Below, in pieces: positions 1 to 64,000 of a stretch of DNA of 64,000 nucleotides (position 1 is its first letter; each line of letters begins with the position of its first letter). This DNA is from Propioniciclava coleopterorum (GTDB taxonomy: Bacteria; Actinomycetota; Actinomycetes; Propionibacteriales; Propionibacteriaceae): contig NZ_CP049865.1 in assembly GCF_011393335.1 (NCBI RefSeq), forward strand, positions 3,490,722-3,554,721, read 5' to 3'. The translations under genes were made by a program, and so were the position numbers. The notes below the pieces were generated by a model that worked only from the letters and a program-made list of their open reading frames with translations, was not told where the DNA came from and ran no database searches.

Positions 1-444
1 TCTTGTGCTCGGTGTCGCCGGGTTGCTCGAAGTCGGGCGTCCCCTCGGGGCCGGCGCCGTGTCGGTGCCGTAGTCGATGACGGTGGCCTCCTCGACGGTC
101 GGCTCGACCAGCGTGCCGTCGGTCGGGGTCACGGCGGCGCTGGAGTCGTCGTCGTACTCGAACTCCTCCTCGGCGGGCTCCACCACGCGGACGATCGCCT
201 GCTTGAGGACGGTCATCTCGACGCCGGGCGAGACCTCGACGATGGCCTGCTTCTCGCCGCTGTGGAGGATGGTGCCGAAGACGCCGCTGCTCAGCATGAC
301 GCGCGAGCCCTCGCCGAGCTGGCTCACCATCTGTTGCTGTTGCTTCTGCTTCTTCTGGGCAGGACGGATCAGGAGCAGCCAGAAGGCCGCCACCATCAGG
401 ACCACCATGACGATGGTCGACATCAGGGAGTTGTCAGCAGGCAT
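1..444 (-). CDS. yajC: Preprotein translocase subunit YajC (partial, runs off left edge)
   Basis: YajC is a small inner-membrane partner of SecDF in protein export. The protein begins MPADNSLM, followed by one hydrophobic segment (about residues 9-27) ending in the family-typical LLIRPAQKKQKQQQ. A basic stretch and the compact cytoplasmic domain follow (GEGSRVMLSSGVFGTI, about residues 45-60), then an acidic tail. It lies downstream of ruvB in the usual actinobacterial yebC-ruvCAB-yajC-secDF order. Near positions 47-50 the frame appears to lose one C on the coding strand: adding it turns an arginine-rich tail into an acidic one (EGTPDFEQPGDTEHK). The 3' end lies outside the window. Confidence 0.88.
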   Translation of the reverse strand, partial: MPADNSLMSTIVMVVLMVAAFWLLLIRPAQKKQKQQQQMVSQLGEGSRVMLSSGVFGTILHSGEKQAIVEVSPGVEMTVLKQAIVRVVEPAEEEFEYDDDSSAAVTPTDGTLVEPTVEEATVIDYGTDTAPAPRGRPTSSNPATPSTR

Positions 445-511
445 TTCTCACACTCTCGCGCAGGGAACGGGGACCACCGTACGGCGCCCCACCAAGGATG
501 AAGCGTACCGG

Positions 512-1555
512 TTAGCCGTCCGCGTCGCTGAACAGGTCGGCCCGCGAGGCGGGAACCTTCAGCCCCAGATGCTGCCAGGCGCGCTGGGTGGCGACCCGGC
601 CCCGCGGCGTCCGCATCAGGAAGCCCTGGCGGATCAGGAAGGGCTCGGCGACCTCCTCGACCGTCTCGGCCTCCTCCCCCACGCTCATCGCGAGCGTCCC
701 GAGCCCGACGGGTCCGCCGGCGAACCGCACGCACAGCGCCTCCAGCACGGACCGGTCGAGGCGGTCCAGCCCCAGGGCGTCCACCTCGTACAGCTCCAGC
801 GCCGCCGCCGCCACGTCGGGGTCGATCCGGCCGGACGCCTTGACCAGCGCGAAGTCCCGGACGCGGCGCAGCAGCCGGTTCGCGATGCGCGGGGTGCCAC
901 GGCTGCGGCCGGCGATCACGGACGCCGACGCGCGGTCCACGGCGATGTCGAGCAGGGACGCCGACCGCTGCACGATCCCCACCAGGTCGGCGGCGTCGTA
1001 GTAGTCGAGCTGGCCGGTGAAGCCGAACCGGTCGCGCAGCGGCCCGGGCAGCAGCCCGGCGCGCGTGGTGGCACCCACCAGGACGAACGGCGGGATCTCC
1101 AGCGGGATCTCGGTGGCGCCGGGCCCCTTGCCGACGATGACGTCGACGCGGAAGTCCTCCATCGCCATGTAGAGCATCTCCTCGGCGGGCCGGCTCATCC
1201 GGTGGATCTCGTCGAGGAAGAACACCTCGCCCTCGGTCAGGCCCGACAGGATGGCCGCGAGGTCGCCGGCGTGCTGGATCGCGGGGCCCGAGCTGATCCG
1301 CAGCGGGGCGCCGAGCTCGTGGGCGATGATCATCGCCAGCGTGGTCTTGCCCAGCCCGGGCGGCCCGGACAGCAGCACGTGGTCGGGCACCGCGTTGCGG
1401 TGCTGCGCGGCCGCGAGCACGAGGCCGAGCTGCTCGGCCACGCGGGGCTGGCCCTTGAACTCGTCCAGGCTGGGCGGGCGCAGCGCCCCGTCGACGGCGA
1501 TCTCGTCGGTGCGGCCGTGCGGGTCGAGTGGGTCGTCGGCGATGCGCGGCGTCAT
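512..1555 (-). CDS. ruvB: Holliday junction branch migration helicase RuvB
   Basis: RuvB is the AAA+ motor that drives branch migration of Holliday junctions together with RuvA. The product is 347 residues, the usual family length. Walker A GPPGLGKT is at about 64-71, Walker B FLDEIH at about 113-118, and the arginine-finger stretch GPLRDRFGF is in the middle; a winged-helix domain forms the C-terminus ([12 protein letters not shown]). The start at 1555 gives MTPRIADDP. The ATG overlaps the ruvA stop as ATGA, indicating translational coupling. It is the third gene of a ruvC-ruvA-ruvB operon behind an SOS box. Confidence 0.97.
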
Positions 1556-2163
1556 CGGGCGAGGCTCCGCAGCGCCGCCCGCATCAGCTCGCCGATGCCG
1601 AGCGCCGGGTCCTGCTCGCGCAGCGGCGCGACGCCCTCGACCGCCGCGGCGGCGTCCTTGGCGGACCAGCCGAGCGACTCGAGCCCGGACGCCACCTGCT
1701 CGCGCCACTCGTCGGCGGCGGGGCGGGCGGCGCCGGTCGTGGACAGGGCGGGGATCGCGCCGAGCGCGTTGACCTTGTCCTTGAGCTCGATCACCATCTT
1801 CTGCGCGCCCTTGCGCCCGATGCCGGGCACCTTGCACAGCGCCACGAGGTTCTCGGTCATGATCGCGGTCCGCAGTTCGTCGGGCGGCAGCACCGACACG
1901 ATCGCCTGCGCGAGTTTGGGGCCGATCCCCGAGGCGGTCTGGACGAGCTCGAAGGCGTCCCGCTCGTCGGCGTCGGTGAATCCGTAGAGGGTGAGGGAGT
2001 CCTCGCGCACGACCAGCGACGTGTGCAGGCTGGCGCTCTCCCCCACCGTCACGGCGGCGACGGTGGCGGGGGTGGCGAGGGCGCGGACGCCGAACCCGCC
2101 GAGGTCGAGCACCACCCAGGTGCCGCCGACCTGGCTGACGGTCCCGTTGACGTGGGCGATCAC
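1552..2163 (-). CDS. ruvA: Holliday junction DNA-binding protein RuvA
   Basis: RuvA forms the tetramer that clamps the four-way junction and loads RuvB. The product is 203 residues with the three expected parts: an N-terminal OB fold ([14 protein letters not shown]), two helix-hairpin-helix motifs ([12 protein letters not shown] and [12 protein letters not shown], about 75-130), and a C-terminal RuvB-binding domain ([13 protein letters not shown]). The start is GTG at 2163, overlapping the ruvC stop as GTGA. The 3' end overlaps the ruvB start by four bases. Confidence 0.96.
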
Positions 2164-2729
2164 GCGAGCTTCCTCCTGTTCGCGGCGCGGGCGCGCGCCG
2201 CCGCTTGGGCCTGGACGAGTTCCCGGCGCACCTGCGCCTGACGGATGCGGGCGATGGCGGGGGCGCGCCACAGGTGACACACGGCCAGCGCCACCGCGTC
2301 GGCGGCGTCGGCGGGCTTGGGTGGGGCGTCCAGCTTGAGGATCCGCATCACCATCTGCCCGACCTGGGCCTTGTCCGCGCGGCCGTTCCCCGTGATGGCG
2401 GCCTTGACCTCGCTGGGGGTGTGCTGCGCGACCTGCAGGCCCGCCCGGGTGCCGACCAGCAGCACCACCCCGGACGCCTGCGCGGTCCCGATGATGGTGC
2501 TGACGTCGCGGCGGGCGAACACCCGCTCGACGGCGATCGCGTCGGGCCGGTACTCGGCCACGTACTGAACCAGGGAGCGCTCCAGGTCGGCCAGCCGCTG
2601 CCCGATGTCGGCGTCGGACGCCGTCCGCACGACGTCGGCGAGCAGCAGTCGGGGCGGGCGCCCGGGGTCGCCCTCGATGACGCCCACCCCGCACCGGGTC
2701 AGGCCGGGGTCGATCCCGAGCACGCGCAT
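2160..2729 (-). CDS. ruvC: Crossover junction endodeoxyribonuclease RuvC
   Basis: RuvC is the resolvase that nicks Holliday junctions symmetrically. The product is 189 residues. All four acidic metal-binding residues are present: D7 ([10 protein letters not shown]), E68 (AIAVERV), and D141 and D144 (DAADAVALA). The ATG at 2729 sits 12 bases downstream of a perfect SOS box, so ruvC is the first gene of a damage-inducible ruvCAB operon. It couples to ruvA by GTGA. Confidence 0.97.
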
Positions 2730-2741
2730 GGCATCCCTTTC

Positions 2742-2755
2742 CGAACGTTTGTTCG
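2742..2755 (-). promoter_or_regulatory. SOS box (LexA operator) of ruvCAB
   Basis: The sequence CGAACGTTTGTTCG contains GAAC-N4-GTTC with matching outer C/G bases. This is the Gram-positive/actinobacterial LexA recognition pattern. It lies between the yebC stop and the ruvC ATG, 12 bases from the latter, where a repressor would block transcription. The link to LexA is inferred from the known motif; lexA itself is not in the window. Confidence 0.85.
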
Positions 2756-2765
2756 GATTCTAGGC

Positions 2766-3533
2766 TCAGCCCTCCAGGGACTCGAGGATTTCGTCCGGCA
2801 CGTCCTCGTTGCTGTAGACGTTCTGCACGTCGTCGACGTCCTCGATCGCGTCCAGCAGCTTGAACAGCTTCTCGGCCGCGTCGGCGGAGTCGACCGCCTG
2901 CTCGTACTGCGCACGGAACTCGACGTCGGCGGAGTCGTAGTCCAGGCCCGCCGCCTGGACGGCCTTGCGGACCTCGACCAGCTGGGCCGGGTCGCACACG
3001 ATCTCGAAGGTCTCGCCCAGATCGGTGATGTCCTCCGGCTCGGCGTCCAGGGTCGCCTCGAGGAGGTCGTCCTCGGAGACGTCCTTGCCGTCCTGCTTCT
3101 TGGTGACCACGACGACGCCCTTGCGGTCGTAGATCCGGCTCACCGAGCCGACGTCGGCGACCGTGCCGCCGTTGCGGGTGATCGCGACCTTGACGTCGGA
3201 CGCCGAGCGGTTGCGGTTGTCGGTCAGCACCTCGATGAGGATCGCGACGCCCGCGGCGCCGTACGCCTCGTACATGATCTCGGTGTAGTCGACGGCCTCG
3301 CCGCCGACGCCGGAGCCGCGCTTGACGGCGCGGTCGATGTTGTCGTTGGGGACCGAGTTCTTCTTCGCCTTGACGATGGCGTCGTACAGCGTCGGGTTTC
3401 CGCCGGGGTCACCGCCACCCACGCGCGCCGAGACCTCGATCTTCTTGATGAGGTTGGCGAACAGCTTGCCGCGCTTCGCGTCGATCACGGCCTTCTTGTG
3501 CTTGGTGGTGGCCCACTTGGAATGACCGCTCAT
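2766..3533 (-). CDS. yebC: YebC/PmpR family DNA-binding regulatory protein
   Basis: The product is 255 residues and matches YebC/TACO1 from end to end: [21 protein letters not shown] at the N-terminus (the stretch quoted stops at the family signature), the Asn-rich centre ([17 protein letters not shown], about 75-92) and the acidic C-terminal domain. YebC proteins act as DNA-binding regulators, and homologues of this family help ribosomes through proline stretches. It lies upstream of ruvC, the standard order. A 32-base gap holding the SOS box separates yebC from ruvC, so ruvCAB can be controlled on its own. Confidence 0.95.
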
Positions 3534-3613
3534 GGGTCTCCTTCGCTCGTTTCCGTCTCTGGTCCAGCGTTCAGCCTACCCGAGCCGACGCCGCCGCTCG
3601 GCTGTGGTCGGGG

Positions 3614-4388
3614 GTGGCGCTGCGCGCCCTGGCGCAGCGACCCAAGCGGGTCCCGACCCCCTTCGTCGTCGAGGGGTTGTTCCGGCCCGGGCGCAGCGCG
3701 ATCGGCTACACGACGTTCGTGCTCGACCACCCCGCGCGCGCCTGCTCGTCGACCCCGCGATCAGCGCGGCGTCGGTCGCTCGGCTGGGCCTGGCCGCGCT
3801 GCGGAACCGATCCACAACGCGCTGCGGCCGCCGCCGGGGACGCTCACCACGCTGGAGGGCCTGGAACGGGCCGGGGTGGCCCCGGACATGCTCGACGCCG
3901 CGCTGGTGACGCACCTGCATTCGGACCACGTGCAGGGGCTGGAGGATCTGCCCGGCACGGAGCTGTGGGTGCACGGACCCGACCTGGCGTGGGCCCGCGC
4001 GGAGCGGCCCCGGGGCGTGGGGGCGGCGCTGCTCGACCGTCCGATCCGCGAGCTGAGCCTGCCGGGCGGCCCGGTGTTCACCTTCGAGCGGAGCCTGGAC
4101 CTGCTCGGCGACGGGTCGGTGGTGCTGGTCGACCTGGCCGGCCACACCCCAGGCAGCGTCGGCGTGCTGGCGCACACCGCGTCCGGCTGGGTGCTGCTGG
4201 CCGGCGATGCCGCCTGGAACCACGCCCAGGTGGACGCCGTGCGGCAGAAGCCGGCGGTGCCCGGCGAGGTGGTCGACACCGATCGGGACGCCTCGTTCGC
4301 GACCCTGCACCGGCTGCACGCCGCGCGGTCGCGGGTCGCGGTCGTCCCGGCCCACGACCACGCGCTCACCGCGGGTCGCGCCTGGTGA
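3614..4388 (+). CDS. MBL-fold metallo-hydrolase (two apparent frameshifts)
   Basis: The gene encodes a metallo-beta-lactamase-fold hydrolase with the metal motif THLHSDHVQGLED, a downstream histidine in DLAGHTPGSVGVL, the aspartate in LLAGDAAWN and a last histidine in VVPAHDHAL. Reading needs three frames in order: ALRALAQRPKRVPTPFVVEG, then LLVDPAISAASVARLGLAAL, then EPIHNALRPPPGTLTTLEG to the stop. Adding one base near 3741 and one G near 3803 restores a single frame of about 258 codons. The GTG start at 3614 is uncertain. The stop touches the priA stop on the other strand. The substrate cannot be told from sequence. Confidence 0.7.
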
Positions 4389-5126
4389 TCAGGCCCCGTC
4401 GCGCTCGGCGACGGCCAGCGCCTCGGTGAGGGTGAAGTTCCCCACGTAGAGCGCGGTGCCGATGATCGCCCCGGTGACGCCGGAGGGGACCAGGGTGCGC
4501 AGCGCGCGCAGGTCGTCCAGGGTCGCGATGCCGCCCGAGGCGATCACCTCGGCGTCGGTCCGGGACGCGACGTCGCGCAGCAGGTCGAGATTGGGGCCGG
4601 TCAGCATGCCGTCGGCGTTCACGTCGGTCACGACGAACGTGCGGCAGCCGGCTGCGCTGAGCCGGTCGACGGCCTCGGCCCAGTCGCCGCCCTCGCGCAC
4701 CCAGCCGCGCGCGGCGAGCTTGGTGCCGCGGACGTCCAGCGCGATGCCGATCCGGTCGCCGTGCTCGGCGATCACCTTCTCGCACCATTCGGGGTTCTCC
4801 ATGGCCGCGGTGCCGATGTTGACCCGGCGGCAGCCGGTGGCCAGCGCCCGGGCGAGGCTCTCGTCGTCGCGCAGCCCGCCGGAGAGTTCGACGTTGAGGC
4901 CCATCTTCTCGGTGATGCCGGCGATCAGGTCCGCGTTGGAGCCGCGCCCGAAGGCGGCGTCCAGGTCGACCAGGTGCAGCCAGGACGCCCCCGCGTCCTG
5001 CCACCGCTGGGCGGCGGCGAGCGGGTCGCCGAAGGTCTTCTCCGACCCGGCGATGCCTTGGGTCAGCTGGACGGCCTGGCCGCCCTGGACGTCGACGGCG
5101 GGCAGCAGGGTCAGGGCATCAGTCAC
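4389..5126 (-). CDS. priA: Bifunctional HisA/TrpF isomerase PriA
   Basis: A (beta/alpha)8 isomerase of 245 residues of the HisA family. It has [15 protein letters not shown] at the N-terminus (catalytic D12), the phosphate loops LSGGLRDD and [10 protein letters not shown], and a second acid D131 in [15 protein letters not shown]. Actinobacterial members act on both ProFAR (histidine) and phosphoribosylanthranilate (tryptophan). The trp cluster in this window has no trpF, which fits that dual role, though a distant trpF cannot be excluded. The start overlaps the 3' end of the upstream amidohydrolase by 8 bases. Confidence 0.93.
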
Positions 5127-6372
5127 GGTCAGCCACCCTAGCGTCGTGCAGCACCCGGCCGGCGCCGATGACCACCTGGCGGGGCGGGGTGCGGACGAGC
5201 GCGTCCATCGGGTTCTCGGCGTCGGTCAGGAACAGGTGCGCGGCCGCGCCGACCGCGATGTCGTGGTCGGGACGGCCCGCGTAGACCCCCGCCTCGCTGG
5301 TGGCGGCGCGCAGGACGCGGGTGAGGTCCTCATCGGTCACCACCGAGGACGCCCGCGCGAACTGCCAGGCGATGCCCAAGGTGTCGCCGGTGCCGTAGGG
5401 GCTCCACAGGTCGCGGATGCCGTCGGTGCCGAAGGCGAAGCCGACGCCGGCGGCGTCCAGCTCGCGCCAGGGCAGCTGCGGCAGCCGCAGCGGGGCGACC
5501 GTGGTGAAGGTGATCCGCAGTTCGCCCATCCGGGCCAGCAACTCGGCGCGGCGGCCGGCGTCCACCTGGGCGAGGGCGAAGCCGTGGGCGATGTTCACCC
5601 TGCCGGCAAGCCCGAGCGCCTCGGTCCGGTCGCAGATCAGGTCGAGCTGGAAGGCGCCCAGCTCGCCCGGGTCGTGCAGGTGGATGTCGAGGCCGCAGCC
5701 GCGGCGCTCCATGATCGCGAACAGGCCGTCGAGCTGGCCGACGGGGTCGCGGTCGATGCTGGCCGGGTCGAGGCCGCCGATGTGCTCGGCGCCGTGGGCG
5801 GCGGCGTCGTCGAGCAGGTCCAGGACGCCGGGTCGGCGCAGGACGCCGTCCTGGGGGAACGCCACGATCTCCATCTCGATGGCCCCGTCGAAGGACGCCA
5901 CGGCCTCGCGGACGATCTCGATGCCGCGCTGCCCCAGCCCCGGGTCGACGTCGACATGGCTGCGGAACAGCGTGGTGCCGTGCGTGACCATCTCGGTCAG
6001 GACGCGGGTGGTGATGTCGACGCCCGGGATGCCGAGCTCGTCGCGGCGGGCCCGCTCGTGCCGGATCCGGCCGTCGGTGCCGCCCTCGCCGCCGTAGGAC
6101 TGCCAGGGCAGGCCCCACCACGACTTGTCGACGTGGGCGTGCGCGTTGACGATCGACGGCAGCGCGAGCAGGCCCGCGCCGTCGAGGTCGGTCTCGGCCC
6201 AGGTCCCCCGCTCCGCGGGCTCGACGATGCCGGCGATCACCCCGTCGGCGAGGAGGATGTCGGCGCGGTCGCCGCCCCAGGGGCGGACGTCACGCAGCGC
6301 GGTGGGGTGGCCGGCGCGCTGGGGTGCGTAGCCGCCGTGCCGTCCGGGATTGGGTGGTCGATGCGTCGTCAT
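5119..6372 (-). CDS. Amidohydrolase family protein, cytosine-deaminase-like
   Basis: The product is 417 residues, a metal-dependent amidohydrolase. The HxH metal motif is at about 78-80 ([12 protein letters not shown]). Further signatures are [31 protein letters not shown] and [13 protein letters not shown], the last resembling the CodA/cytosine deaminase branch. It would hydrolyse a cyclic amide or aminopurine/pyrimidine-like substrate, which is not identifiable further. It overlaps priA by 8 bases and may be co-transcribed with it. The 197 bases upstream (6373-6569) hold short direct repeats of gggcgctccgg and no gene. Confidence 0.8.
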
Positions 6373-6533
6373 GGGGAGCCTCCTAGCCGGGCCTCCAGCA
6401 TAGGGACGCCCCTCACCCCGGCCTGGTCCGCGGGCTGGGCGGACGGGCGCCGTCTCGGAGCGAGCCTGCGCCGGGCGGGCGCTCCGGCCGGTGGGCGCTC
6501 CGGGCCAGTGGGTCGCGCCGTGCAGCCCGGCCC

Positions 6534-6563
6534 TTGACGCCGGGTGCTCGCGGCGCGTGTCCT
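6534..6563 (+). promoter_or_regulatory. Predicted promoter of the AraC-VOC pair
   Basis: A TTGACG -35 element (6534-6539), an 18-base spacer and TGTCCT (6558-6563) as a weak -10 lie just upstream of the ATG at 6570. The spacing from the -10 to the ATG places the first transcribed base at or next to the start codon, so the message may be leaderless. No usable Shine-Dalgarno is present. This is a prediction from consensus only. Confidence 0.4.
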
Positions 6564-6569
6564 GGGAGC

Positions 6570-7381
6570 ATGCAGTCCGTCACCCCCGTCGCCGATCGCC
6601 TCCGCGGCCTGGTCGAGTCGTGCGTGGCGTTCGACGTCGCCACCGACCCGGACGCGACCCATCACGGGCTGCCCTCCCCCGCCGCCACCGTCATCGCCGC
6701 GTTCGGCGACCCGCTGGACTGCGGCTGGCCCGACGGCGGGCAGCGGGGCAGGTGGCGACTGCTGGTGGCCGGACTGCACCGTGGACCGGCGCTCGTGCAC
6801 ACCCACGGGCGGGTGCGCGGCGTGCAGGTCGCCCTGACGCCCCTCGGCGTCCGGGCGTTGTTCGGGGTACCGATCGGCGCGCTGGCCGGGGTGATCGTGG
6901 AGGCCGAGGACCTGCCCCGGGGACCCGCCGCGGCCCCGCTCGACGCGCTGGCCCGCCTCCCCCGGTGGGCGCAACCGGCCGCCGTCCAGGCGTGGCTGCT
7001 CGGGGCGCTGGGGCAGCCGGCCGCCCCGGCGCCCGAACTCGTCGAGGCGTGGCGCCGGATCCGGCGGGACGCGGGCGACGCCCGGATCGAGGGCCTCGCC
7101 GAGCACGTCGGGTGGTCGCGCCGGCGGCTGACGCGGCGGTTCACCGCCGAGTTCGGCGTCAGCCCCAAGCAGGCGGCCGGGATCGTCCGCTTCGACCGGG
7201 CGCGCCGCCTGTCGGCGCAGGGCGTGGGACTCGCCGAGGCGTCGGCCCGCGCGGGTACGCCGACCAGTCCCACATGACGCGCGCCTGGCGCGGGTTCGCC
7301 GGCGACACCCCCGTGGCGACGCTGCGGGAGACCCGAACGTTCAAGACCGCCGCCGACGCCGAGGGGATGATCGACCCATGA
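6570..7381 (+). CDS. AraC-family transcriptional regulator (one apparent frameshift)
   Basis: The N-terminal part is a ligand-sensing domain without a recognisable ligand. The C-terminal part has the two AraC helix-turn-helix motifs: LAEHVGWSRRRLTRRFTAEF, then AEASARAGYADQSHMTRAW. The second motif is split by an apparent loss of one G at 7253-7255; adding it joins the frames and gives about 270 codons ending at 7381. The stop overlaps the next gene as ATGA, so the pair is translationally coupled. The regulator probably controls its own operon. The ATG at 6570 was chosen because of the promoter spacing. Confidence 0.8.
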
Positions 7382-7779
7382 CCACACCACAGTTGTACGC
7401 CTGCCTCACCTACACCGACGCGGACGCCGGCCTGGCGTTCCTCACCACCCTGGGGTTCACCGAGGTGCTGGTGGTCCGCGACCAGAATGACCCCACCCGG
7501 ATCGTGCACGCCCAGCTGCGCTGGCGCGACAACGGCGGCCTGATGTTCGGCAGCCACCGCATGGACGACCTCGCCGACGTCCTGACGCCGGGCGGCGCGG
7601 TGGTGAACCTGGTCGTGGCGTCCGACGCGGACGTCCAGGCCACCGTCGACCGTGCCGTCGCCGCCGGTGCGACGCTGGTGCAGGAGCCGCACCGCCCGCC
7701 GCACGGCGGCGTGAGCGCCCTGATCGGCGACCCGGAGGGGAACTACTTCAACATCGACTCCTACCCCGGCGAGGACTGA
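7378..7779 (+). CDS. VOC (glyoxalase/bleomycin-resistance fold) protein
   Basis: The product is 133 residues with two beta-alpha-beta-beta-beta units typical of the vicinal oxygen chelate fold: CLTYTDADAGLAFLTTLGF at the start, VHAQLRWRDNGGLMFG in the middle, and the closing ALIGDPEGNYFNI. The length and sequence resemble PhnB-like or bleomycin-resistance-like VOC proteins. The substrate is unknown. It is coupled to the AraC regulator by ATGA. The 51 bases to the hisH stop contain only GC-rich short inverted repeats. Confidence 0.85.
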   Translation: MTTPQLYACLTYTDADAGLAFLTTLGFTEVLVVRDQNDPTRIVHAQLRWRDNGGLMFGSHRMDDLADVLTPGGAVVNLVVASDADVQATVDRAVAAGATLVQEPHRPPHGGVSALIGDPEGNYFNIDSYPGED

Positions 7780-7830
7780 CGCGGACCCCGGGGCGGCTGC
7801 CGAACGGACCCGGCGGCCGGTTCAGGCCGT

Positions 7831-8448
7831 TCAGGCGAGCGTGTCGACCCAGTTGCGGAGCAGCCTGGCGCCCGCGGCGCCGGACTTCTCCGGGTGGAAC
7901 TGGGTGCTGCTCAGCACGCCGCGCTCGACCGCCGCGACGACCCGGTCGCCGCCGTGCTCGACCCACGTCACCGACACGTCGTCGGGGAACGGGCCGGCGT
8001 GCACGCCGTAACTGTGCACGAAGTAGAACCGCTCGTCGGCCACCCCCGCGAACAGCACGGAGCCCTGCGGCGCCTCGACGGTGTTCCAGCCCATGTGCGG
8101 CAGGCGGGTCGAGCTGAGCTCGGCCACCCGGCCGGGCAGGACCCCGACGCCGGGGGTGAGCACGCCGTGCTCGTCGCCCTCGGTGAACAGCACCTGGTGG
8201 CCGACGCAGATGCCCAGGACGGGGCGGCCCAGCCGCAGCCGTTCCCGGATCAGCGCGGGGCCGCCGACGGCCTCCAGGCCCGCCATGCAGGCCGCGAAGG
8301 CGCCCACGCCGGGCACGACGAGGCCGTCCGCGGCCAGGGCCACGTCGACGTCCGCGGTGAGGACGACCTCGGCGCCGGTCGCGGCGAGCGCGCGCGTCGC
8401 CGAGTGGAGGTTGCCCGACCCGTAGTCGAGCACGGCCACCAGGGTCAC
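7831..8448 (-). CDS. hisH: Imidazole glycerol phosphate synthase glutaminase subunit HisH
   Basis: HisH is the class I glutaminase that feeds ammonia to HisF in histidine synthesis. The product is 205 residues with the triad C81 (LGICVGHQ), H185 and E187 ([10 protein letters not shown]). The GTG start at 8448 overlaps the hisB stop as GTGA. It is the last gene of hisD-hisC-hisB-hisH. In related actinobacteria priA usually follows directly; here other genes intervene. hisF, hisG and hisE are not in the window. Confidence 0.95.
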
Positions 8449-9056
8449 AGGGCGCCCTTGGTGGAGGGGATCTGGTCGGCCATCCGCGCGTCGGGCTCGA
8501 CGGCGGTGCGCAGCGCGCGGGCCAGCGCCTTGAACTGGGCCTCCACGATGTGGTGCGGGTCGCGGCCGCGGACCAGGTCGAGGTGGACGCACAGCCCGGC
8601 GTTGATCGCCAGGGACTCCACCACGTGGTAGGTCATCGACCCGGCGTACGGGACGCCCGAGCCGCCGATGAGCGCGTACACCTGGGCGTCCGGCTCCCCG
8701 GCGCACACCACGTAGGGCCGGCCCGCGACGTCGACGACGCACCGGGCCAGCGCCTCGTCCAACGGCACGAGCGCGTCGCCGTAGCGGCGGATGCCGCGCT
8801 TGTCGCCCAAGGCCTCCTTCAGGGCCTGCCCGATGACGATGGCGGTGTCCTCCACGACGTGGTGGCCGTCGATGTGCACGTCGCCGGTCGCCTCGACGGT
8901 CAGGTCGATGAGGGAGTGCTTGCTCAGGGCGGTGAGCATGTGGTCGTAGAACCCCACCCCGGTGCTGATGTGCGAGGTGCCCGTCCCGTCGAGGTTCAGC
9001 TCGACGGTGATCGTGGACTCGCTCGTGGTCCGCTCGATGCGCGCGGTGCGTGCCAT
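8445..9056 (-). CDS. hisB: Imidazoleglycerol-phosphate dehydratase HisB
   Basis: This is the monofunctional dehydratase of histidine synthesis (203 residues, no phosphatase domain). The Mn-binding histidine motifs are present: [22 protein letters not shown] and [19 protein letters not shown]. The ATG at 9056 is preferred over GTG at 9059 because the corrected hisC frame ends TGATG exactly there. The stop overlaps hisH by four bases. Confidence 0.96.
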
Positions 9057-10149
9057 CACTCCCCATCCTCGGGGCGTCCACGCGGGCCAGGGCCGCGTAG
9101 AACGCCTCCATCTCGTCCGGGGTCCCGGCGCTGACGCGCAGGAAACCCTCGGGTCCGGTCTCGCGGACCAGGACGCCCTGGTCCAGCAGTTGCTGCCACG
9201 CGGCGTGCCGGTCGGCCCACCGCCCGATCAGCACGAAGTTCGCGTCCGAGTCGACCACCTCGAAGCCCAGCTCGGGGCCGCGGCGCAGCAGCTCGTCGCG
9301 GGCCGCGCGGAGGTCGTCCACGCGGGCCAGCATCTCATCGGCGTGCCGCAGCGCGACCGAGGCCACCGCCTGCGTCTGGGCCGAGAGGTGGTAGGGCAGC
9401 CGGACGATGCGGCAGGCGTCCACGATCGCGGGCGCGGCGGCCAGGTAGCCCAGGCGTCCGCCGGCGAAGGCGAACGCCTTGCTCATGGTGCGGCTGACCA
9501 CGAGGTTGCCGAACCGCGGCAGCAGGGTCAGGGCGGTGTCCTGCGGCATCCGGGCGAACTCCTGGTAGGCCTCGTCCACCACCACGATCGCGTCCGTTCC
9601 GGCCAGCACCTTCTCGATCTCGGCCAGCGGGGTCGACGTGCCGGTGGGGTTGTTCGGCGTGGTGATCAGCACCACCGCCGGGTCGTACTCGGCGATCGCG
9701 GCCAGCACCAGGTCGGCGTCCAGGGTGTGGTCGGCGTGCCGGGGCGCGGCGACGTAGTCGGTGTGGGTGTTGCGCGCGTACTCGGGGTACATCGAGTACG
9801 TGGGCGTGAACGACAGGACGCGCCGACCCGGCCCGCCGAACGCGCCCAGGATGTGCGTCATCACCTCGTTGGAGCCGTTCGCGGCCCACACGTTCGCCAC
9901 GCCGAGCCCGTGACCCAGGTAGTCGGCGAGCTGGCCGCGCAGCGCGGTGAACTCCCGATCCGGGTAGCGGTGGAACGCGCCCGCGCGGATCGCCTCGGCC
10001 ATCTCGGCGAGCGTCTCCTCCGAGGGCGGGTAGGGGTTCTCGTTGACGTTGAGGCAGACGGGCACGTCCAGCTGGGGGGCGCCGTAGGGCTCCTCGCCCA
10101 CCAACTCGGGACGCAGCGGCAGGTCGGCCAGCGCCGGGTTCGGCTTCAC
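9056..10149 (-). CDS. hisC: Histidinol-phosphate aminotransferase HisC (frameshift near 3' end)
   Basis: A class I/II PLP aminotransferase acting on imidazole-acetol phosphate. It shows [10 protein letters not shown] at about 34-43, [10 protein letters not shown] at about 162-171, VVDEAYQEF, and the PLP lysine K224 in [10 protein letters not shown]. The GTG start at 10149 overlaps the hisD stop. As given, the frame has no stop and reads on to the end of hisH. Adding one G in the gggg run at 9071-9074 gives an end of APEDGE and a stop overlapping the hisB ATG. About 364 residues after correction. Confidence 0.93.
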
Positions 10150-11464
10150 CAGCGATCCCCCGCCTCGCGCTCGGTGCGCACCGTGATCGCCGCGGCGTGG
10201 CCGGGCAGCCGCTCCTCGGTGGCGAAGGTGACGACGGTGGGGCCGACCTCGCGCAGCGCGGCCTCGTCGTAGTGGATCAGGTGGACCGTCTTGGTGAAGC
10301 TGCGCACCGTCAGCCCCGAGCCGAAGCGGGCGTTGCCGGCCGTGGGCAGCACGTGGGTCGAGCCGGCGGAGTAGTCCCCGAGCGGCACCGGGGACCACGG
10401 GCCGACGAAGATCGCCCCGGCGTTGCGGACGCGGTGGGCCACCTCGTAGGCGTCGCGGGTGTGCACCTCGAGGTGCTCGGCCGCGTAGGCGTCCACGACG
10501 GCCAGGCCCTGCTCGAGGTCGTCCACGAGCACGACGGCGGACTGCGGCCCGGTCAGGGCGGTCCCGATCCGCTCGCTGGTGCCCAGGGCCGCCGTCCGGT
10601 CGGCCAGGAGCGCGTTCACGGCGTCCGCCAGCGCGGGCGAGTCGGTGACCAGCACCGAGCCCGCCATGGGGTCGTGCTCGGCCTGGCTGATCAGGTCGGC
10701 GGCGACGAACGCCGGATCGGCGGTGTCGTCGGCCAGGACCGCGATCTCGGTGGGGCCGGCCTCGGAGTCGATGCCGACGATGCCGCGCAGCAGCCGCTTG
10801 GCGGCCACCACGTAGATGTTGCCCGGGCCGGTGACCAGGTCCACCGGGTCGCACAGGCCGGGGACGCCGTGGGCGAACATCGCGATCGCCTGCGCGCCGC
10901 CGACGGCGTACACCTCGTCCACGCCCAGCAGGTGGCATAACCCGAGGATCGAGGGGTGCGGGTAGCCGCCGAACTCGGCGCTCGGCGGGGTCGCGACGGC
11001 CAGGGACTCCACGCCGGCGACCTGGGCGGGCACCACGTTCATCAGCACGCTGGACGCCAGCGGCGCCAGGCCGCCGGGGACGTACAGCCCGACGCGTCCG
11101 ACGGGGACGGTCTTGGTCTCCACGACCGCACCCTCGGCGACCTCGACGGTCGCCAGCGTCGGCGTCCCCTCGGTCTCGGCGACGGCGCGGCGGCGGCGGA
11201 TCGACTCGACGAACGCGGCCCGCACCTCCGGGTCGAGGGCGTCGGCGCAGCGGGCGAGTTCCTCGACCGGGACGCGGATCTGGGCCGGCACGACGTGGTC
11301 GAACTGCTCGGCGAACGCGCGCAGCGCCACCTCGCCGCGCTCGGCGACGGCGTCACAGATGGGGCGCACCACATCGAGGGCGTGCTCGACGTCGAAAGCC
11401 CCCGCGGCACCACCGTGCGGTAATCGGGGTTTGTTCCTCGGACATCGATCAGACGTAGCTCCAC
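10146..11464 (-). CDS. hisD: Histidinol dehydrogenase HisD (frameshift near 5' end)
   Basis: HisD oxidises histidinol to histidine in two NAD-dependent steps. The catalytic and zinc region is clear: [34 protein letters not shown] and [15 protein letters not shown]. The true N-terminus is [22 protein letters not shown] from GTG at 11464. The frame then breaks; restoring one C to the ccccc run at 11399-11403 joins it to [11 protein letters not shown]. About 439 residues after correction, the family norm. It is the first gene of the his operon, and the start may be leaderless. Confidence 0.94.
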
Positions 11465-11471
11465 GGGGGTG

Positions 11472-11477
11472 ATTGTA
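11472..11477 (-). promoter_or_regulatory. -10 element of the his operon (possible leaderless start)
   Basis: On the minus strand TACAAT lies seven bases before the hisD GTG, so initiation would fall at or next to the start codon. No Shine-Dalgarno precedes the GTG and no good -35 was seen. The element also lies in the 20-base gap shared with the divergent DUF554 gene. Confidence 0.5.
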
Positions 11478-11484
11478 TGGCGCC

Positions 11485-12222
11485 ATGTTCATCGGGCTCG
11501 GCACGGTCGCGAACGTGGTCACCGTCGCCGCGGGGGCCGGCCTGGGGTTGCTGCTCGGCGACCGCATCCCGGAGCGCACCCGCCACACCATCACCGACGT
11601 GCTCGGCCTCATCACCATGGTGCTGGGGATCAGCTCGGCGCTGACGGTGTCCTCGGCGGCCATGGCGGACGCCGTGGGCCCGGGCGCGCCGATGCTGATC
11701 GTGCTGGGGTCGCTGCTCTTCGGCGCCGTCGTGGGCTCCGGGCTGCGCCTGGAGGACCGGCTCGAGGGCGCCGCCGAGCACCTGCGCCGCCGCTTCGCGG
11801 GCGCGGGCGAGGCGGGGACGTTCGTCTCGGCGGTCGTCACCCCGACCCTGCTGTTCTGCGTGGGGCCGCTCACCATCCTCGGCTCGCTCTCCGACGGGCT
11901 CGGCCGCGGCGCCGATCAGCTGCTGGTGAAGTCGGTGCTGGACGGCTTCGCGGCCATCGCGTTCGCCAGTTCGCTCGGCTGGGGCGTGCTGTTCTCGGCG
12001 GTGGCGGTCGGCGTCCTGCAGGGCGGGCTGACGCTGGCGGCGTTCCTGCTCGGCGACCTGTTCTCCGCCGCCCAGATCGACGCGCTCACCGCGACCGGCG
12101 GGGTGATCCTGATCGGGCTCGGCCTGCGGCTGTTGAACGTCAAGAGCATCCCCGTGGGCGACCTGCTACCGGCCCTCGTCGTCGCCCCCATCCTCATCGA
12201 GGTCGTCGCCGCGCTGCGGTGA
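11485..12222 (+). CDS. DUF554 family integral membrane protein
   Basis: The product is 245 residues, almost wholly hydrophobic, with about six to seven membrane segments. It begins [21 protein letters not shown] and contains the family stretches [14 protein letters not shown] and [18 protein letters not shown]554 proteins are putative transporters of unknown substrate. The gene is divergent from hisD, with starts 20 bases apart. An upstream in-frame TTG exists at 11473, but the ATG matches the usual N-terminus. Confidence 0.85.
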
Positions 12223-12237
12223 GAACGAAGGAGACCC

Positions 12238-12732
12238 ATGGCCAGGAAGAAGGCGCCCGGCGCCACCCCCGCGCTCGCGGCGCTCGCCGCGGCCGGCGTC
12301 CCGTTCACCGCGGTCGAGTACACCCACCACGACGACAGCCACGACTTCGGCGCGGAGGCCGCCCGCGAGACCGGCATCCACCCCGACCGGATCTACAAGA
12401 CCCTCATCGTGTCCGTCGCTCCCGGCCGGCTCGCGGTGGGCGTCGTGCCGGTGAGCGGGCGGCTCGACCTGAAGCGGATCGCGGCCGCGCTCGGGGGCAA
12501 GAAGGCGGAGATGGCCGACCCCCGGGCCGCGGAGCGCAGCTCGGGCTACGTGCTGGGCGGGGTCTCGCCGCTCGGGCAGCGCACGCCCCTGCCGACCGTC
12601 ATCGACGCCTCCGCCCGTGGCTGGGACGTGATGTACGTCTCGGGCGGCAAGCGGGGGCTGCAGCTCGGCCTGGCGCCCGACGACCTGGCGCGCCTCACCG
12701 GCGCCACGTTCGCCGCCATCGCCGGCTCCTGA
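12238..12732 (+). CDS. ybaK: YbaK/EbsC-type Cys-tRNA(Pro) deacylase
   Basis: The product is 164 residues and matches the YbaK editing domain: TPALAALAAAGVPFTAVEYTH at the start, then ETGIHPDRIYKTLIV, LKRIAAALGGKKAEM, GYVLGGVSPLGQ and a C-terminal SGGKRGLQLGL. YbaK hydrolyses Cys mischarged on tRNA-Pro. An AAGGAG ribosome site precedes the ATG. It follows DUF554 by 15 bases on the same strand. The CHAD gene converges from the right. Confidence 0.9.
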   Translation: MARKKAPGATPALAALAAAGVPFTAVEYTHHDDSHDFGAEAARETGIHPDRIYKTLIVSVAPGRLAVGVVPVSGRLDLKRIAAALGGKKAEMADPRAAERSSGYVLGGVSPLGQRTPLPTVIDASARGWDVMYVSGGKRGLQLGLAPDDLARLTGATFAAIAGS

Positions 12733-12749
12733 CCCCCGGCCCCGGCGGC

Positions 12750-13652
12750 TCAGGCGCCCGCCGGCGGCGTGCGCGCCTCCTGCTCCAGCGCAGCGGTCAG
12801 CGCCTCGGCGCCCGCCCGCAGGGCTCCCTTCGAGCGGTCCTGCTCGGCCTGGAGCAGCAGGCCCCACGTCCCCTCGGCCGACGGGGCCAGGTCGCGCAGC
12901 AGGGCCTGCGACACCGTCGCGTCCTGCAGTTCGCCCAGCGCCTCGGTGACCGCCTCCCACGCGGGCGCCCGCCCGGGGTGGGCGCCGACCGCGCCGGCCA
13001 GCTCGTAGCCGTACCGGACGGCCTTGGCGGCCTTGCGGGCGTCGTGCCAGGCGTCGGGCTCCTCGGGCCGCGCTCCCGCCCGGGCCGCCGCCCGCGCGGC
13101 GCGCGTCACGGCGGTGGCCAGCGGCACCGACAGGGCGAGCGTCGCGGGCAGGTCGGCGTCCGGATGCAGCCCAGGGGCGGCGCGCCACGCCGCCAGCCGT
13201 TCCCGGACGCCGTCGGCCCAGGCGCCGTCCCAGACCTGCGCCAGGGCGGCGCCAGCCGCGGCGCGCCGGGAGGCGGCCGCGGCGAGCACCGCGTCCCTGC
13301 TGTCGGGGTCGGCGTCGGCACCCAACTCGGCCAGCACCTCGGCGACATGTTCGGCCCAGACGTCGGCGTCCCGGACCTCGCCGAGCGCGAGGCCGAGGTC
13401 ACGCAGGTCGCGCCGCAGCCCCGGGTCCTGGGCCAGCAGCCCGGCGAACGTGGTGAACAGGACGCGCAGCCGGCGCACGGCGACGCGGGAACGGTGCACC
13501 GCCTCGACCGAGCCCGCCGCGACCCCCGCGCGGTTCGCAGCCAAGGTCGCCGCCTGGGCGTCCGCCCAGGCCAGCAGCGCCGCGCGCCCGGTCGCCGACG
13601 GCACAGGCGCGGGGGCGTCAGGTTTCGATGAGCGCGGCGGGTTCGAGGTCAT
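12750..13652 (-). CDS. CHAD domain-containing protein
   Basis: The product is 300 residues of predicted all-helical CHAD fold, a polyphosphate-binding module. The conserved histidine/arginine helix VHRSRVAVRRLRVLFTTF (about 53-70) and the repeat-side helix WHDARKAAKAVRYGYEL (about 200-216) are both present, with LGELQDA after it. No CYTH domain is fused. The 5' end overlaps the preceding membrane protein gene by 35 bases, so the two are probably co-transcribed downstream of dnaE. Confidence 0.85.
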   Translation of the reverse strand: MTSNPPRSSKPDAPAPVPSATGRAALLAWADAQAATLAANRAGVAAGSVEAVHRSRVAVRRLRVLFTTFAGLLAQDPGLRRDLRDLGLALGEVRDADVWAEHVAEVLAELGADADPDSRDAVLAAAASRRAAAGAALAQVWDGAWADGVRERLAAWRAAPGLHPDADLPATLALSVPLATAVTRAARAAARAGARPEEPDAWHDARKAAKAVRYGYELAGAVGAHPGRAPAWEAVTEALGELQDATVSQALLRDLAPSAEGTWGLLLQAEQDRSKGALRAGAEALTAALEQEARTPPAGA

Positions 13653-14160
13653 CGTCGGTCACGTCCGCGGTGCCGCGGCCGCGGCGTCGGGGTTCCGCGT
13701 CGGGGTCGGCGTCCATCTCGGGCCCCAGCGAGGCCGCGAACAGGGGGATCGCCACCGCGGCGAACACCCAGATCGCGAGCGCGGACGGGGTGGTGAGTTC
13801 GAGCGCCATCCGGACCGACTCCCCCGCCTTCGCCGAGGCCATCCGCTGCGCGAACTGGCCCGGGCCGATCAGGGAACCCAGCCCCCAGCAGGTGACGCCG
13901 CCGAGCAGGCTCAGCAGGGCCGTCAGCAGCGCGACTGGCCAGCCGACCATGCGCAGCAGGATCCAGGTGGCCACGCCGATCGCCGCCCCGCCCAGCACCG
14001 CCAGCACCGAGAACCAGAAGTCGGCCGAGAACGCCTCGGCCAGATCGCCGTCGCTGATGACGGCGTGGCCGTCGGTCTGCACCACGTACGACGGGAGCAC
14101 GGCCAGGTTCGCCCACACCAGGGCGCACACCGCGCCCACGAGGATCGCAAGGATCGCCAT
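13618..14160 (-). CDS. Hypothetical four-helix membrane protein
   Basis: The family was not recognised. The product is 180 residues with membrane segments at about 2-22, 48-70, 72-98 and 128-148, followed by an acidic cytoplasmic tail (DADPDAEPRRRGRG). The ATG at 14160 lacks a clear ribosome site. An in-frame CTG ten codons upstream would give LKTAAFRTGTM, so the true start may lie slightly further 5'. It sits 45 bases downstream of dnaE and overlaps the CHAD gene. Confidence 0.7.
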   Translation of the reverse strand: MAILAILVGAVCALVWANLAVLPSYVVQTDGHAVISDGDLAEAFSADFWFSVLAVLGGAAIGVATWILLRMVGWPVALLTALLSLLGGVTCWGLGSLIGPGQFAQRMASAKAGESVRMALELTTPSALAIWVFAAVAIPLFAASLGPEMDADPDAEPRRRGRGTADVTDDDLEPAALIET

Positions 14161-14205
14161 GGTGCCGGTGCGGAACGCCGCCGTCTTCAGGGCATGGCAT
14201 CCATG

Positions 14206-17200
14206 CTAAGCGTTCACGCACGAGGGCCCGAGCAGCGCCTTCAGGTCGGCCACCAGGGACCCCGACTGCTGGACGCGCAGCCGGTCGTCCAGCCGCCACA
14301 CGGTGGCCCGCTGCGGGCTGACCAGCCGGACGCGCACCTCCTGGGTGCCGGGGTGCTGGCGCAGCGTGAACTTCAGCTGCTCGACCACCTCCGGCGTGCA
14401 GCGCGCGGTGGGCAGCGAGATCGTCACGGGACCCGCCTGGGCGGTGCTGACGTCGGGGAAGGAGACCTCCTGCGCCGTCAACTCGACCGACTCGTCGCGC
14501 TCGCGGAGGCGTCCGCGGATCCGCACCACCACGTCGGTGCCCAGCGACATCGCGACCGGGGCGTAGGCCTTGTTGAAGACCATCACCTCGATCGGCGCCT
14601 CGAGGTCCTCGACCGTGAGGATCGCCCAGATCTTGCCGTCCTTGGTCTGCTTGCGCTGGATCCCGGTGATCATGCCGCAGATCGTGACCATGCCCTCCTT
14701 GGGGCCGTCCTCGGCGTTCAGCGCCGCGATACCGAGGTCGCGGTTGGCGGCCAGCACGTGCTCGAGGCCCTGCAGGGGGTGGTCGGAGACGTAGAGGCCG
14801 AGCATCTCGCGCTCGAACGCCAACCGCGTCATCTTCTCCCACTCGGGCAGGTCGGGCACCGGGCTGGACGCCAACGCGCCCGCCCCCTCGCCGTCGTCGC
14901 CGAAGAAGTCGCCGAACAGGTCGTCCTGGCCGTTGGCCTGGTTGCGCTTGAGGTCGACGACCTCGTCGACCTTCTGCTCGAACACCTCCATGAGGCCCCG
15001 GCGGGTGTGGCCCATCGAGTCGAACGCGCCTGCCTTGATGAGCGACTCGATGACGCGCTTGTTGCAGACCACGGCGGGCACCTGGTCCAGGAAGCCGTTG
15101 AAGTCCTTGGCGCGCCCGCTCTCCTCGCGGGCCTCGAGGATGCCCGCCACGACGTTGTTGCCGACGTTGCGGATGGCGCCCAGCCCGAAGCGGACGTCGG
15201 TCCCGACCGGGGTGAACCGGCCCTGGGACTCGTTCACGTCGGGCGGCAGCACCTTGATGCCCATGCGGCGGCACTCGGCCAGGTAGATGGCGGACTTGTC
15301 CTTGTCGTCGCGCACCGACTCCAGCAGCGCGGCCATGTACTCGGCCGGGTAGTGCGCCTTGAGGTAGGCCGTCCAGTAGGACACGACCCCGTAGGCGGCG
15401 GCGTGGGACTTGTTGAAGCCGTAGGCCGAGAACGGCACCATCGTCTCCCACAGCGCCGCGATGGCGGCGTCGGAGTAGCCGTTGGCCTTCATGCCGGCCT
15501 CGAAGTTGACGAACTCGGCGTCCAGCACCGACTTCTTCTTCTTGCCCATGGCGCGGCGCAGCAGGTCGGCGGCGCCGAGGCTGTACCCGGCCAACTCCTG
15601 CGCGATCTGCATGACCTGCTCCTGGTACACCAGCAGGCCGTACGTCTCCCCAGCAGCCGCTCCAGCGGCTCGGACAGTTCCGGGTGGATGTGCGTGACCG
15701 GCTGCTGGCCGTTCTTGCGCATCGCGTAGTTGACGTGGGTGTTGGTGCCCATCGGCCCGGGACGGTACAGGGCGCCCAGGGCGGTGATGTCGGCGAACTG
15801 ATCGGGCCGCATGAGGCGGCACAGGGCGCGGTAGCCCGAGCCGTCGAACTGGAACACGCCCAGGGTGTCGCCCCGGGCCAGCAGCTCGTAGGTCGCGGTG
15901 TCGTCAGGGGTGCGCGCCAGGGCGTCGAGGTCCAGTTCGACGCCCGCGTTGATCTGCACGTTCTTGACGGCGTCGTCGAGGATGGTCAGGTTGCGCAGCC
16001 CCAGGAAGTCCATCTTGACCAGACCCAGCGTCTCGCACGTCGGGTAGTCGAACTGGGTGATGATCTGGCCGTCCTGCTCGCGCTTCATCACCGGGATGAC
16101 GTCGAGCAGGTTCTTGGACGACATGATGACGCCGGCGGCGTGGACGCCCCACTGCCTCTTCAGGCCCTCGATGCCGCGCGCGGTGTCGACCACCTCGCGG
16201 ACGTCGGGGTCGTTCTCGTACATCTCCCGGAACTCGGTGCCCTCGCCGTAGCGCTCGTGCTTGGGGTCGAACACCTGCGCGATCGAGACGTCGGAGCCCT
16301 GCACCGGCGGGGTGTACGCCTTGGTGATCTGCTCCCCCAGCGCGTACGGCTTGCCCAGCACGCGGCCGGAGTCCTTGATCGCCTGCTTGGCCTTGATGGT
16401 GCCGTAGGTGACGATCTGGCAGACCTTGTCGTCGCCGTACTTCTCCGTGACGTACTTGATGACCTCGCCGCGACGACGCTCGTCGAAGTCGACGTCGAAG
16501 TCGGGCATCGAGGGGCGTTCCGGGTTGAGGAAGCGCTCGAAGATCAGCCCGTGCGGGTGCGGGTCGAGGTCGGTGATCTTCATCGCGAAGGCGCACATCG
16601 AGCCGGCGCCCGAGCCACGGCCCGGGCCGACCCGGATGCCGTTCTCCTTGGCCCACTTGATGTAGTCGGCCACGACCAGGAAGTACCCGGCGTAGCCCTT
16701 GCCGACGATGACGCCCTCTTCGTACTCGGCCTGCCGGTAGGCGTAGTCGGGCACGCCGTCGGGAAGCGCTCGTGCAGCCCGCGGTCGACCTCCTTGTGGA
16801 ACCAGGACTCCTCGGTCTCCCCGTCCGGGACCGGGAACGCCGGCATGTAGATGCCGGTGCCCTCGTCGAAGTCGGTCGTGCAACGCTCGGCGATCGCGAG
16901 GGTGTTGTCGCAGGCCTCGGGCAGGTTGCTGAACAGCTGCCGCATCTCAGCGGGGCTCTTGAGGTAGTAGCCCGACCCGTCGAACTTGAACCGGTTCGGG
17001 GTGTCCTTGTTCGCGCCGGCGCTGACGCACAGCAGCGTGTCGTGGTCGGCCGCGTCGTCCGCATGCACGTAGTGCAGGTCGTTGGTGGCCACCAGCGGGA
17101 GGTCGAGTTGCTTGGCCAGACGCAGCAGGTCCTGGCGGACGCGGGTCTCGATGTCGAGCCCGTGGTCCATCAGCTCGACGTAGAAGTTGCCCTTGCCGAA

Positions 17201-17734
17201 GATGTCGCGGAACTCGGCGGCCGACTCGACCGCCTGGTCGTACTGCCCGAGCCGCAGGTAGGTCTGCACCTCGCCCGAGGGGCACCCCGTCGTGGCGATC
17301 AGCCCCTCGTGGAAGCGGTTCAGCAGCTCCCGGTCGGCGCGCGGCTTGTAGAAGAAGCCCTCCAGCGACGACAGCGAGGACAGCCGGAACAGGTTGTGCA
17401 TGCCGGCCTTGTCGGCGGCCCACATGGTCATGTGGGTGTAGGCGCCCTTGGACGCCACGTCGTCGCCGGTGCCGTCCCCGAACTGGACGCGCTTGCGCTC
17501 GCTGCGGTGCGTCTTCGGCGTCAGGTACGCCTCCAGCCCGATGATCGGCTTGACCGAGCTCCCCTTGGCGGTGGCGTACCACTCGTGGGCCCCGAACAGG
17601 TTGCCGTGATCGGTGACCGCGAGCGCGCGCATGCCCATCTGCTCGCAGCCCTTGACCAGGTCTTTCAGACGCGCCGCACCGTCCAGCATCGAGAACTCCG
17701 AGTGACAGTGCAGGTGAACGAATTCGTCGCCCAT
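14206..17734 (-). CDS. dnaE: DNA polymerase III alpha subunit DnaE (two apparent frameshifts)
   Basis: This is the replicative polymerase, about 1176 codons. The N-terminal PHP domain begins MGDEFVHLHCHSEFSMLDGA. The palm has GPGRGSGAGSMCAFAMKI and the catalytic aspartates in MPDFDVDFDERRR. Further on are the fingers (AYGFNKSHAAAYG), a helix-hairpin-helix and an OB fold (VTICGMITGIQRKQTKDGK). The frame breaks twice: at 16761-16763 (restored RFPDGVPDYAY) and at 15648-15651 (restored LLGETYGLLVYQEQ). Each is repaired by one G/C. The sequence fits the replicative DnaE1 type rather than ImuC/DnaE2. A TAGGGT -10 candidate lies at 17763-17768. Confidence 0.95.
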
Positions 17735-17857
17735 AAGTGTGGTTGTACCTCCCAGGGGCCCAACCCTAGCCGGTGCCCGCGACAATCCCGGGCCGACCGG
17801 CCGGGGGTTGCCCGGGGGGGCTCGACGCCTTGCGCGCGGACCGCGCGACCTGAACAC

Positions 17858-17869
17858 TGCCTGCAGGCA
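17858..17869. promoter_or_regulatory. Palindrome upstream of arginase
   Basis: TGCCTGCAGGCA is a perfect 12-base palindrome 31 bases before the rocF ATG, in the dnaE-rocF divergent gap. A similar CCTGCAGGCAG occurs at 43721-43731, upstream of the sugar-binding protein gene. It could be an operator; the regulator is unknown. Confidence 0.3.
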
Positions 17870-17900
17870 ACCGCGCCTCCGCACGCCAAGGAGTCGAACC

Positions 17901-18820
17901 ATGGACATCTCGATCATCGGAGCCCCCACCGATGTGGGCGCGAGCGTCCTGGGGTGCCGGCTGGGACCCGGCGGGCTGCGGATCGCCGGCATCGGCACCG
18001 CGCTCACCGCGCTCGGTCACGACGTGCGCGACGTCGGCGACGTGTCGGGGCCCCCGAACCCCGCGAGGAGCCCGTCGACGGCTACAAGCACCTCCCCGAG
18101 GTCATCGCGTGGAACACGGCCGTACGGGACGCCGTCGCCGCCGAACTGGCCGACGGCCGGCTCCCGATCATGCTCGGCGGCGACCACAGCCTGGCGATCG
18201 GCTCGGTGTCCGCCGTCGCGGCGCACTGCCGCGCCCGCGGCAGGAAGCTGCTGGTGGTCTGGGTGGACGCCCACGCCGACATCAACACCGCCGACATGAC
18301 GCCCTCGGGCAACATCCACGGCATGCCGGTGGCCTGCCTGCTGGGCTTCGGGCCCGACGAGCTCACCGGCATGTCGGACGTGGTCCCGGCGCTGTCGCCG
18401 GACCAGGTGCACCAGGTGGGACTGCGCAGCGTGGACGCCGGGGAGAAGCGGTTCCTCGTCGAGCAGGGCCTCATGGTGTTCGACATGCGCTACATCGACG
18501 AGGTGGGCATGCGCGAGGCCCTGTCCACCGCGCTCGACGCGCTGGATCCCGACACGCACCTGCACCTGTCGCTCGACGTCGACTTCGTCGACCCCAGCGT
18601 GGCGCCCGGGGTCGGGACGCCCGTCGTCGGCGGGCCGACCTACCGCGAGGCCCAGCTCGTCATGGAGATGATCGCCGACACCGGCCGGCTCGGCTCGCTC
18701 GACCTCGTCGAGGTCAACCCGGCCCTCGACGTCCGCAACGCCACCTCCGAACTGGCGGTCGATCTGGTGGAGTCGCTGTTCGGCAAGAGCACGCTGCTCC
18801 GCGTCACGCCGCTGCCCTGA
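17901..18820 (+). CDS. rocF: Arginase (one apparent frameshift)
   Basis: The product is a ureohydrolase of the Bacillus RocF type that converts arginine to ornithine and urea. The Mn ligands are present: LGGDHSLAIGS, VDAHADINT and LDVDFVDPSVAPGVGTP. VVGGPTYREAQLVMEM and LVEVNPALDVRN are arginase-specific. The N-terminus MDISIIGAPTDVGASVLG is in another frame; restoring one C in the cccc run at 18059-18062 joins it through PNPREEPVDGYKH. About 306 residues. An AAGGAG site precedes the ATG. It is divergent from dnaE. Confidence 0.9.
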
Positions 18821-18839
18821 CCGCCGGACGCCTCGGGGC

Positions 18840-18864
18840 CGCCTGTACCCGGACGGTACGGGCG
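18840..18864. terminator. Hairpin between convergent rocF and DUF1697
   Basis: The arms CGCCTGTACC and GGTACGGGCG pair at 9 of 10 positions around a five-base loop. The hairpin lies in the 51-base gap between the two convergent stops and could end transcription from both sides. No T-run follows, as is common in high-GC genomes. Confidence 0.5.
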
Positions 18865-18871
18865 ACCGCCC

Positions 18872-19387
18872 TCAGGCGACGGTGAGCTTGCGCGACGTCG
18901 CGAGGTTGCGCACCGTGACGACCAGCGGCGCCAGGGCGCGCGGGATGCCCGCGGCCAGCTTCGAGGTCGCCTGCCCGGCGCCGAAGCTGAGGTAGGCCAC
19001 CGTGCCGGCGACGTCCACCGTCTCCGCCGCGGTCGCCAGCCCCGCGAGCCGGGCCTGCGCGTCGGCGTCGATCGGACCCGAGCAGAAGGCGATGGCGGCA
19101 CCCGGCGCCTCGGGCCGGGGGTGCGCCGCCACCAGCGCGCGCACGGCGTCCTGGGTGAGGACGACCGTCTCGACGGCGAAGCCGAACTCGTCCAGGATGG
19201 CGGCCTCGAGCGCCGCCAGCACGCCCGCCGCGTCGAGATCGCTGGTGACGAGCAGGTTGCCGGAGGCGAGCAGGGTCGCCGGGGCCGCAAGGCCGGCCGC
19301 GCCCGCGGCGTCCCGCAGCCGCGGCATGGTCACCGTGCGGTGGCCGCCGACGTTGATCCCGCGCAGGAGCGCGACGTACCTGGTCAC
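18872..19387 (-). CDS. DUF1697 family protein
   Basis: The product is 171 residues and matches DUF1697 throughout: TRYVALLRGINVGGHRTVTM at the start, LLASGNLLVTSD in the middle, and a closing VRNLATSRKLTVA. The function is unknown. The GTG start at 19387 overlaps the stop of the FprA-type reductase as GTGA, so the two are translated together. Confidence 0.88.
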   Translation of the reverse strand: MTRYVALLRGINVGGHRTVTMPRLRDAAGAAGLAAPATLLASGNLLVTSDLDAAGVLAALEAAILDEFGFAVETVVLTQDAVRALVAAHPRPEAPGAAIAFCSGPIDADAQARLAGLATAAETVDVAGTVAYLSFGAGQATSKLAAGIPRALAPLVVTVRNLATSRKLTVA

Positions 19388-20778
19388 GCGTCCTCGGGTT
19401 CCTCGGGTCCCGGGTCGTCCTCGTGCGTCAGCGGCCCGCCCGCGCGTCCGTGACGCACGAGCTCGGTGAGCGCGTGCCAGGTCGCGACCTTGATCCGCGG
19501 GCGGCCGTACGGGACGCCGCGGGCCAGTTCCTCGGCGTCGATGCGCTGCCAATCCTCGAAGGTGGACGGCACGACGCCCCGGGCGGCCAGCACCGCGGCC
19601 GCGTCCGGCCCCGTCGGGGACGGCAGCTGCCCCGCGTCCAGGTCGGCCAGCAGCGTGGCGACCGTGGCGGCCGCGTCGGACTTGTTCGTGCCGATCACCC
19701 CGACCGGTCCCCGCTTGATCCAGCCGACGACGTACTCGTTGGCGCGCCGCGCGCCGTGCTCCTCCAGGACGCGGCCGGCCTCGTGCGGCACGACGCCGTG
19801 CACGTCGTCGAACGGCACGCCGGGCAGCCGGCGCCCGCGGTAGCCGATGGCGCGCAGCGCGAGGTCGGCGTCCACGCGGCGCAACTCCCCCGTCCCCACG
19901 ACCCGGTCGTCGTCGTCGGGCGCGGTGCGCTCCAGCACCACCTCGGTCAGGTCGGGGTCCCCCTCGAACGCGACGGGGCGCCACCAGAACAGCAGGTGCA
20001 GCCGGACGCGCGCGTCCGGCACGTGGCGGCCCAGGACCTCCCTCAGCGCGGCCAGGTTGCCGGTCACGCGCCGGTCGAGGCCCTCCTCGTCGATGCCGTC
20101 GAGGTCGGCCGGGTCGAGGACGGGCTGCACGCCCGGCAGCGTCAGCAGCTCCCGCAGCTCGGGCGTGGTGAAGGACGCGTGCTGCGGCCCCCGGCGTCCC
20201 ACCACGAAGACGTCGCGGACCTGCGCCGCGCGCAGCTCGGCGACCACCGGGACGGGCATGTCGGTGTCGACGATGCGGTCGTGCGGGGCTGCCAGCACGC
20301 GGGCGACGTCGATGGCCACGTTGCCCACCCCGAACGCGACGGCGCTGCGGACGCCGGCCAGGGACTGCGGCTCGGCGTCGGGGTGGCCGCAGTACCAGGC
20401 CACGAACTCGCGCGCGGAGCGGCTGCCCGGCAGGTCCTCCCCGGGGACGCCGAGGCGCCGGTCCTCGGACGCGCCCGCCGCGTAGATGACCGCGTCGTAG
20501 CCCTCCACGAGCTCCTCCTGGGCGATGGTGCGCCCCAGCTCGACCATGCCGAAGAACCGGACCCGGTCGGAGGCGAACGGCGCCGCCAGCGCCCGCTGGA
20601 TGCCCTGCATGCTGGCGTGGTCCGGGGCGACCCCGTAGCGCAGCAGCCCGTACGGGGTGGGCAACCGGTCCAGCACGTCGATGCGCACGTCGGCGTTGTT
20701 CTTCAGCAGGGCGTTCGCGGCGAACAGCCCCGAGGGGCCGGCGCCGACGATCACGACGCGCGGCGGACGCTGCGGCAC
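19384..20778 (-). CDS. fprA: FprA-type ferredoxin/adrenodoxin-NADP reductase
   Basis: An FAD flavoprotein of the adrenodoxin-reductase type that passes electrons between NADPH and ferredoxin. It has the FAD motif VVIVGAGPSGLFAANAL near the N-terminus, LPTPYGLLRYGVAPDH, the NADP-binding GVGNVAIDVARVL and the C-terminal family signature IGTNKSDAAATV. The start is set at GTG 20778 because GGAGG precedes it by eight bases, giving 464 residues; the frame is open to a TTG at 20826. It overlaps DUF1697. Confidence 0.9.
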   Translation of the reverse strand: MPQRPPRVVIVGAGPSGLFAANALLKNNADVRIDVLDRLPTPYGLLRYGVAPDHASMQGIQRALAAPFASDRVRFFGMVELGRTIAQEELVEGYDAVIYAAGASEDRRLGVPGEDLPGSRSAREFVAWYCGHPDAEPQSLAGVRSAVAFGVGNVAIDVARVLAAPHDRIVDTDMPVPVVAELRAAQVRDVFVVGRRGPQHASFTTPELRELLTLPGVQPVLDPADLDGIDEEGLDRRVTGNLAALREVLGRHVPDARVRLHLLFWWRPVAFEGDPDLTEVVLERTAPDDDDRVVGTGELRRVDADLALRAIGYRGRRLPGVPFDDVHGVVPHEAGRVLEEHGARRANEYVVGWIKRGPVGVIGTNKSDAAATVATLLADLDAGQLPSPTGPDAAAVLAARGVVPSTFEDWQRIDAEELARGVPYGRPRIKVATWHALTELVRHGRAGGPLTHEDDPGPEEPEDA

Positions 20779-20882
20779 GGGCACCACCTCCGGTTGCACT
20801 GTGGCATCCGCGGCGTCCTGGTTCAAGGGGCGATCCTGCTCAGAGGTCGGGCACCCGGGGCGTCCGTGTCACGGCGTCCGGC

Positions 20883-22292
20883 TCACAGCGCGACCGCGCG
20901 CGCGATCGTGAAGTAGATCATCAACCCGGTGCCGTCCACGATCGTGGCGATCATGGGCGAGGACACCACGGCCGGGTCGATCCCGATCCGGCGCAGGATG
21001 AGCGGCAGCACGGCCGCGATCAGCGACGCCCACAGCACGATCGCGGCCAGCGACAACGCCACGGTGAGGATGACCGGGCCGCCGACGCCCAGCGTCCAGG
21101 CGCGTGCGGCGCCCATGGCGGCCATCGACAGCCCCAGCAGGACGCCGGTGCGCGACTCCTTCCACACCACCCTGACCAGATCGCGCGCCCGGAGCCCCTC
21201 CGACCCCATCGCGCGGATCAGGGTCGTCGTGATCTGGGTGCCGACGTTGCCGCCGGTGCCGATCAGCAGCGGGATGAAGAAGGCCAGTGCGACCACGTGG
21301 CTGAGCTCGTCCTCGAACGCGCGCAGCACCGTGCCGGTGTACATCTCGGCCAGGAACAGCACCGCGAGCCACGGGGCGCGGGCCCGCCACAGCCGCCACG
21401 GGGACGCCTGCAGGTAGGGACGCCCCAGCGGGGACGTGCCGCCCTGCAGCGCCGCGTCCTCGTCGCCCTCCTCCTCGCGGATGCTCTGGACACCGTCGCG
21501 GGTGATGACGCCCAGCAGGACGCCGTCCTCCAGCACCGGGACCACGCCGTCCGGCGAGTCGTCGGCGGCCCGCAGCACGTGCTCCTGGTCGGCGAGCGCC
21601 GACACCGACCAGCCGCGCAGCTCGTCGCGCGCGACCATCACGCCGGTGACGGGCGCGTCCGGGTCGGCGACCACGAGGGCGCGCAGCGGGATCCAGCCCA
21701 GCAGGGCGGCCTCGTCGCTGAACGCGTGCGCGTGGACCGGGCGGCGGTCGACGTAGACCCCCTCGTCGGCGCAGTCGGGGTCGCGGCGCGCCGCGGCGAG
21801 GGCGTCGGCCACGCGGGCGTCCTGATCCACGTGCAGGTAGGCGGGCCGCATCCAGGAGGCCGCGGACTCCTCGGGCCAGGCCAGCAGCCCGCGCAGCAGC
21901 GCCGACTGGGCGTTGGGCAGGCTCGCCAGGACGCGGGCGGCCACGTCGGCGTCCAGCGTGCGGACGACGCGGGACGCCTCGTCCTCAGGCAGGAGGCCGA
22001 GCAGGCCGGCGGCGGTCGGGGCGGGGACGGCGTCCAGCAGCATCCCGGCGGTGTGGGGCTCGAGCCGGTCCATGAGCCGGGACGCCGACTCCGGCGTGAG
22101 GACGTCCGCGAGCTGGGTCAGCTCCCGGCGGTCCAGGGCGGCGACCTGAGCGTCCACCTCGTCGGTGGGCGTGGAGCCGAGCCACAGCGTGACGGCGGCG
22201 GGCGTGCGGGCGGCGAGCACCTCGGCCAGATCGGCCGGGGCGCGGCGCAGGCGCTCGAGGGTGGGCGTGGTGGTGCGTGCGAACAGGGGCAT
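20883..22292 (-). CDS. mgtE: Magnesium transporter MgtE
   Basis: The product is 469 residues with the MgtE order: an N-terminal superhelical domain (about 1-130, LTPESASRLMDRL, LPEDEASRVVRTL), a CBS pair (about 140-275) that senses Mg2+, and a five-helix channel domain. The channel carries IGTGGNVGTQ and the pore helix IDPAVVSSPMIATIVDGTGLMIYF (the core PAVVSSP is the family signature). GGGAG precedes the ATG by eight bases. The 373 bases upstream hold a promoter, a short leader ORF and a hairpin, suggesting regulation after transcription starts. Confidence 0.95.
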   Translation of the reverse strand: MPLFARTTTPTLERLRRAPADLAEVLAARTPAAVTLWLGSTPTDEVDAQVAALDRRELTQLADVLTPESASRLMDRLEPHTAGMLLDAVPAPTAAGLLGLLPEDEASRVVRTLDADVAARVLASLPNAQSALLRGLLAWPEESAASWMRPAYLHVDQDARVADALAAARRDPDCADEGVYVDRRPVHAHAFSDEAALLGWIPLRALVVADPDAPVTGVMVARDELRGWSVSALADQEHVLRAADDSPDGVVPVLEDGVLLGVITRDGVQSIREEEGDEDAALQGGTSPLGRPYLQASPWRLWRARAPWLAVLFLAEMYTGTVLRAFEDELSHVVALAFFIPLLIGTGGNVGTQITTTLIRAMGSEGLRARDLVRVVWKESRTGVLLGLSMAAMGAARAWTLGVGGPVILTVALSLAAIVLWASLIAAVLPLILRRIGIDPAVVSSPMIATIVDGTGLMIYFTIARAVAL

Positions 22293-22310
22293 GGCGGTGT
22301 CTCCCGGTCT

Positions 22311-22333
22311 GCGGCCGCGCGTGATGCGGCCGC
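22311..22333 (-). promoter_or_regulatory. GC hairpin next to the mgtE ribosome site
   Basis: Two copies of GCGGCCGC (22311-22318 and 22326-22333) flank a seven-base loop and form an eight-base-pair stem. The stem ends five bases before the mgtE GGGAG. It could act as an attenuator or block ribosome entry depending on how far the leader ORF is translated. There is no T-run, so it is not a classic terminator. Confidence 0.45.
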
Positions 22334-22399
22334 GGGTGCGGCGTGGTTGGCGGGGCGACGCGCCCAGATGTCACCGCCGGCGGCCAGCCCCTGGGGGCG

Positions 22400-22465
22400 T
22401 CAGCGCACGCGGGAGGTCACGACCGGGAGCGTCGTGGGTGACGGACTGTGATCCGGAACGTCCAC
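22400..22465 (-). CDS. Possible mgtE leader peptide (MgtL-like, 21 residues)
   Basis: A short ORF starts at GTG 22465, seven bases after a near-perfect GAGGAGGT (22473-22480), and ends at TGA 22402-22400. Its first 14 residues are MDVPDHSPSPTTLP. It is rich in Pro and Asp, as is the Salmonella leader MgtL (MEPDPTPLP...), whose translation is sensitive to low Mg2+ and controls mgtA. It lies just after a predicted promoter and 107 bases before the mgtE ATG. The role is inferred from position and composition; no homology search was made. Confidence 0.5.
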   Translation of the reverse strand: MDVPDHSPSPTTLPVVTSRVR

Positions 22466-22501
22466 GGACAACACCTCCTCAGGTCGATCGGGCCACCGAC
22501 C

Positions 22502-22507
22502 AGCCTA
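22502..22507 (-). promoter_or_regulatory. -10 element of the mgtE leader transcript
   Basis: TAGGCT on the minus strand fits TANNNT and would start a transcript about 15-20 bases before the leader ribosome site. No good -35 was seen. It lies between the terminator-like hairpin of gltD and the leader ORF, the place expected for an independent mgtE promoter. Confidence 0.4.
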
Positions 22508-22558
22508 TCCCGTCCCCGTCGCCCGGGCCACCCGGCGGGCCCTGAGCGGGTGCCGTCG

Positions 22559-22653
22559 GCCGGACGCCGCCCCCGTTCGCCGCGAAACGCCCCCGTCCGA
22601 CGCAGCCGTCCCCGCTGCAACGCGGGCGGCCGACGCGAACGGGGGCGTCCGGC
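22559..22653 (-). terminator. Large GC hairpin downstream of gltD
   Basis: The arms at 22559-22580 and 22635-22653 pair along gcgaacggggg and gcgtccggc with a two-base bulge. The 54-base interior carries more G/C repeats (cgcccccgt). The structure lies 12 bases beyond the gltD stop and probably ends the gltBD transcript. It lacks a T-run. Confidence 0.5.
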
Positions 22654-22665
22654 TCGAGTCGGGCC

Positions 22666-24132
22666 TCAGACCAGCAGGGGCCGATCGTTGGGCTGGATGG
22701 GCTTGGGGAGGTTGGAGCTGCCCTGGAGGTAGGCGTCCACGCCGTTGGCGGCGCTGCGGCCCTCCGCGATGGCCCACACGATCAGCGACTGGCCGCGGCC
22801 CGCGTCCCCGGCGACGAACACGCCCGGCACCGAGGTCTGGAAGTCCGCGCCGCGGGCGATGTTGCCCCGGGGGTCCAGTTCGACGCCCAGCTCCTCGACC
22901 ACGCCGGTCTGCTGCGGGCCGACGAAGCCCATCGCGAGCAGCACCAGGTCGGCGGGGATGACCCGCTCGGTGCCCTCGACCGGGGTGAGCCTGCCGTCCA
23001 CGAACGTCACCTCCGACAGGCGCAGCGCCGTGACGCGGCCGTCCTCGCCGGTGAACTCGCTGGTGGAGACCGCGAACTGACGGTTGACGTCCCCCTCCTC
23101 GTGCGAGGTGCTGACCCGGAAGATCATCGGGTAGGTGGGCCACGGCTGGCCGGCCGGGCGCCCCTCCGGGGGCGTGGGCAGGATCTCCAGCTGCGTCACC
23201 GAGGCGGCGCCCTGGCGCAGCGACGTGCCGATGCAGTCCGAGCCGGTGTCGCCGCCGCCGATCACGACGACGTGCTTGCCGGCCGCCGTGATCTGGTCGG
23301 CCACGGTCTGGCCCACCGCCGCGCGGTTGGCCTGGGGCAGGAAGTCCATCGCCTGGTGGATGCCGCTCAGCTCGCGGCCGGGGATCGGCAGGTCGCGGGG
23401 CACCGTGGAACCGATGGCCAGCACGACCGCGTCGAACCGGTCGCGGAGCTGCTCGCCGGTGATGTCGACGCCGATCGTCGTGCGGGACTTGAAGACCGTG
23501 CCCTCCTGCCGCATCTGCCGCAGCCGTCGGTTGAGGACCTTCTTCTCCATCTTGAACTCGGGGATCCCGAACCGCAGCAGGCCGCCGATGTCGTCGCTGC
23601 GCTCGTAGACCACCACCGTGTGACCGGCGCGGGTCAGCTGCTGCGCGGCGGCCAGCCCGGCGGGGCCGGAACCGACCACGGCGACGGTCTTGTTGGTGTG
23701 CCACTCGGGCACCACCGGCACGACGCGGCGGTCGTCCCACGCCTTGTCGGCGATGGCGACCTCGACGTTCTTGATGGTCACCGGCTCCCGGTTGATGCCG
23801 ACGACGCACGCCGTCTCGCACGGGGCCGGGCAGAGGCGTCCGGTGAACTCGGGGAAGTTGTTGGTCGCGTGCAGCCGATCGGTCGCCTCGCGCCACTGGT
23901 CCTTGTAGATCAGGTCGTTCCACTCGGGGATCAGGTTGCCCAGCGGGCAGCCCTGGTGGCAGAACGGGATGCCGCAGTCCATGCAGCGGGACGCCTGCTG
24001 CCGGATGATCGGCAGGACGGCGCGGCCGGGCGAGCCCGGGTAGACCTCGTCCCAGTCCCGGACGCGGTCGGCGGCGGGGCGCCGCTCCGCGAGTTCGCGG
24101 GCGACGTTGATGAAACCCTTCGGATCAGCCAT
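22666..24132 (-). CDS. gltD: Glutamate synthase small subunit GltD
   Basis: GltD passes electrons from NADPH to the large subunit for glutamate formation. The product is 488 residues. It has an N-terminal cysteine cluster for Fe-S binding (SRCMDCGIPFCHQGCPLGN and GRLCPAPCETACV), an FAD motif AVVGSGPAGLAAAQQL and an NADPH motif VVIGGGDTGSDCIG. The C-terminal FAD stretch is VFVAGDAGRGQSLIVWAI. The start overlaps the gltB stop by 8 bases. Confidence 0.96.
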   Translation of the reverse strand: MADPKGFINVARELAERRPAADRVRDWDEVYPGSPGRAVLPIIRQQASRCMDCGIPFCHQGCPLGNLIPEWNDLIYKDQWREATDRLHATNNFPEFTGRLCPAPCETACVVGINREPVTIKNVEVAIADKAWDDRRVVPVVPEWHTNKTVAVVGSGPAGLAAAQQLTRAGHTVVVYERSDDIGGLLRFGIPEFKMEKKVLNRRLRQMRQEGTVFKSRTTIGVDITGEQLRDRFDAVVLAIGSTVPRDLPIPGRELSGIHQAMDFLPQANRAAVGQTVADQITAAGKHVVVIGGGDTGSDCIGTSLRQGAASVTQLEILPTPPEGRPAGQPWPTYPMIFRVSTSHEEGDVNRQFAVSTSEFTGEDGRVTALRLSEVTFVDGRLTPVEGTERVIPADLVLLAMGFVGPQQTGVVEELGVELDPRGNIARGADFQTSVPGVFVAGDAGRGQSLIVWAIAEGRSAANGVDAYLQGSSNLPKPIQPNDRPLLV

Positions 24133-27100
24133 GAGCGGCCTCCATCATCCTGGTGGTGGTGTCGTGCTCGTCGAGGCCCTCGGCCTCGGCCCGTTCCCGG
24201 GCGGCGATGACACGCGCGTAGTCGCGCGGGAGCACCTTGGTGAACCGATCGCGCCAGGACGCCGCGCCGGCGTCCAGCAGCCCTTGGGCGACGGGCGACC
24301 CCGTGGCCTCGGCGTGCTTGCGCAGCAGCGTCTCGATGCGGTCGATGTCGGAGTCGGTCAGCTCGGCGGCGTCCACGAGCTCGGTGTTGAGCCGGGCGGC
24401 GTCCAGGTCGAGGATCCACGCCAGGCCGCCGGACATGCCCGCGGCGACGTTGCGCCCGGTCGGGCCGAGGATCAGCGCCTCGCCGCCGGTCATGTACTCG
24501 CAGGCGTGGTCGCCCACGCCCTCGACGACCGCGGACGCCCCGGAGTTGCGGACGCAGAACCGCTCGCCCACCTGCCCCGGATGTACAGCTCGCCCGAGGT
24601 GGCGCCGTAGCCGATGACGTTGCCGGCGATGATCTCCTCCTCGGCGACGAAGCGGGACGCCTCGTCGGGCCGCACGGACAGGCGTCCGCCCGAGAGCCCC
24701 TTGCCGAAGTAGTCGTTCGTGTCGCCCACCAGGCGCAGCGTGACCCCGCGCGGCAGGAAGGCGCCGAAGCTCTGCCCGCCCGTGCCGGTGAACGTCACGT
24801 CGATGGTGTCCTCGGGCAGCCCCTTGCCGAGCGTCGCCCTGGTGACGGCGTTGCCGAGCATGGTGCCCACGGTGCGGTCGACGTTGCTGACCGTCGTGGT
24901 GATCGTGACCTTCTCGCCACGCTCCAGAGCGGGGGCCGCCTGCGCGATCAGGTCGTTGTCGAGCTTGGCGGCCAGGCCGTGATCCTGGGTGGTGACCCGG
25001 TGCAGCGGCCCGTCGGTCTCGACGCGGTGCAGGATCGGGCTCAGATCCAGGCCCTCGGCCTTCCAGTGCTCGATCGCGTCCCTGGTCCGCAGCGCCTCGA
25101 CGTGACCGACGGCCTCCTCGATGGAGCGGAAGCCCAGCATCGCCAGGTGCTCGCGGACCTCCTCGGCGATGAACTCGAAGAAGTTCACCACGAAGTCGGC
25201 GTGGCCGGAGTAGCGGGCGCGCAGGTCGGGGTTCTGGGTGGCGACGCCGACCGGGCAGGTGTCGAGGTGGCACACGCGCATCATGATGCAGCCGCTGACC
25301 ACCAGCGGGGCGGTGGCGAAGCCGAACTCCTCGGCGCCGAGCAGCGCCCCGATCACGACGTCGCGGCCGGTCTTGAGCTGGCCGTCCACCTGCACGACGA
25401 TCCGGTCGCGCAACCCGTTGAGCAGCAGGGTCTGCTGCGTCTCGGCCAGGCCGAGTTCCCACGGGCCGCCCGCGTGCTTGAGCGAGGTGAGCGGCGCCGC
25501 GCCGGTGCCGCCGTCGTGGCCCGAGATCAGGACGACGTCCGCCTTGGCCTTGCTGACCCCGGCGGCGACCGTCCCGACGCCGACCTCGGCGACGAGCTTG
25601 ACGTGGATGCGCGCCACGGGGTTGGCGCACTTCAGATCGTGGATGAGCTGCTTGAGGTCCTCGATCGAGTAGATGTCGTGGTGCGGCGGCGGGCTGATCA
25701 GCCCCACGCCCGGCGTCGAGTGCCGGGTCCGGGCGACCCACGGGTACACCTTCTGGCCGGGCAGCTGGCCGCCTTCGCCGGGCTTGGCGCCCTGGGCCAT
25801 CTTGATCTGGATGTCGTCGGCGTTGGTCAGGTAGTCGCTCGTGACGCCGAAGCGACCCGAGGCCACCTGCTTGATCGCCGACCGGCGGGCCGGGTCGTGC
25901 AGCCGCTCGGGATCCTCGCCGCCCTCGCCGGTGTTGGACTTGGCGCCCAGCCGGTTCATCGCGATCGCCAGGGTCTCGTGCGCCTCCAGGCTGATGGAGC
26001 CGTAGCTCATCGCGCCGGTGGAGAACCGCTTGACGATCTCGCTGACCGGCTCGACCTCCTCCAGCGGCACCGGGGTGCGGGTCGTGTCGAAGTCGAGCAG
26101 GCCGCGCACCGTCATCAGCCGGCGGGACTGGTCGTTCACCCGGGCGGTGTACTGCTGGAAGATGTCGTAGCGCTTCTGGCGCGTCGAGTGCTGCAGCCGG
26201 AACACGGTCTCGGGGTCGAAGAGGTGCGCCGGGCCCTCGCGGCGCCACTTGTACTCCCCACCCTCGTCCAGGGTGCGGTGCGGCAGGGTGCGGCGGTCGA
26301 CGGGGTAGCCGATGTCGTGGCGGGACTGGATCTCGCGGGCGATCTGCTCCAGCCCGATGCCCTCGACGCGGCTGGGCGTCCCGGTGAAGTACTTCTCGAC
26401 GAGCGCGGACGACAGGCCGACCGCCTCGTAGATCTGCGCGCCGGCGTAGGAGGCGATCGTGGAGACGCCCATCTTGGACATCACCTTCAGCACGCCCTTG
26501 CCCAGGGCCTTGCGGACGTTGGTGACCGCCTTCTCCGGGTCGACCGTCACGAACATGTCGTGCCGGGCCAGGTCCTCGGCCGTCTCGAACACCAGGTACG
26601 GGTTCACCGCCGCGGCGCCGAAGCCGATCAGCAGCGCCACGTGGTGCACCTCGCGGACGTCGCCCGCCTCGACGATCAGCCCCACCTGCGTGCGGGTCTT
26701 CTCCCGGACGAGGTGGTGGTGGACCGCCGCCGTGAGCAGCAACGACGGGATGGGCGCCATGTCGATGTTGGAGTGCCGGTCGGACAACACGATCGTGCGG
26801 CAGCCGTTCGCGATGGCCTCGCTGACCTCGGCGCAGATCTCCGCCAGCCGGCGCTCGAGTTCCTCGGCCCCGCCGAGCAGCCGGTACAGCCCGCGGACGA
26901 CGTGCGCCTCGAACTGCGGCTGCGTGCCGTCGCGGTTGATCCGGACGAGCTTGGCGAGCTCGTCGGAGTCGAGCACCGGGTAGCCGATGACGATCTGCTG
27001 GCAGGACTCCGGCCCGGCGGACAGCAGGTTGGCCTCGGGGCCGAACGACGCCCGCAGGCTCGTGACGAGCTCCTCGCGGATGGCGTCCAGCGGCGGGTTC

Positions 27101-28641
27101 GTCACCTGGGCGAACAGCTGGGTGAAGTAGTCGAACAGCAGGCGCGGCCGGTCCGAGAGCACGGCGAGCGGGGTGTCCGAGCCCATCGAGCCGATCGGCT
27201 CGGCGCCCGTCTGCGCCATGGGCGCGACGATCATCTTCAGCTCCTCGTGGGTGAAGCCGAAGACCTGCTGGCGCCGCGTCACCGACGCGTGGCTGTGCAC
27301 GACGTGCTGCCGCTCGGGCAGGTCGGAGAGTTCGAGCCGCTCGGTGATCCAGGCGCCGTAGGGCTGCGCGGCGGCGAGCGTCGACTTGATCTCGTCGTCG
27401 TCGATCAGGCGGTGCTCGGCCAGGTCGACCAGGAGCATGCGGCCCGGCTGGAGGCGTCCCTTGCGGACGACGCGCTCCGGCTCGATCGGCAGGACGCCGG
27501 CCTCGGACGCGAACACCACCAGCCCGTCGTCGGTCACCCAGTACCGGCCGGGGCGCAGGCCGTTGCGGTCCAGGGTGGCGCCGATCTGGGTGCCGTCGGT
27601 GAAGCAGACGGCCGCCGGGCCGTCCCAGGGCTCCATGACCGAGCTGTGGAACGAGTAGAAGTCGCGCCGGGCGGCGTCCATCTCGGCGTTGTTCTCCCAC
27701 GCCTCGGGGATCATCATCAGCACGGCGTGCGGCAGGGAGCGGCCGCCCAGGTGCAGCAGCTCGAGCACCTCATCGAAGGACGCCGAGTCCGACCCGTCGG
27801 GGTTGCAGATGGGGAACAGCCGACTCAGGTCGCCCGGGATGAGGTCGGTCTCGAGCAGCGCCTCGCGGGCCCGCATCCAGTTGCGGTTGCCCTTGACGGT
27901 GTTGATCTCGCCGTTGTGCGCCAGGAGCCGGTACGGGTGCGCCAGCTCCCACGACGGGAAGGTGTTGGTGGAGAACCGGGAGTGCACCAGCGCCAGCGCC
28001 GAGGCGGTGCGCTCGTCGGTCAGGTCGCCGAACACCTCGCCGAGTTGCTGGGTGGTGAGCATCCCCTTGTAGACGACCGTCCGGGCCGACAGCGACGCGA
28101 AGTAGGTGCCGGTCTCGTGCTCGGCGCGCTTGCGCAGCGGGTAGACATGGCGGTCCAGATCGATGCCGCCGGTGCCGCGGCGTCCGGTGACGAACAACTG
28201 CTCGAAGTGCGGCATCACGGCCCGGGAGATGGGGCTCAGCGTGTCGTCGCGCGTCGGGACGGGACGCCAGCCGAGCACGCGCAGGCCCTCCTCGATCGCG
28301 AGGTACTCGATGCGGTGCTTGGCCTCGGTGCGCGCGGCGTCCTCGCGCGGCAGGAACGCCAGCCCGACGGCGTAATGGCCGGCCGCGGGCAGGTCGAAAT
28401 CCACCGTCTCGCGGAACAGGTGGTCAGGGATCTGGAGCAGCATGCCCGCTCCGTCACCGGCGCGCTCGTCGGCGCCGGTGGCACCTCGGTGGTCGAGGTT
28501 CTCCAGGGCGAGCAGCCCCTGGGCCACGATCTCGTGGCTCGGTTCGCCGCTCAGCCTGGCGACGAACGCGACGCCGCAGGCGTCATGCTCGAAGTCATGC
28601 CGGTAGAGGCCCTCATCGGGCCTGTGGGGAAAAATGTTCAT
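24125..28641 (-). CDS. gltB: Glutamate synthase large subunit GltB (one apparent frameshift)
   Basis: GltB is the large glutaminase/synthase subunit, about 1505 residues. The N-terminal nucleophile is C22 (HDACGVAF), so a 21-residue propeptide is predicted to be removed. The FMN/Fe-S synthase core includes [45 protein letters not shown] and [16 protein letters not shown]. The C-terminal beta-helix is broken at the cccc run 24575-24578; one added base restores [15 protein letters not shown]. The ATG at 28641 follows GGAG. Confidence 0.95.
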
Positions 28642-28719
28642 TTGTGTCTCCATTCCCGCGGGCTCTGTGGCAGCCGCCGGATCGACGACCTCCTGGCCAC
28701 ACCGCATGGGCGCAGCAGC

Positions 28720-28750
28720 AGAATAAGGGCACGGGGGCGCGGATTCACAA
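28720..28750 (-). promoter_or_regulatory. Predicted promoter of gltBD
   Basis: TTGTGA (28745-28750) and TATTCT (28720-28725), read on the minus strand, are separated by 19 bases. The start would leave an untranslated leader of about 70 bases before the gltB ATG. The match is to the housekeeping sigma consensus only. Confidence 0.5.
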
Positions 28751-28842
28751 CACGTCGTCTGCCGCGTCCGGATTCTGGAACGGTGTCCGGGCGCTCGCGG
28801 CCGCGCCGCACGGACGCCCCTGGGGCACGGTCCCGGACGGCG

Positions 28843-28884
28843 ACACCCCTCGTCAGCGCCGGGATCCGGGCGGACGAGGGGTGT
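28843..28884 (-). terminator. Terminator hairpin of the trp-lgt operon
   Basis: Perfect 12-base arms (28843-28854 and 28873-28884; acacccctcgtc and its complement) surround an 18-base loop that holds a further ccgggatccggg palindrome. It starts 22 bases after the lgt stop and separates lgt from the gltB promoter. There is no T-run. Confidence 0.65.
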
Positions 28885-28906
28885 GTCGACGGGGGCCCGA
28901 CGTGGG

Positions 28907-29842
28907 TCACGCGTCGGGGGGCGGGGAACCCTTCTTCGACGAGGGCGCGGGGGCGTCGTCCGTCGCGGGGCTGGCTTCGGAGGGGTCGTCCTCGGCTTCG
29001 GGCTCGTCGGGCCCGCCCACTCCCCTGCGCTCGACCCAGGGCTCGCGACCGCGCTTGAGCCGGCTCAGCACCACGAAGAGGATCAGGCCGGCGACCGCGA
29101 TGAGAAGCGCCGTCACCTGGTTGGTGCGCAGCGGGCCGATCATGTAGCTGAAGTCCGTGCGGATGCCCTCGATCCAGAACCGGCCGCTGCCGTAGATCAC
29201 CATGTAGAGGGCGAACAGCTTGCCCCACCCGAACCGGAACCGCCGGTCGAGCCAGAGCAGCAGCAGCGCCCCGGCGACGTTCCAGCTCATCTCGTACAGG
29301 AAGGTCGGTTGGAAGGTGGCGACGTCCTCGAAGCCGGGCGGCCGGTGCGCCGGGTCGATCTCCAGGCCGAGCGGGCCGTCGTCCGGCCCGCCGAACAGTT
29401 CCTGGTTGAACCAGTTCCCGAACCGGCCGATGGCCTGGGCCAGGATCAGCCCGGGCGCCAGCACGTCGGCGAAGGCCGTCATCCGGGCGCCGGTGAGCCG
29501 GCAGGCGATGATGGCGCCGATCGCGCCGCCGATCAGCGAGCCGAAGATCGCGATGCCGCCCTCCCAGATGAAGAACGCGCTCCACGGGTTGCGGCCGGGG
29601 CCGAAGTAGTCGCCCCAGTGCGTCAGCACGTGGTAGATCCGGGCGCCGACGATGCCGGACGGGATCGCCCAGAGCACGATCGTCTCGAAGGTCTCGGTGC
29701 GGCCACCGCGGGCCACCCAGCGGCGCGAGCCGAGCCACCACGCGACGACCATGCCCGTCATGAGGCACAGCGCGTAGATGTGGATGGTCAGCGGGCCGAG
29801 CTGGAACTGGCTGATCGGGGGGCTGGGGATCGAGAGCAGCAT
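28907..29842 (-). CDS. lgt: Prolipoprotein diacylglyceryl transferase Lgt
   Basis: Lgt moves diacylglycerol onto the lipobox cysteine of prolipoproteins. The product is 311 residues with seven predicted membrane helices. The Lgt signature [15 protein letters not shown] is at about 142-156. Other conserved parts are [25 protein letters not shown] and [15 protein letters not shown] charged C-terminal tail of about 45 residues follows the last helix. The ATG lies two bases after the trpA stop, the conserved actinobacterial trpA-lgt arrangement. The SBPs in this window are among its predicted substrates. Confidence 0.96.
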
Positions 29843-29844
29843 GG

Positions 29845-30677
29845 TCAGGCTCCCCGGACGCCGGCCGCGAGGTCGGCCACGACGCCCCGCAGCGCGGCGA
29901 AGTCGCCGGGCGTGCCCGCGTCCTCCGCGGCGAGCAGCGTCTTCACCAGCGCGGAGCCCACGATGACGGCGTCGGCGAACGAGCCGACCTCCGCCGCCTG
30001 CGCGCCGTTGCTGACGCCCAGGCCGACGCCCACCAGGGTGTCCGGCGCGAGCGCGCGCAGCCGCGCGACCAGCTCGGGCGCGGCCGACGAGGTCTGCTGC
30101 CGGGCGCCGGTGACGCCCATCACGGCGGTGGCGTAGACCCAGCCGCGGCAGGCGCGGGTGGTGCTGACGATGCGCTCGTCGGTGGAGCTCGGCGCCACCA
30201 GGAAGATCCGGTCCAGGTCGTGGGCGTCCGAGGCGGCGAACCACTCGTCGGCCTCGTCGGGGGTCAGGTCGGGGGTGATGAGGCCCGCGCCGCCCGCGTT
30301 GGCGAAGTCGCGCGCGAAGGCGTCGACGCCGTACCGGTCGACCAGGCTCCAGTACGTCATGCAGACCGCCTGGGTCCCGGTGGACGCGACCGCCTCGACC
30401 GCGGAGAACACGTCGCGGGTCCGGACGCCGCGGCGCAGCGCCGTCGTGCCGGCGCGCTGGATGACCGGGCCGTCCATCATCGGGTCCGAGTACGGCAGGC
30501 CCAGCTCCACGAGGTCGACGCCCGGGGCGTCGCGCTCGCCGCAGATGGCCTTCAGCGCCTCCAGCGAGGTGGGCACGTCGGGGTAGCCGACCGGCAGGTA
30601 GCCGACCAGCGCCGCGCGGCCCTCGGCCTTGGCGTCCAGGAGCGCCCGCCCGGATCGGCCGGGGTCGGTGAACGTCA

Positions 30678-30678
<1 letters not shown>
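29845..30678 (-). CDS. trpA: Tryptophan synthase alpha subunit TrpA
   Basis: TrpA cleaves indole-3-glycerol phosphate and sends indole to TrpB. The product is 277 residues. The catalytic glutamate and aspartate lie in VDLVELGLPYSDPMMDGPVIQ. Phosphate-binding loops are at VGVGLGVSNGAQA and DAVIVGSALV. The ATG overlaps the trpB stop by one base (TGATG). lgt follows after two bases. Confidence 0.96.
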
Positions 30679-31922
<1,244 letters not shown>

Positions 31923-31929
31923 GCGTCCC

Positions 31930-32726
31930 TCACTTCCTCTGCGCGGCGGTGCCCGCCGCGATGAACTCGGCCACGGCGCCCCGGGGTCGCCGTGCTTGAC
32001 CAGGGCCTCGCCGACCAGGACGGCGTCGGCGCCGGCGGCGGCCACGCGGGCCACGTCGGCGGCGTCGAACAGCCCCGACTCGGCCACCTTGAGCCGGTCG
32101 TCGGGGATGAGGTCGGCGAGCGCCTCGAACTGCGCGACGTCGACCTCGAGGGTCTGGAGGTTGCGGTTGTTGACCCCGATGAGCCGCGCGCCCAGGTCGA
32201 CCGCCCGCCGGGTCTCCTCGGCGGTGTGCACCTCCACGAGCGGCGTCAGGCCCAACTCGAGGGCCAGGGCGTACAGGCGGGCCAGTTCGGCGTCGTCGAG
32301 GGCGGCCACGATCAGCAGCGCCAGGTCCGCGCCGGCGGCGCGGGTCTCCCAGAGCTGGTACTCGGTGACCACGAATTCCTTGCGCAGGACGCCGACGTCC
32401 ACGACCGCCCGGACGGCGGCGAGGTCGGCCAGATCGCCGCCGAATCGGCGCTTCTCCGTGAGCACGGAGACCGCGGTGGCGCCCCCGGCCGCGTACTGCG
32501 CGGCCAGCGCCGCGGGGTCGGGGATGTCGGCCAGCGCGCCCTTGGAGGGCGAACTGCGCTTCACCTCCGCGATCACCGACATTCCGGGCCGCCGCAGCGC
32601 GGCGAGCATGTCGCGGGGCGCGGGCGCGTTCGCCACCGCGTCCTGCAACTGCGGCAGCGCGACGCGCGCCTGCCGCTCGGTGAGGTCCTCGCGCACCCCC
32701 ACCACGATGTCGTCGAGGACACCCAT
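31930..32726 (-). CDS. trpC: Indole-3-glycerol phosphate synthase TrpC (frameshift near 3' end)
   Basis: TrpC makes the indole ring of the tryptophan pathway. It has the (beta/alpha)8 motifs [42 protein letters not shown] and [12 protein letters not shown]. Near the end the frame breaks at the cccc run 31979-31982. Adding one base gives [14 protein letters not shown] and a stop at 31930. The length is about 265 residues. It follows a small HGxxPAAW gene by six bases and is not fused to TrpF or TrpB. Confidence 0.94.
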
Positions 32727-32732
32727 GTCGTG

Positions 32733-32939
32733 CTACTCCTGTCCGTAACCCATCTTGCTCATCGTGCCGCCGACGATCGGGGCCAGCGCCATGATGACCA
32801 GGCCGACGATCACCACCGGCCACGCGATGTTCATGAAGAACCCGACGGTGCCGATGACGGCGCCGATCCCGGCGATGATCACCGCGGTCCAGCCCGCCGG
32901 CGACCTGCCGTGATGGTACTTCTCACCCTGAACGGTCAT
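32733..32939 (-). CDS. HGxxPAAW-family small membrane protein
   Basis: The product is 68 residues: a short HG-SPAGW motif (YHHGRSPAGWTAV, about 8-20) followed by two membrane helices. This small family recurs in actinobacterial trp clusters between trpE and trpC; its function is unknown. The ATG overlaps the upstream Trp-associated membrane protein as ATGA. Confidence 0.8.
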   Translation of the reverse strand: MTVQGEKYHHGRSPAGWTAVIIAGIGAVIGTVGFFMNIAWPVVIVGLVIMALAPIVGGTMSKMGYGQE

Positions 32940-33517
32940 GGGCGTTCTCCTTCTCCCGGTGCGGGGCGGTCCCCCGGCTCCTCACTGCTGCGCGTGGGAT
33001 CCTCCCCCGCGTCCATAGCTTTCCAAGCCTCCAGCGGGTCTGTCACGTCCGCCGCGCGCTGCGCGGTCCCTCGCCGCCGCACGGGCGGCCGGGCGAACAG
33101 CCAGGCGGACGCCGCCGCGACCCCGACGCCGAGCACACCGTAGACGATCGGCCACGCGGTGGCGACCGGGTCGGTCATGGTGGCCAGGGCCGCCCCCTGC
33201 ACCGTCTCCTGGACGGCCTCCGAAACCGGCGTCGCCGGGCTGAACCCCAGCACCGCCATCCCGGAGCCGACCAGAGCGGCGGCGACCGCCATCACGCGGG
33301 TGCCGAGCCGGCGCAGCATCAGCGTGGCCAGCAGCGCCGCCAGCGCGACGGAGGGCAGCACCGACGCCAGGCCGCCGGTGCCGGCGGCCCCCGTCACGGT
33401 TCCGGAGCCCTGCGCGCCGGTCAGCCCGGTGAACGTCACCGTCCACCAGGGCGCCTGCGCGCCGACCAGCAGCCCGGCCAGCGCCGCGACGGCGAGCGCG
33501 AGCCGGGGATCACGCAT
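32936..33517 (-). CDS. Trp biosynthesis-associated membrane protein
   Basis: The product is 193 residues with four predicted membrane helices and a polar C-terminal tail. The features that fit the Trp-operon membrane family (Trp_oprn_chp) are the N-terminal helix, the conserved GAQAPWWTVT at about 19-28, and its position right after trpE. The start overlaps the trpE stop by 8 bases. The role is unknown. Confidence 0.82.
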   Translation of the reverse strand: MRDPRLALAVAALAGLLVGAQAPWWTVTFTGLTGAQGSGTVTGAAGTGGLASVLPSVALAALLATLMLRRLGTRVMAVAAALVGSGMAVLGFSPATPVSEAVQETVQGAALATMTDPVATAWPIVYGVLGVGVAAASAWLFARPPVRRRGTAQRAADVTDPLEAWKAMDAGEDPTRSSEEPGDRPAPGEGERP

Positions 33518-35018
33518 CGGCGATCCGGCGCACCTGGGACGCCACCGCCACCGCGCGCAGCGCGGCCGCGGCCTTGTTCCGGGACTCCAGGTCCTCCGCG
33601 GCGGGCACCGAGTCGGCGACGATGCCCCCGCCGGCCTGCACGTAGGCGCGGCCGTCCTTCAGGACCGCGGTCCGGATCGCGATCGCGACGTCGGAGTTCC
33701 CGGCGAAATCGAAGTAGCCGACCACGCCGCCGTACAGTCCGCGGCGCGAGACCTCGAGGGAGTCGATGATCTCCATGGCGCGCACCTTGGGGGCGCCCGA
33801 CAGCGTCCCGGCGGGGAAGCAGGACAGCGTCGCCTCCAGGGCGGTGCGGCCCGGGCTGAGCGTCCCGGTCACCGTGGACTCCAGGTGCATGATGTGGCTG
33901 TAGCGGCGCACCTTCATGAACTCCACGACCGTGACGGTGCCGGGCACGCACACCCGGCCCAGATCGTTGCGCCCCAGGTCGACGAGCATGAGGTGCTCGG
34001 CGCGCTCCTTGGGGTCGGAGGCCAGCTTCGCCTCGTGGGCGGCGTCCTCCTCCGCGGTCGTCCCCCGCGGCTGCGAGCCGGCGATCGGATGGGTCAGGAC
34101 GTGGCGGTCCTGCACCGTGACCAGCGCCTCGGGGCTCGACCCGACGATCGAGCAGTCCGCCAGGCGCAGCAGGTACAGGTACGGGCTGGGGTTGCCCAGC
34201 CGCAGCACCCGGTACACGTCGAGGGCGTCGGCGTCGCACGGCGCCTCGAACCGCTGGCTGACGACGATCTGGAAGGCCTCGCCCGCCTTGATGTCCTCCA
34301 CGGCCTCCAGCACCGCGGCCTCGAACTCGGCCGGGGTGCGCTGCCTCGTGGCGCCCAGGTCGTCGGGCTCGGTCAGCGGCAGCGAAACCAGGGGCTGCGC
34401 CGGCTCGGCGAGCCGTGCCACCATCGCCTCGACGCGCGCGACGGCGTCCGCGTGCGCCGCCTCGAGGCGCTCGTCGGTGTCGTCGAAGTTGACGGCGTTG
34501 GCGATCAGCCACACCTGCCCGGTGTGGTGGTCCAGGACCGCCAGGTCGGAGGCGAGCATCATGACGAGCTCGGGGATGTGCAGGTCGTCGGGGTTGGCGT
34601 CGGGCAGCTTCTCCAGCCGCCGCACGATGTCGTAGCCCAGGTAGCCGACCATCCCGGAGCTCAGCGGTGGGAGTTCCGGATCGAGCGGGGTGTGGAGGCG
34701 CTCCAGGGCCGCCGCCAGGGCGTCGAGGGGGTCGCCGTCCTGCGGCAGGTGGGCGAGCGCGCGGCCGTCCCAGTGCGCCTGCCCGTCGCGCTCGGACAGC
34801 ACCGCGGCGGAGTTCACCCCGACGATCGAGTAGCGGGAGAACACACCCGCCTCCGCGGACTCGAGCAGGAACGTGTTGACGCGGTCGCCGCACAGGTGGT
34901 GGTACAGCCCCACGGGAGTGAGGTCGTCGGCGAGCAGCCGCGTCCAGACGCTGATGACCCGGCGGCCGTCCGCCGCCGCCGCGCGGAACCCGGCCAGGTC
35001 GGGGGTGACGGCGCTCAT
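33510..35018 (-). CDS. trpE: Anthranilate synthase component I TrpE
   Basis: TrpE converts chorismate to anthranilate with ammonia from a separate TrpG. The product is 502 residues. LLESAE at about 51-56 is the Trp feedback-inhibition motif. The catalytic part has [36 protein letters not shown] and [12 protein letters not shown]. trpG and trpD are not in the window. The ATG overlaps the hisI stop (ATGA), joining the histidine and tryptophan genes in one operon. Confidence 0.96.
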
Positions 35019-35368
35019 GCCTGCTCCCCCAGCAGGATGCGGGCGTCGAAGCAGGTCGCGTCGCCGGTGTGGCACGCGGCGCCGACCTGGTCGACGCTCA
35101 ACAGGACGGTGTCGCCGTCGCAGTCCAGGCGCACCGAGCGCACGTGCTGGGTGTGTCCGCTGGTGGCGCCCTTGACCCACAGCTCGCCGCGCGACCGGGA
35201 CCAGTAGGTCGCCTCGCGGGTCGCCAGCGTGCGCGCCAGCGCCTCGTCGTTCATCCACGCCTGCATCAGGACGGCGCCGGTGGCGGCGTCCTGGGTCACG
35301 GCGGCGACGAGGCCGTCGGCGTTGCGCTTCAGGGCGCCCGCGATCGCGGGATCGAGCACGTCGGACAT
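35015..35368 (-). CDS. hisI: Phosphoribosyl-AMP cyclohydrolase HisI
   Basis: HisI opens the adenine ring of phosphoribosyl-AMP in histidine synthesis. The product is 117 residues with [27 protein letters not shown] and the metal cysteines in [10 protein letters not shown] and [12 protein letters not shown]. It has no HisE domain. The ATG at 35368 was chosen; one at 35377 is also in frame, and neither has a strong ribosome site. It is the first gene of hisI-trpE-...-lgt. Confidence 0.93.
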
Positions 35369-35437
35369 GCCCGCCATTGTTCCACGGCGTCTGGGACCGC
35401 CCCGGCGCGGCCTGCCCCGCGGACTAGGGTGGCGGCC

Positions 35438-36070
35438 ATGGGATTCGCGCAGCAGGAACGAGACGCGTTGTGTGACGCGCTGGACGCCGTCGGGCCGCAG
35501 GCCCCCACGCTGTGCGAGGGCTGGGACGCCCACGACCTGGCCGCGCACCTGTGGCTGCGCGAGAACGACCCCGCCGCGGCGACGGGCATCCTGATCCCCG
35601 CCCTGGCCGAGGTGACCAGGACGCGGACCGAGCAGCTGATGCGCCGCTGGCACTACGCCGAGCTGGTCCAGCGGATCCGCAAGGGCCCCGGGCCGGTCTC
35701 GGTGTTCTCGCTGCCCGGCGTCGACGACCTGGCCAATACCGGGGAGTTCTTCGTGCACTGCGAGGACGTCCGCCGCGCCAACGGCGAGGGGCCGCGCGCC
35801 ACCACCCGGGAGTTCGAGGACGAGATCGCCAAGGGGCTGGCCCGCACGGCGAAGGCGCTGTTCCGGGACGCGCCGGCCGGCATCGTGCTGGAGCGCACTG
35901 ACGTGCCGCAGCGGATGCGGGCGCGCAAGGGCGGCCGCACCATCACGCTGGCCGGGACGCCGTCGGAGCTGCTGCTGTTCGCGTTCGGGCGGATGTCGGT
36001 GGCCCGGGTGGACGTCATCGGCGAGGACGCCGACGTGGAGGACCTGCTCGCCGACCACCGCGGGTTCTGA
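35438..36070 (+). CDS. TIGR03085 family (DinB-like) metal-binding protein
   Basis: The product is 210 residues of an actinobacterial DinB-superfamily group. It has an N-terminal helix with the metal-site pattern [18 protein letters not shown] (about 26-43), then [14 protein letters not shown] at about 103-116 with the second histidine, and a C-terminal [10 protein letters not shown]. Related proteins are thiol-dependent isomerases or transferases; no specific reaction can be assigned. It is divergent from hisI, with 69 bases between starts. Confidence 0.8.
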
Positions 36071-36117
36071 CGGGGGCCGCTGGACGGCCGGCCCGGCCGG
36101 TTGCCTAAGATGAGCCG

Positions 36118-37452
36118 GTGCCCAACCCTCTGATCGACTCGTTGCTGAAGGCCGTCGCCGCGTCCCCCCACGACGTGCCGCTGCGGCTGCACCTGGCCGA
36201 CCTGCTGCTGGCCGAGGGCCGCTCGGGCGAGGCCATCGCCCAGGCGGCCTACGCCCTGCAGACCGACCCCACCAGCGCGGAGGCCCAGGCCCTGATGGCG
36301 CGGGCGCTGGGCGGCTCGCCGTCGGCGCAGGCCGCCCCCGACGCGCCCACCGACACCCCCGCCGAGCCGGCACCCCGCCGGGCGTTCCCCGCCCCGGACG
36401 CCGCGGCCACGGACGACCCCGCCTCCGCCCCGACGCCCGCGGTCGAACCGCAGGACGCCGACGACTGGGATCGCGCCGCCGCCGACCTGCTGGACGCCGC
36501 GGCGTCCGGACGCGGCACCGGGGGCATCGCCGAGCCGCTGCGCGACGGCGAGGAGCCGGCCCCCGCCGACGAGGTGTGGGACGTCGAGGAGCCGAAGGTC
36601 ACCCTCGCCGACGTCGGCGGCCTGCAGGACGTCAAGGACCGGCTCGAGGTCTCGTTCCTCGCTCCCCTGCGCAACCCGGAGCTGCGCAGCATGTACGGCA
36701 AGAGCCTGCGCGGCGGCCTGCTGCTGTACGGCCCGCCCGGCTGCGGCAAGACCTTCATCGCCCGCGCCGTCGCCGGCGAGATGGGCGCCCGGTTCATCAA
36801 CGTCACCCTCACCGACGTGCTCGACATGTACGTGGGCAACTCCGAGGCCAACCTGCACGGCATCTTCGAGATCGCGCGCGGCCGGACGCCGTGCGTGATC
36901 TTCCTCGACGAGATCGACGCCATCGGCCAGAAGCGCAGCCAGACCCGGCACTCCGCCACCCGCGGCGTGGTCAACCAGCTCCTCCAGGAACTCGACGGCA
37001 TCGGCAGCGACAACGAGGGCGTCTACGTGCTGGCCGCCACCAACACGCCGTGGGACATCGACCCGGCGCTGCGGCGTCCCGGGCGCCTCGACCGCACCGT
37101 GCTGGTGCTGCCGCCCGACGAGGCGGCGCGGCTCGCCATCCTGGGCCACGGCTTCGCCGACCGCCCCACCCAGGGGCTCGACCTGGCCAGGGTGGCCAAG
37201 CAGACCGACGGCTACACCGGCGCCGACCTGGCGCACCTGTGCGAGAGCGCCGCGGAGGCCGCCATGATGGCCAGCATCCGCACCGGTTCCCCGCAGCCGA
37301 TCACGCAGCGCGACGTGCAGGCCGCCCTCAAGGACGTCCGCCCGTCCGCGGGGCCGTGGTTCGAGACCGCGCGCAACGTGGTCGAGTACGCGGACCGCAG
37401 CGGGGAGTACGACGCCCTGCGGGACTACATGCAGCGCAGGCGCCTGCTGTGA
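36118..37452 (+). CDS. AAA+ ATPase with N-terminal TPR-like helices
   Basis: The product is 444 residues. A TPR-like helical pair (about 15-62) is followed by a Pro/Ala-rich linker (about 66-150). The single AAA+ module is of the FtsH/p97 type: Walker A GPPGCGKT at 205-212, pore loop MYVGNSE at 237-243, Walker B IFLDEID at 261-267, sensor 1 AATNTP and arginine finger RRPGRLDR at 319-326. It has no protease domain and no membrane helix. The YVG pore loop suggests a protein unfoldase. It couples to the next gene by GTGA. Confidence 0.85.
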
Positions 37453-38576
37453 CGCCCGAGGAACTCCAGACGGAGCTGCGGCGCGCCTCCGAGCTGATCG
37501 ACCTGGGCCGCCCCGACCAGGCGCTCGAACTGCTGGGGCGTCTGCTCGCGGCCGAGCCCGGCGCCGCGGCCCCGATCCAGATGCTGATGGCGGTCGCACA
37601 CCTCAACGCGCATCGCCCGGGCGAGGCGGCCCGGCACGGGGAGGCGTCCGTGCAGGCCGATCCGGAGTTCGCCGCCGGCTACAACATCCTCGGCAACGCC
37701 TACCAGTTCACCGGCCGGCACCTCGACGCGGTGCGCACCCTGCAGCGCGGGCTCCAGTTGGACCCCACCATGGTCAGCGCCTACACGGTGGGGGCGCAGG
37801 CGCTGTCGGACCTCAAGCATCCCCAGGACGCCGAGCAGTGGGCGCGGACGGCGATCCAGCTCGACCCCGAGGACGCCGACGGCCAGTTCGCCCTGGGCTA
37901 CGTGCTGCACGACGAGCGGACCGCCGAGGCCGCGGACGCCTACCGCGCGGCGCTCGAGCTCGACCCCCACCACATGCAGGCCCTGCAGAACCTGGCGACG
38001 CTCAGCGTGCGGGGCGGCGACCGCCGCGCCGGCACCCAGATGATGGCCGACGTGCTGGCCGGCACCCGCGGGTCGCAGTTCACCCTGGCGATCCTGGATG
38101 TCCTGGTGACCCAGTTCACGCTGCGGGCGCACCGCGTCACCTTCTTCACCGTGTTCCTGACGAACATGGCCGTGGCGGCCGTCGCCGCCAACACCGCCCC
38201 CAACCCCTGGCCCGCCACGCTGCTGGGCGTGCTGATGCTCGGCGCGGGCGCGGGTCTGTGCTGGGGGGTGAACCGGTCCGACCTCGCCGCGCTGCGGGAG
38301 TACCTGCCCCGGCAGGGCTCCGGATTCTTCCGCGCCTACCCGCGCCGCAACCCGGTGGCGGCCGTGTGGCTCGGCCTGGTGCTGCTGGCGTGGCTGCTGC
38401 TGGTTCTCGGCATGATCGCGGCCGTGGTCGGCGCCTTCGCCGGGACGCCCAACGCGCCGTTCTTCCTGGTGGCGCCCGGCGGGCTGACGCTGCTGCTCAT
38501 GGTCGTGGGCGCCATCCTGAGCTGGGTGCAGGCCGCCCTGAGCAACCGTCGCCTCAAGCGCACCCGGCTCCTGTAG
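37449..38576 (+). CDS. TPR-repeat membrane protein, partner of the AAA+ ATPase
   Basis: The product is 375 residues. About six TPR units occupy residues 5-205 (for example YNILGNAYQFTGRHLDAVRTL). A helical stretch and then four predicted membrane helices follow at about 228-250, 252-270, 300-325 and 335-360. The GTG start at 37449 overlaps the AAA+ stop as GTGA, so equal co-synthesis is likely. An anchor or substrate-recruitment role for the ATPase is inferred; the family is not named. Confidence 0.75.
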   Translation: MTPEELQTELRRASELIDLGRPDQALELLGRLLAAEPGAAAPIQMLMAVAHLNAHRPGEAARHGEASVQADPEFAAGYNILGNAYQFTGRHLDAVRTLQRGLQLDPTMVSAYTVGAQALSDLKHPQDAEQWARTAIQLDPEDADGQFALGYVLHDERTAEAADAYRAALELDPHHMQALQNLATLSVRGGDRRAGTQMMADVLAGTRGSQFTLAILDVLVTQFTLRAHRVTFFTVFLTNMAVAAVAANTAPNPWPATLLGVLMLGAGAGLCWGVNRSDLAALREYLPRQGSGFFRAYPRRNPVAAVWLGLVLLAWLLLVLGMIAAVVGAFAGTPNAPFFLVAPGGLTLLLMVVGAILSWVQAALSNRRLKRTRLL

Positions 38577-38601
38577 CGGCGCACGCCGCGGGAGCAAAAT
38601 G

Positions 38602-38641
38602 ACGACGGCGCCGCCCTCCCGCGGGAGGTCGGCGCCGTCGT
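38602..38641 (-). terminator. Hairpin terminator between convergent genes
   Basis: The arms ACGACGGCGCC (38602-38612) and GGCGCCGTCGT (38631-38641) are perfect complements. The loop carries a second palindrome (cctcccgcgggagg). Read on the minus strand the stem is followed by ATTTTGC, a short T-run, so it best serves the PfkB kinase. It may also stop readthrough from the TPR gene. Confidence 0.75.
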
Positions 38642-38657
38642 GGCACAGCGTCAGGCG

Positions 38658-39731
38658 TCAGCGCTGGACGCGCGCGTTGCCCTTCCACATGTCCCAGACC
38701 TGCTTCTCGTCGGCCGGCAGCGCGTAGTCCAGCAGCGAGGTCGCGGCCATCGCGCCGGTGGCCCAGCCGAACTGGGCGCACTGCTCGACGCTCCAGCCCT
38801 GCAGGACGCCGTACAGCACGCCGCCCACCGAGCCGTCGCCGCCGCCGATGCGGTCCATGACGTCGATCGGGCGCAGCGGGGCGAGGTAGAACTCGCCGTC
38901 GTTCCACAGCAGGATGCCCCACTGGTGGCGGTTGGCGCTCTCGACCTCGCGCAGCGACGTGCCGATCCAGTGGGCGCCGGGGTAGGCCTCCTTGATGCGG
39001 CCGATCATGGCCTTGAAGTCCTCGATGCTCTCGTCGATCGAGTGGCCGCCGGCCTCGGGGCCCTCGATGCCGAGGCAGAGCTGGAAGTCTTCCTCATTGC
39101 CGTAGAGGATGTCGCAGTTCTCGGCGATCTCGTGGAACGCCTTGGACAGCTCCTCCTCGCGGCCCTTCCAGAAGCTGGCGCGGTAGTTCAGGTCCATCGA
39201 CACGGCGGTGCCGTGCGCCTTGGCGGCCTTGGCCAGCTCGACGCAGAACGCCGAGGTCGAGGGGCTCAGCGCGGCGATCAGACCCGACAGGTGGAGCACC
39301 TTGACGCCCTCGTCGCCGAACAGGCGCTCGAGGTCGAACTGGTCGACGCTCAGGTCGCGGCCGACCTCGCCGGCGCGGTCGTTCCACACGCGCGGCGCGC
39401 GGCCGCCGAAGCCGGAGTCGGCGATGTTGAACTGGTGGCGGTACCCCCACGCGTCGCCCTGGGGGAACTCCTTGCCCTCGTACGCCATGCCGCGCTTGCG
39501 CAGGTCGGCCTTGATGAGCGCCGAGATCGGGGAGCCCTCCACGAACGCGGTCAGCACCTTGGCGGGCTCGCCCAGGTAGGACACGACGCTGGCGACGTTG
39601 GTCTCCGCGCTCGTGGCCTGCAGGAAGTAGCGGTCACCCAGGTGGACCGGGGCGCGGTCCTCGGGGGTGATGCGCACGCCCATGGAGGTGGGGACGACGA
39701 GCGACCACTTGGCGTCTTCACGGAGTTCCAT
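38658..39731 (-). CDS. PfkB-family sugar kinase, KDG-kinase-like
   Basis: The product is 357 residues. The ribokinase-fold motifs include MDLNYRASFW, typical of 2-keto-3-deoxygluconate kinases, and NEEDFQLCLG. The anion-hole motif reads DRIGGGDGSVGG instead of the usual GAGDAFVGG; the catalytic aspartate is kept. Likely action is ATP-dependent phosphorylation of a sugar acid, but the substrate is not proven. AAAGG precedes the ATG at 39731. A TAAGCT -10 lies at 39770-39775. Confidence 0.8.
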   Translation of the reverse strand: MELREDAKWSLVVPTSMGVRITPEDRAPVHLGDRYFLQATSAETNVASVVSYLGEPAKVLTAFVEGSPISALIKADLRKRGMAYEGKEFPQGDAWGYRHQFNIADSGFGGRAPRVWNDRAGEVGRDLSVDQFDLERLFGDEGVKVLHLSGLIAALSPSTSAFCVELAKAAKAHGTAVSMDLNYRASFWKGREEELSKAFHEIAENCDILYGNEEDFQLCLGIEGPEAGGHSIDESIEDFKAMIGRIKEAYPGAHWIGTSLREVESANRHQWGILLWNDGEFYLAPLRPIDVMDRIGGGDGSVGGVLYGVLQGWSVEQCAQFGWATGAMAATSLLDYALPADEKQVWDMWKGNARVQR

Positions 39732-39769
39732 CAAAAGCCTTTCGACGGCGGAGGCACAGGGATCGCACC

Positions 39770-39775
39770 AGCTTA
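39770..39775 (-). promoter_or_regulatory. -10 element of the PfkB kinase gene
   Basis: TAAGCT on the minus strand lies 38 bases before the kinase ATG and just after the hairpins that follow the VanZ gene. This suggests a separate promoter. No clear -35 was found. Confidence 0.35.
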
Positions 39776-39790
39776 GGGTGCGGGCCGCTC

Positions 39791-39818
39791 CCCCGTCGCG
39801 GGGTTGCCAGCGGTGGCA
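39791..39818 (-). terminator. Tandem small hairpins after the gat-VanZ operon
   Basis: CCCCG-tcg-CGGGG (39791-39803) and TGCCA-gcgg-TGGCA (39805-39818) lie directly beyond the VanZ stop. Each has a five-base stem. Together they could terminate the gatCAB-VanZ transcript. Confidence 0.4.
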
Positions 39819-39821
39819 TCG

Positions 39822-40196
39822 TCAGTTGCCGGGGTTGCCGTCCTCCTCGGCCAGCCCCTTGCGCCAGGTCCACCAGCCCACGGCGATGCCGAGCGCGTCG
39901 GCCGCGGCGTCCCACACGTCGCCGGAGCGCTCGGGCAGGAACAGCGCCTGGACGACCTCGCTCGCCACCAGCTGCAGACCCATCAGGGCCAGCACGATCC
40001 GCACGTCGAGGACCCGCAGCAGCGCCCACGTGGCCAGGGCGAACATGACCGCGTGCCCCGCCTTGTCGGCGAACGGGATCCCCGACGTGCCCAGGTCGGG
40101 CAGGGTCGGGGCGTACAGCCCCCAGAACTGGACGCCGAGGGTGAGGGCAACCAGCACCCAGTCGGCGAGGCGTCGCTGGTCCGGCACGCGCGTCAC
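39822..40196 (-). CDS. VanZ-like small membrane protein
   Basis: The product is 124 residues with three to four membrane helices. The VanZ-like motifs are [17 protein letters not shown] (about 47-63), [23 protein letters not shown] and DALGIAVGW. The role is unknown. The GTG start at 40196 overlaps the gatB stop as GTGA, so it is translated with the amidotransferase genes. Confidence 0.85.
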
Positions 40197-41680
40197 CCCA
40201 GGCGCTCGAGGACGAGTTCGCGGACGCGGGCGGCGTCGGCCTGCCCCCGCATCTGCTTCATCACGGCGCCGATGAGCGCGCCGGCGGCCTGCACCTTGCC
40301 CGCACGGATCTTGTCGGCGACGTCGGGCATCGCGGCGATCGCGGCGTCCACCGCGGCGCCGAGCGCGCCGTCGTCGGAGACCACCGCCAGCCCGCGGGCC
40401 GCCACGACGGCGTCGGGGTCGCCCTCGCCGGCCAGCACGCCGTCGAAGGCGTCCCGGGCCAGCTTGTCGGTCAGCGTGCCGGCCTCGACCAGCGCCTGGA
40501 CGCGGGCGACCTGCGCCGGCGTGATCGCCAGCCCGGCCAGCTCGACGCCCGCCTCGTTGGCGCGGCGGGCCAGCTCGCCCAGCCACCACTTGCGGGCCGT
40601 GGCCGGGGACGCCCCGGCGGTGACGGTCGCGTCGATCAGGTCGAGGGAGCCGGCGTTGCCCACGACGTCGCGCATCTCCAGGTCGGTGAACCCCCACGCG
40701 TCCTGCAGCCGCGCCCGGCGACGGGCCGGCGGCTCGGGCAGGGTGGCGCGCAGTTCCTCGACCCACGCCGCGCTCGGGGCGACCGGCACCAGGTCGGGCT
40801 CGGGGAAGTAGCGGTAGTCCTCGGCCTGCTCCTTGGAGCGGCCCGGCGACGTCCAGCCCTCCTCGTGCCAGTGCCGGGTCTCCTGCGTGACCGTCCCGCC
40901 CGCCGCGAGCAGCGCGCCCTGGCGGCGCATCTCGTAGCGCAGCGCGTCCTCGACCGAGCGCAGCGAGTTCACGTTCTTGGTCTCGGTGCGCTTGCCCAGC
41001 TCGGTCGCGCCCTTGGGGGCCAGGGAGATGTTGACGTCGCAGCGCAGGTTGCCGGCCTCCATCCGGGCGTCGGAGACGCCCAGGGCCACCATCAGCTCGC
41101 GCAGATGCGCCAGGTAGGCGCGGCCGACCTCGGGGGTCTTGGCGCCCAGCCCGCCGATCGGCCGGGTGACGATCTCCATCAGCGGCGTCCCGGCGCGGTT
41201 GAAGTCGACCAGGCTCGCCTCGGCGTCCTGGATCCGGCCGGACGCGCCCACGTGGGTGAGCTTGCCGGCGTCCTCCTCCATGTGGACGCGCTCGATCTCG
41301 ATGCCGTAGGTCCGGCCATCGACCTCGAGGTCGACGTGGCCGTCGAAGCAGATCGGCTCGTCGTACTGCGAGGTCTGGAAGTCCTTGGTCATGTCGGGGT
41401 AGAAGTAGTTCTTCCGCGCGAACCGGGACCAGGGCGCGATCGAGCACCCCAGCGCCAGCCCGATGCGGATCGCCGACTCCACCGCTTGGCCGTTGACCAC
41501 GGGCAGCGACCCCGGCAGGCCCAGGCACACGGGGCAGGTCTTGGTGTTGGGCTCGCCGCCGGGGGTGTTGTCGCAGGCGCAGAACATCTTCGTGGCGGTG
41601 TTCAGCTCGACGTGCACCTCCAGGCCGAGGGTGGGATCGAAGGAGGCCAGCACCTCGTCGAAGTCCATGAGCTCGTCCAT
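40193..41680 (-). CDS. gatB: Asp/Glu-tRNA amidotransferase subunit GatB
   Basis: GatB activates Glu-tRNA(Gln) or Asp-tRNA(Asn) for amidation. The product is 495 residues. Family motifs are [11 protein letters not shown], the zinc-type cysteines of FCACDN and [28 protein letters not shown] and [14 protein letters not shown]. The C-terminal YqeY-like tail ends [14 protein letters not shown]. The ATG follows the gatA stop at 41682 by one base, so gatCAB is one operon. Confidence 0.97.
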
Positions 41681-41681
41681 G

Positions 41682-43205
41682 TCAGGCCTCCTGCCCGGCT
41701 TCGCCGACCCAGCGGTCGGCGATCTGATCGGTGAGGACGCCGCCGTCGCGGCGGGCCAGCGCCCGCTCGAGCGCGGCGCCGACCCGGTAGACGCGGTCGT
41801 CGGCCAGCGGCGGGGCCATCACCTGCAGGCCCACCGGGAGGCCGTCCTCGGGCGCCAGCCCGACGGGGAACGACCCGGCCGCGTTGCCGGCCATGTTGGA
41901 CGGGATGGTGCACAGGTCCGACTTGTACATCGCCAGCGGGTCGTCCATCCGCTCCCCCAGCTTGAACGCCGTGGTCGGGGTGGAGGGCGACACGAGCACG
42001 TCCACCTGGGCGAACGCGGCGTCGAAGTCGTCGGTGATCAGGCGGCGGACCTTCTGGGCCGAGCCGTAGTAGGCGTCGTAGTAGCCCGAGCTCAGCGCGT
42101 AGGTGCCGATGATGACGCGCCGCTTCACCTCCTCGCCGAAGCCGGCGTCGCGGGTGAGCGCCATCACCTCCTCGGTGCTGCGCGAGCCGTCGTCGCCGAC
42201 GCGCAGGCCGTAGCGCATGCCGTCGTAGCGGGCCAGGTTGGAGCTGACCTCGCTGGGCATGATCAGGTAGTAGGCGCCCAACGCGTAGTCGAAGTGCGGG
42301 CAGGACACCTCGACGATCTCGGCGCCCGCATCCCTGAGCAGGTCCAGCGCCTCGGTGAAGCGCTGCTCGACGCCCGGGGCGTAGCCCTCACCGCCGAGTT
42401 CCTTCACCACGCCGATCCGCAGGCCGCTCACGTCGCCGGAGCGGGCGGCCTCGACCACGGGCGGGACGGGTGCGTCGATGGACGTCGAGTCCATCGGGTC
42501 GTACCCGGCCATCGCCTCGTGCAGCAGGGCGGCGTCCAGGACGGTGCGGGCGCACGGCCCGGGCTGGTCCAGGCTGGACGCCATGGCGATGACGCCGTAG
42601 CGCGACGTGCCGCCGTAGGTGGGCTTGACGCCGACGGTGCCGGTGACCGAGGCGGGCTGCCGGATCGAGCCGCCGGTGTCGGTCCCGATGGCCAGCGGCG
42701 CCTCGAAGGCGGCCAGCGAGGCCGACGAACCGCCGCCCGAGCCGCCGGGGATCCGCTCCAGATCCCACGGGTTGTGCGTGGGGCCGTAGGCGGAGTTCTC
42801 GGTGGAGGAGCCCATCGCGAACTCGTCCATGTTGGTCTTGCCCAGGATGACGATGCCCGCGTCCAGCAGGCGCCGCGTCACGGTCGCCGAGTACGGCGGA
42901 CGCCAGCCCTCCAGGATCCGGGAGCCGGCCGTGGTGGGGACGCCCTCCTGGGTGAACAGGTCCTTCATGGCGAGCGGGACGCCGGCCAGCGGGCCGAGGA
43001 CCTCCCCGGCGTCCAGGCGGGCGTCGACGGCGGCGGCCTGGGCGAGCGCACCCTCGGCGTCCACGTGCAGGAACGCGTGCACGCGGCCGTCGTGGCGCTC
43101 GATCTGGCCCAGGAACGCCCGCGTGACCTCGACCGAGGTGAGCTCGCGCGCGGCGATCCGCGCGCCGAGGTCGGCGGCGGTGGCGGTGAGGATCGCGTGG
43201 CTCAT
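41682..43205 (-). CDS. gatA: Asp/Glu-tRNA amidotransferase subunit GatA
   Basis: GatA is the amidase-signature glutaminase of the complex. The product is 507 residues. The Ser-cisSer-Lys triad is visible: lysine in VPLAMKDLF, serine loop [15 protein letters not shown] and [11 protein letters not shown]. The ATG at 43205 overlaps the corrected gatC stop as ATGA. gatB follows after one base. Confidence 0.97.
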
Positions 43206-43497
43206 GCCCCCTCCCCAGGATGCGCGGGACGCGGAACCGGTCGTCCTCCACGGCGGGCGCCATCGCCAGCGCCTGCTCGCGGGTCAGGCCGGGACGCACC
43301 ACGTCGTCGCGGAACACGTTGGTCAGCGGCAGCGCGTGCGTCATGGGGACGACGTCGGCGTCCGCGACCTCGGAGACCGAGGCGACGGCGTCCAGGATGA
43401 TGTCGAGCTGGGGGGCGATCCGCTCCAGTTCCTCGGGCGAGAGGTCGATGCGGGCGAGCCCGGCGAGCCGGGCGACCTCCTCGGTGGACAAGGCCAC
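43202..43497 (-). CDS. gatC: Asp/Glu-tRNA amidotransferase subunit GatC (frameshift near 3' end)
   Basis: GatC is the small stabilising subunit. The sequence [21 protein letters not shown] and the end [12 protein letters not shown] are typical. GTG at 43497 is chosen because AGGAG lies eight bases upstream (43506-43510); an ATG at 43515 is also in frame. As given the frame reads past its end. Adding one C to the cccc run 43213-43216 gives ILGEGA and a stop overlapping gatA. About 98 residues. Confidence 0.93.
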
Positions 43498-43532
43498 GAT
43501 GCGCACTCCTGTCATGGGTCGGTAACCCTCCC

Positions 43533-43538
43533 ATCCTA
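43533..43538 (-). promoter_or_regulatory. -10 element of gatCAB
   Basis: TAGGAT on the minus strand lies 35 bases before the gatC GTG and would start a leader of about 30 bases containing the AGGAG site. No convincing -35 was seen. Confidence 0.4.
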
Positions 43539-43575
43539 GGGCGTCGGTACCGGTTGCCAGGACCGTCGCCAAACC

Positions 43576-43595
43576 GTGACAAATCGCTTTGTTAC
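43576..43595 (+). promoter_or_regulatory. LacI-type operator candidate of the sugar ABC operon
   Basis: GTGACAAATCGCTTTGTTAC is a 20-base imperfect palindrome (8 of 10 pairs) centred on CG, the layout of LacI-family operators. A partial second copy, CAAATCGGTGTTTG, follows at 43600-43613. Both lie 150-190 bases upstream of the first binding-protein gene. No LacI gene is in the window, so the regulator would be encoded elsewhere. Confidence 0.45.
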
Positions 43596-43766
43596 GTTTC
43601 AAATCGGTGTTTGCCGCAATCAGCGGCGGAATGCGCTTACCTGCACGTGTCAGCGCCCGTCAAGAGCGGTTGCAGGATTAAGCAAGATGCTCGACATGCC
43701 CCTAGTCGCGGCCTAGCCTTCCTGCAGGCAGTCCCAATGGGGGACGCGTAACAGGAGGAACCCTCA

Positions 43767-45065
43767 ATGTTGAATCGACGACAGCTCCTCGGCGCGATGG
43801 GCGCAGCGGGCATCGGCATCGCCGCCACTGCGTGCTCGACCGGCGGCGGGCAGCCCGCCCCGGGGGCCACCGCGGCCCCGACCGGAGAGCTCAAGGGCAC
43901 CGTCCACATCGTCACGCCCGAGTTCGCGGGCACCGACGGCAAGGAGGCCTTCGAGGGCAAGATCCTGAAGGCCTTCACCGACAAGCACCCCGGCGTCACC
44001 TTCCAGGTCGACTACACGCCGTGGGACAAGCTGAACGAGAAGCTCTCCACCCTGGTCGCCGGCGGCCAGCCGTCCGACCTCCTGATGACCGGCATGGGCT
44101 GGACCGAGCCCTTCGCCCACAAGAAGGTCCTCACCAAGCTCGACAAGAACGCCGTCCTCGGCGACGCCAAGGTGCTCGACGCCCTGGTCAAGCAGGGCAG
44201 CTTCAACGGCGACATGTACGCCATGCCCTTCCTGCTCGAGTCGCGTCCGTTCGCGTACCGCAAGGACCTGTTCGAGAAGTTCCAGATCTCCACGACCGAG
44301 CCCAAGAGCATGGAGGAGTTCAACTCCCTGCTCGAGGAGGTCAAGTCCAAGTCCGGCCTGGTCCCGCTCGACATGCTGGGCCAGAACCTGCGCCAGATCT
44401 GGGGCCAGATGATCTTCGCCTTCGGCGGCACGCAGTTCAGCCCCGACGGCATGTCCATCACGTTCGATCAGGAGCCCGGCGTCAAGGCGCTGCAGTGGAT
44501 GGTCGACCTGCAGAACAAGGGTCTGTCCGACTTCAACTTCAAGGTGCCGACCGGCCAGCCGTCGGCCTACCAGCAGGACAAGACGCTCATGGCCTGGGGT
44601 TCGTCCGGCGCGTGGCCGCAGTGGCTCAAGCAGACCCCGCAGCTCACCGAGGAGGGCAAGCTCGGCATCATGCTGATGCCGACGGTGAACGGCTCCAAGG
44701 TGCTGTACCAGGGCGGCACGCTCGTGGGTCTGTCGACCCGCAGCCAGAACAGCGCCGCCGCGACCGCCGTGATGCAGCACCTGATCACGCCGGACGCCCT
44801 GACCCAGGCGAGCCTGTTCAGCGGCAAGGTGCCGGCCCGTTCGGATCTGCCCCCGAACCCCGAGCTGGCCAAGAACAAGCTGCTGGACTTCTCCGTGGAC
44901 AACCTGCAGTACTCCGTCACCGACGGCGGCACGCCGGCGTGGATGGAGATCCGCGGCAAGATGGATCCCGAGCTCGAGGCCGCCGTCACCGGCAAGAAGA
45001 GCGTCGCCGACACCATCGCCTCCCTGAAGAAGATCGCGGAGGACGCGATCGGGCGTATCAAGTGA
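43767..45065 (+). CDS. Sugar ABC transporter substrate-binding lipoprotein (copy 1)
   Basis: The product is 432 residues, an extracellular solute-binding protein (family 1). The signal has twin arginines (LNRRQLLG) and a lipobox AATAC with lipid site C23, so Tat export and lipidation are predicted. The mature part begins TPEFAGTDGKEAFEG, has SDLLMTGMGW and ends in a Lys-rich helix. AGGAGG precedes the ATG. It is the first gene of SBP-permease-permease, coupled by GTGA to the next gene. No ATPase is nearby. The substrate is unknown. Confidence 0.92.
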   Translation: MLNRRQLLGAMGAAGIGIAATACSTGGGQPAPGATAAPTGELKGTVHIVTPEFAGTDGKEAFEGKILKAFTDKHPGVTFQVDYTPWDKLNEKLSTLVAGGQPSDLLMTGMGWTEPFAHKKVLTKLDKNAVLGDAKVLDALVKQGSFNGDMYAMPFLLESRPFAYRKDLFEKFQISTTEPKSMEEFNSLLEEVKSKSGLVPLDMLGQNLRQIWGQMIFAFGGTQFSPDGMSITFDQEPGVKALQWMVDLQNKGLSDFNFKVPTGQPSAYQQDKTLMAWGSSGAWPQWLKQTPQLTEEGKLGIMLMPTVNGSKVLYQGGTLVGLSTRSQNSAAATAVMQHLITPDALTQASLFSGKVPARSDLPPNPELAKNKLLDFSVDNLQYSVTDGGTPAWMEIRGKMDPELEAAVTGKKSVADTIASLKKIAEDAIGRIK

Positions 45066-45991
45066 CGAACGTCACCACAACGTCGTCGGGCGCGGCTACC
45101 AGCCGCGCCCGACGCGGTTCGAGCATGCGAGCCGAGAAGATGTGGGGCTGGTTCCTGACACTTCCGTCGTTGATCCACACGGTGATCTGGATCGGCATCC
45201 CGGTCGTCGTCGCGATCGGGATGAGCTTCACCGACTACGACATCGTGCAGGCACCGACGTTCGCCGGCCTGGCGAACTACGCGGAGATCCTGCGCGACGA
45301 GGTGTTCTGGAAGGCGCTGGGCAACAACGCCCTGATGGCCGCCTTCGGCGTCCCGATCTCCATGTTCATCGCGCTCATCGCGGCGGTCGCGCTGAACCAG
45401 GGCCTCAAGGGCCAGGGCTTCTTCCGCACGATGATCTTCATGCCCCACGTGACCGCCACGGTGGCCATCGCCATGATCTGGCTGTGGATCTACTCCGGCG
45501 ACCCGTCGGGCCTGGCCAACCGGGCGCTGGGCTTCTTCGGCCTCGCGCCGCAGAACTGGCTCACCAATGGGGACCTGGCGCTGCCGGCCGTGATCGTGGT
45601 GACGATCTGGCAGGGCATCGGCCTGAAGATGCTGATCTACTTGGCCGCGCTGCAGGGCGTCTCCAAGGAGCTCTACGAGGCGGCGGACGTGGACGGCGCC
45701 AGCACGATCCAGAAGTTCTTCAACGTCACGATCCCGATGCTGCGCCCTGCGACGTTCTTCGTCCTGGTCACGTCCATCATCGCGAACTTCCAGACGTTCG
45801 ATCTGGTCTACAACCTGACCAACGGCGGCCCCGCGAACGCGACCACGGTGATCACCTACCAGATCTACGTCGCCGCCTTCCAGCAGTTCCGGATGGGCTA
45901 CGCCACGGCCCAGTCGGTGATCCTGCTGCTGGTGCTGGTCGTCCTGACCATCATTTCCCGACGCGTGGTGGGAGGTACCGACGGTGACTGA
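45062..45991 (+). CDS. Sugar ABC transporter permease (MalF/UgpA type)
   Basis: The product is 309 residues with six membrane helices. The EAA loop that contacts the ATPase is EAADVDGASTIQKFFNVTIPM. A conserved LALPAVIVVTIWQGIGLKMLIYLAALQ precedes it. The start is taken as GTG 45062, overlapping the SBP stop as GTGA; an ATG at 45125 would remove a 21-residue Ser/Thr/Arg tail. It overlaps the second permease by 8 bases. Confidence 0.92.
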   Translation: MTNVTTTSSGAATSRARRGSSMRAEKMWGWFLTLPSLIHTVIWIGIPVVVAIGMSFTDYDIVQAPTFAGLANYAEILRDEVFWKALGNNALMAAFGVPISMFIALIAAVALNQGLKGQGFFRTMIFMPHVTATVAIAMIWLWIYSGDPSGLANRALGFFGLAPQNWLTNGDLALPAVIVVTIWQGIGLKMLIYLAALQGVSKELYEAADVDGASTIQKFFNVTIPMLRPATFFVLVTSIIANFQTFDLVYNLTNGGPANATTVITYQIYVAAFQQFRMGYATAQSVILLLVLVVLTIISRRVVGGTDGD

Positions 45992-46919
45992 TCTCAACAC
46001 TGTGACCGAGATCGAGAAGGTCAAGCCCCTCAAGCCGGTGCGGCAGAAGTCCGCGAAGCGTTCCCGCCGGATCGGCCGGATCGTCCTGTGGGTCGCCCTG
46101 CTGCTGTTCAGCCTGGTCATGGTCCTGCCGTTCGTGTGGATGATCTTCACCGCGGTACGGCCGGCCGCCGAGCTGGCTCAGCCGAACCCGCCGTTCTTCC
46201 CGCGGGCGTGGGACTTCAACAACTTCGTCCGCGCCTTCGAGGCGGCGCCCTTCGGCATCTACGCGCGCAACAGCTTCATCATCGGAGCCGTGCACGTCGT
46301 GACCGTGCTGACGCTGGGTTCGGCCGCGGGTTACGCGCTGGCGAAGCTGCGGTTCCGCGCCCGGAACTGGATCTTCGCGTGGTTCCTGGCCACGATGATG
46401 ATCCCGTTCTACGCCACGGTCATCCCCAGCTTCCTGCTGGTGAGGTTCATGCCGCTGTTCGGTGGCAACGACATCTTCGGTCAGGGCGGTCAGGGCTGGA
46501 TCAACACCTGGTGGGCGCTGCTCATCCCGGGCGCCGTCGGCGCGTTCTCGATCTTCCTGCTGCGTCAGTTCTACGTGACGACGCCGACGGAACTGATCGA
46601 GGCCGCTCGGCTGGACGGCCTGTCCGAGCCCCGCATCTGGCTGCAGATCATCACCCCGCTGATCAAGCCGGGCCTGCTCACGGTGGCCCTGCTGGCGTTC
46701 GAGTCGGGCTGGAACAACTTCCTCTGGCCGCTGTTGGTGACCAGTAGCGAGGACCTGCGCGTCATCCAGGTGGGCCTGTCGGTGTTCCGGCAGGAGTCGA
46801 ACACGCAGTGGGATCTGCTGATGGCCGGCACCGCGTTGTCCGCCGTTCCGATGATCGTGCTGTTCCTGTTCTTCCAGCGCTACTTCGTCAACGGGTTCGT
46901 GAACTCGGGCATCAAATAG
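45984..46919 (+). CDS. Sugar ABC transporter permease (MalG/UgpE type)
   Basis: The product is 311 residues with six membrane helices after a basic N-terminus. The EAA loop is EAARLDGLSEPRIWLQIITP. GGAGG lies ahead of the GTG start. It ends FQRYFVNGFVNSGIK, typical of this family. A shared multi-sugar ATPase (MsiK-like) from elsewhere is presumed. Its last ~130 bases have a decayed duplicate at 48590-48728. Confidence 0.92.
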   Translation: MTDLNTVTEIEKVKPLKPVRQKSAKRSRRIGRIVLWVALLLFSLVMVLPFVWMIFTAVRPAAELAQPNPPFFPRAWDFNNFVRAFEAAPFGIYARNSFIIGAVHVVTVLTLGSAAGYALAKLRFRARNWIFAWFLATMMIPFYATVIPSFLLVRFMPLFGGNDIFGQGGQGWINTWWALLIPGAVGAFSIFLLRQFYVTTPTELIEAARLDGLSEPRIWLQIITPLIKPGLLTVALLAFESGWNNFLWPLLVTSSEDLRVIQVGLSVFRQESNTQWDLLMAGTALSAVPMIVLFLFFQRYFVNGFVNSGIK

Positions 46920-46921
46920 TC

Positions 46922-47020
46922 CCGACATCGATCGACCGCTGAGGAAACCGTCCGCACGGTTCTCCTCGAACTGGGCGGGGATCCTGTGGCTCCTTCCGGG
47001 AGGCACAGGCTCCCCGCCCC
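46922..47020 (+). pseudogene. Remnant of a DUF624/YesL gene (copy 1)
   Basis: This stretch aligns base by base with the first ~100 bases of the intact DUF624 gene at 48730. The shared core includes ctgggcggggatcctgtggc. The ATG is lost (atgccg became gtcccg). One base is missing at the cgctgagg position, which creates a TGA. Homology ends near 47020. The rest of the gap to 47196 shows no gene. Confidence 0.8.
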
Positions 47021-47196
47021 TTTCAGGATGGGGACACGGGTCGCGCCGGGGCGACGGCGTCGGCGAGGACGTCGGGCTTCCGGATCCCCGCCTCGCGACC
47101 CCGTGGGGAAATTCGCTCACCCCGAAACCGTCGAGGCAAGTTTCATGATTGCGTTCCTCTACACCCTTTGAGTCCCCGCTACCTTTCCCATTCACC

Positions 47197-47232
47197 GTCC
47201 CAACGGGGGGCGCGGGTAGGAGAAGGAACCTC
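47197..47232 (+). repeat. Duplicated leader/RBS segment of the SBP genes
   Basis: The bases gtcccaacggggggcgcg and the following AGGAG-containing leader match 43731-43766 upstream of copy 1 (gtcccaatgggggacgcg). This marks the left end of the detectable duplication. Sequence further upstream in the two copies has diverged, so regulation may differ. Confidence 0.7.
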
Positions 47233-48530
47233 ATGCTGAATCGACGACAACTTCTGGGTGCTGCTGGAGCGATGGGCATCGGCCTCGCGGCCACGGCCTG
47301 TTCGACCGGGGGCAGCCCGCGGCGTCGGCGGTTCCGAGCGCGGGTGGTGAACTCACGGGTGTGGTCCACATCGTGACGCCGGAGTTCCCCGGCACCGACG
47401 GCAAGGAGGCCTTCGAGGGCAAGATCCTGAAGTCGTTCACCGACAAGCACCCCGGCGTCACCTTCCAGGTCGACTACACCCCGTGGGACAAGCTGAACGA
47501 GAAGCTCTCCACGCTGGTGGCCGGCGGCCAGCCGTCCGACCTGCTGATGACCGGCATGGGCTGGACCGAGCCGTTCGCCCAGAAGAAGGTGCTCAGCAAG
47601 CTCGACAAGAACACCGTCCTCGGCGACGCCGAGGTCTTCGACGCTCTCATCAAACAGGGCAGCTTCAACGGCGACATGCACGCCATGCCGTACCTGCTCG
47701 AGTCGCGTCCCTTCGTGTACCGCAAGGACGTGTTCGCTCAGCACGGCATCAACGACGTCGACACCGACACGATCGAGCACTTCACCCAACTGCTCGACGA
47801 GGTCAAGGCCAAGACCGGCTTGATCGCGTTGGATCTGCTCGGCAACAACCTGCGCCCGGTGTGGGGTCAGATGATCTACGCCTTCGGCGGCACCCAGTTC
47901 AGCCCGGACGGCATGCAGGTCACCTTCGACCAGGAGCCGGGCGTCAAGGCGCTGCAGTGGATGGTCGACGCTCAGAGGAACGGCCTGTCGGACTACAACC
48001 TCAAGGCGCCGTCGGGCCAGCCGTCCGGCTACCAGCAGGGCAGGACCGCGATGGGCTGGGGCAACTCCGGCATGTGGACGCAGTGGGCGAAGCAGAGCCC
48101 CGAGCTCATGGACGACGACAAGCTGGGCATCATGCTCATGCCCAGCGTCAAGCCGGGCCAGAAGGTTCTCTACCAGGGCGGCACGCTGGTCGGCCTGTCG
48201 ACCCGGAGCAGGAACACCGCGGCGGCCACGGCTGTCATGCAGCACCTGATCGAGCCCCAGCAGCTGCTCGACGCCAGCCTCCAGACCGGCAAGGTGCCGG
48301 CCCGTTCGGACCTGCCCCCGAACGCGGAGCTGGACCAGAACAAGCTGCTGGACTTCTCCGTGGACAACCTGCAGTACTCCGTCACCGACGGCGGTACGCC
48401 GGCGTGGATGGAGATCCGCGGCAAGATGGAGCCCGAGCTCGAGGCCGCGGTGACCGGCAAGAAGAGCGTCGCCGACACCATCGCCTCCCTGAAGAAGATC
48501 GCGGAGGACGCGATCGGACGCGTCAAGTGA
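47233..48530 (+). CDS. Sugar ABC substrate-binding lipoprotein, copy 2 (one apparent frameshift)
   Basis: A paralogue of the SBP at 43767. It has the same Tat/lipoprotein signal (LNRRQLLG, lipobox AATAC, C23). After the signal the frame breaks at the ggggg run 47308-47312. One added G restores TGGQPAASAVPSAGGELTG and gives 432 residues, exactly the length of copy 1. The N-terminal third and last ~90 residues are nearly identical to copy 1, while residues ~145-320 differ widely. It has no intact permeases behind it and may use those of copy 1. Confidence 0.88.
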
Positions 48531-48728
48531 CGGCAGCCACCACCACGACGTCGGGCGCGGCGACCAGCCGCGCCCGTCACGGCTCCCGTCCCGTGTGCCG
48601 GCGGGTGTCGACCACGCAGTAGGATCTCCTGATGGATGGCACCGCATCGTCCGACGTTTCGATGATCGTGCCGTCCTTGTTCTTCCAGCGCCACTTCGTC
48701 AACGGATTCGGGAGCTCGGGTATCAGAC
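48529..48728 (+). pseudogene. Fused permease remnants from an internal deletion
   Basis: The first ~60 bases match the 5' end of permease 1 (gtcgggcgcggc...accagccgcgcccg). From about 48590 the sequence matches the last ~130 bases of permease 2 (vtgttcttccag core shared as ttgttcttccagcgc). About 1.66 kb between is missing relative to copy 1. A W-to-stop change (cagtgg to cagtag, 48618-48622) and loss of the permease 2 stop show decay. The piece is not expected to encode a protein. Confidence 0.85.
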
Positions 48729-48729
48729 A

Positions 48730-49331
48730 ATGCCGACACTGATCGACCGGTTGAGGAAACCGTCCGCGCTGTTCTCCTCGAACTGGGCGGGGATCCTGTG
48801 GCTCCTTCCGGGGGCCACGGCGGTCCCCGCCCTGGCCGGCGTCACCCGCGTCGTGACCGACCTCGACCGCTACGCCGACGAGGGCTTCGTCACGGTCACC
48901 CGCACCGTGCGCGCCACCTGGCGCCGCGACCTGCCCGTCTCGCTCACCCTCGTCGTGGTGACCGTCATGGGGTTGGCGAACCTGTTCGCCCTCATCAACT
49001 CCGAGTCGGCCGTGCGCGTGCTCGCGGTCGGCTTCCTCGTCCCCGTGCTGTGGGCGGCGCTGGTCTTTCTCGGCGCCTACACCGCGGTCGCGGGCACGGC
49101 CCCGCTCGAGGCGGGCCGCGTCGAGGTGCTGTCCGGGGTCGCGGACCAACTGCGCCGGCGTCCCTTCGCCACGCTGACGCTGCCCGTGATCCAGGTGCTC
49201 GTCGTGCCCATCGTGGTCTTCCCCCCGCTGACCGTCGCGGTGGGGCTGAGCCTCCCGGCGTGGATCATCACCGAGTGGCTGCGGCTCAAGCCCGCCCCGG
49301 CCCCGAGGACGAGGCGCCCGCCCCCGCCTGA
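48730..49331 (+). CDS. DUF624 (YesL-like) membrane protein (frameshift near 3' end)
   Basis: The product is about 200 residues with four to five membrane helices. It starts MPTLIDRLRKPSALFSSNWAG and includes WLLPGATAVPALAGVTRVV, typical of DUF624/YesL proteins that travel with sugar ABC operons. Near 49295-49304 one C is missing; correction gives the end LKPAPGPEDEAPAPA and a stop at 49331. GGGAG precedes the ATG. A truncated older copy lies at 46922. Confidence 0.8.
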
Positions 49332-49405
49332 GGGCTTGTGTTCCGGTCGTGTTGCACGCGGCGGATCCTCTTGGCGGATCCCTGCTCGTCGGGTATCAAG
49401 GGGGC

Positions 49406-50059
49406 ATGTACCTCTTGCGCGTCATCCTGCCCGACCGCCCCGGCTCCCTGGGTGCGGTCGCTCGTGCCCTGGGCGAGGCGCACGCCGACATCGCGTCGGT
49501 GGAGATCATCGAGAAGGCGGCCGGGCTCGTGATCGACGACTTCATGGTCGACCTGCCCGACGGCGTCCGGCCGGACACGTTGGTGAGCGCCTGCTCCTCG
49601 CTGCCCGATGTGGAGGTGATGTGGGTGTCGTTCTACCCGCAGAACCGCACGCTCACCGCCGACGTGGACGTGCTGGACGCCATGCTGGCGCACCCGGACG
49701 CGGCCAGCGAGGTGCTGGCCGACGCGGCGCCCTCGACGTTCCACTGCACCTGGGCCGCCCTGGTGGAGTCGGCGACGGGCGATCTCGTGCACCGCACGAC
49801 GCTGGCTCCCCCGGGGAGCCTGCCGGTGCACCTGCTCGGCGACCTGGGGGTCGCGCACACCGCCGAGCTTCCCACCGACTTCTGCGAAGGCTGGGGCGAG
49901 CAGATCGTGGCGGTCGTGCCGTGCCGCGCCGGGCGTGCGCTGGTGCTGGGCCGCCCCGGGCCTGAGTTCCGCGCCTCCGAGCTGGCCCGCCTGCGACACC
50001 TGGCCATGCTGGCCGCCGACCGGGAGTCGCTGGCCGCCGTGAACCCCGTCCTGTCATGA
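49406..50059 (+). CDS. ACT domain protein
   Basis: The product is 217 residues. An N-terminal ACT domain (about 1-72) shows MYLLRVILPDRPGSLGAVA, an amino-acid-binding regulatory fold. The C-terminal ~120 residues lack a recognised domain. Homologues sit between ligA and gatC in mycobacteria and other actinobacteria. Here it overlaps the alarmone synthetase gene (ATGA), which suggests joint expression and possibly amino-acid control of that enzyme. Confidence 0.82.
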   Translation: MYLLRVILPDRPGSLGAVARALGEAHADIASVEIIEKAAGLVIDDFMVDLPDGVRPDTLVSACSSLPDVEVMWVSFYPQNRTLTADVDVLDAMLAHPDAASEVLADAAPSTFHCTWAALVESATGDLVHRTTLAPPGSLPVHLLGDLGVAHTAELPTDFCEGWGEQIVAVVPCRAGRALVLGRPGPEFRASELARLRHLAMLAADRESLAAVNPVLS

Positions 50060-50763
50060 CGGTTCCGGCCGAGGTGCCGCCGGTCCGCGCCGAGGTGGGA
50101 CTGCTGGCCCTGCTGCAGGAGAACGGCGACCTCCTGCTGGACGAGGGACTGTCGGTCGCGCGCGAGCTCCAGCTGTACCGATTCGCCCTGGCCGAGATGC
50201 GCACCAAGCTCGCCGTTCTGCAGGACGAGATCACGCTCAGCGACGACTACAACCCGATCGAGCACATCTCCGCCCGGATCAAGACCCCGCGCAGCATCGC
50301 CGAGAAGCTGCGCCGCCGCGGGCACCCACTGACGCTGGAGTCGATGCAGGCCAACCTGGACGACCTCGCGGGCATGCGGGTCATCTGCACGTTCGTCTCC
50401 GACGTCTACCGGCTGCTCAAGGTGATGGACCGCCACCCCGACGTGGCCATCCTGACGGTCAAGGACTACATCGCCGCGCCCAAGCCGAACGGCTACCGCG
50501 GGCTGCACGCGATCGTGGAGACGCCGGTGCACCTGGCCGAGGCGTCCCACCCCGTGCGGGTGGAGATCCAGTTCCGCACGATCGCGATGGACTTCTGGGC
50601 GAGCCTGGAGCACAAGACCTACTACAAGTACGACAAGACGGTGCCGGACGCCCTGCTGCGAGAGCTGACCGAGGCCGCCGAGCACGCCCACGAGCTCGAC
50701 CTCAGGATGGAGGCCATCCACCGGCAGATCCGGGGCGGCGACGATCGGGCGGGCGGTCAGTAG
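50056..50763 (+). CDS. Small alarmone synthetase (RelA/SpoT domain, RelQ-like)
   Basis: The product is 235 residues, a stand-alone (p)ppGpp synthetase without hydrolase, TGS or ACT domains. Synthetase motifs are YNPIEHISARIKTPRSIAEKL, DDLAGMRVICTF, VKDYIAAPKPNGYRGLHAI and VEIQFRTIAMDFWASLEHK. C-terminal helices likely form the oligomer interface. The ATG overlaps the ACT gene. Its 3' end overlaps the convergent small membrane gene by 7 bases. Confidence 0.92.
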   Translation: MTVPAEVPPVRAEVGLLALLQENGDLLLDEGLSVARELQLYRFALAEMRTKLAVLQDEITLSDDYNPIEHISARIKTPRSIAEKLRRRGHPLTLESMQANLDDLAGMRVICTFVSDVYRLLKVMDRHPDVAILTVKDYIAAPKPNGYRGLHAIVETPVHLAEASHPVRVEIQFRTIAMDFWASLEHKTYYKYDKTVPDALLRELTEAAEHAHELDLRMEAIHRQIRGGDDRAGGQ

Positions 50764-50969
50764 CCGCGCAGCTGCAGGTAGGCGTAGTAGCCGAACGCCG
50801 TCACGGCGATCGCGACGGCGATCACCGCGAGGATCGTGAGGCGCCACTGCCGCCGCTTGTCCCGCGTCGTGGGGACACCGACGGGACCCCACTCGCCGAC
50901 GATCGGCGTGACCCGCGGCGAGACGTCGCCGTTGAGGTTCAGGTCGCTGTTCAGTCCCTCCACGCGCAC
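50757..50969 (-). CDS. Hypothetical small membrane protein
   Basis: The product is 70 residues: a polar N-terminal half (LNSDLNLNGDVSPRVTPIVGE), then one membrane helix at about 43-63 (LTILAVIAVAIAVTAFGYYAY). The family is not recognised. The start is GTG at 50969 or 50963. It lies four bases downstream of ligA on the same strand and converges with the alarmone synthetase gene. Confidence 0.65.
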   Translation of the reverse strand: MRVEGLNSDLNLNGDVSPRVTPIVGEWGPVGVPTTRDKRRQWRLTILAVIAVAIAVTAFGYYAYLQLRGY

Positions 50970-50973
50970 CAGC

Positions 50974-53049
<2,076 letters not shown>

Positions 53050-53070
53050 CTACCGCGCGCCGCCGACGGT

Positions 53071-54039
53071 TCAGCGCGCGAGTTCGTCGTCCAGACGCTC
53101 GGCGGTGGTACGCAACGCCGCGAACACCCGGGGCACCTGCGCGACGGGCCAGGACGCCAGGCCGCACGACGGGGTGAGCACGATCGACTCCTGCAGCACC
53201 GGCCCGAGCTCGAGCGGACGCAGGGCCGCCAGGGCGTCGGCGGTGAGCCGGTCCGCGGTGGGCGCGACCGCCGCGGCGGCGTCCGCGAGGCCGAGCCAGA
53301 GCAGTCGGCCGTCCTCCAGCAGCGGACCCAGCCGCTCCCAATCGGGGCGTCCCAGCAGCCTTGCGTCCAGCGCGACGGCCGAGAAGCCGGCGCCGTGCGG
53401 GCCGATCGCCGCCTCGACGTCCAGGCCGGGCGCGCAGCAGTGCAGCACGTCGCCGCCGAGTCCGGCGAGCAGCGTCACGGCCTCCTCGGTGCCGACGGCA
53501 CGGTGCCGGAAGTAGCCGCCCTCGGTCGGGACGGATCCCGCGAGCACGGCCGGGAGCGACGGCTCGTCGACCTGCAGCGTGACGGTCGCCCCGGGCAGCC
53601 GCCGCGCGAGCTCGCCGCGCACCTGCGCCACCCCGGCGGCGAGCGCCTGGGCCAGGTCGCGGCGGGCGACCCGGTCGCCCAGGACGCGGCCGCCGCGCGG
53701 CAGCAGCGTGGCCGCGGCCAGCGTCCAGGGGCCGGCGGTGGTCAGCCGCAGCGTCCCGGTGAAGCCCTGGGCGTTCTCCTCGCAGATGTCGAGGTCGTCG
53801 CGCAGCGTGGCGCGGGCGCGGCGCTGGTCGATCCCGGGCACGTCGGCCAGGTGCCACTCGCCGGCGAGCAGGGTGGCGCCGAGCCCCTCGGCCATGCCCA
53901 GCGAGCGGCCGATCATTCCGGCCCACGGGCCGCGGGCGGGGAACTCGGGCAGCCACGGCAGATCGACGTCGGCGAGCGCCAGCCGGACGCCGCCGGCGAC
54001 GTCGGTGCCCGGCAGCGAGCCCAGCCCGGAGGTCCGCAT
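53071..54039 (-). CDS. Cobalamin-independent methionine synthase-like protein
   Basis: The product is 322 residues and resembles the C-terminal catalytic half of Met[38 protein letters not shown] (histidine/cysteine metal ligands) and TPSCGLASWP. It lacks the N-terminal MetE half. Core-type MetE-like genes occupy this place between mnmA and ligA in actinobacteria. The methyl donor is unknown. The ATG overlaps the mnmA stop (TGATG). Confidence 0.8.
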   Translation of the reverse strand: MRTSGLGSLPGTDVAGGVRLALADVDLPWLPEFPARGPWAGMIGRSLGMAEGLGATLLAGEWHLADVPGIDQRRARATLRDDLDICEENAQGFTGTLRLTTAGPWTLAAATLLPRGGRVLGDRVARRDLAQALAAGVAQVRGELARRLPGATVTLQVDEPSLPAVLAGSVPTEGGYFRHRAVGTEEAVTLLAGLGGDVLHCCAPGLDVEAAIGPHGAGFSAVALDARLLGRPDWERLGPLLEDGRLLWLGLADAAAAVAPTADRLTADALAALRPLELGPVLQESIVLTPSCGLASWPVAQVPRVFAALRTTAERLDDELAR

Positions 54040-55112
54040 CAGGCGGCCGCCGCGATGGTGCTGGCGCCGACCACCAGGTCGCCGTCGTAGGCGACCGCGG
54101 CCTGGCCGGGCGCGATGCCGAACGCGAGCGCATCGAGCTCGATCGTCACCGACGCGGGGGCGGCGGTGATCGTGGCGGGCATCGGCTCGCCGTGCGCGCG
54201 GACCTGCACGAGCCCGCGCCAGGCGCCCAGCCGGGGCTCGGGCACCGCCCAGCTCGGGCGGATGCCCTCGATGCGGGAGACCGCCAGCCGCTCGTGCGGG
54301 CCGACGGTGACCGTGTTGTCGACCGGGGAGATGCCCAGCACGTAGCGGGGCTGCCCGTCGGCCGCGGGGACGCCCAGGCGCAGGCCGCGGCGCTGCCCGA
54401 CCGTGAACTGGTGGTGCCCGGTGTGCGTGCCGACGACCGCGCCGGCGGCGTCCAGGATGAGCCCGTCGCGCTCCCCCAGCTCGCGGGTGAGGAAGCCGGC
54501 GGTGTCGCCGTCGGCGATGAAGCAGATGTCGTGGCTGTCCGGCTTGGACGCCGTCCGCAGCCCGAGCGCCTCGGCCTCGGCGCGGACGTCGGCCTTGACG
54601 GTGCCGTACAGCGGGAACAGCGAGCGCCGCAGCTGGTCCTGGGTGAGGACGCCCAGCACGTAGCTCTGGTCCTTGGCGGCATCCGCGGCCCGCCGCAGCG
54701 CGACGTCGTCGCCGGCGCGGTCCAGCCGGGCGTAGTGGCCGGTGGCGACCGCGTCGAAGCCCAGCGCGAGCCCGCGCTCCAGGACGGCGGCGAACTTGAT
54801 CTTCTCGTTGCAGCGCAGGCACGGGTTCGGGGTGCGCCCGGCCGCGTACTCGGCCACGAAGTCGTCGACGACGTCGGCGGCGAACCGCTCGGACAGGTCC
54901 CACACGTAGAACGGGATGCCGAGGGTGTCGGCGACGCGGCGGGCGTCCAGGGAGTCCTCCAGCGAGCAGCAGCCGCGCGCGCCCGAGCGGTACGTCTGCG
55001 GGTTGCGGTTCAGCGCGAGGTGCACCCCGACGACCTCGTGGCCATCGGCCACCATGCGCGCGGCCGCGACGGAGGAGTCCACCCCTCCGGACATCGCCAC
55101 CAGCACCCGCAT
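54039..55112 (-). CDS. mnmA: tRNA 2-thiouridylase MnmA
   Basis: MnmA adds sulfur to the wobble uridine of Lys, Glu and Gln tRNAs. The product is 357 residues. It has the PP-loop [10 protein letters not shown] at about 8-17, the catalytic cysteine in [14 protein letters not shown], the second cysteine in HDICFI and GQRRGLRLG. The sulfur donor would be the cysteine desulfurase encoded 70 bases upstream. It is translationally coupled to the MetE-like gene. Confidence 0.96.
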
Positions 55113-55182
55113 CGCGCCGCCCCCTTCGCTCGTTCGCCGAGGACCGATTCTAGGCGCTCGGCGGCCGGGCGAGCATCGCGGC

Positions 55183-56309
55183 CTACGCGGACGCCGCCCG
55201 CGCCCGCGCCACGGCGTCGGGCAGGGCGGCCAGGAGGGCGTCCACGTCGGCGTCTGTGCTCGTCCAACCCAGGGAGAAGCGCAGGGACGCCGAGGCCTGC
55301 GCCTCGGTACGCCCCATGGCCAGCAGCACCTCGCTGGGCCGGTGGACGCCCGCGGTGCAGGCCGACCCGGTGGACGCGTCGATGCCCGCGGCGTCCAGCA
55401 GCAGGAGGAGGTCGTCGGCGCGGACGCCGTCGAACGTCACGTGGGTGATCGCGGGCCCGACCTCTGCGCCGCCATTGAGGCGCGTCCCGGGGATCGCCTC
55501 GACCCCGGCCGCGATCCGGGCCCGCAGGGCCTCCAGCCGCGCGTTCTCGGCCTCGGCCCGCCCGACCGCCTCGGCCGCGGCGGCGGCGAACCCCAGGGCG
55601 AGCGCGACCGGGACGGTGCCCGAGCGCAGCGCGCGCTCCTGGCCGCCGCCGTGCCCGACCGGCGCGAGCGGGGCGTCGCGGCGCGCCACCAGGGCCCCGA
55701 CGCCGACGGGCCCGCCGACCTTGTGGGCGGTGACGGTCAGCGCGTCGAGCCCGGAGTCGTCGAACGCGAGCGGGAGGTGGCCCAGCGCCTGGACGGCGTC
55801 GCTGTGCGCCCGGACGCCGGCGCGGCGGCACGCCGCCACGAACGCGTCGATCGGCTGGATCGTGCCCGTCTCGTTGTTGACCCACATCAGCGACGCCCAG
55901 GCCATCGTGTCGTCGAGCGCGCCCAGCGCCGACGGTGTGACCACGCCGTCCTCGTCCACCGGGAGGATCGTCCGCCGCCCGCCCAGGGAAGCGGCGGCCT
56001 CGAAGACGGCGGGGTGCTCCACGGACGAGACCGCCACCCGGGGCCGGCCGGCGTCCGCGCCCCGGGCCGCGCCGCCCAGGACGGCGAGGTTGTCGGCCTC
56101 GGTGCCCCCGGAGGTGAACACGACCTCGGTCGGGTGCGCGCCCAGGGCGTCGGCGAGTTGTTCGCGGGCGTCCTCGAGCAGCGCGTGCGCCCGGCGCCCC
56201 CGGCGTGCTGGGAAGCGGGGTTGCCGGCCAGCTCCCAGCCGCGCTGCATCGCCGCGAGCGCGGCGGGGCGCAGCGGCGACGTGGCCGCGTGGTCCAGGTA
56301 GTGGCGCAT
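55183..56309 (-). CDS. Cysteine desulfurase, IscS/NifS type (one apparent frameshift)
   Basis: A PLP enzyme that releases sulfur from cysteine, here probably for MnmA. It has [12 protein letters not shown] at the start, [13 protein letters not shown], the PLP lysine in [23 protein letters not shown] and the catalytic cysteine in STGSACTAG. The frame breaks at the ccccc run 56197-56201; one added base restores [14 protein letters not shown]. About 375 residues. GGGAGGAA precedes the ATG, with a TAGACT -10 upstream. Confidence 0.93.
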
Positions 56310-56325
56310 GGTTCCTCCCGGCGCG

Positions 56326-56331
56326 AGTCTA
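56326..56331 (-). promoter_or_regulatory. -10 element of the cysteine desulfurase operon
   Basis: TAGACT on the minus strand lies 16 bases before the cysteine desulfurase ATG, giving a short leader with GGGAGG. An inverted repeat AAGCGGG-N9-CCCGCTT (56341-56363) lies just upstream and could be an operator for either divergent unit. Confidence 0.4.
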
Positions 56332-56368
56332 GGAGGTGGCAAGCGGGGCGGGTGGACCCGCTTTGACG

Positions 56369-56399
56369 GGTGGGGGCACAATGGGTCGCTGCCCCCACC
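56369..56399 (+). promoter_or_regulatory. Inverted repeat upstream of glgX
   Basis: GGTGGGGGCA (56369-56378) and TGCCCCCACC (56390-56399) are perfect ten-base arms around an 11-base loop. The structure ends 33 bases before the glgX GTG. A TTGACG lies at 56363-56368, but no matching -10 was clear. It may be an operator or a leader hairpin. Confidence 0.4.
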
Positions 56400-56432
56400 G
56401 CCACCGTCCGCCGCCCGAAAAGAGATTCACCC

Positions 56433-58559
<2,127 letters not shown>

Positions 58560-58571
58560 TAGCGTGGAGGC

Positions 58572-60761
58572 GTGACCTCGCGACGCAAGCCCCAGTCCCC
58601 ATCCGCACCGGAGCCCGTCCAGCCGGCCGCCGAGACACCCCCGGCGCCGACGCCGTCGGCCGTGCCCCACCCGCCGCTCCCCAAGCCCCCGGCGGGCTCC
58701 CCCGTGGCGGTCCCGCGGCCCCCGGCGTCCGCCCCCGCGGCCGCCGCCCAGGCCGCGACGCCGACCGCCCCGCTCGAGGTGGACCTCGACCCGGTGACGA
58801 CGGTCGTGCGCGGCATCGGCCGGATCCCCGTGCTGAAGGTCGAGCCCGTCATCGAGGGCGGCGCCTACGCCGCGAAGGCGGTCGTCGGCGAGAACGTCCC
58901 GATCCGGGCCAAGGTGTTCCGGGAGGGCCACGACGCCGTCAACGCCTCGGTGATCCTCACCGACCCCCGGGGCAACGAGACCCGCCACGACATGACCCCG
59001 CTCGAGCCGCGCGGCCTGGACCCGTGGGAGGCCTGGGTCCGCCCCGACTCCGAGGGCCTGTGGACGTTCCGCGTCGAGGGCTGGTCCGACCCGTGGGGCA
59101 CCTGGCTGCACAACGCCGAGGCCAAGCTGCCCGCCGGCGTCGACGTCGAGCTGGTGTGCCTGGAGGGCCGCGACCTGCTGGAGCGCACCGCACGCGCGGC
59201 CGAGGAGGCCGGCGACCCTGTGCAGGCGTCCATCCTGCGCGCCACCGCGCAGCTGCTGATCCCCGAGCGTCCCGCCGAGGACCTGCTCGACGTCGCCGAC
59301 GCCCCCGGGCTGTCCCGGGCGATGGCCGCCTACGGCCCCCGCGAGCTCGTCTCCCCGACCGCCGACTTCCCGCTGTTCGTCGACCGGGTGCGCGCCCTGT
59401 ACGCGTCCTGGTACGAGTTCTTCCCGCGCTCGGAGGGCGCCCGTTACGACGCCGCCACCGACACCTGGGCGTCCGGCACGTTCGAGACGGCCGCCCGGCG
59501 CCTCGAGGCGATCGCCGACATGGGCTTCAACGTGGTGTACCTGCCGCCGATCCACCCGATCGGACACGCGTTCAAGAAGGGCAAGAACAACACCCTGGAC
59601 GCCCACGCCGACGACCCGGGCTCGCCCTGGGCGATCGGCAACGCCGATGGCGGCCACGACGCGATCAACCCCGACCTGGGCGACTTCGCCTCCTTCGACG
59701 CCTTCGTCGCCAAGGCCAACGCGCTGGGCATGGAGGTGGCGCTCGACTTCGCGCTGCAGGCCTCGCCCGACCACCCGTGGGTGCAGGAGCACCCCGAGTG
59801 GTTCACCACGCGGATCGACGGCACGATCGCGTACGCGGAGAACCCGCCGAAGAAGTACCAGGACATCTACCCGATCAACTTCGACAACGACCCCGAGGGC
59901 ATCTACAACGAGGTGCTGCGGATCCTGAAGCTGTGGATCGGCCACGGGGTCAAGATCTTCCGCGTCGACAACCCGCACACCAAGCCGGTGCAGTTCTGGG
60001 CCTGGATCTTCGCCCAGCTGCGCAGAACCGACCCCGACGTGCTGTTCTTCGCCGAGGCCTTCACCACTCCGGAGATGATGCACGCCCTGGGCAAGGTCGG
60101 CTTCCAGTCCAGCTACACCTACTTCACGTGGCGGGTGACGAAGGAGGAGATCACCGAGTACATGCTCGAACTCTCCGAGGAGATGGCCGACTTCTACCGG
60201 CCGAACTTCTTCGTCAACACCCCCGACATCAACCCGTTCCACCTGCAGTCGGGCAACCCGGCGATCTTCGCGATCCGGGCCATCCTGGCGGCGACGCTGT
60301 CGCCGGCGTGGGGCGTCTACTCCGGCTTCGAGCTGTTCGAGCACGAGCCGCTGGCGGCCGGCCGCGAGGAGTACCTCGACTCGGAGAAGTACGAGTTCCG
60401 ACCGCGCGACTACACCGCCGAGCCGAACCTCAACATGCTGCTCGGGACGCTGAATGCGATCCGCGACCGGCACCCCGCGCTGCAGCAGCTGCGACAGATC
60501 CACTTCCACACGGCCCTGAACGATCGGGTCATCGCCTACTCGAAGTCCGACGGCGACGACCACGTGCTGTGCATCGTGTCCCTGGATCCCGACAACACCG
60601 TCGAGACCGAGGTGCACCTGGACCTGCCCGCCCTGGGCCTCAAGGTCGGGGACGCGCTGCCGGTCCGCGACGAGCTGACGGGCACCACGTTCACGTGGGG
60701 CGCGCGGAACTTCGTCCGGCTCACGCCCTCCCAGCCGGCGCACGTCCTGGCGGTGCAGTGA
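58572..60761 (+). CDS. glgE: Maltose-1-phosphate maltosyltransferase GlgE
   Basis: GlgE extends alpha-1,4-glucan using maltose-1-phosphate. The product is 729 residues. A Pro/Ala-rich tail of ~65 residues precedes the N-domain (DPVTTVVRGIGRIPVLKVEP). The GH13_3 catalytic domain has LPPIHPIGHAFKKGKNNT, the nucleophile in KIFRVDNPHTKP, the acid in FFAEAFTTPEMM and the C-terminal CIVSLDP sheet domain. The GTG start follows glgX by 12 bases. The maltokinase that supplies its substrate is 28 bases downstream. Confidence 0.95.
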   Translation: MTSRRKPQSPSAPEPVQPAAETPPAPTPSAVPHPPLPKPPAGSPVAVPRPPASAPAAAAQAATPTAPLEVDLDPVTTVVRGIGRIPVLKVEPVIEGGAYAAKAVVGENVPIRAKVFREGHDAVNASVILTDPRGNETRHDMTPLEPRGLDPWEAWVRPDSEGLWTFRVEGWSDPWGTWLHNAEAKLPAGVDVELVCLEGRDLLERTARAAEEAGDPVQASILRATAQLLIPERPAEDLLDVADAPGLSRAMAAYGPRELVSPTADFPLFVDRVRALYASWYEFFPRSEGARYDAATDTWASGTFETAARRLEAIADMGFNVVYLPPIHPIGHAFKKGKNNTLDAHADDPGSPWAIGNADGGHDAINPDLGDFASFDAFVAKANALGMEVALDFALQASPDHPWVQEHPEWFTTRIDGTIAYAENPPKKYQDIYPINFDNDPEGIYNEVLRILKLWIGHGVKIFRVDNPHTKPVQFWAWIFAQLRRTDPDVLFFAEAFTTPEMMHALGKVGFQSSYTYFTWRVTKEEITEYMLELSEEMADFYRPNFFVNTPDINPFHLQSGNPAIFAIRAILAATLSPAWGVYSGFELFEHEPLAAGREEYLDSEKYEFRPRDYTAEPNLNMLLGTLNAIRDRHPALQQLRQIHFHTALNDRVIAYSKSDGDDHVLCIVSLDPDNTVETEVHLDLPALGLKVGDALPVRDELTGTTFTWGARNFVRLTPSQPAHVLAVQ

Positions 60762-60789
60762 CCGGGAGCGACGCGAGAGGGGGCACGAC

Positions 60790-62064
60790 GTGAGCGCACT
60801 GCACGACGCGTGGATGAGCCACCTCGAGTCGGTCCGGTGGTTCGGCGGCAAGGGCGCGGGCGCCTCGATCGTGGGGCTGGAGCCGGTGGCGACGCACACC
60901 GACCCCGACGCCGTCCCGGCGGTCCGCAGCGAGGTCGCCACCCTGGCGTTCCCCGACGGGCACACCGAGTACTACCACCTCCTCGTGGCGCTGTATCCGG
61001 AGTCCGAGCACACCCCCGGCACGGTGCTGGGCACCGAGGAGGCGGACGGCCGGGGCGTCCGGGTCGTGGACGCGACGACCGACCCCGGCGCGCTGGCCGC
61101 GTTCGTGGCGGCCACGGCGCCCGCGTTCTCCGAGGTGCCCGTCGCGGTGTGGCGGGGTGAGCAGTCCAACACGACGCTCACGCTGGGGAAGTCGGACCTC
61201 TACAAGCTGTTCCGGCGCATCGAGCCGGGCCCCAACCTGGACGCCGAGGTGCTCGTGGCGCTGTCCGGCGACCGCGTGCCCGCCCTGCGGGGCCGCCTCA
61301 CCGCGGACTGGCCCGCCGGCCACACCACCGACCTGGGCATCGTGCTGGAGCGCATCGCCGGCGCCGAGGACGGCTGGGAACGCGCCACCGCGGCGTGCGT
61401 GGCCGGCGCGGACTTCCGCCGGGAGGCACGCGATCTCGGGGCGGCGCTCGCCGAGGTGCACGCCCGGCTCGCCGACGCCTTCGGCTTCGAGGAGCGCTCC
61501 GGGGACGACCTCGCCGACACCATGGCGTCCCGGCTGGACGCCGCCGCGGCCGTCGCGCCGCCGCTGGCCGAGCACGTGCCGGCGCTGCGGTCGGCCTTCG
61601 ACGCCCTGCGCGGCCACACGCTCGCGGTCCAGCGCGTCCACGGCGACTTCCACCTCGGCCAGACGCTCGCGTCCCCGGCGGGCTGGACCATCATCGACTT
61701 CGAGGGCGAGCCGGCCAAGACGGCCGCCGAGCGGCGGGCGTTCGACTCGCCGTGGCGCGACGTGGCCGGCATGGTGCGCTCGTTCGACTACGCCCGCTCG
61801 GCGCACCCGGAGCCTGCGTCGGCCGAGGCACTCGCGTGGGCCGACGCCGCCACCGCGGCGTTCCTCGACGGCTACTGCGCCGGCGAGCCGCCCCGCGCCG
61901 ACCTCCTCAACGGTTACGTCATCGACAAGGCCGTCTACGAGGTGGTCTACGAAATCCGCAACCGACCCGACTGGGTCCAAATCCCCCTGCGGGCCGTCAT
62001 TGCCGCTAGCGTGAGCGGTCCCGAAGAACACCCACTGAGAAGGAGCGACGACGATGTCTCATGA
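60790..62064 (+). CDS. mak: Maltokinase (Mak/Pep2)
   Basis: The product is 424 residues and phosphorylates maltose to maltose-1-phosphate for GlgE. The aminoglycoside-kinase-like catalytic loop is RVHGDFHLGQTL, with the Mg site IIDFEGEPAK and the following RSFDYARSA. The N-terminal cap begins WMSHLESVRWFGGKG. It is not fused to trehalose synthase TreS, which is absent from the window. Its 3' end overlaps glgB by 11 bases. Confidence 0.94.
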   Translation: MSALHDAWMSHLESVRWFGGKGAGASIVGLEPVATHTDPDAVPAVRSEVATLAFPDGHTEYYHLLVALYPESEHTPGTVLGTEEADGRGVRVVDATTDPGALAAFVAATAPAFSEVPVAVWRGEQSNTTLTLGKSDLYKLFRRIEPGPNLDAEVLVALSGDRVPALRGRLTADWPAGHTTDLGIVLERIAGAEDGWERATAACVAGADFRREARDLGAALAEVHARLADAFGFEERSGDDLADTMASRLDAAAAVAPPLAEHVPALRSAFDALRGHTLAVQRVHGDFHLGQTLASPAGWTIIDFEGEPAKTAAERRAFDSPWRDVAGMVRSFDYARSAHPEPASAEALAWADAATAAFLDGYCAGEPPRADLLNGYVIDKAVYEVVYEIRNRPDWVQIPLRAVIAASVSGPEEHPLRRSDDDVS

Positions 62065-64000
62065 TCCGCACGGAGGCCTGACCGGTTGGGACCTCGAGGG
62101 TTTTCACAGCGGTGGCGACACCGAGCTGTGGAAGCGGCTCGGCGCGCACGTCGTGACGGTGCACGACGACGAACGCGGTGAGCTCACCGGGACGCGGTTC
62201 GCGGTGTGGGCGCCGAACGCCCAGGAGGTGCGGATCAACGCCGACTTCAACTGGTGGACCGGCGACGCCATGACGCGCATCCCCGGCACCGGCGTGTGGG
62301 CCACCTTCGTCGAGGGCGTGGGCGACGGGACGCTGTACAAGTACAACATCCTGGGCGCCGACGGGGTGTGGCACGAGAAGGTCGACCCGATGGCGACCTT
62401 CGCCGAGCAGGCGCCGGCGAACTCCTCCATCGTCTACACCAGCCGGTTCGGCTGGGGTGACGACGCGTGGATGGAGGCGCGGGCGTCCAAGAACATGCAG
62501 GTCGAGCCGATGTCGATCTACGAGGTGCACCTGGGCAGCTGGCGCAAGGGCAAGACCTACCTCGAGTTGGCCGAGGAACTGGTCGAGTACGTCACGTGGC
62601 AGGGTTTCACCCACGTCGAGTTCCTGCCGGTCACCGAGCACCCGTTCGAGCCGAGCTGGGGCTACCAGGTCACCAACTACTTCGCGCCGCAGAGCCGGCT
62701 GGGCAAGCCCGACGAGTTCCGCTACCTGGTGGACCGCCTGCACCAGGCCGGCATCGGCGTCATCCTCGACTGGGTGCCCGGCCACTTCCCCAAGGACGAG
62801 TGGGCGCTGGGACGCTTCGACGGCACCGCGCTGTACGAGCACGCCGACCCGCGCCAGGGCGAGCACAAGGACTGGGGCACGTACATCTTCAACTACGGCC
62901 GCGACGAGGTGAAGTCGTTCCTGGTCAGCAACGCGCTGTACTGGGTGACCGAGTTCCACATCGACGCGCTCCGGGTGGACGCCGTGGCGTCCATGCTCTA
63001 CCTCGACTACAGCCGCGAGGACGGCGAGTGGGTGCCCAACGAGTTCGGCGGCAACCACAACCTGGAGGCCATCGACTTCCTGCGCTACGTCAACCGGCAC
63101 CTCTACGAGCGCGTCCCGGGCGTGGCGATGATCGCCGAGGAGTCCACCTCGTTCGGCGGGGTCACGCAGCCCACCAACCTGGGCGGCCTGGGCTTCGGCT
63201 TCAAGTGGAACATGGGCTGGATGAACGACTCGCTGCGCTACCTGGCGCTGGAGCCGATCTACCGGCAGTGGCACCACCACGAGATGACCTTCGCGATGGT
63301 CTACCAGTACTCGGAGAACTTCATCCTGCCGATCAGCCACGACGAGGTCGTGCACGGCAAGGGGTCGATGATCAACAAGATCCCGCAGGACGCCTGGCGC
63401 CAGTTCGCCACGCTGCGCGCGTTCTACGCGTTCATGTGGGCCTTCCCGGGCAAGCAGCTTCTGTTCATGGGCCAGGAGTTCGGGCAGCGCTCCGAGTTCA
63501 ACGAGGCCGTCAGCCTCGAGTGGTGGGTCTCGGACCTGTGGGGCCACCACGGCCTGCAGCGCCTCATCAAGGACCTCAACGAGGTCTACCGCGAGCACCC
63601 GGCGATGTGGCAGTTGGACGGCGACCCCGCGGGGTTCTCGTGGATCAACGCCGACGACGCGGGCCGCAATACCTACTCGTGGATCCGCCGTGACGACGCC
63701 GGCCAGCAGTTGGCCGTCATCGTGAACTTCAGCTCGGAGCCCTGGTACGACTACGAGATCGGCCTGCCCGAGGCGGGCACGTGGACCGAGGTCATCAACA
63801 CCGACGCCACCGTCTACGACGGCTCGGGCATCGGCAACTTCGGCGCCGTCGAGGCCACCGAGGGCACCTGGGGCGAGTACCCGGCGCACGCCAAGGTCCA
63901 GGTGCCGCCGCTCGGCGCGGTGATCCTGCGCCACGACGGCGACGTCGCCGACGGGGCCCAGCCGCGGCGCGCGGTCGAGTCCGCGTCCGACGGCCCCGAG
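62054..64000 (+). CDS. glgB: 1,4-alpha-glucan branching enzyme GlgB (partial, runs off right edge)
   Basis: GlgB adds alpha-1,6 branches to the GlgE product. 649 codons are present without a stop. CBM48 (FAVWAPNAQEVRINADFNWW) is near the N-terminus; the extra N1 domain of long GlgB forms is missing. Catalytic parts are YEVHLGSWR, EHPFEPSWGYQ, the nucleophile in IDALRVDAVASMLYLDY, the acid in MIAEESTS and ISHDEVVHGKGSM. The all-beta C-domain follows and is nearly complete. GAAGGAG precedes the ATG. Confidence 0.96.
   Translation, partial: MSHDPHGGLTGWDLEGFHSGGDTELWKRLGAHVVTVHDDERGELTGTRFAVWAPNAQEVRINADFNWWTGDAMTRIPGTGVWATFVEGVGDGTLYKYNILGADGVWHEKVDPMATFAEQAPANSSIVYTSRFGWGDDAWMEARASKNMQVEPMSIYEVHLGSWRKGKTYLELAEELVEYVTWQGFTHVEFLPVTEHPFEPSWGYQVTNYFAPQSRLGKPDEFRYLVDRLHQAGIGVILDWVPGHFPKDEWALGRFDGTALYEHADPRQGEHKDWGTYIFNYGRDEVKSFLVSNALYWVTEFHIDALRVDAVASMLYLDYSREDGEWVPNEFGGNHNLEAIDFLRYVNRHLYERVPGVAMIAEESTSFGGVTQPTNLGGLGFGFKWNMGWMNDSLRYLALEPIYRQWHHHEMTFAMVYQYSENFILPISHDEVVHGKGSMINKIPQDAWRQFATLRAFYAFMWAFPGKQLLFMGQEFGQRSEFNEAVSLEWWVSDLWGHHGLQRLIKDLNEVYREHPAMWQLDGDPAGFSWINADDAGRNTYSWIRRDDAGQQLAVIVNFSSEPWYDYEIGLPEAGTWTEVINTDATVYDGSGIGNFGAVEATEGTWGEYPAHAKVQVPPLGAVILRHDGDVADGAQPRRAVESASDGPE

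Follow-up and report, generated by a model that had tools for sequence, protein, structure and literature searches.

A leader open reading frame marked by the serine codon AGU precedes mgtE in Propioniciclava coleopterorum, recurs across Actinobacteria, and may tie Mg2+ transporter expression to translation

The Mg2+ leader peptides of the literature cited here are enterobacterial. Attenuation at one of them, MgtL, involves Rho. In the accessible text of one study, MgtL attenuation is described as translation dependent and linked to m1G37-dependent codons (PMC6335274). In mycobacteria, a conserved upstream open reading frame (uORF2, or Rv1805A) with proline at position 7 follows M-boxes and, in the part of the report that is accessible, is called mycobacteria-specific (PMC12810186). 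Our literature search, with most subscription journals outside its range, found such an ORF described only for mycobacteria.

We analyzed a 64,000-nucleotide stretch of the P. coleopterorum chromosome (contig NZ_CP049865.1; hereafter, the window), in which a reading of the letters alone had proposed a Mg2+-sensing leader peptide upstream of the transporter gene mgtE. The 21-codon ORF, the GAGGAGGT ribosome-binding site, and the TAGGCT box named in that sequence-only reading are all present, positions included (Table 1). The GTG start codon of the leader ORF (uORF) lies 8 bases past the last G of AGGAGG, and the predicted peptide carries Asp at positions 2 and 5 and four Pro residues; we infer that the ORF is translated. 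Since neither a consensus sigma-70 pair nor a -35 consensus was found in 22250-22700, the -10 assignment is a TANNNT match only. The same interval yielded no U-tailed terminator. Rfam returned zero matches at the gathering threshold across the window and nothing at a relaxed threshold (up to E = 10) in 22250-22700; the statement that the window leader has no M-box was thereby upheld by a covariance-model search (RF00380).

Upstream of this leader, between gltD and the mgtE promoter, the window holds a large G+C-rich inverted repeat (22568-22647) with 13-nt perfect arms (CGCCCCCGTTCGC/GCGAACGGGGGCG) and overlapping alternatives. It is perhaps the gltBD terminator; a scan found no T run. At about 24490-24620, on the minus strand, a gltB-like ORF (24490-28707) seems to switch frame near its end. 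The expected gltB continuation lies in the overlapping ORF 24125-27700, and thus either a frame change or an assembly error splits the gene.

Table 1. Features of the leader region and mgtE in the window (window coordinates)
Feature	Position	Strand	Basis or remark
mgtE, MgtE-type Mg2+ transporter, 469 aa	20883..22292	-	ATG at 22292; Pfam MgtE and MgtE_N
Weak Shine-Dalgarno GGGAG of mgtE	22301..22305	-	Sequence inspection
Hairpin GCGGCCGC-ATCACGC-GCGGCCGC, perfect 8 bp, 7-nt loop	22311-22333	-	Cellulomonadaceae counterpart with changing arms
GCGTCG after uORF	22356..22361	-	Motif common to 12/12 leaders
Leader ORF (uORF), MDVPDHSPSPTTLPVVTSRVR, 21 codons	22400..22465	-	GTG at 22465, stop TGA 22402-22400; has relatives
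CGACGC, uORF codons 11-13	22429..22434	-	Complements downstream GCGTCG
AGT (AGU) codon 7 of uORF, followed by CCG; group mark	22445..22447	-	In-frame AGT counts
Shine-Dalgarno GAGGAGGT of leader ORF	22473..22480	-	Sequence inspection
Pre-SD CGACC	22482..22486	-	Can pair with uORF GGTCG (22424-22420), 5 bp, by inspection
TAGGCT, probable -10 element	22502..22507	-	TANNNT match only

The check proposed with the original idea was whether the short ORF is kept in relatives. It is, and across families: ORFs of the same layout lie 5' of mgtE in 31 of 43 testable actinobacterial loci, in Cellulomonadaceae including Sanguibacter, Actinomycetaceae, Corynebacterium, Nocardia, the window's own family, and Rubrobacter (family names are those of a named member of each group). 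Outside the 43 stand three loci whose upstream sequence is cut by contig ends (L045, L050, and L057) and a partial match (L006, query 46-268) that comes without the transporter domain. The 12 mgtE loci in which the ORF is missing are L003-L005, L021, L028, L030, L031, L049, L055, L056, L064, and L067; L055 and L056 are each the second member of a tandem pair, and the genome of L049 has another copy with the ORF. That other copy, L054, has an internal TAG in mgtE and an intact AGU leader ORF (TTG start). Tandem mgtE pairs occur in two Cellulomonadaceae genomes: in L047/L056, the leader ORF sits on the first copy only, and in L045/L055, the first leader is cut by the contig end. Close mgtE homologs are rare in the window's family (3 of 198 genomes at E <= 1e-90), order (2 of 391 sampled genomes at E <= 1e-80), and class (3 of 394 sampled genomes at E <= 1e-75), with the window's own genome counted each time. 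Named contigs supplied 15 more mgtE loci, 6 of them actinobacterial, and the overlapping groups around four of these carry mgtE in 4/6, 3/242, 17/221, and 6/213 genomes.

The predicted leader peptides begin MSDSASSPHPSTPVV and MDDTASSRHPSTPVV in Cellulomonadaceae; MDPASSSPPDPP and MEPASCSPSD in Sanguibacter; MDTSASPLP and MDVSASPVP in Corynebacterium; MEGSSSHPSR in Actinomyces polynesiensis; MGSHSPGS and, with a weaker site, MGSQSSNSCPPP in other Actinomycetaceae; MEEPGSSDRP and MDISDSSDKR in the window's own family; MRSEPPSRRP in Nocardia farcinica; and MSEPASSTSD in Rubrobacter radiotolerans. The start codon is always a start (ATG in 31, GTG in 5, and TTG in 3 of 39 ORFs). The later part differs among families in sequence and length (13-37 aa overall), and the window peptide is weakly similar to single relatives (P < 0.05 for 2 of 16). 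Judged by this recurrence, the leader ORF is a real element, above chance.

Codon counts indicate that the mark shared by these ORFs is the serine codon AGU, not Asp/Pro. An in-frame AGU falls within codons 2-9 in 39 of 40 actinobacterial leader ORFs, the exception being that of Leifsonia (L072), and in bases 4-30 of the 39 ORFs, AGT occurs 75 times in frame 0 and 0 times in the other frames. This set of 39 excludes L072, L017, and L078, and it includes one ORF taken from an AGT-filtered scan (L022) and one from a relaxed scan (L070; start codon 14 bases past the last G of AGGAGG). The first 26 ORFs had been chosen by ribosome site, one per locus and with weaker-site ORFs left out, before AGU was seen; all 26 carry in-frame AGT within codons 2-7, and AGT makes up 49 of their 101 serine codons versus 10 of 671 in matching coding sequences. 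Codons 2-9 of the 39 ORFs total 312, of which 102 encode serine, 75 of them as AGU; at least two AGT codons are present in 31/39, and AGT stands immediately 5' of a proline codon in 17/39. In one locus (L059:1364-1430), a small repeat surrounds the AGU motif: CATAGTCATAGT lies 5' of the Shine-Dalgarno sequence and AGTCATAGT recurs within the ORF.

Among 12 short ORFs with a Shine-Dalgarno match of >= 6 in the window, AGT in codons 2-9 occurs only in the mgtE leader, and among 134 such ORFs across the fetched loci, 40 have AGT, of which 35 rows are leaders and 5 are others. A scan of all fetched loci and the window for ORFs whose start follows a site resembling AGGAGGTG returned 49 rows (places repeated), 42 of them with AGT; the seven lacking it comprise L072, three leader sites paired with an out-of-register start, and three unrelated ORFs. 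The window falls within the AGU-leader grouping as defined here, with a strong Shine-Dalgarno sequence, a start codon, AGT at codon 7, and a position 5' of a Mg2+ gene. We rejected the idea that AGU results from an AT-rich start ramp: the ramp is mild (GC3 of 0.64 in early non-AGT codons versus 0.79 later), and UCU/UCA are not used instead (4 versus 75 AGT).

An AGU-type ORF lies 3' of the M-box in 10 of 11 actinobacterial cases, ahead of mgtE, Nramp-type, or MgtC/SapB-type genes. Because the same ORF type follows these Mg2+-sensing elements, the link to magnesium is firmer than the sequence-only reading could know, and the accompanying genes and M-boxes suggest Mg2+ as the signal. Both elements stand on homologous mgtE in L027 and L029. 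Further M-boxes came from plasmid records searched at the DNA level with M-box leaders, and Rfam confirmed the M-box (RF00380) in all nine fetched actinobacterial records; a second Streptantibioticus record (H82, same strain) and second places in records were left out of the 11. The order M-box, then AGU ORF, is seen in Streptantibioticus, two Streptomyces, Embleya, Mycolicibacterium, Tsukamurella (MgtC/SapB annotated), and Arthrobacter and Pseudarthrobacter (Nramp annotated); the ORF of Leifsonia L072 (Nramp) lacks AGT. The paper "Transport of Magnesium by a Bacterial Nramp-Related Gene" mentions the M-box (PMC4072509). In L068, L069, L071, and L073, the next gene has no annotation; the first long ORF, assigned in all but L073, is Nramp-like in L068 and L069 and like the MgtC/SapB of L074 in L071. 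After these four Streptomycetaceae plasmid M-boxes (about 1745-1860), the ORF opens with a motif that is nearly fixed in peptide and codon alike: MDCSSSPG, MDCSCSSPG, MDCSSPG, or MACSSPG, the AGT falling at codons 4-7.

Five non-actinobacterial M-box leaders show that the AGU mark is mainly, not strictly, actinobacterial. Strict confinement is ruled out by Alicyclobacillus (L078:1448-1609), the one of the five with a full AGU ORF: its M-box is followed by a 9-base site AAGGAGGTG, GTG GAT TCA GGT CCT AGT, and an ORF of 54 codons, with AGT as codon 6, overlapping the beginning of the gene annotated as a divalent metal transporter. The ORF of Evansella L017:2290 (MDPVPEYS) follows a 6-base site and has AGT as codon 8, and AGT is no rarity there (4 of 26 mgtE serine codons); those of Alkalicoccus L018:2261 (MDPDICLF) and L019:2289 (MDPDSQIS) have no AGT, and Aeromonas L077 has no such ORF. 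The three Bacillaceae ORFs (L017-L019) follow an M-box and a T-tailed hairpin; their acidic/proline start recalls MgtL, of which they may be a variant.

We favor, with moderate confidence, a reading in which the translated leader ORF makes mgtE expression depend on ribosome progress; such control would probably be a response to Mg2+. The most serious competitor, which we consider unlikely, is intrinsic ribosome destabilization of the MgtL type, in which an acidic/proline nascent chain causes drop-off at low Mg2+ and AGU is incidental. MgtL had been the parallel drawn from the sequence alone, and it is right in kind and weak in signature. As with MgtL, a short ORF with a Shine-Dalgarno sequence lies 5' of a Mg2+ transporter gene, and Pro is enriched in codons 2-12 of the 26 uORFs (0.175 versus 0.051 in coding sequence). 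However, Asp+Glu over the same codons is flat (0.126 versus 0.125), so that an acidic/proline N terminus is not a conserved signature. An acidic codon does fall within codons 2-5 in 32 of 39 ORFs, the A. polynesiensis ORF carries a DDD run, and the MDPV/MDPD starts sit behind Bacillaceae M-boxes, but 6 of 26 ORFs, including L058-L061 and the M-box ORFs L027 and L029, have no acidic codon in codons 2-12. Codons of the m1G37 type (CCN, CTN, and CGG) make up 0.227 of codons 2-12 versus 0.200 in coding sequence. Destabilization by the nascent chain also leaves the choice of AGU over AGC and UCN unexplained. By the tests applied here, the leader ORF is not a member of the MgtL family, and by analogy it would work like Mg2+ leader peptides.

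It is less probable still that the ORF makes a small functional peptide, a regulator or transporter part, as a publication suggests for mycobacterial Rv1805A. A Ser/Pro motif recurs at the N terminus and the ORF occurs with different downstream genes, as such a peptide might, but the later part varies among families in length and sequence, and the codon is kept, not only the residue. In ten Cellulomonadaceae, the third base of codons 10-15 (CCG TCG ACG CCC GTC GTG) is fixed, with 6/6 fourfold sites invariant, whereas 22 of 171 fourfold sites are invariant in mgtE of the same ten taxa. Codons 10-15 are frozen at synonymous sites, and the fourfold site of codon 5 varies.

The synonymous freeze, together with hairpins showing joint changes, would suit an untranslated structured RNA, a new riboswitch for Mg2+ or another ligand with the ORF as a by-product, an explanation to which we give little credence. 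In Cellulomonadaceae, CCGTCGTGC in the uORF complements GCACGACGG immediately before the Shine-Dalgarno sequence, and the window has a shorter pair, CGACC/GGTCG, kept by inspection via changes on both sides. GCGTCG, the complement of CGACGC in the uORF, occurs within 140 bases past the uORF stop in 12/12 leaders (11 Cellulomonadaceae and the window), in segments picked by searching for that motif. A hairpin lies 3' of it in all 12, and its arms vary together (GCGCCGC/GCGGCGC, GCACCAC/GTGGTGC, and GGCGCTGC/GCAGCGCC). A two-helix Cellulomonadaceae model has 96% paired cells versus at most 55% when slid. Its 5' hairpin shows both-side changes at 2 of 6 pairs, which 37 of 500 shuffles equal; its second helix shows no both-side change, and 6 of its 8 pairs never vary. 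As a general feature, the 5' hairpin was rejected: it is convincing only in the Cellulomonadaceae alignment, single-sequence shuffles gave P <= 0.03 in 1 of 24 leaders, and in the window its left arm would fall before the likely transcription start.

The downstream hairpin at 22311-22333 had been proposed as a switch at the mgtE ribosome-binding site. The hairpin is present and was reached by 0 of 200 shuffles (6 to 39 of 200 in other leaders), but its Cellulomonadaceae counterparts lie shortly past the uORF and >100 bases 5' of mgtE, so it is not mainly such a switch. An anti-Shine-Dalgarno role of the uORF for mgtE (9-nt perfect complement, 22421-22429 with 22301-22309) was dropped since the match is not conserved, and uORF-mgtE ribosome site pairing reached P < 0.05 in 0 of 24 leaders. 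Among 24 leaders drawn from all groups, 7, some of them close relatives, show pairing of the start region with the 3' part of the uORF and the bases after it that beats shuffles at P <= 0.03; the other 17 lie above 0.03 (window, P = 0.26).

Against a structured RNA stand the in-frame restriction of AGU, the limitation of starts to ATG, GTG, and TTG, and the strong Shine-Dalgarno sequence. Whole-leader folding gave no riboswitch, the window folding no better than shuffles (z = 0.00). An upstream aptamer also has little room, because 23 of 39 leaders have a -10-like TANNNT box 34-74 bases 5' of the ORF (shuffles predict 9.4, and such boxes arise often in shuffles of the AT-rich leaders). These are 23 of the 29 leaders without an M-box and 0 of the 10 with one; where found, the box thus places the ORF first in the transcript.

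Attenuation by serine, with the ORF sensing charged tRNA-Ser(GCU), seems marginally less credible than a structured RNA. It would account for the serine-rich start with its predominance of AGU, but the identified downstream genes and the M-boxes point to Mg2+. Moreover, in the accessible text of a study of serine starvation in Bacillus subtilis, UCN codons are slowed and AGC/AGU are not, with a similar order reported for Escherichia coli (PMC3862929), which speaks against serine sensing. A chance ORF, for which short length alone speaks, is very improbable for the sole AGT bearer among the window's SD-led short ORFs, with relatives across families.

If mgtE expression does depend on ribosome progress along the leader ORF, the simplest fit would be ribosome-dependent attenuation, with strong initiation, an AGU/Pro stretch as the test, and codons that double as pairing segments. 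In ample Mg2+, strongly initiating ribosomes would clear the AGU/Pro stretch and finish the uORF; the GCGUCG/hairpin region would then act, perhaps through Rho or pausing, and mgtE would stay low. At low Mg2+, ribosomes would lose speed or drop off within the first 6-10 codons, pairing of the uORF would change, and mgtE would be expressed. The direction of this response, attenuation as the step, and Rho are what we infer; Rho or pausing is proposed because no U-tailed terminator was found, and the stretch from the uORF to mgtE has more C than G in 25 of 26 leaders, a weak hint of Rho. Where an M-box is present, the AGU ORF is probably its translational output.

A bolder version, which we put forward tentatively and think rather doubtful, makes AGU itself the sensor. 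AGU is read by wobble (G34:U3). A rare serine codon, often doubled, within codons 2-7 would stall or drop ribosomes at low Mg2+ and thereby turn on Mg2+ uptake, with low Mg2+ acting directly on decoding or via a Mg2+-dependent tRNA modification; M-boxes would have been added 5' of this ribosomal sensor or lost from it, and the sensor may extend past Actinobacteria, as in Alicyclobacillus. AGU may also act through something other than Mg2+.

Compared with described systems, the leader shares its position as a candidate cis element 5' of mgtE with a Thioalkalivibrio motif, which differs in being a riboswitch candidate of one genus with no uORF described in the accessible text (PMC11109978). The Corynebacterium ilvB-II uORF is likewise an actinobacterial leader ORF with attenuation but, in the part of the source consulted here, relies on branched-chain amino acid codons and an intrinsic terminator (PMC10272879). 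MgtQ, MgtM, and MgtP of Salmonella mgtCBR are tiny ORFs that steer Mg2+ transporter expression through RNA switches and translation (PMC8092293); MgtQ differs in its acidic codons 2 and 5 and its place inside the operon, and the accessible text describes no AGU mark for it (PMC8092293). MgtL, on mgtA of Salmonella and E. coli, shares a short ORF with a Pro-rich start 5' of a Mg2+ transporter gene, whereas in the window the transporter is MgtE, the host is an actinobacterium, and AGU is enriched while Asp/Glu and m1G37 codons are not clearly so. Mycobacterial uORF2/Rv1805A is also a conserved short ORF after an M-box. In Mycolicibacterium, a 25-codon ORF, MSPSDSPYPHLNLMLFPTSPRRNSR (L070:1782-1859), follows the M-box and is absent from the gene table. 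Its start, MSPSDSPYP, with AGT at codons 2, 4, and 6 and Pro at 7, agrees with the published remark on Pro 7 (PMC12810186), and it perhaps belongs to that family. Unlike the published ORF, described there as mycobacterial, similar ORFs occur across Actinobacteria, also without an M-box. The AGU leader module may also account for the conserved uORF that follows mycobacterial M-boxes, and an Actinobacteria-wide module marked by a codon, not a residue, would offer a new handle on how Mg2+ is read through translation.
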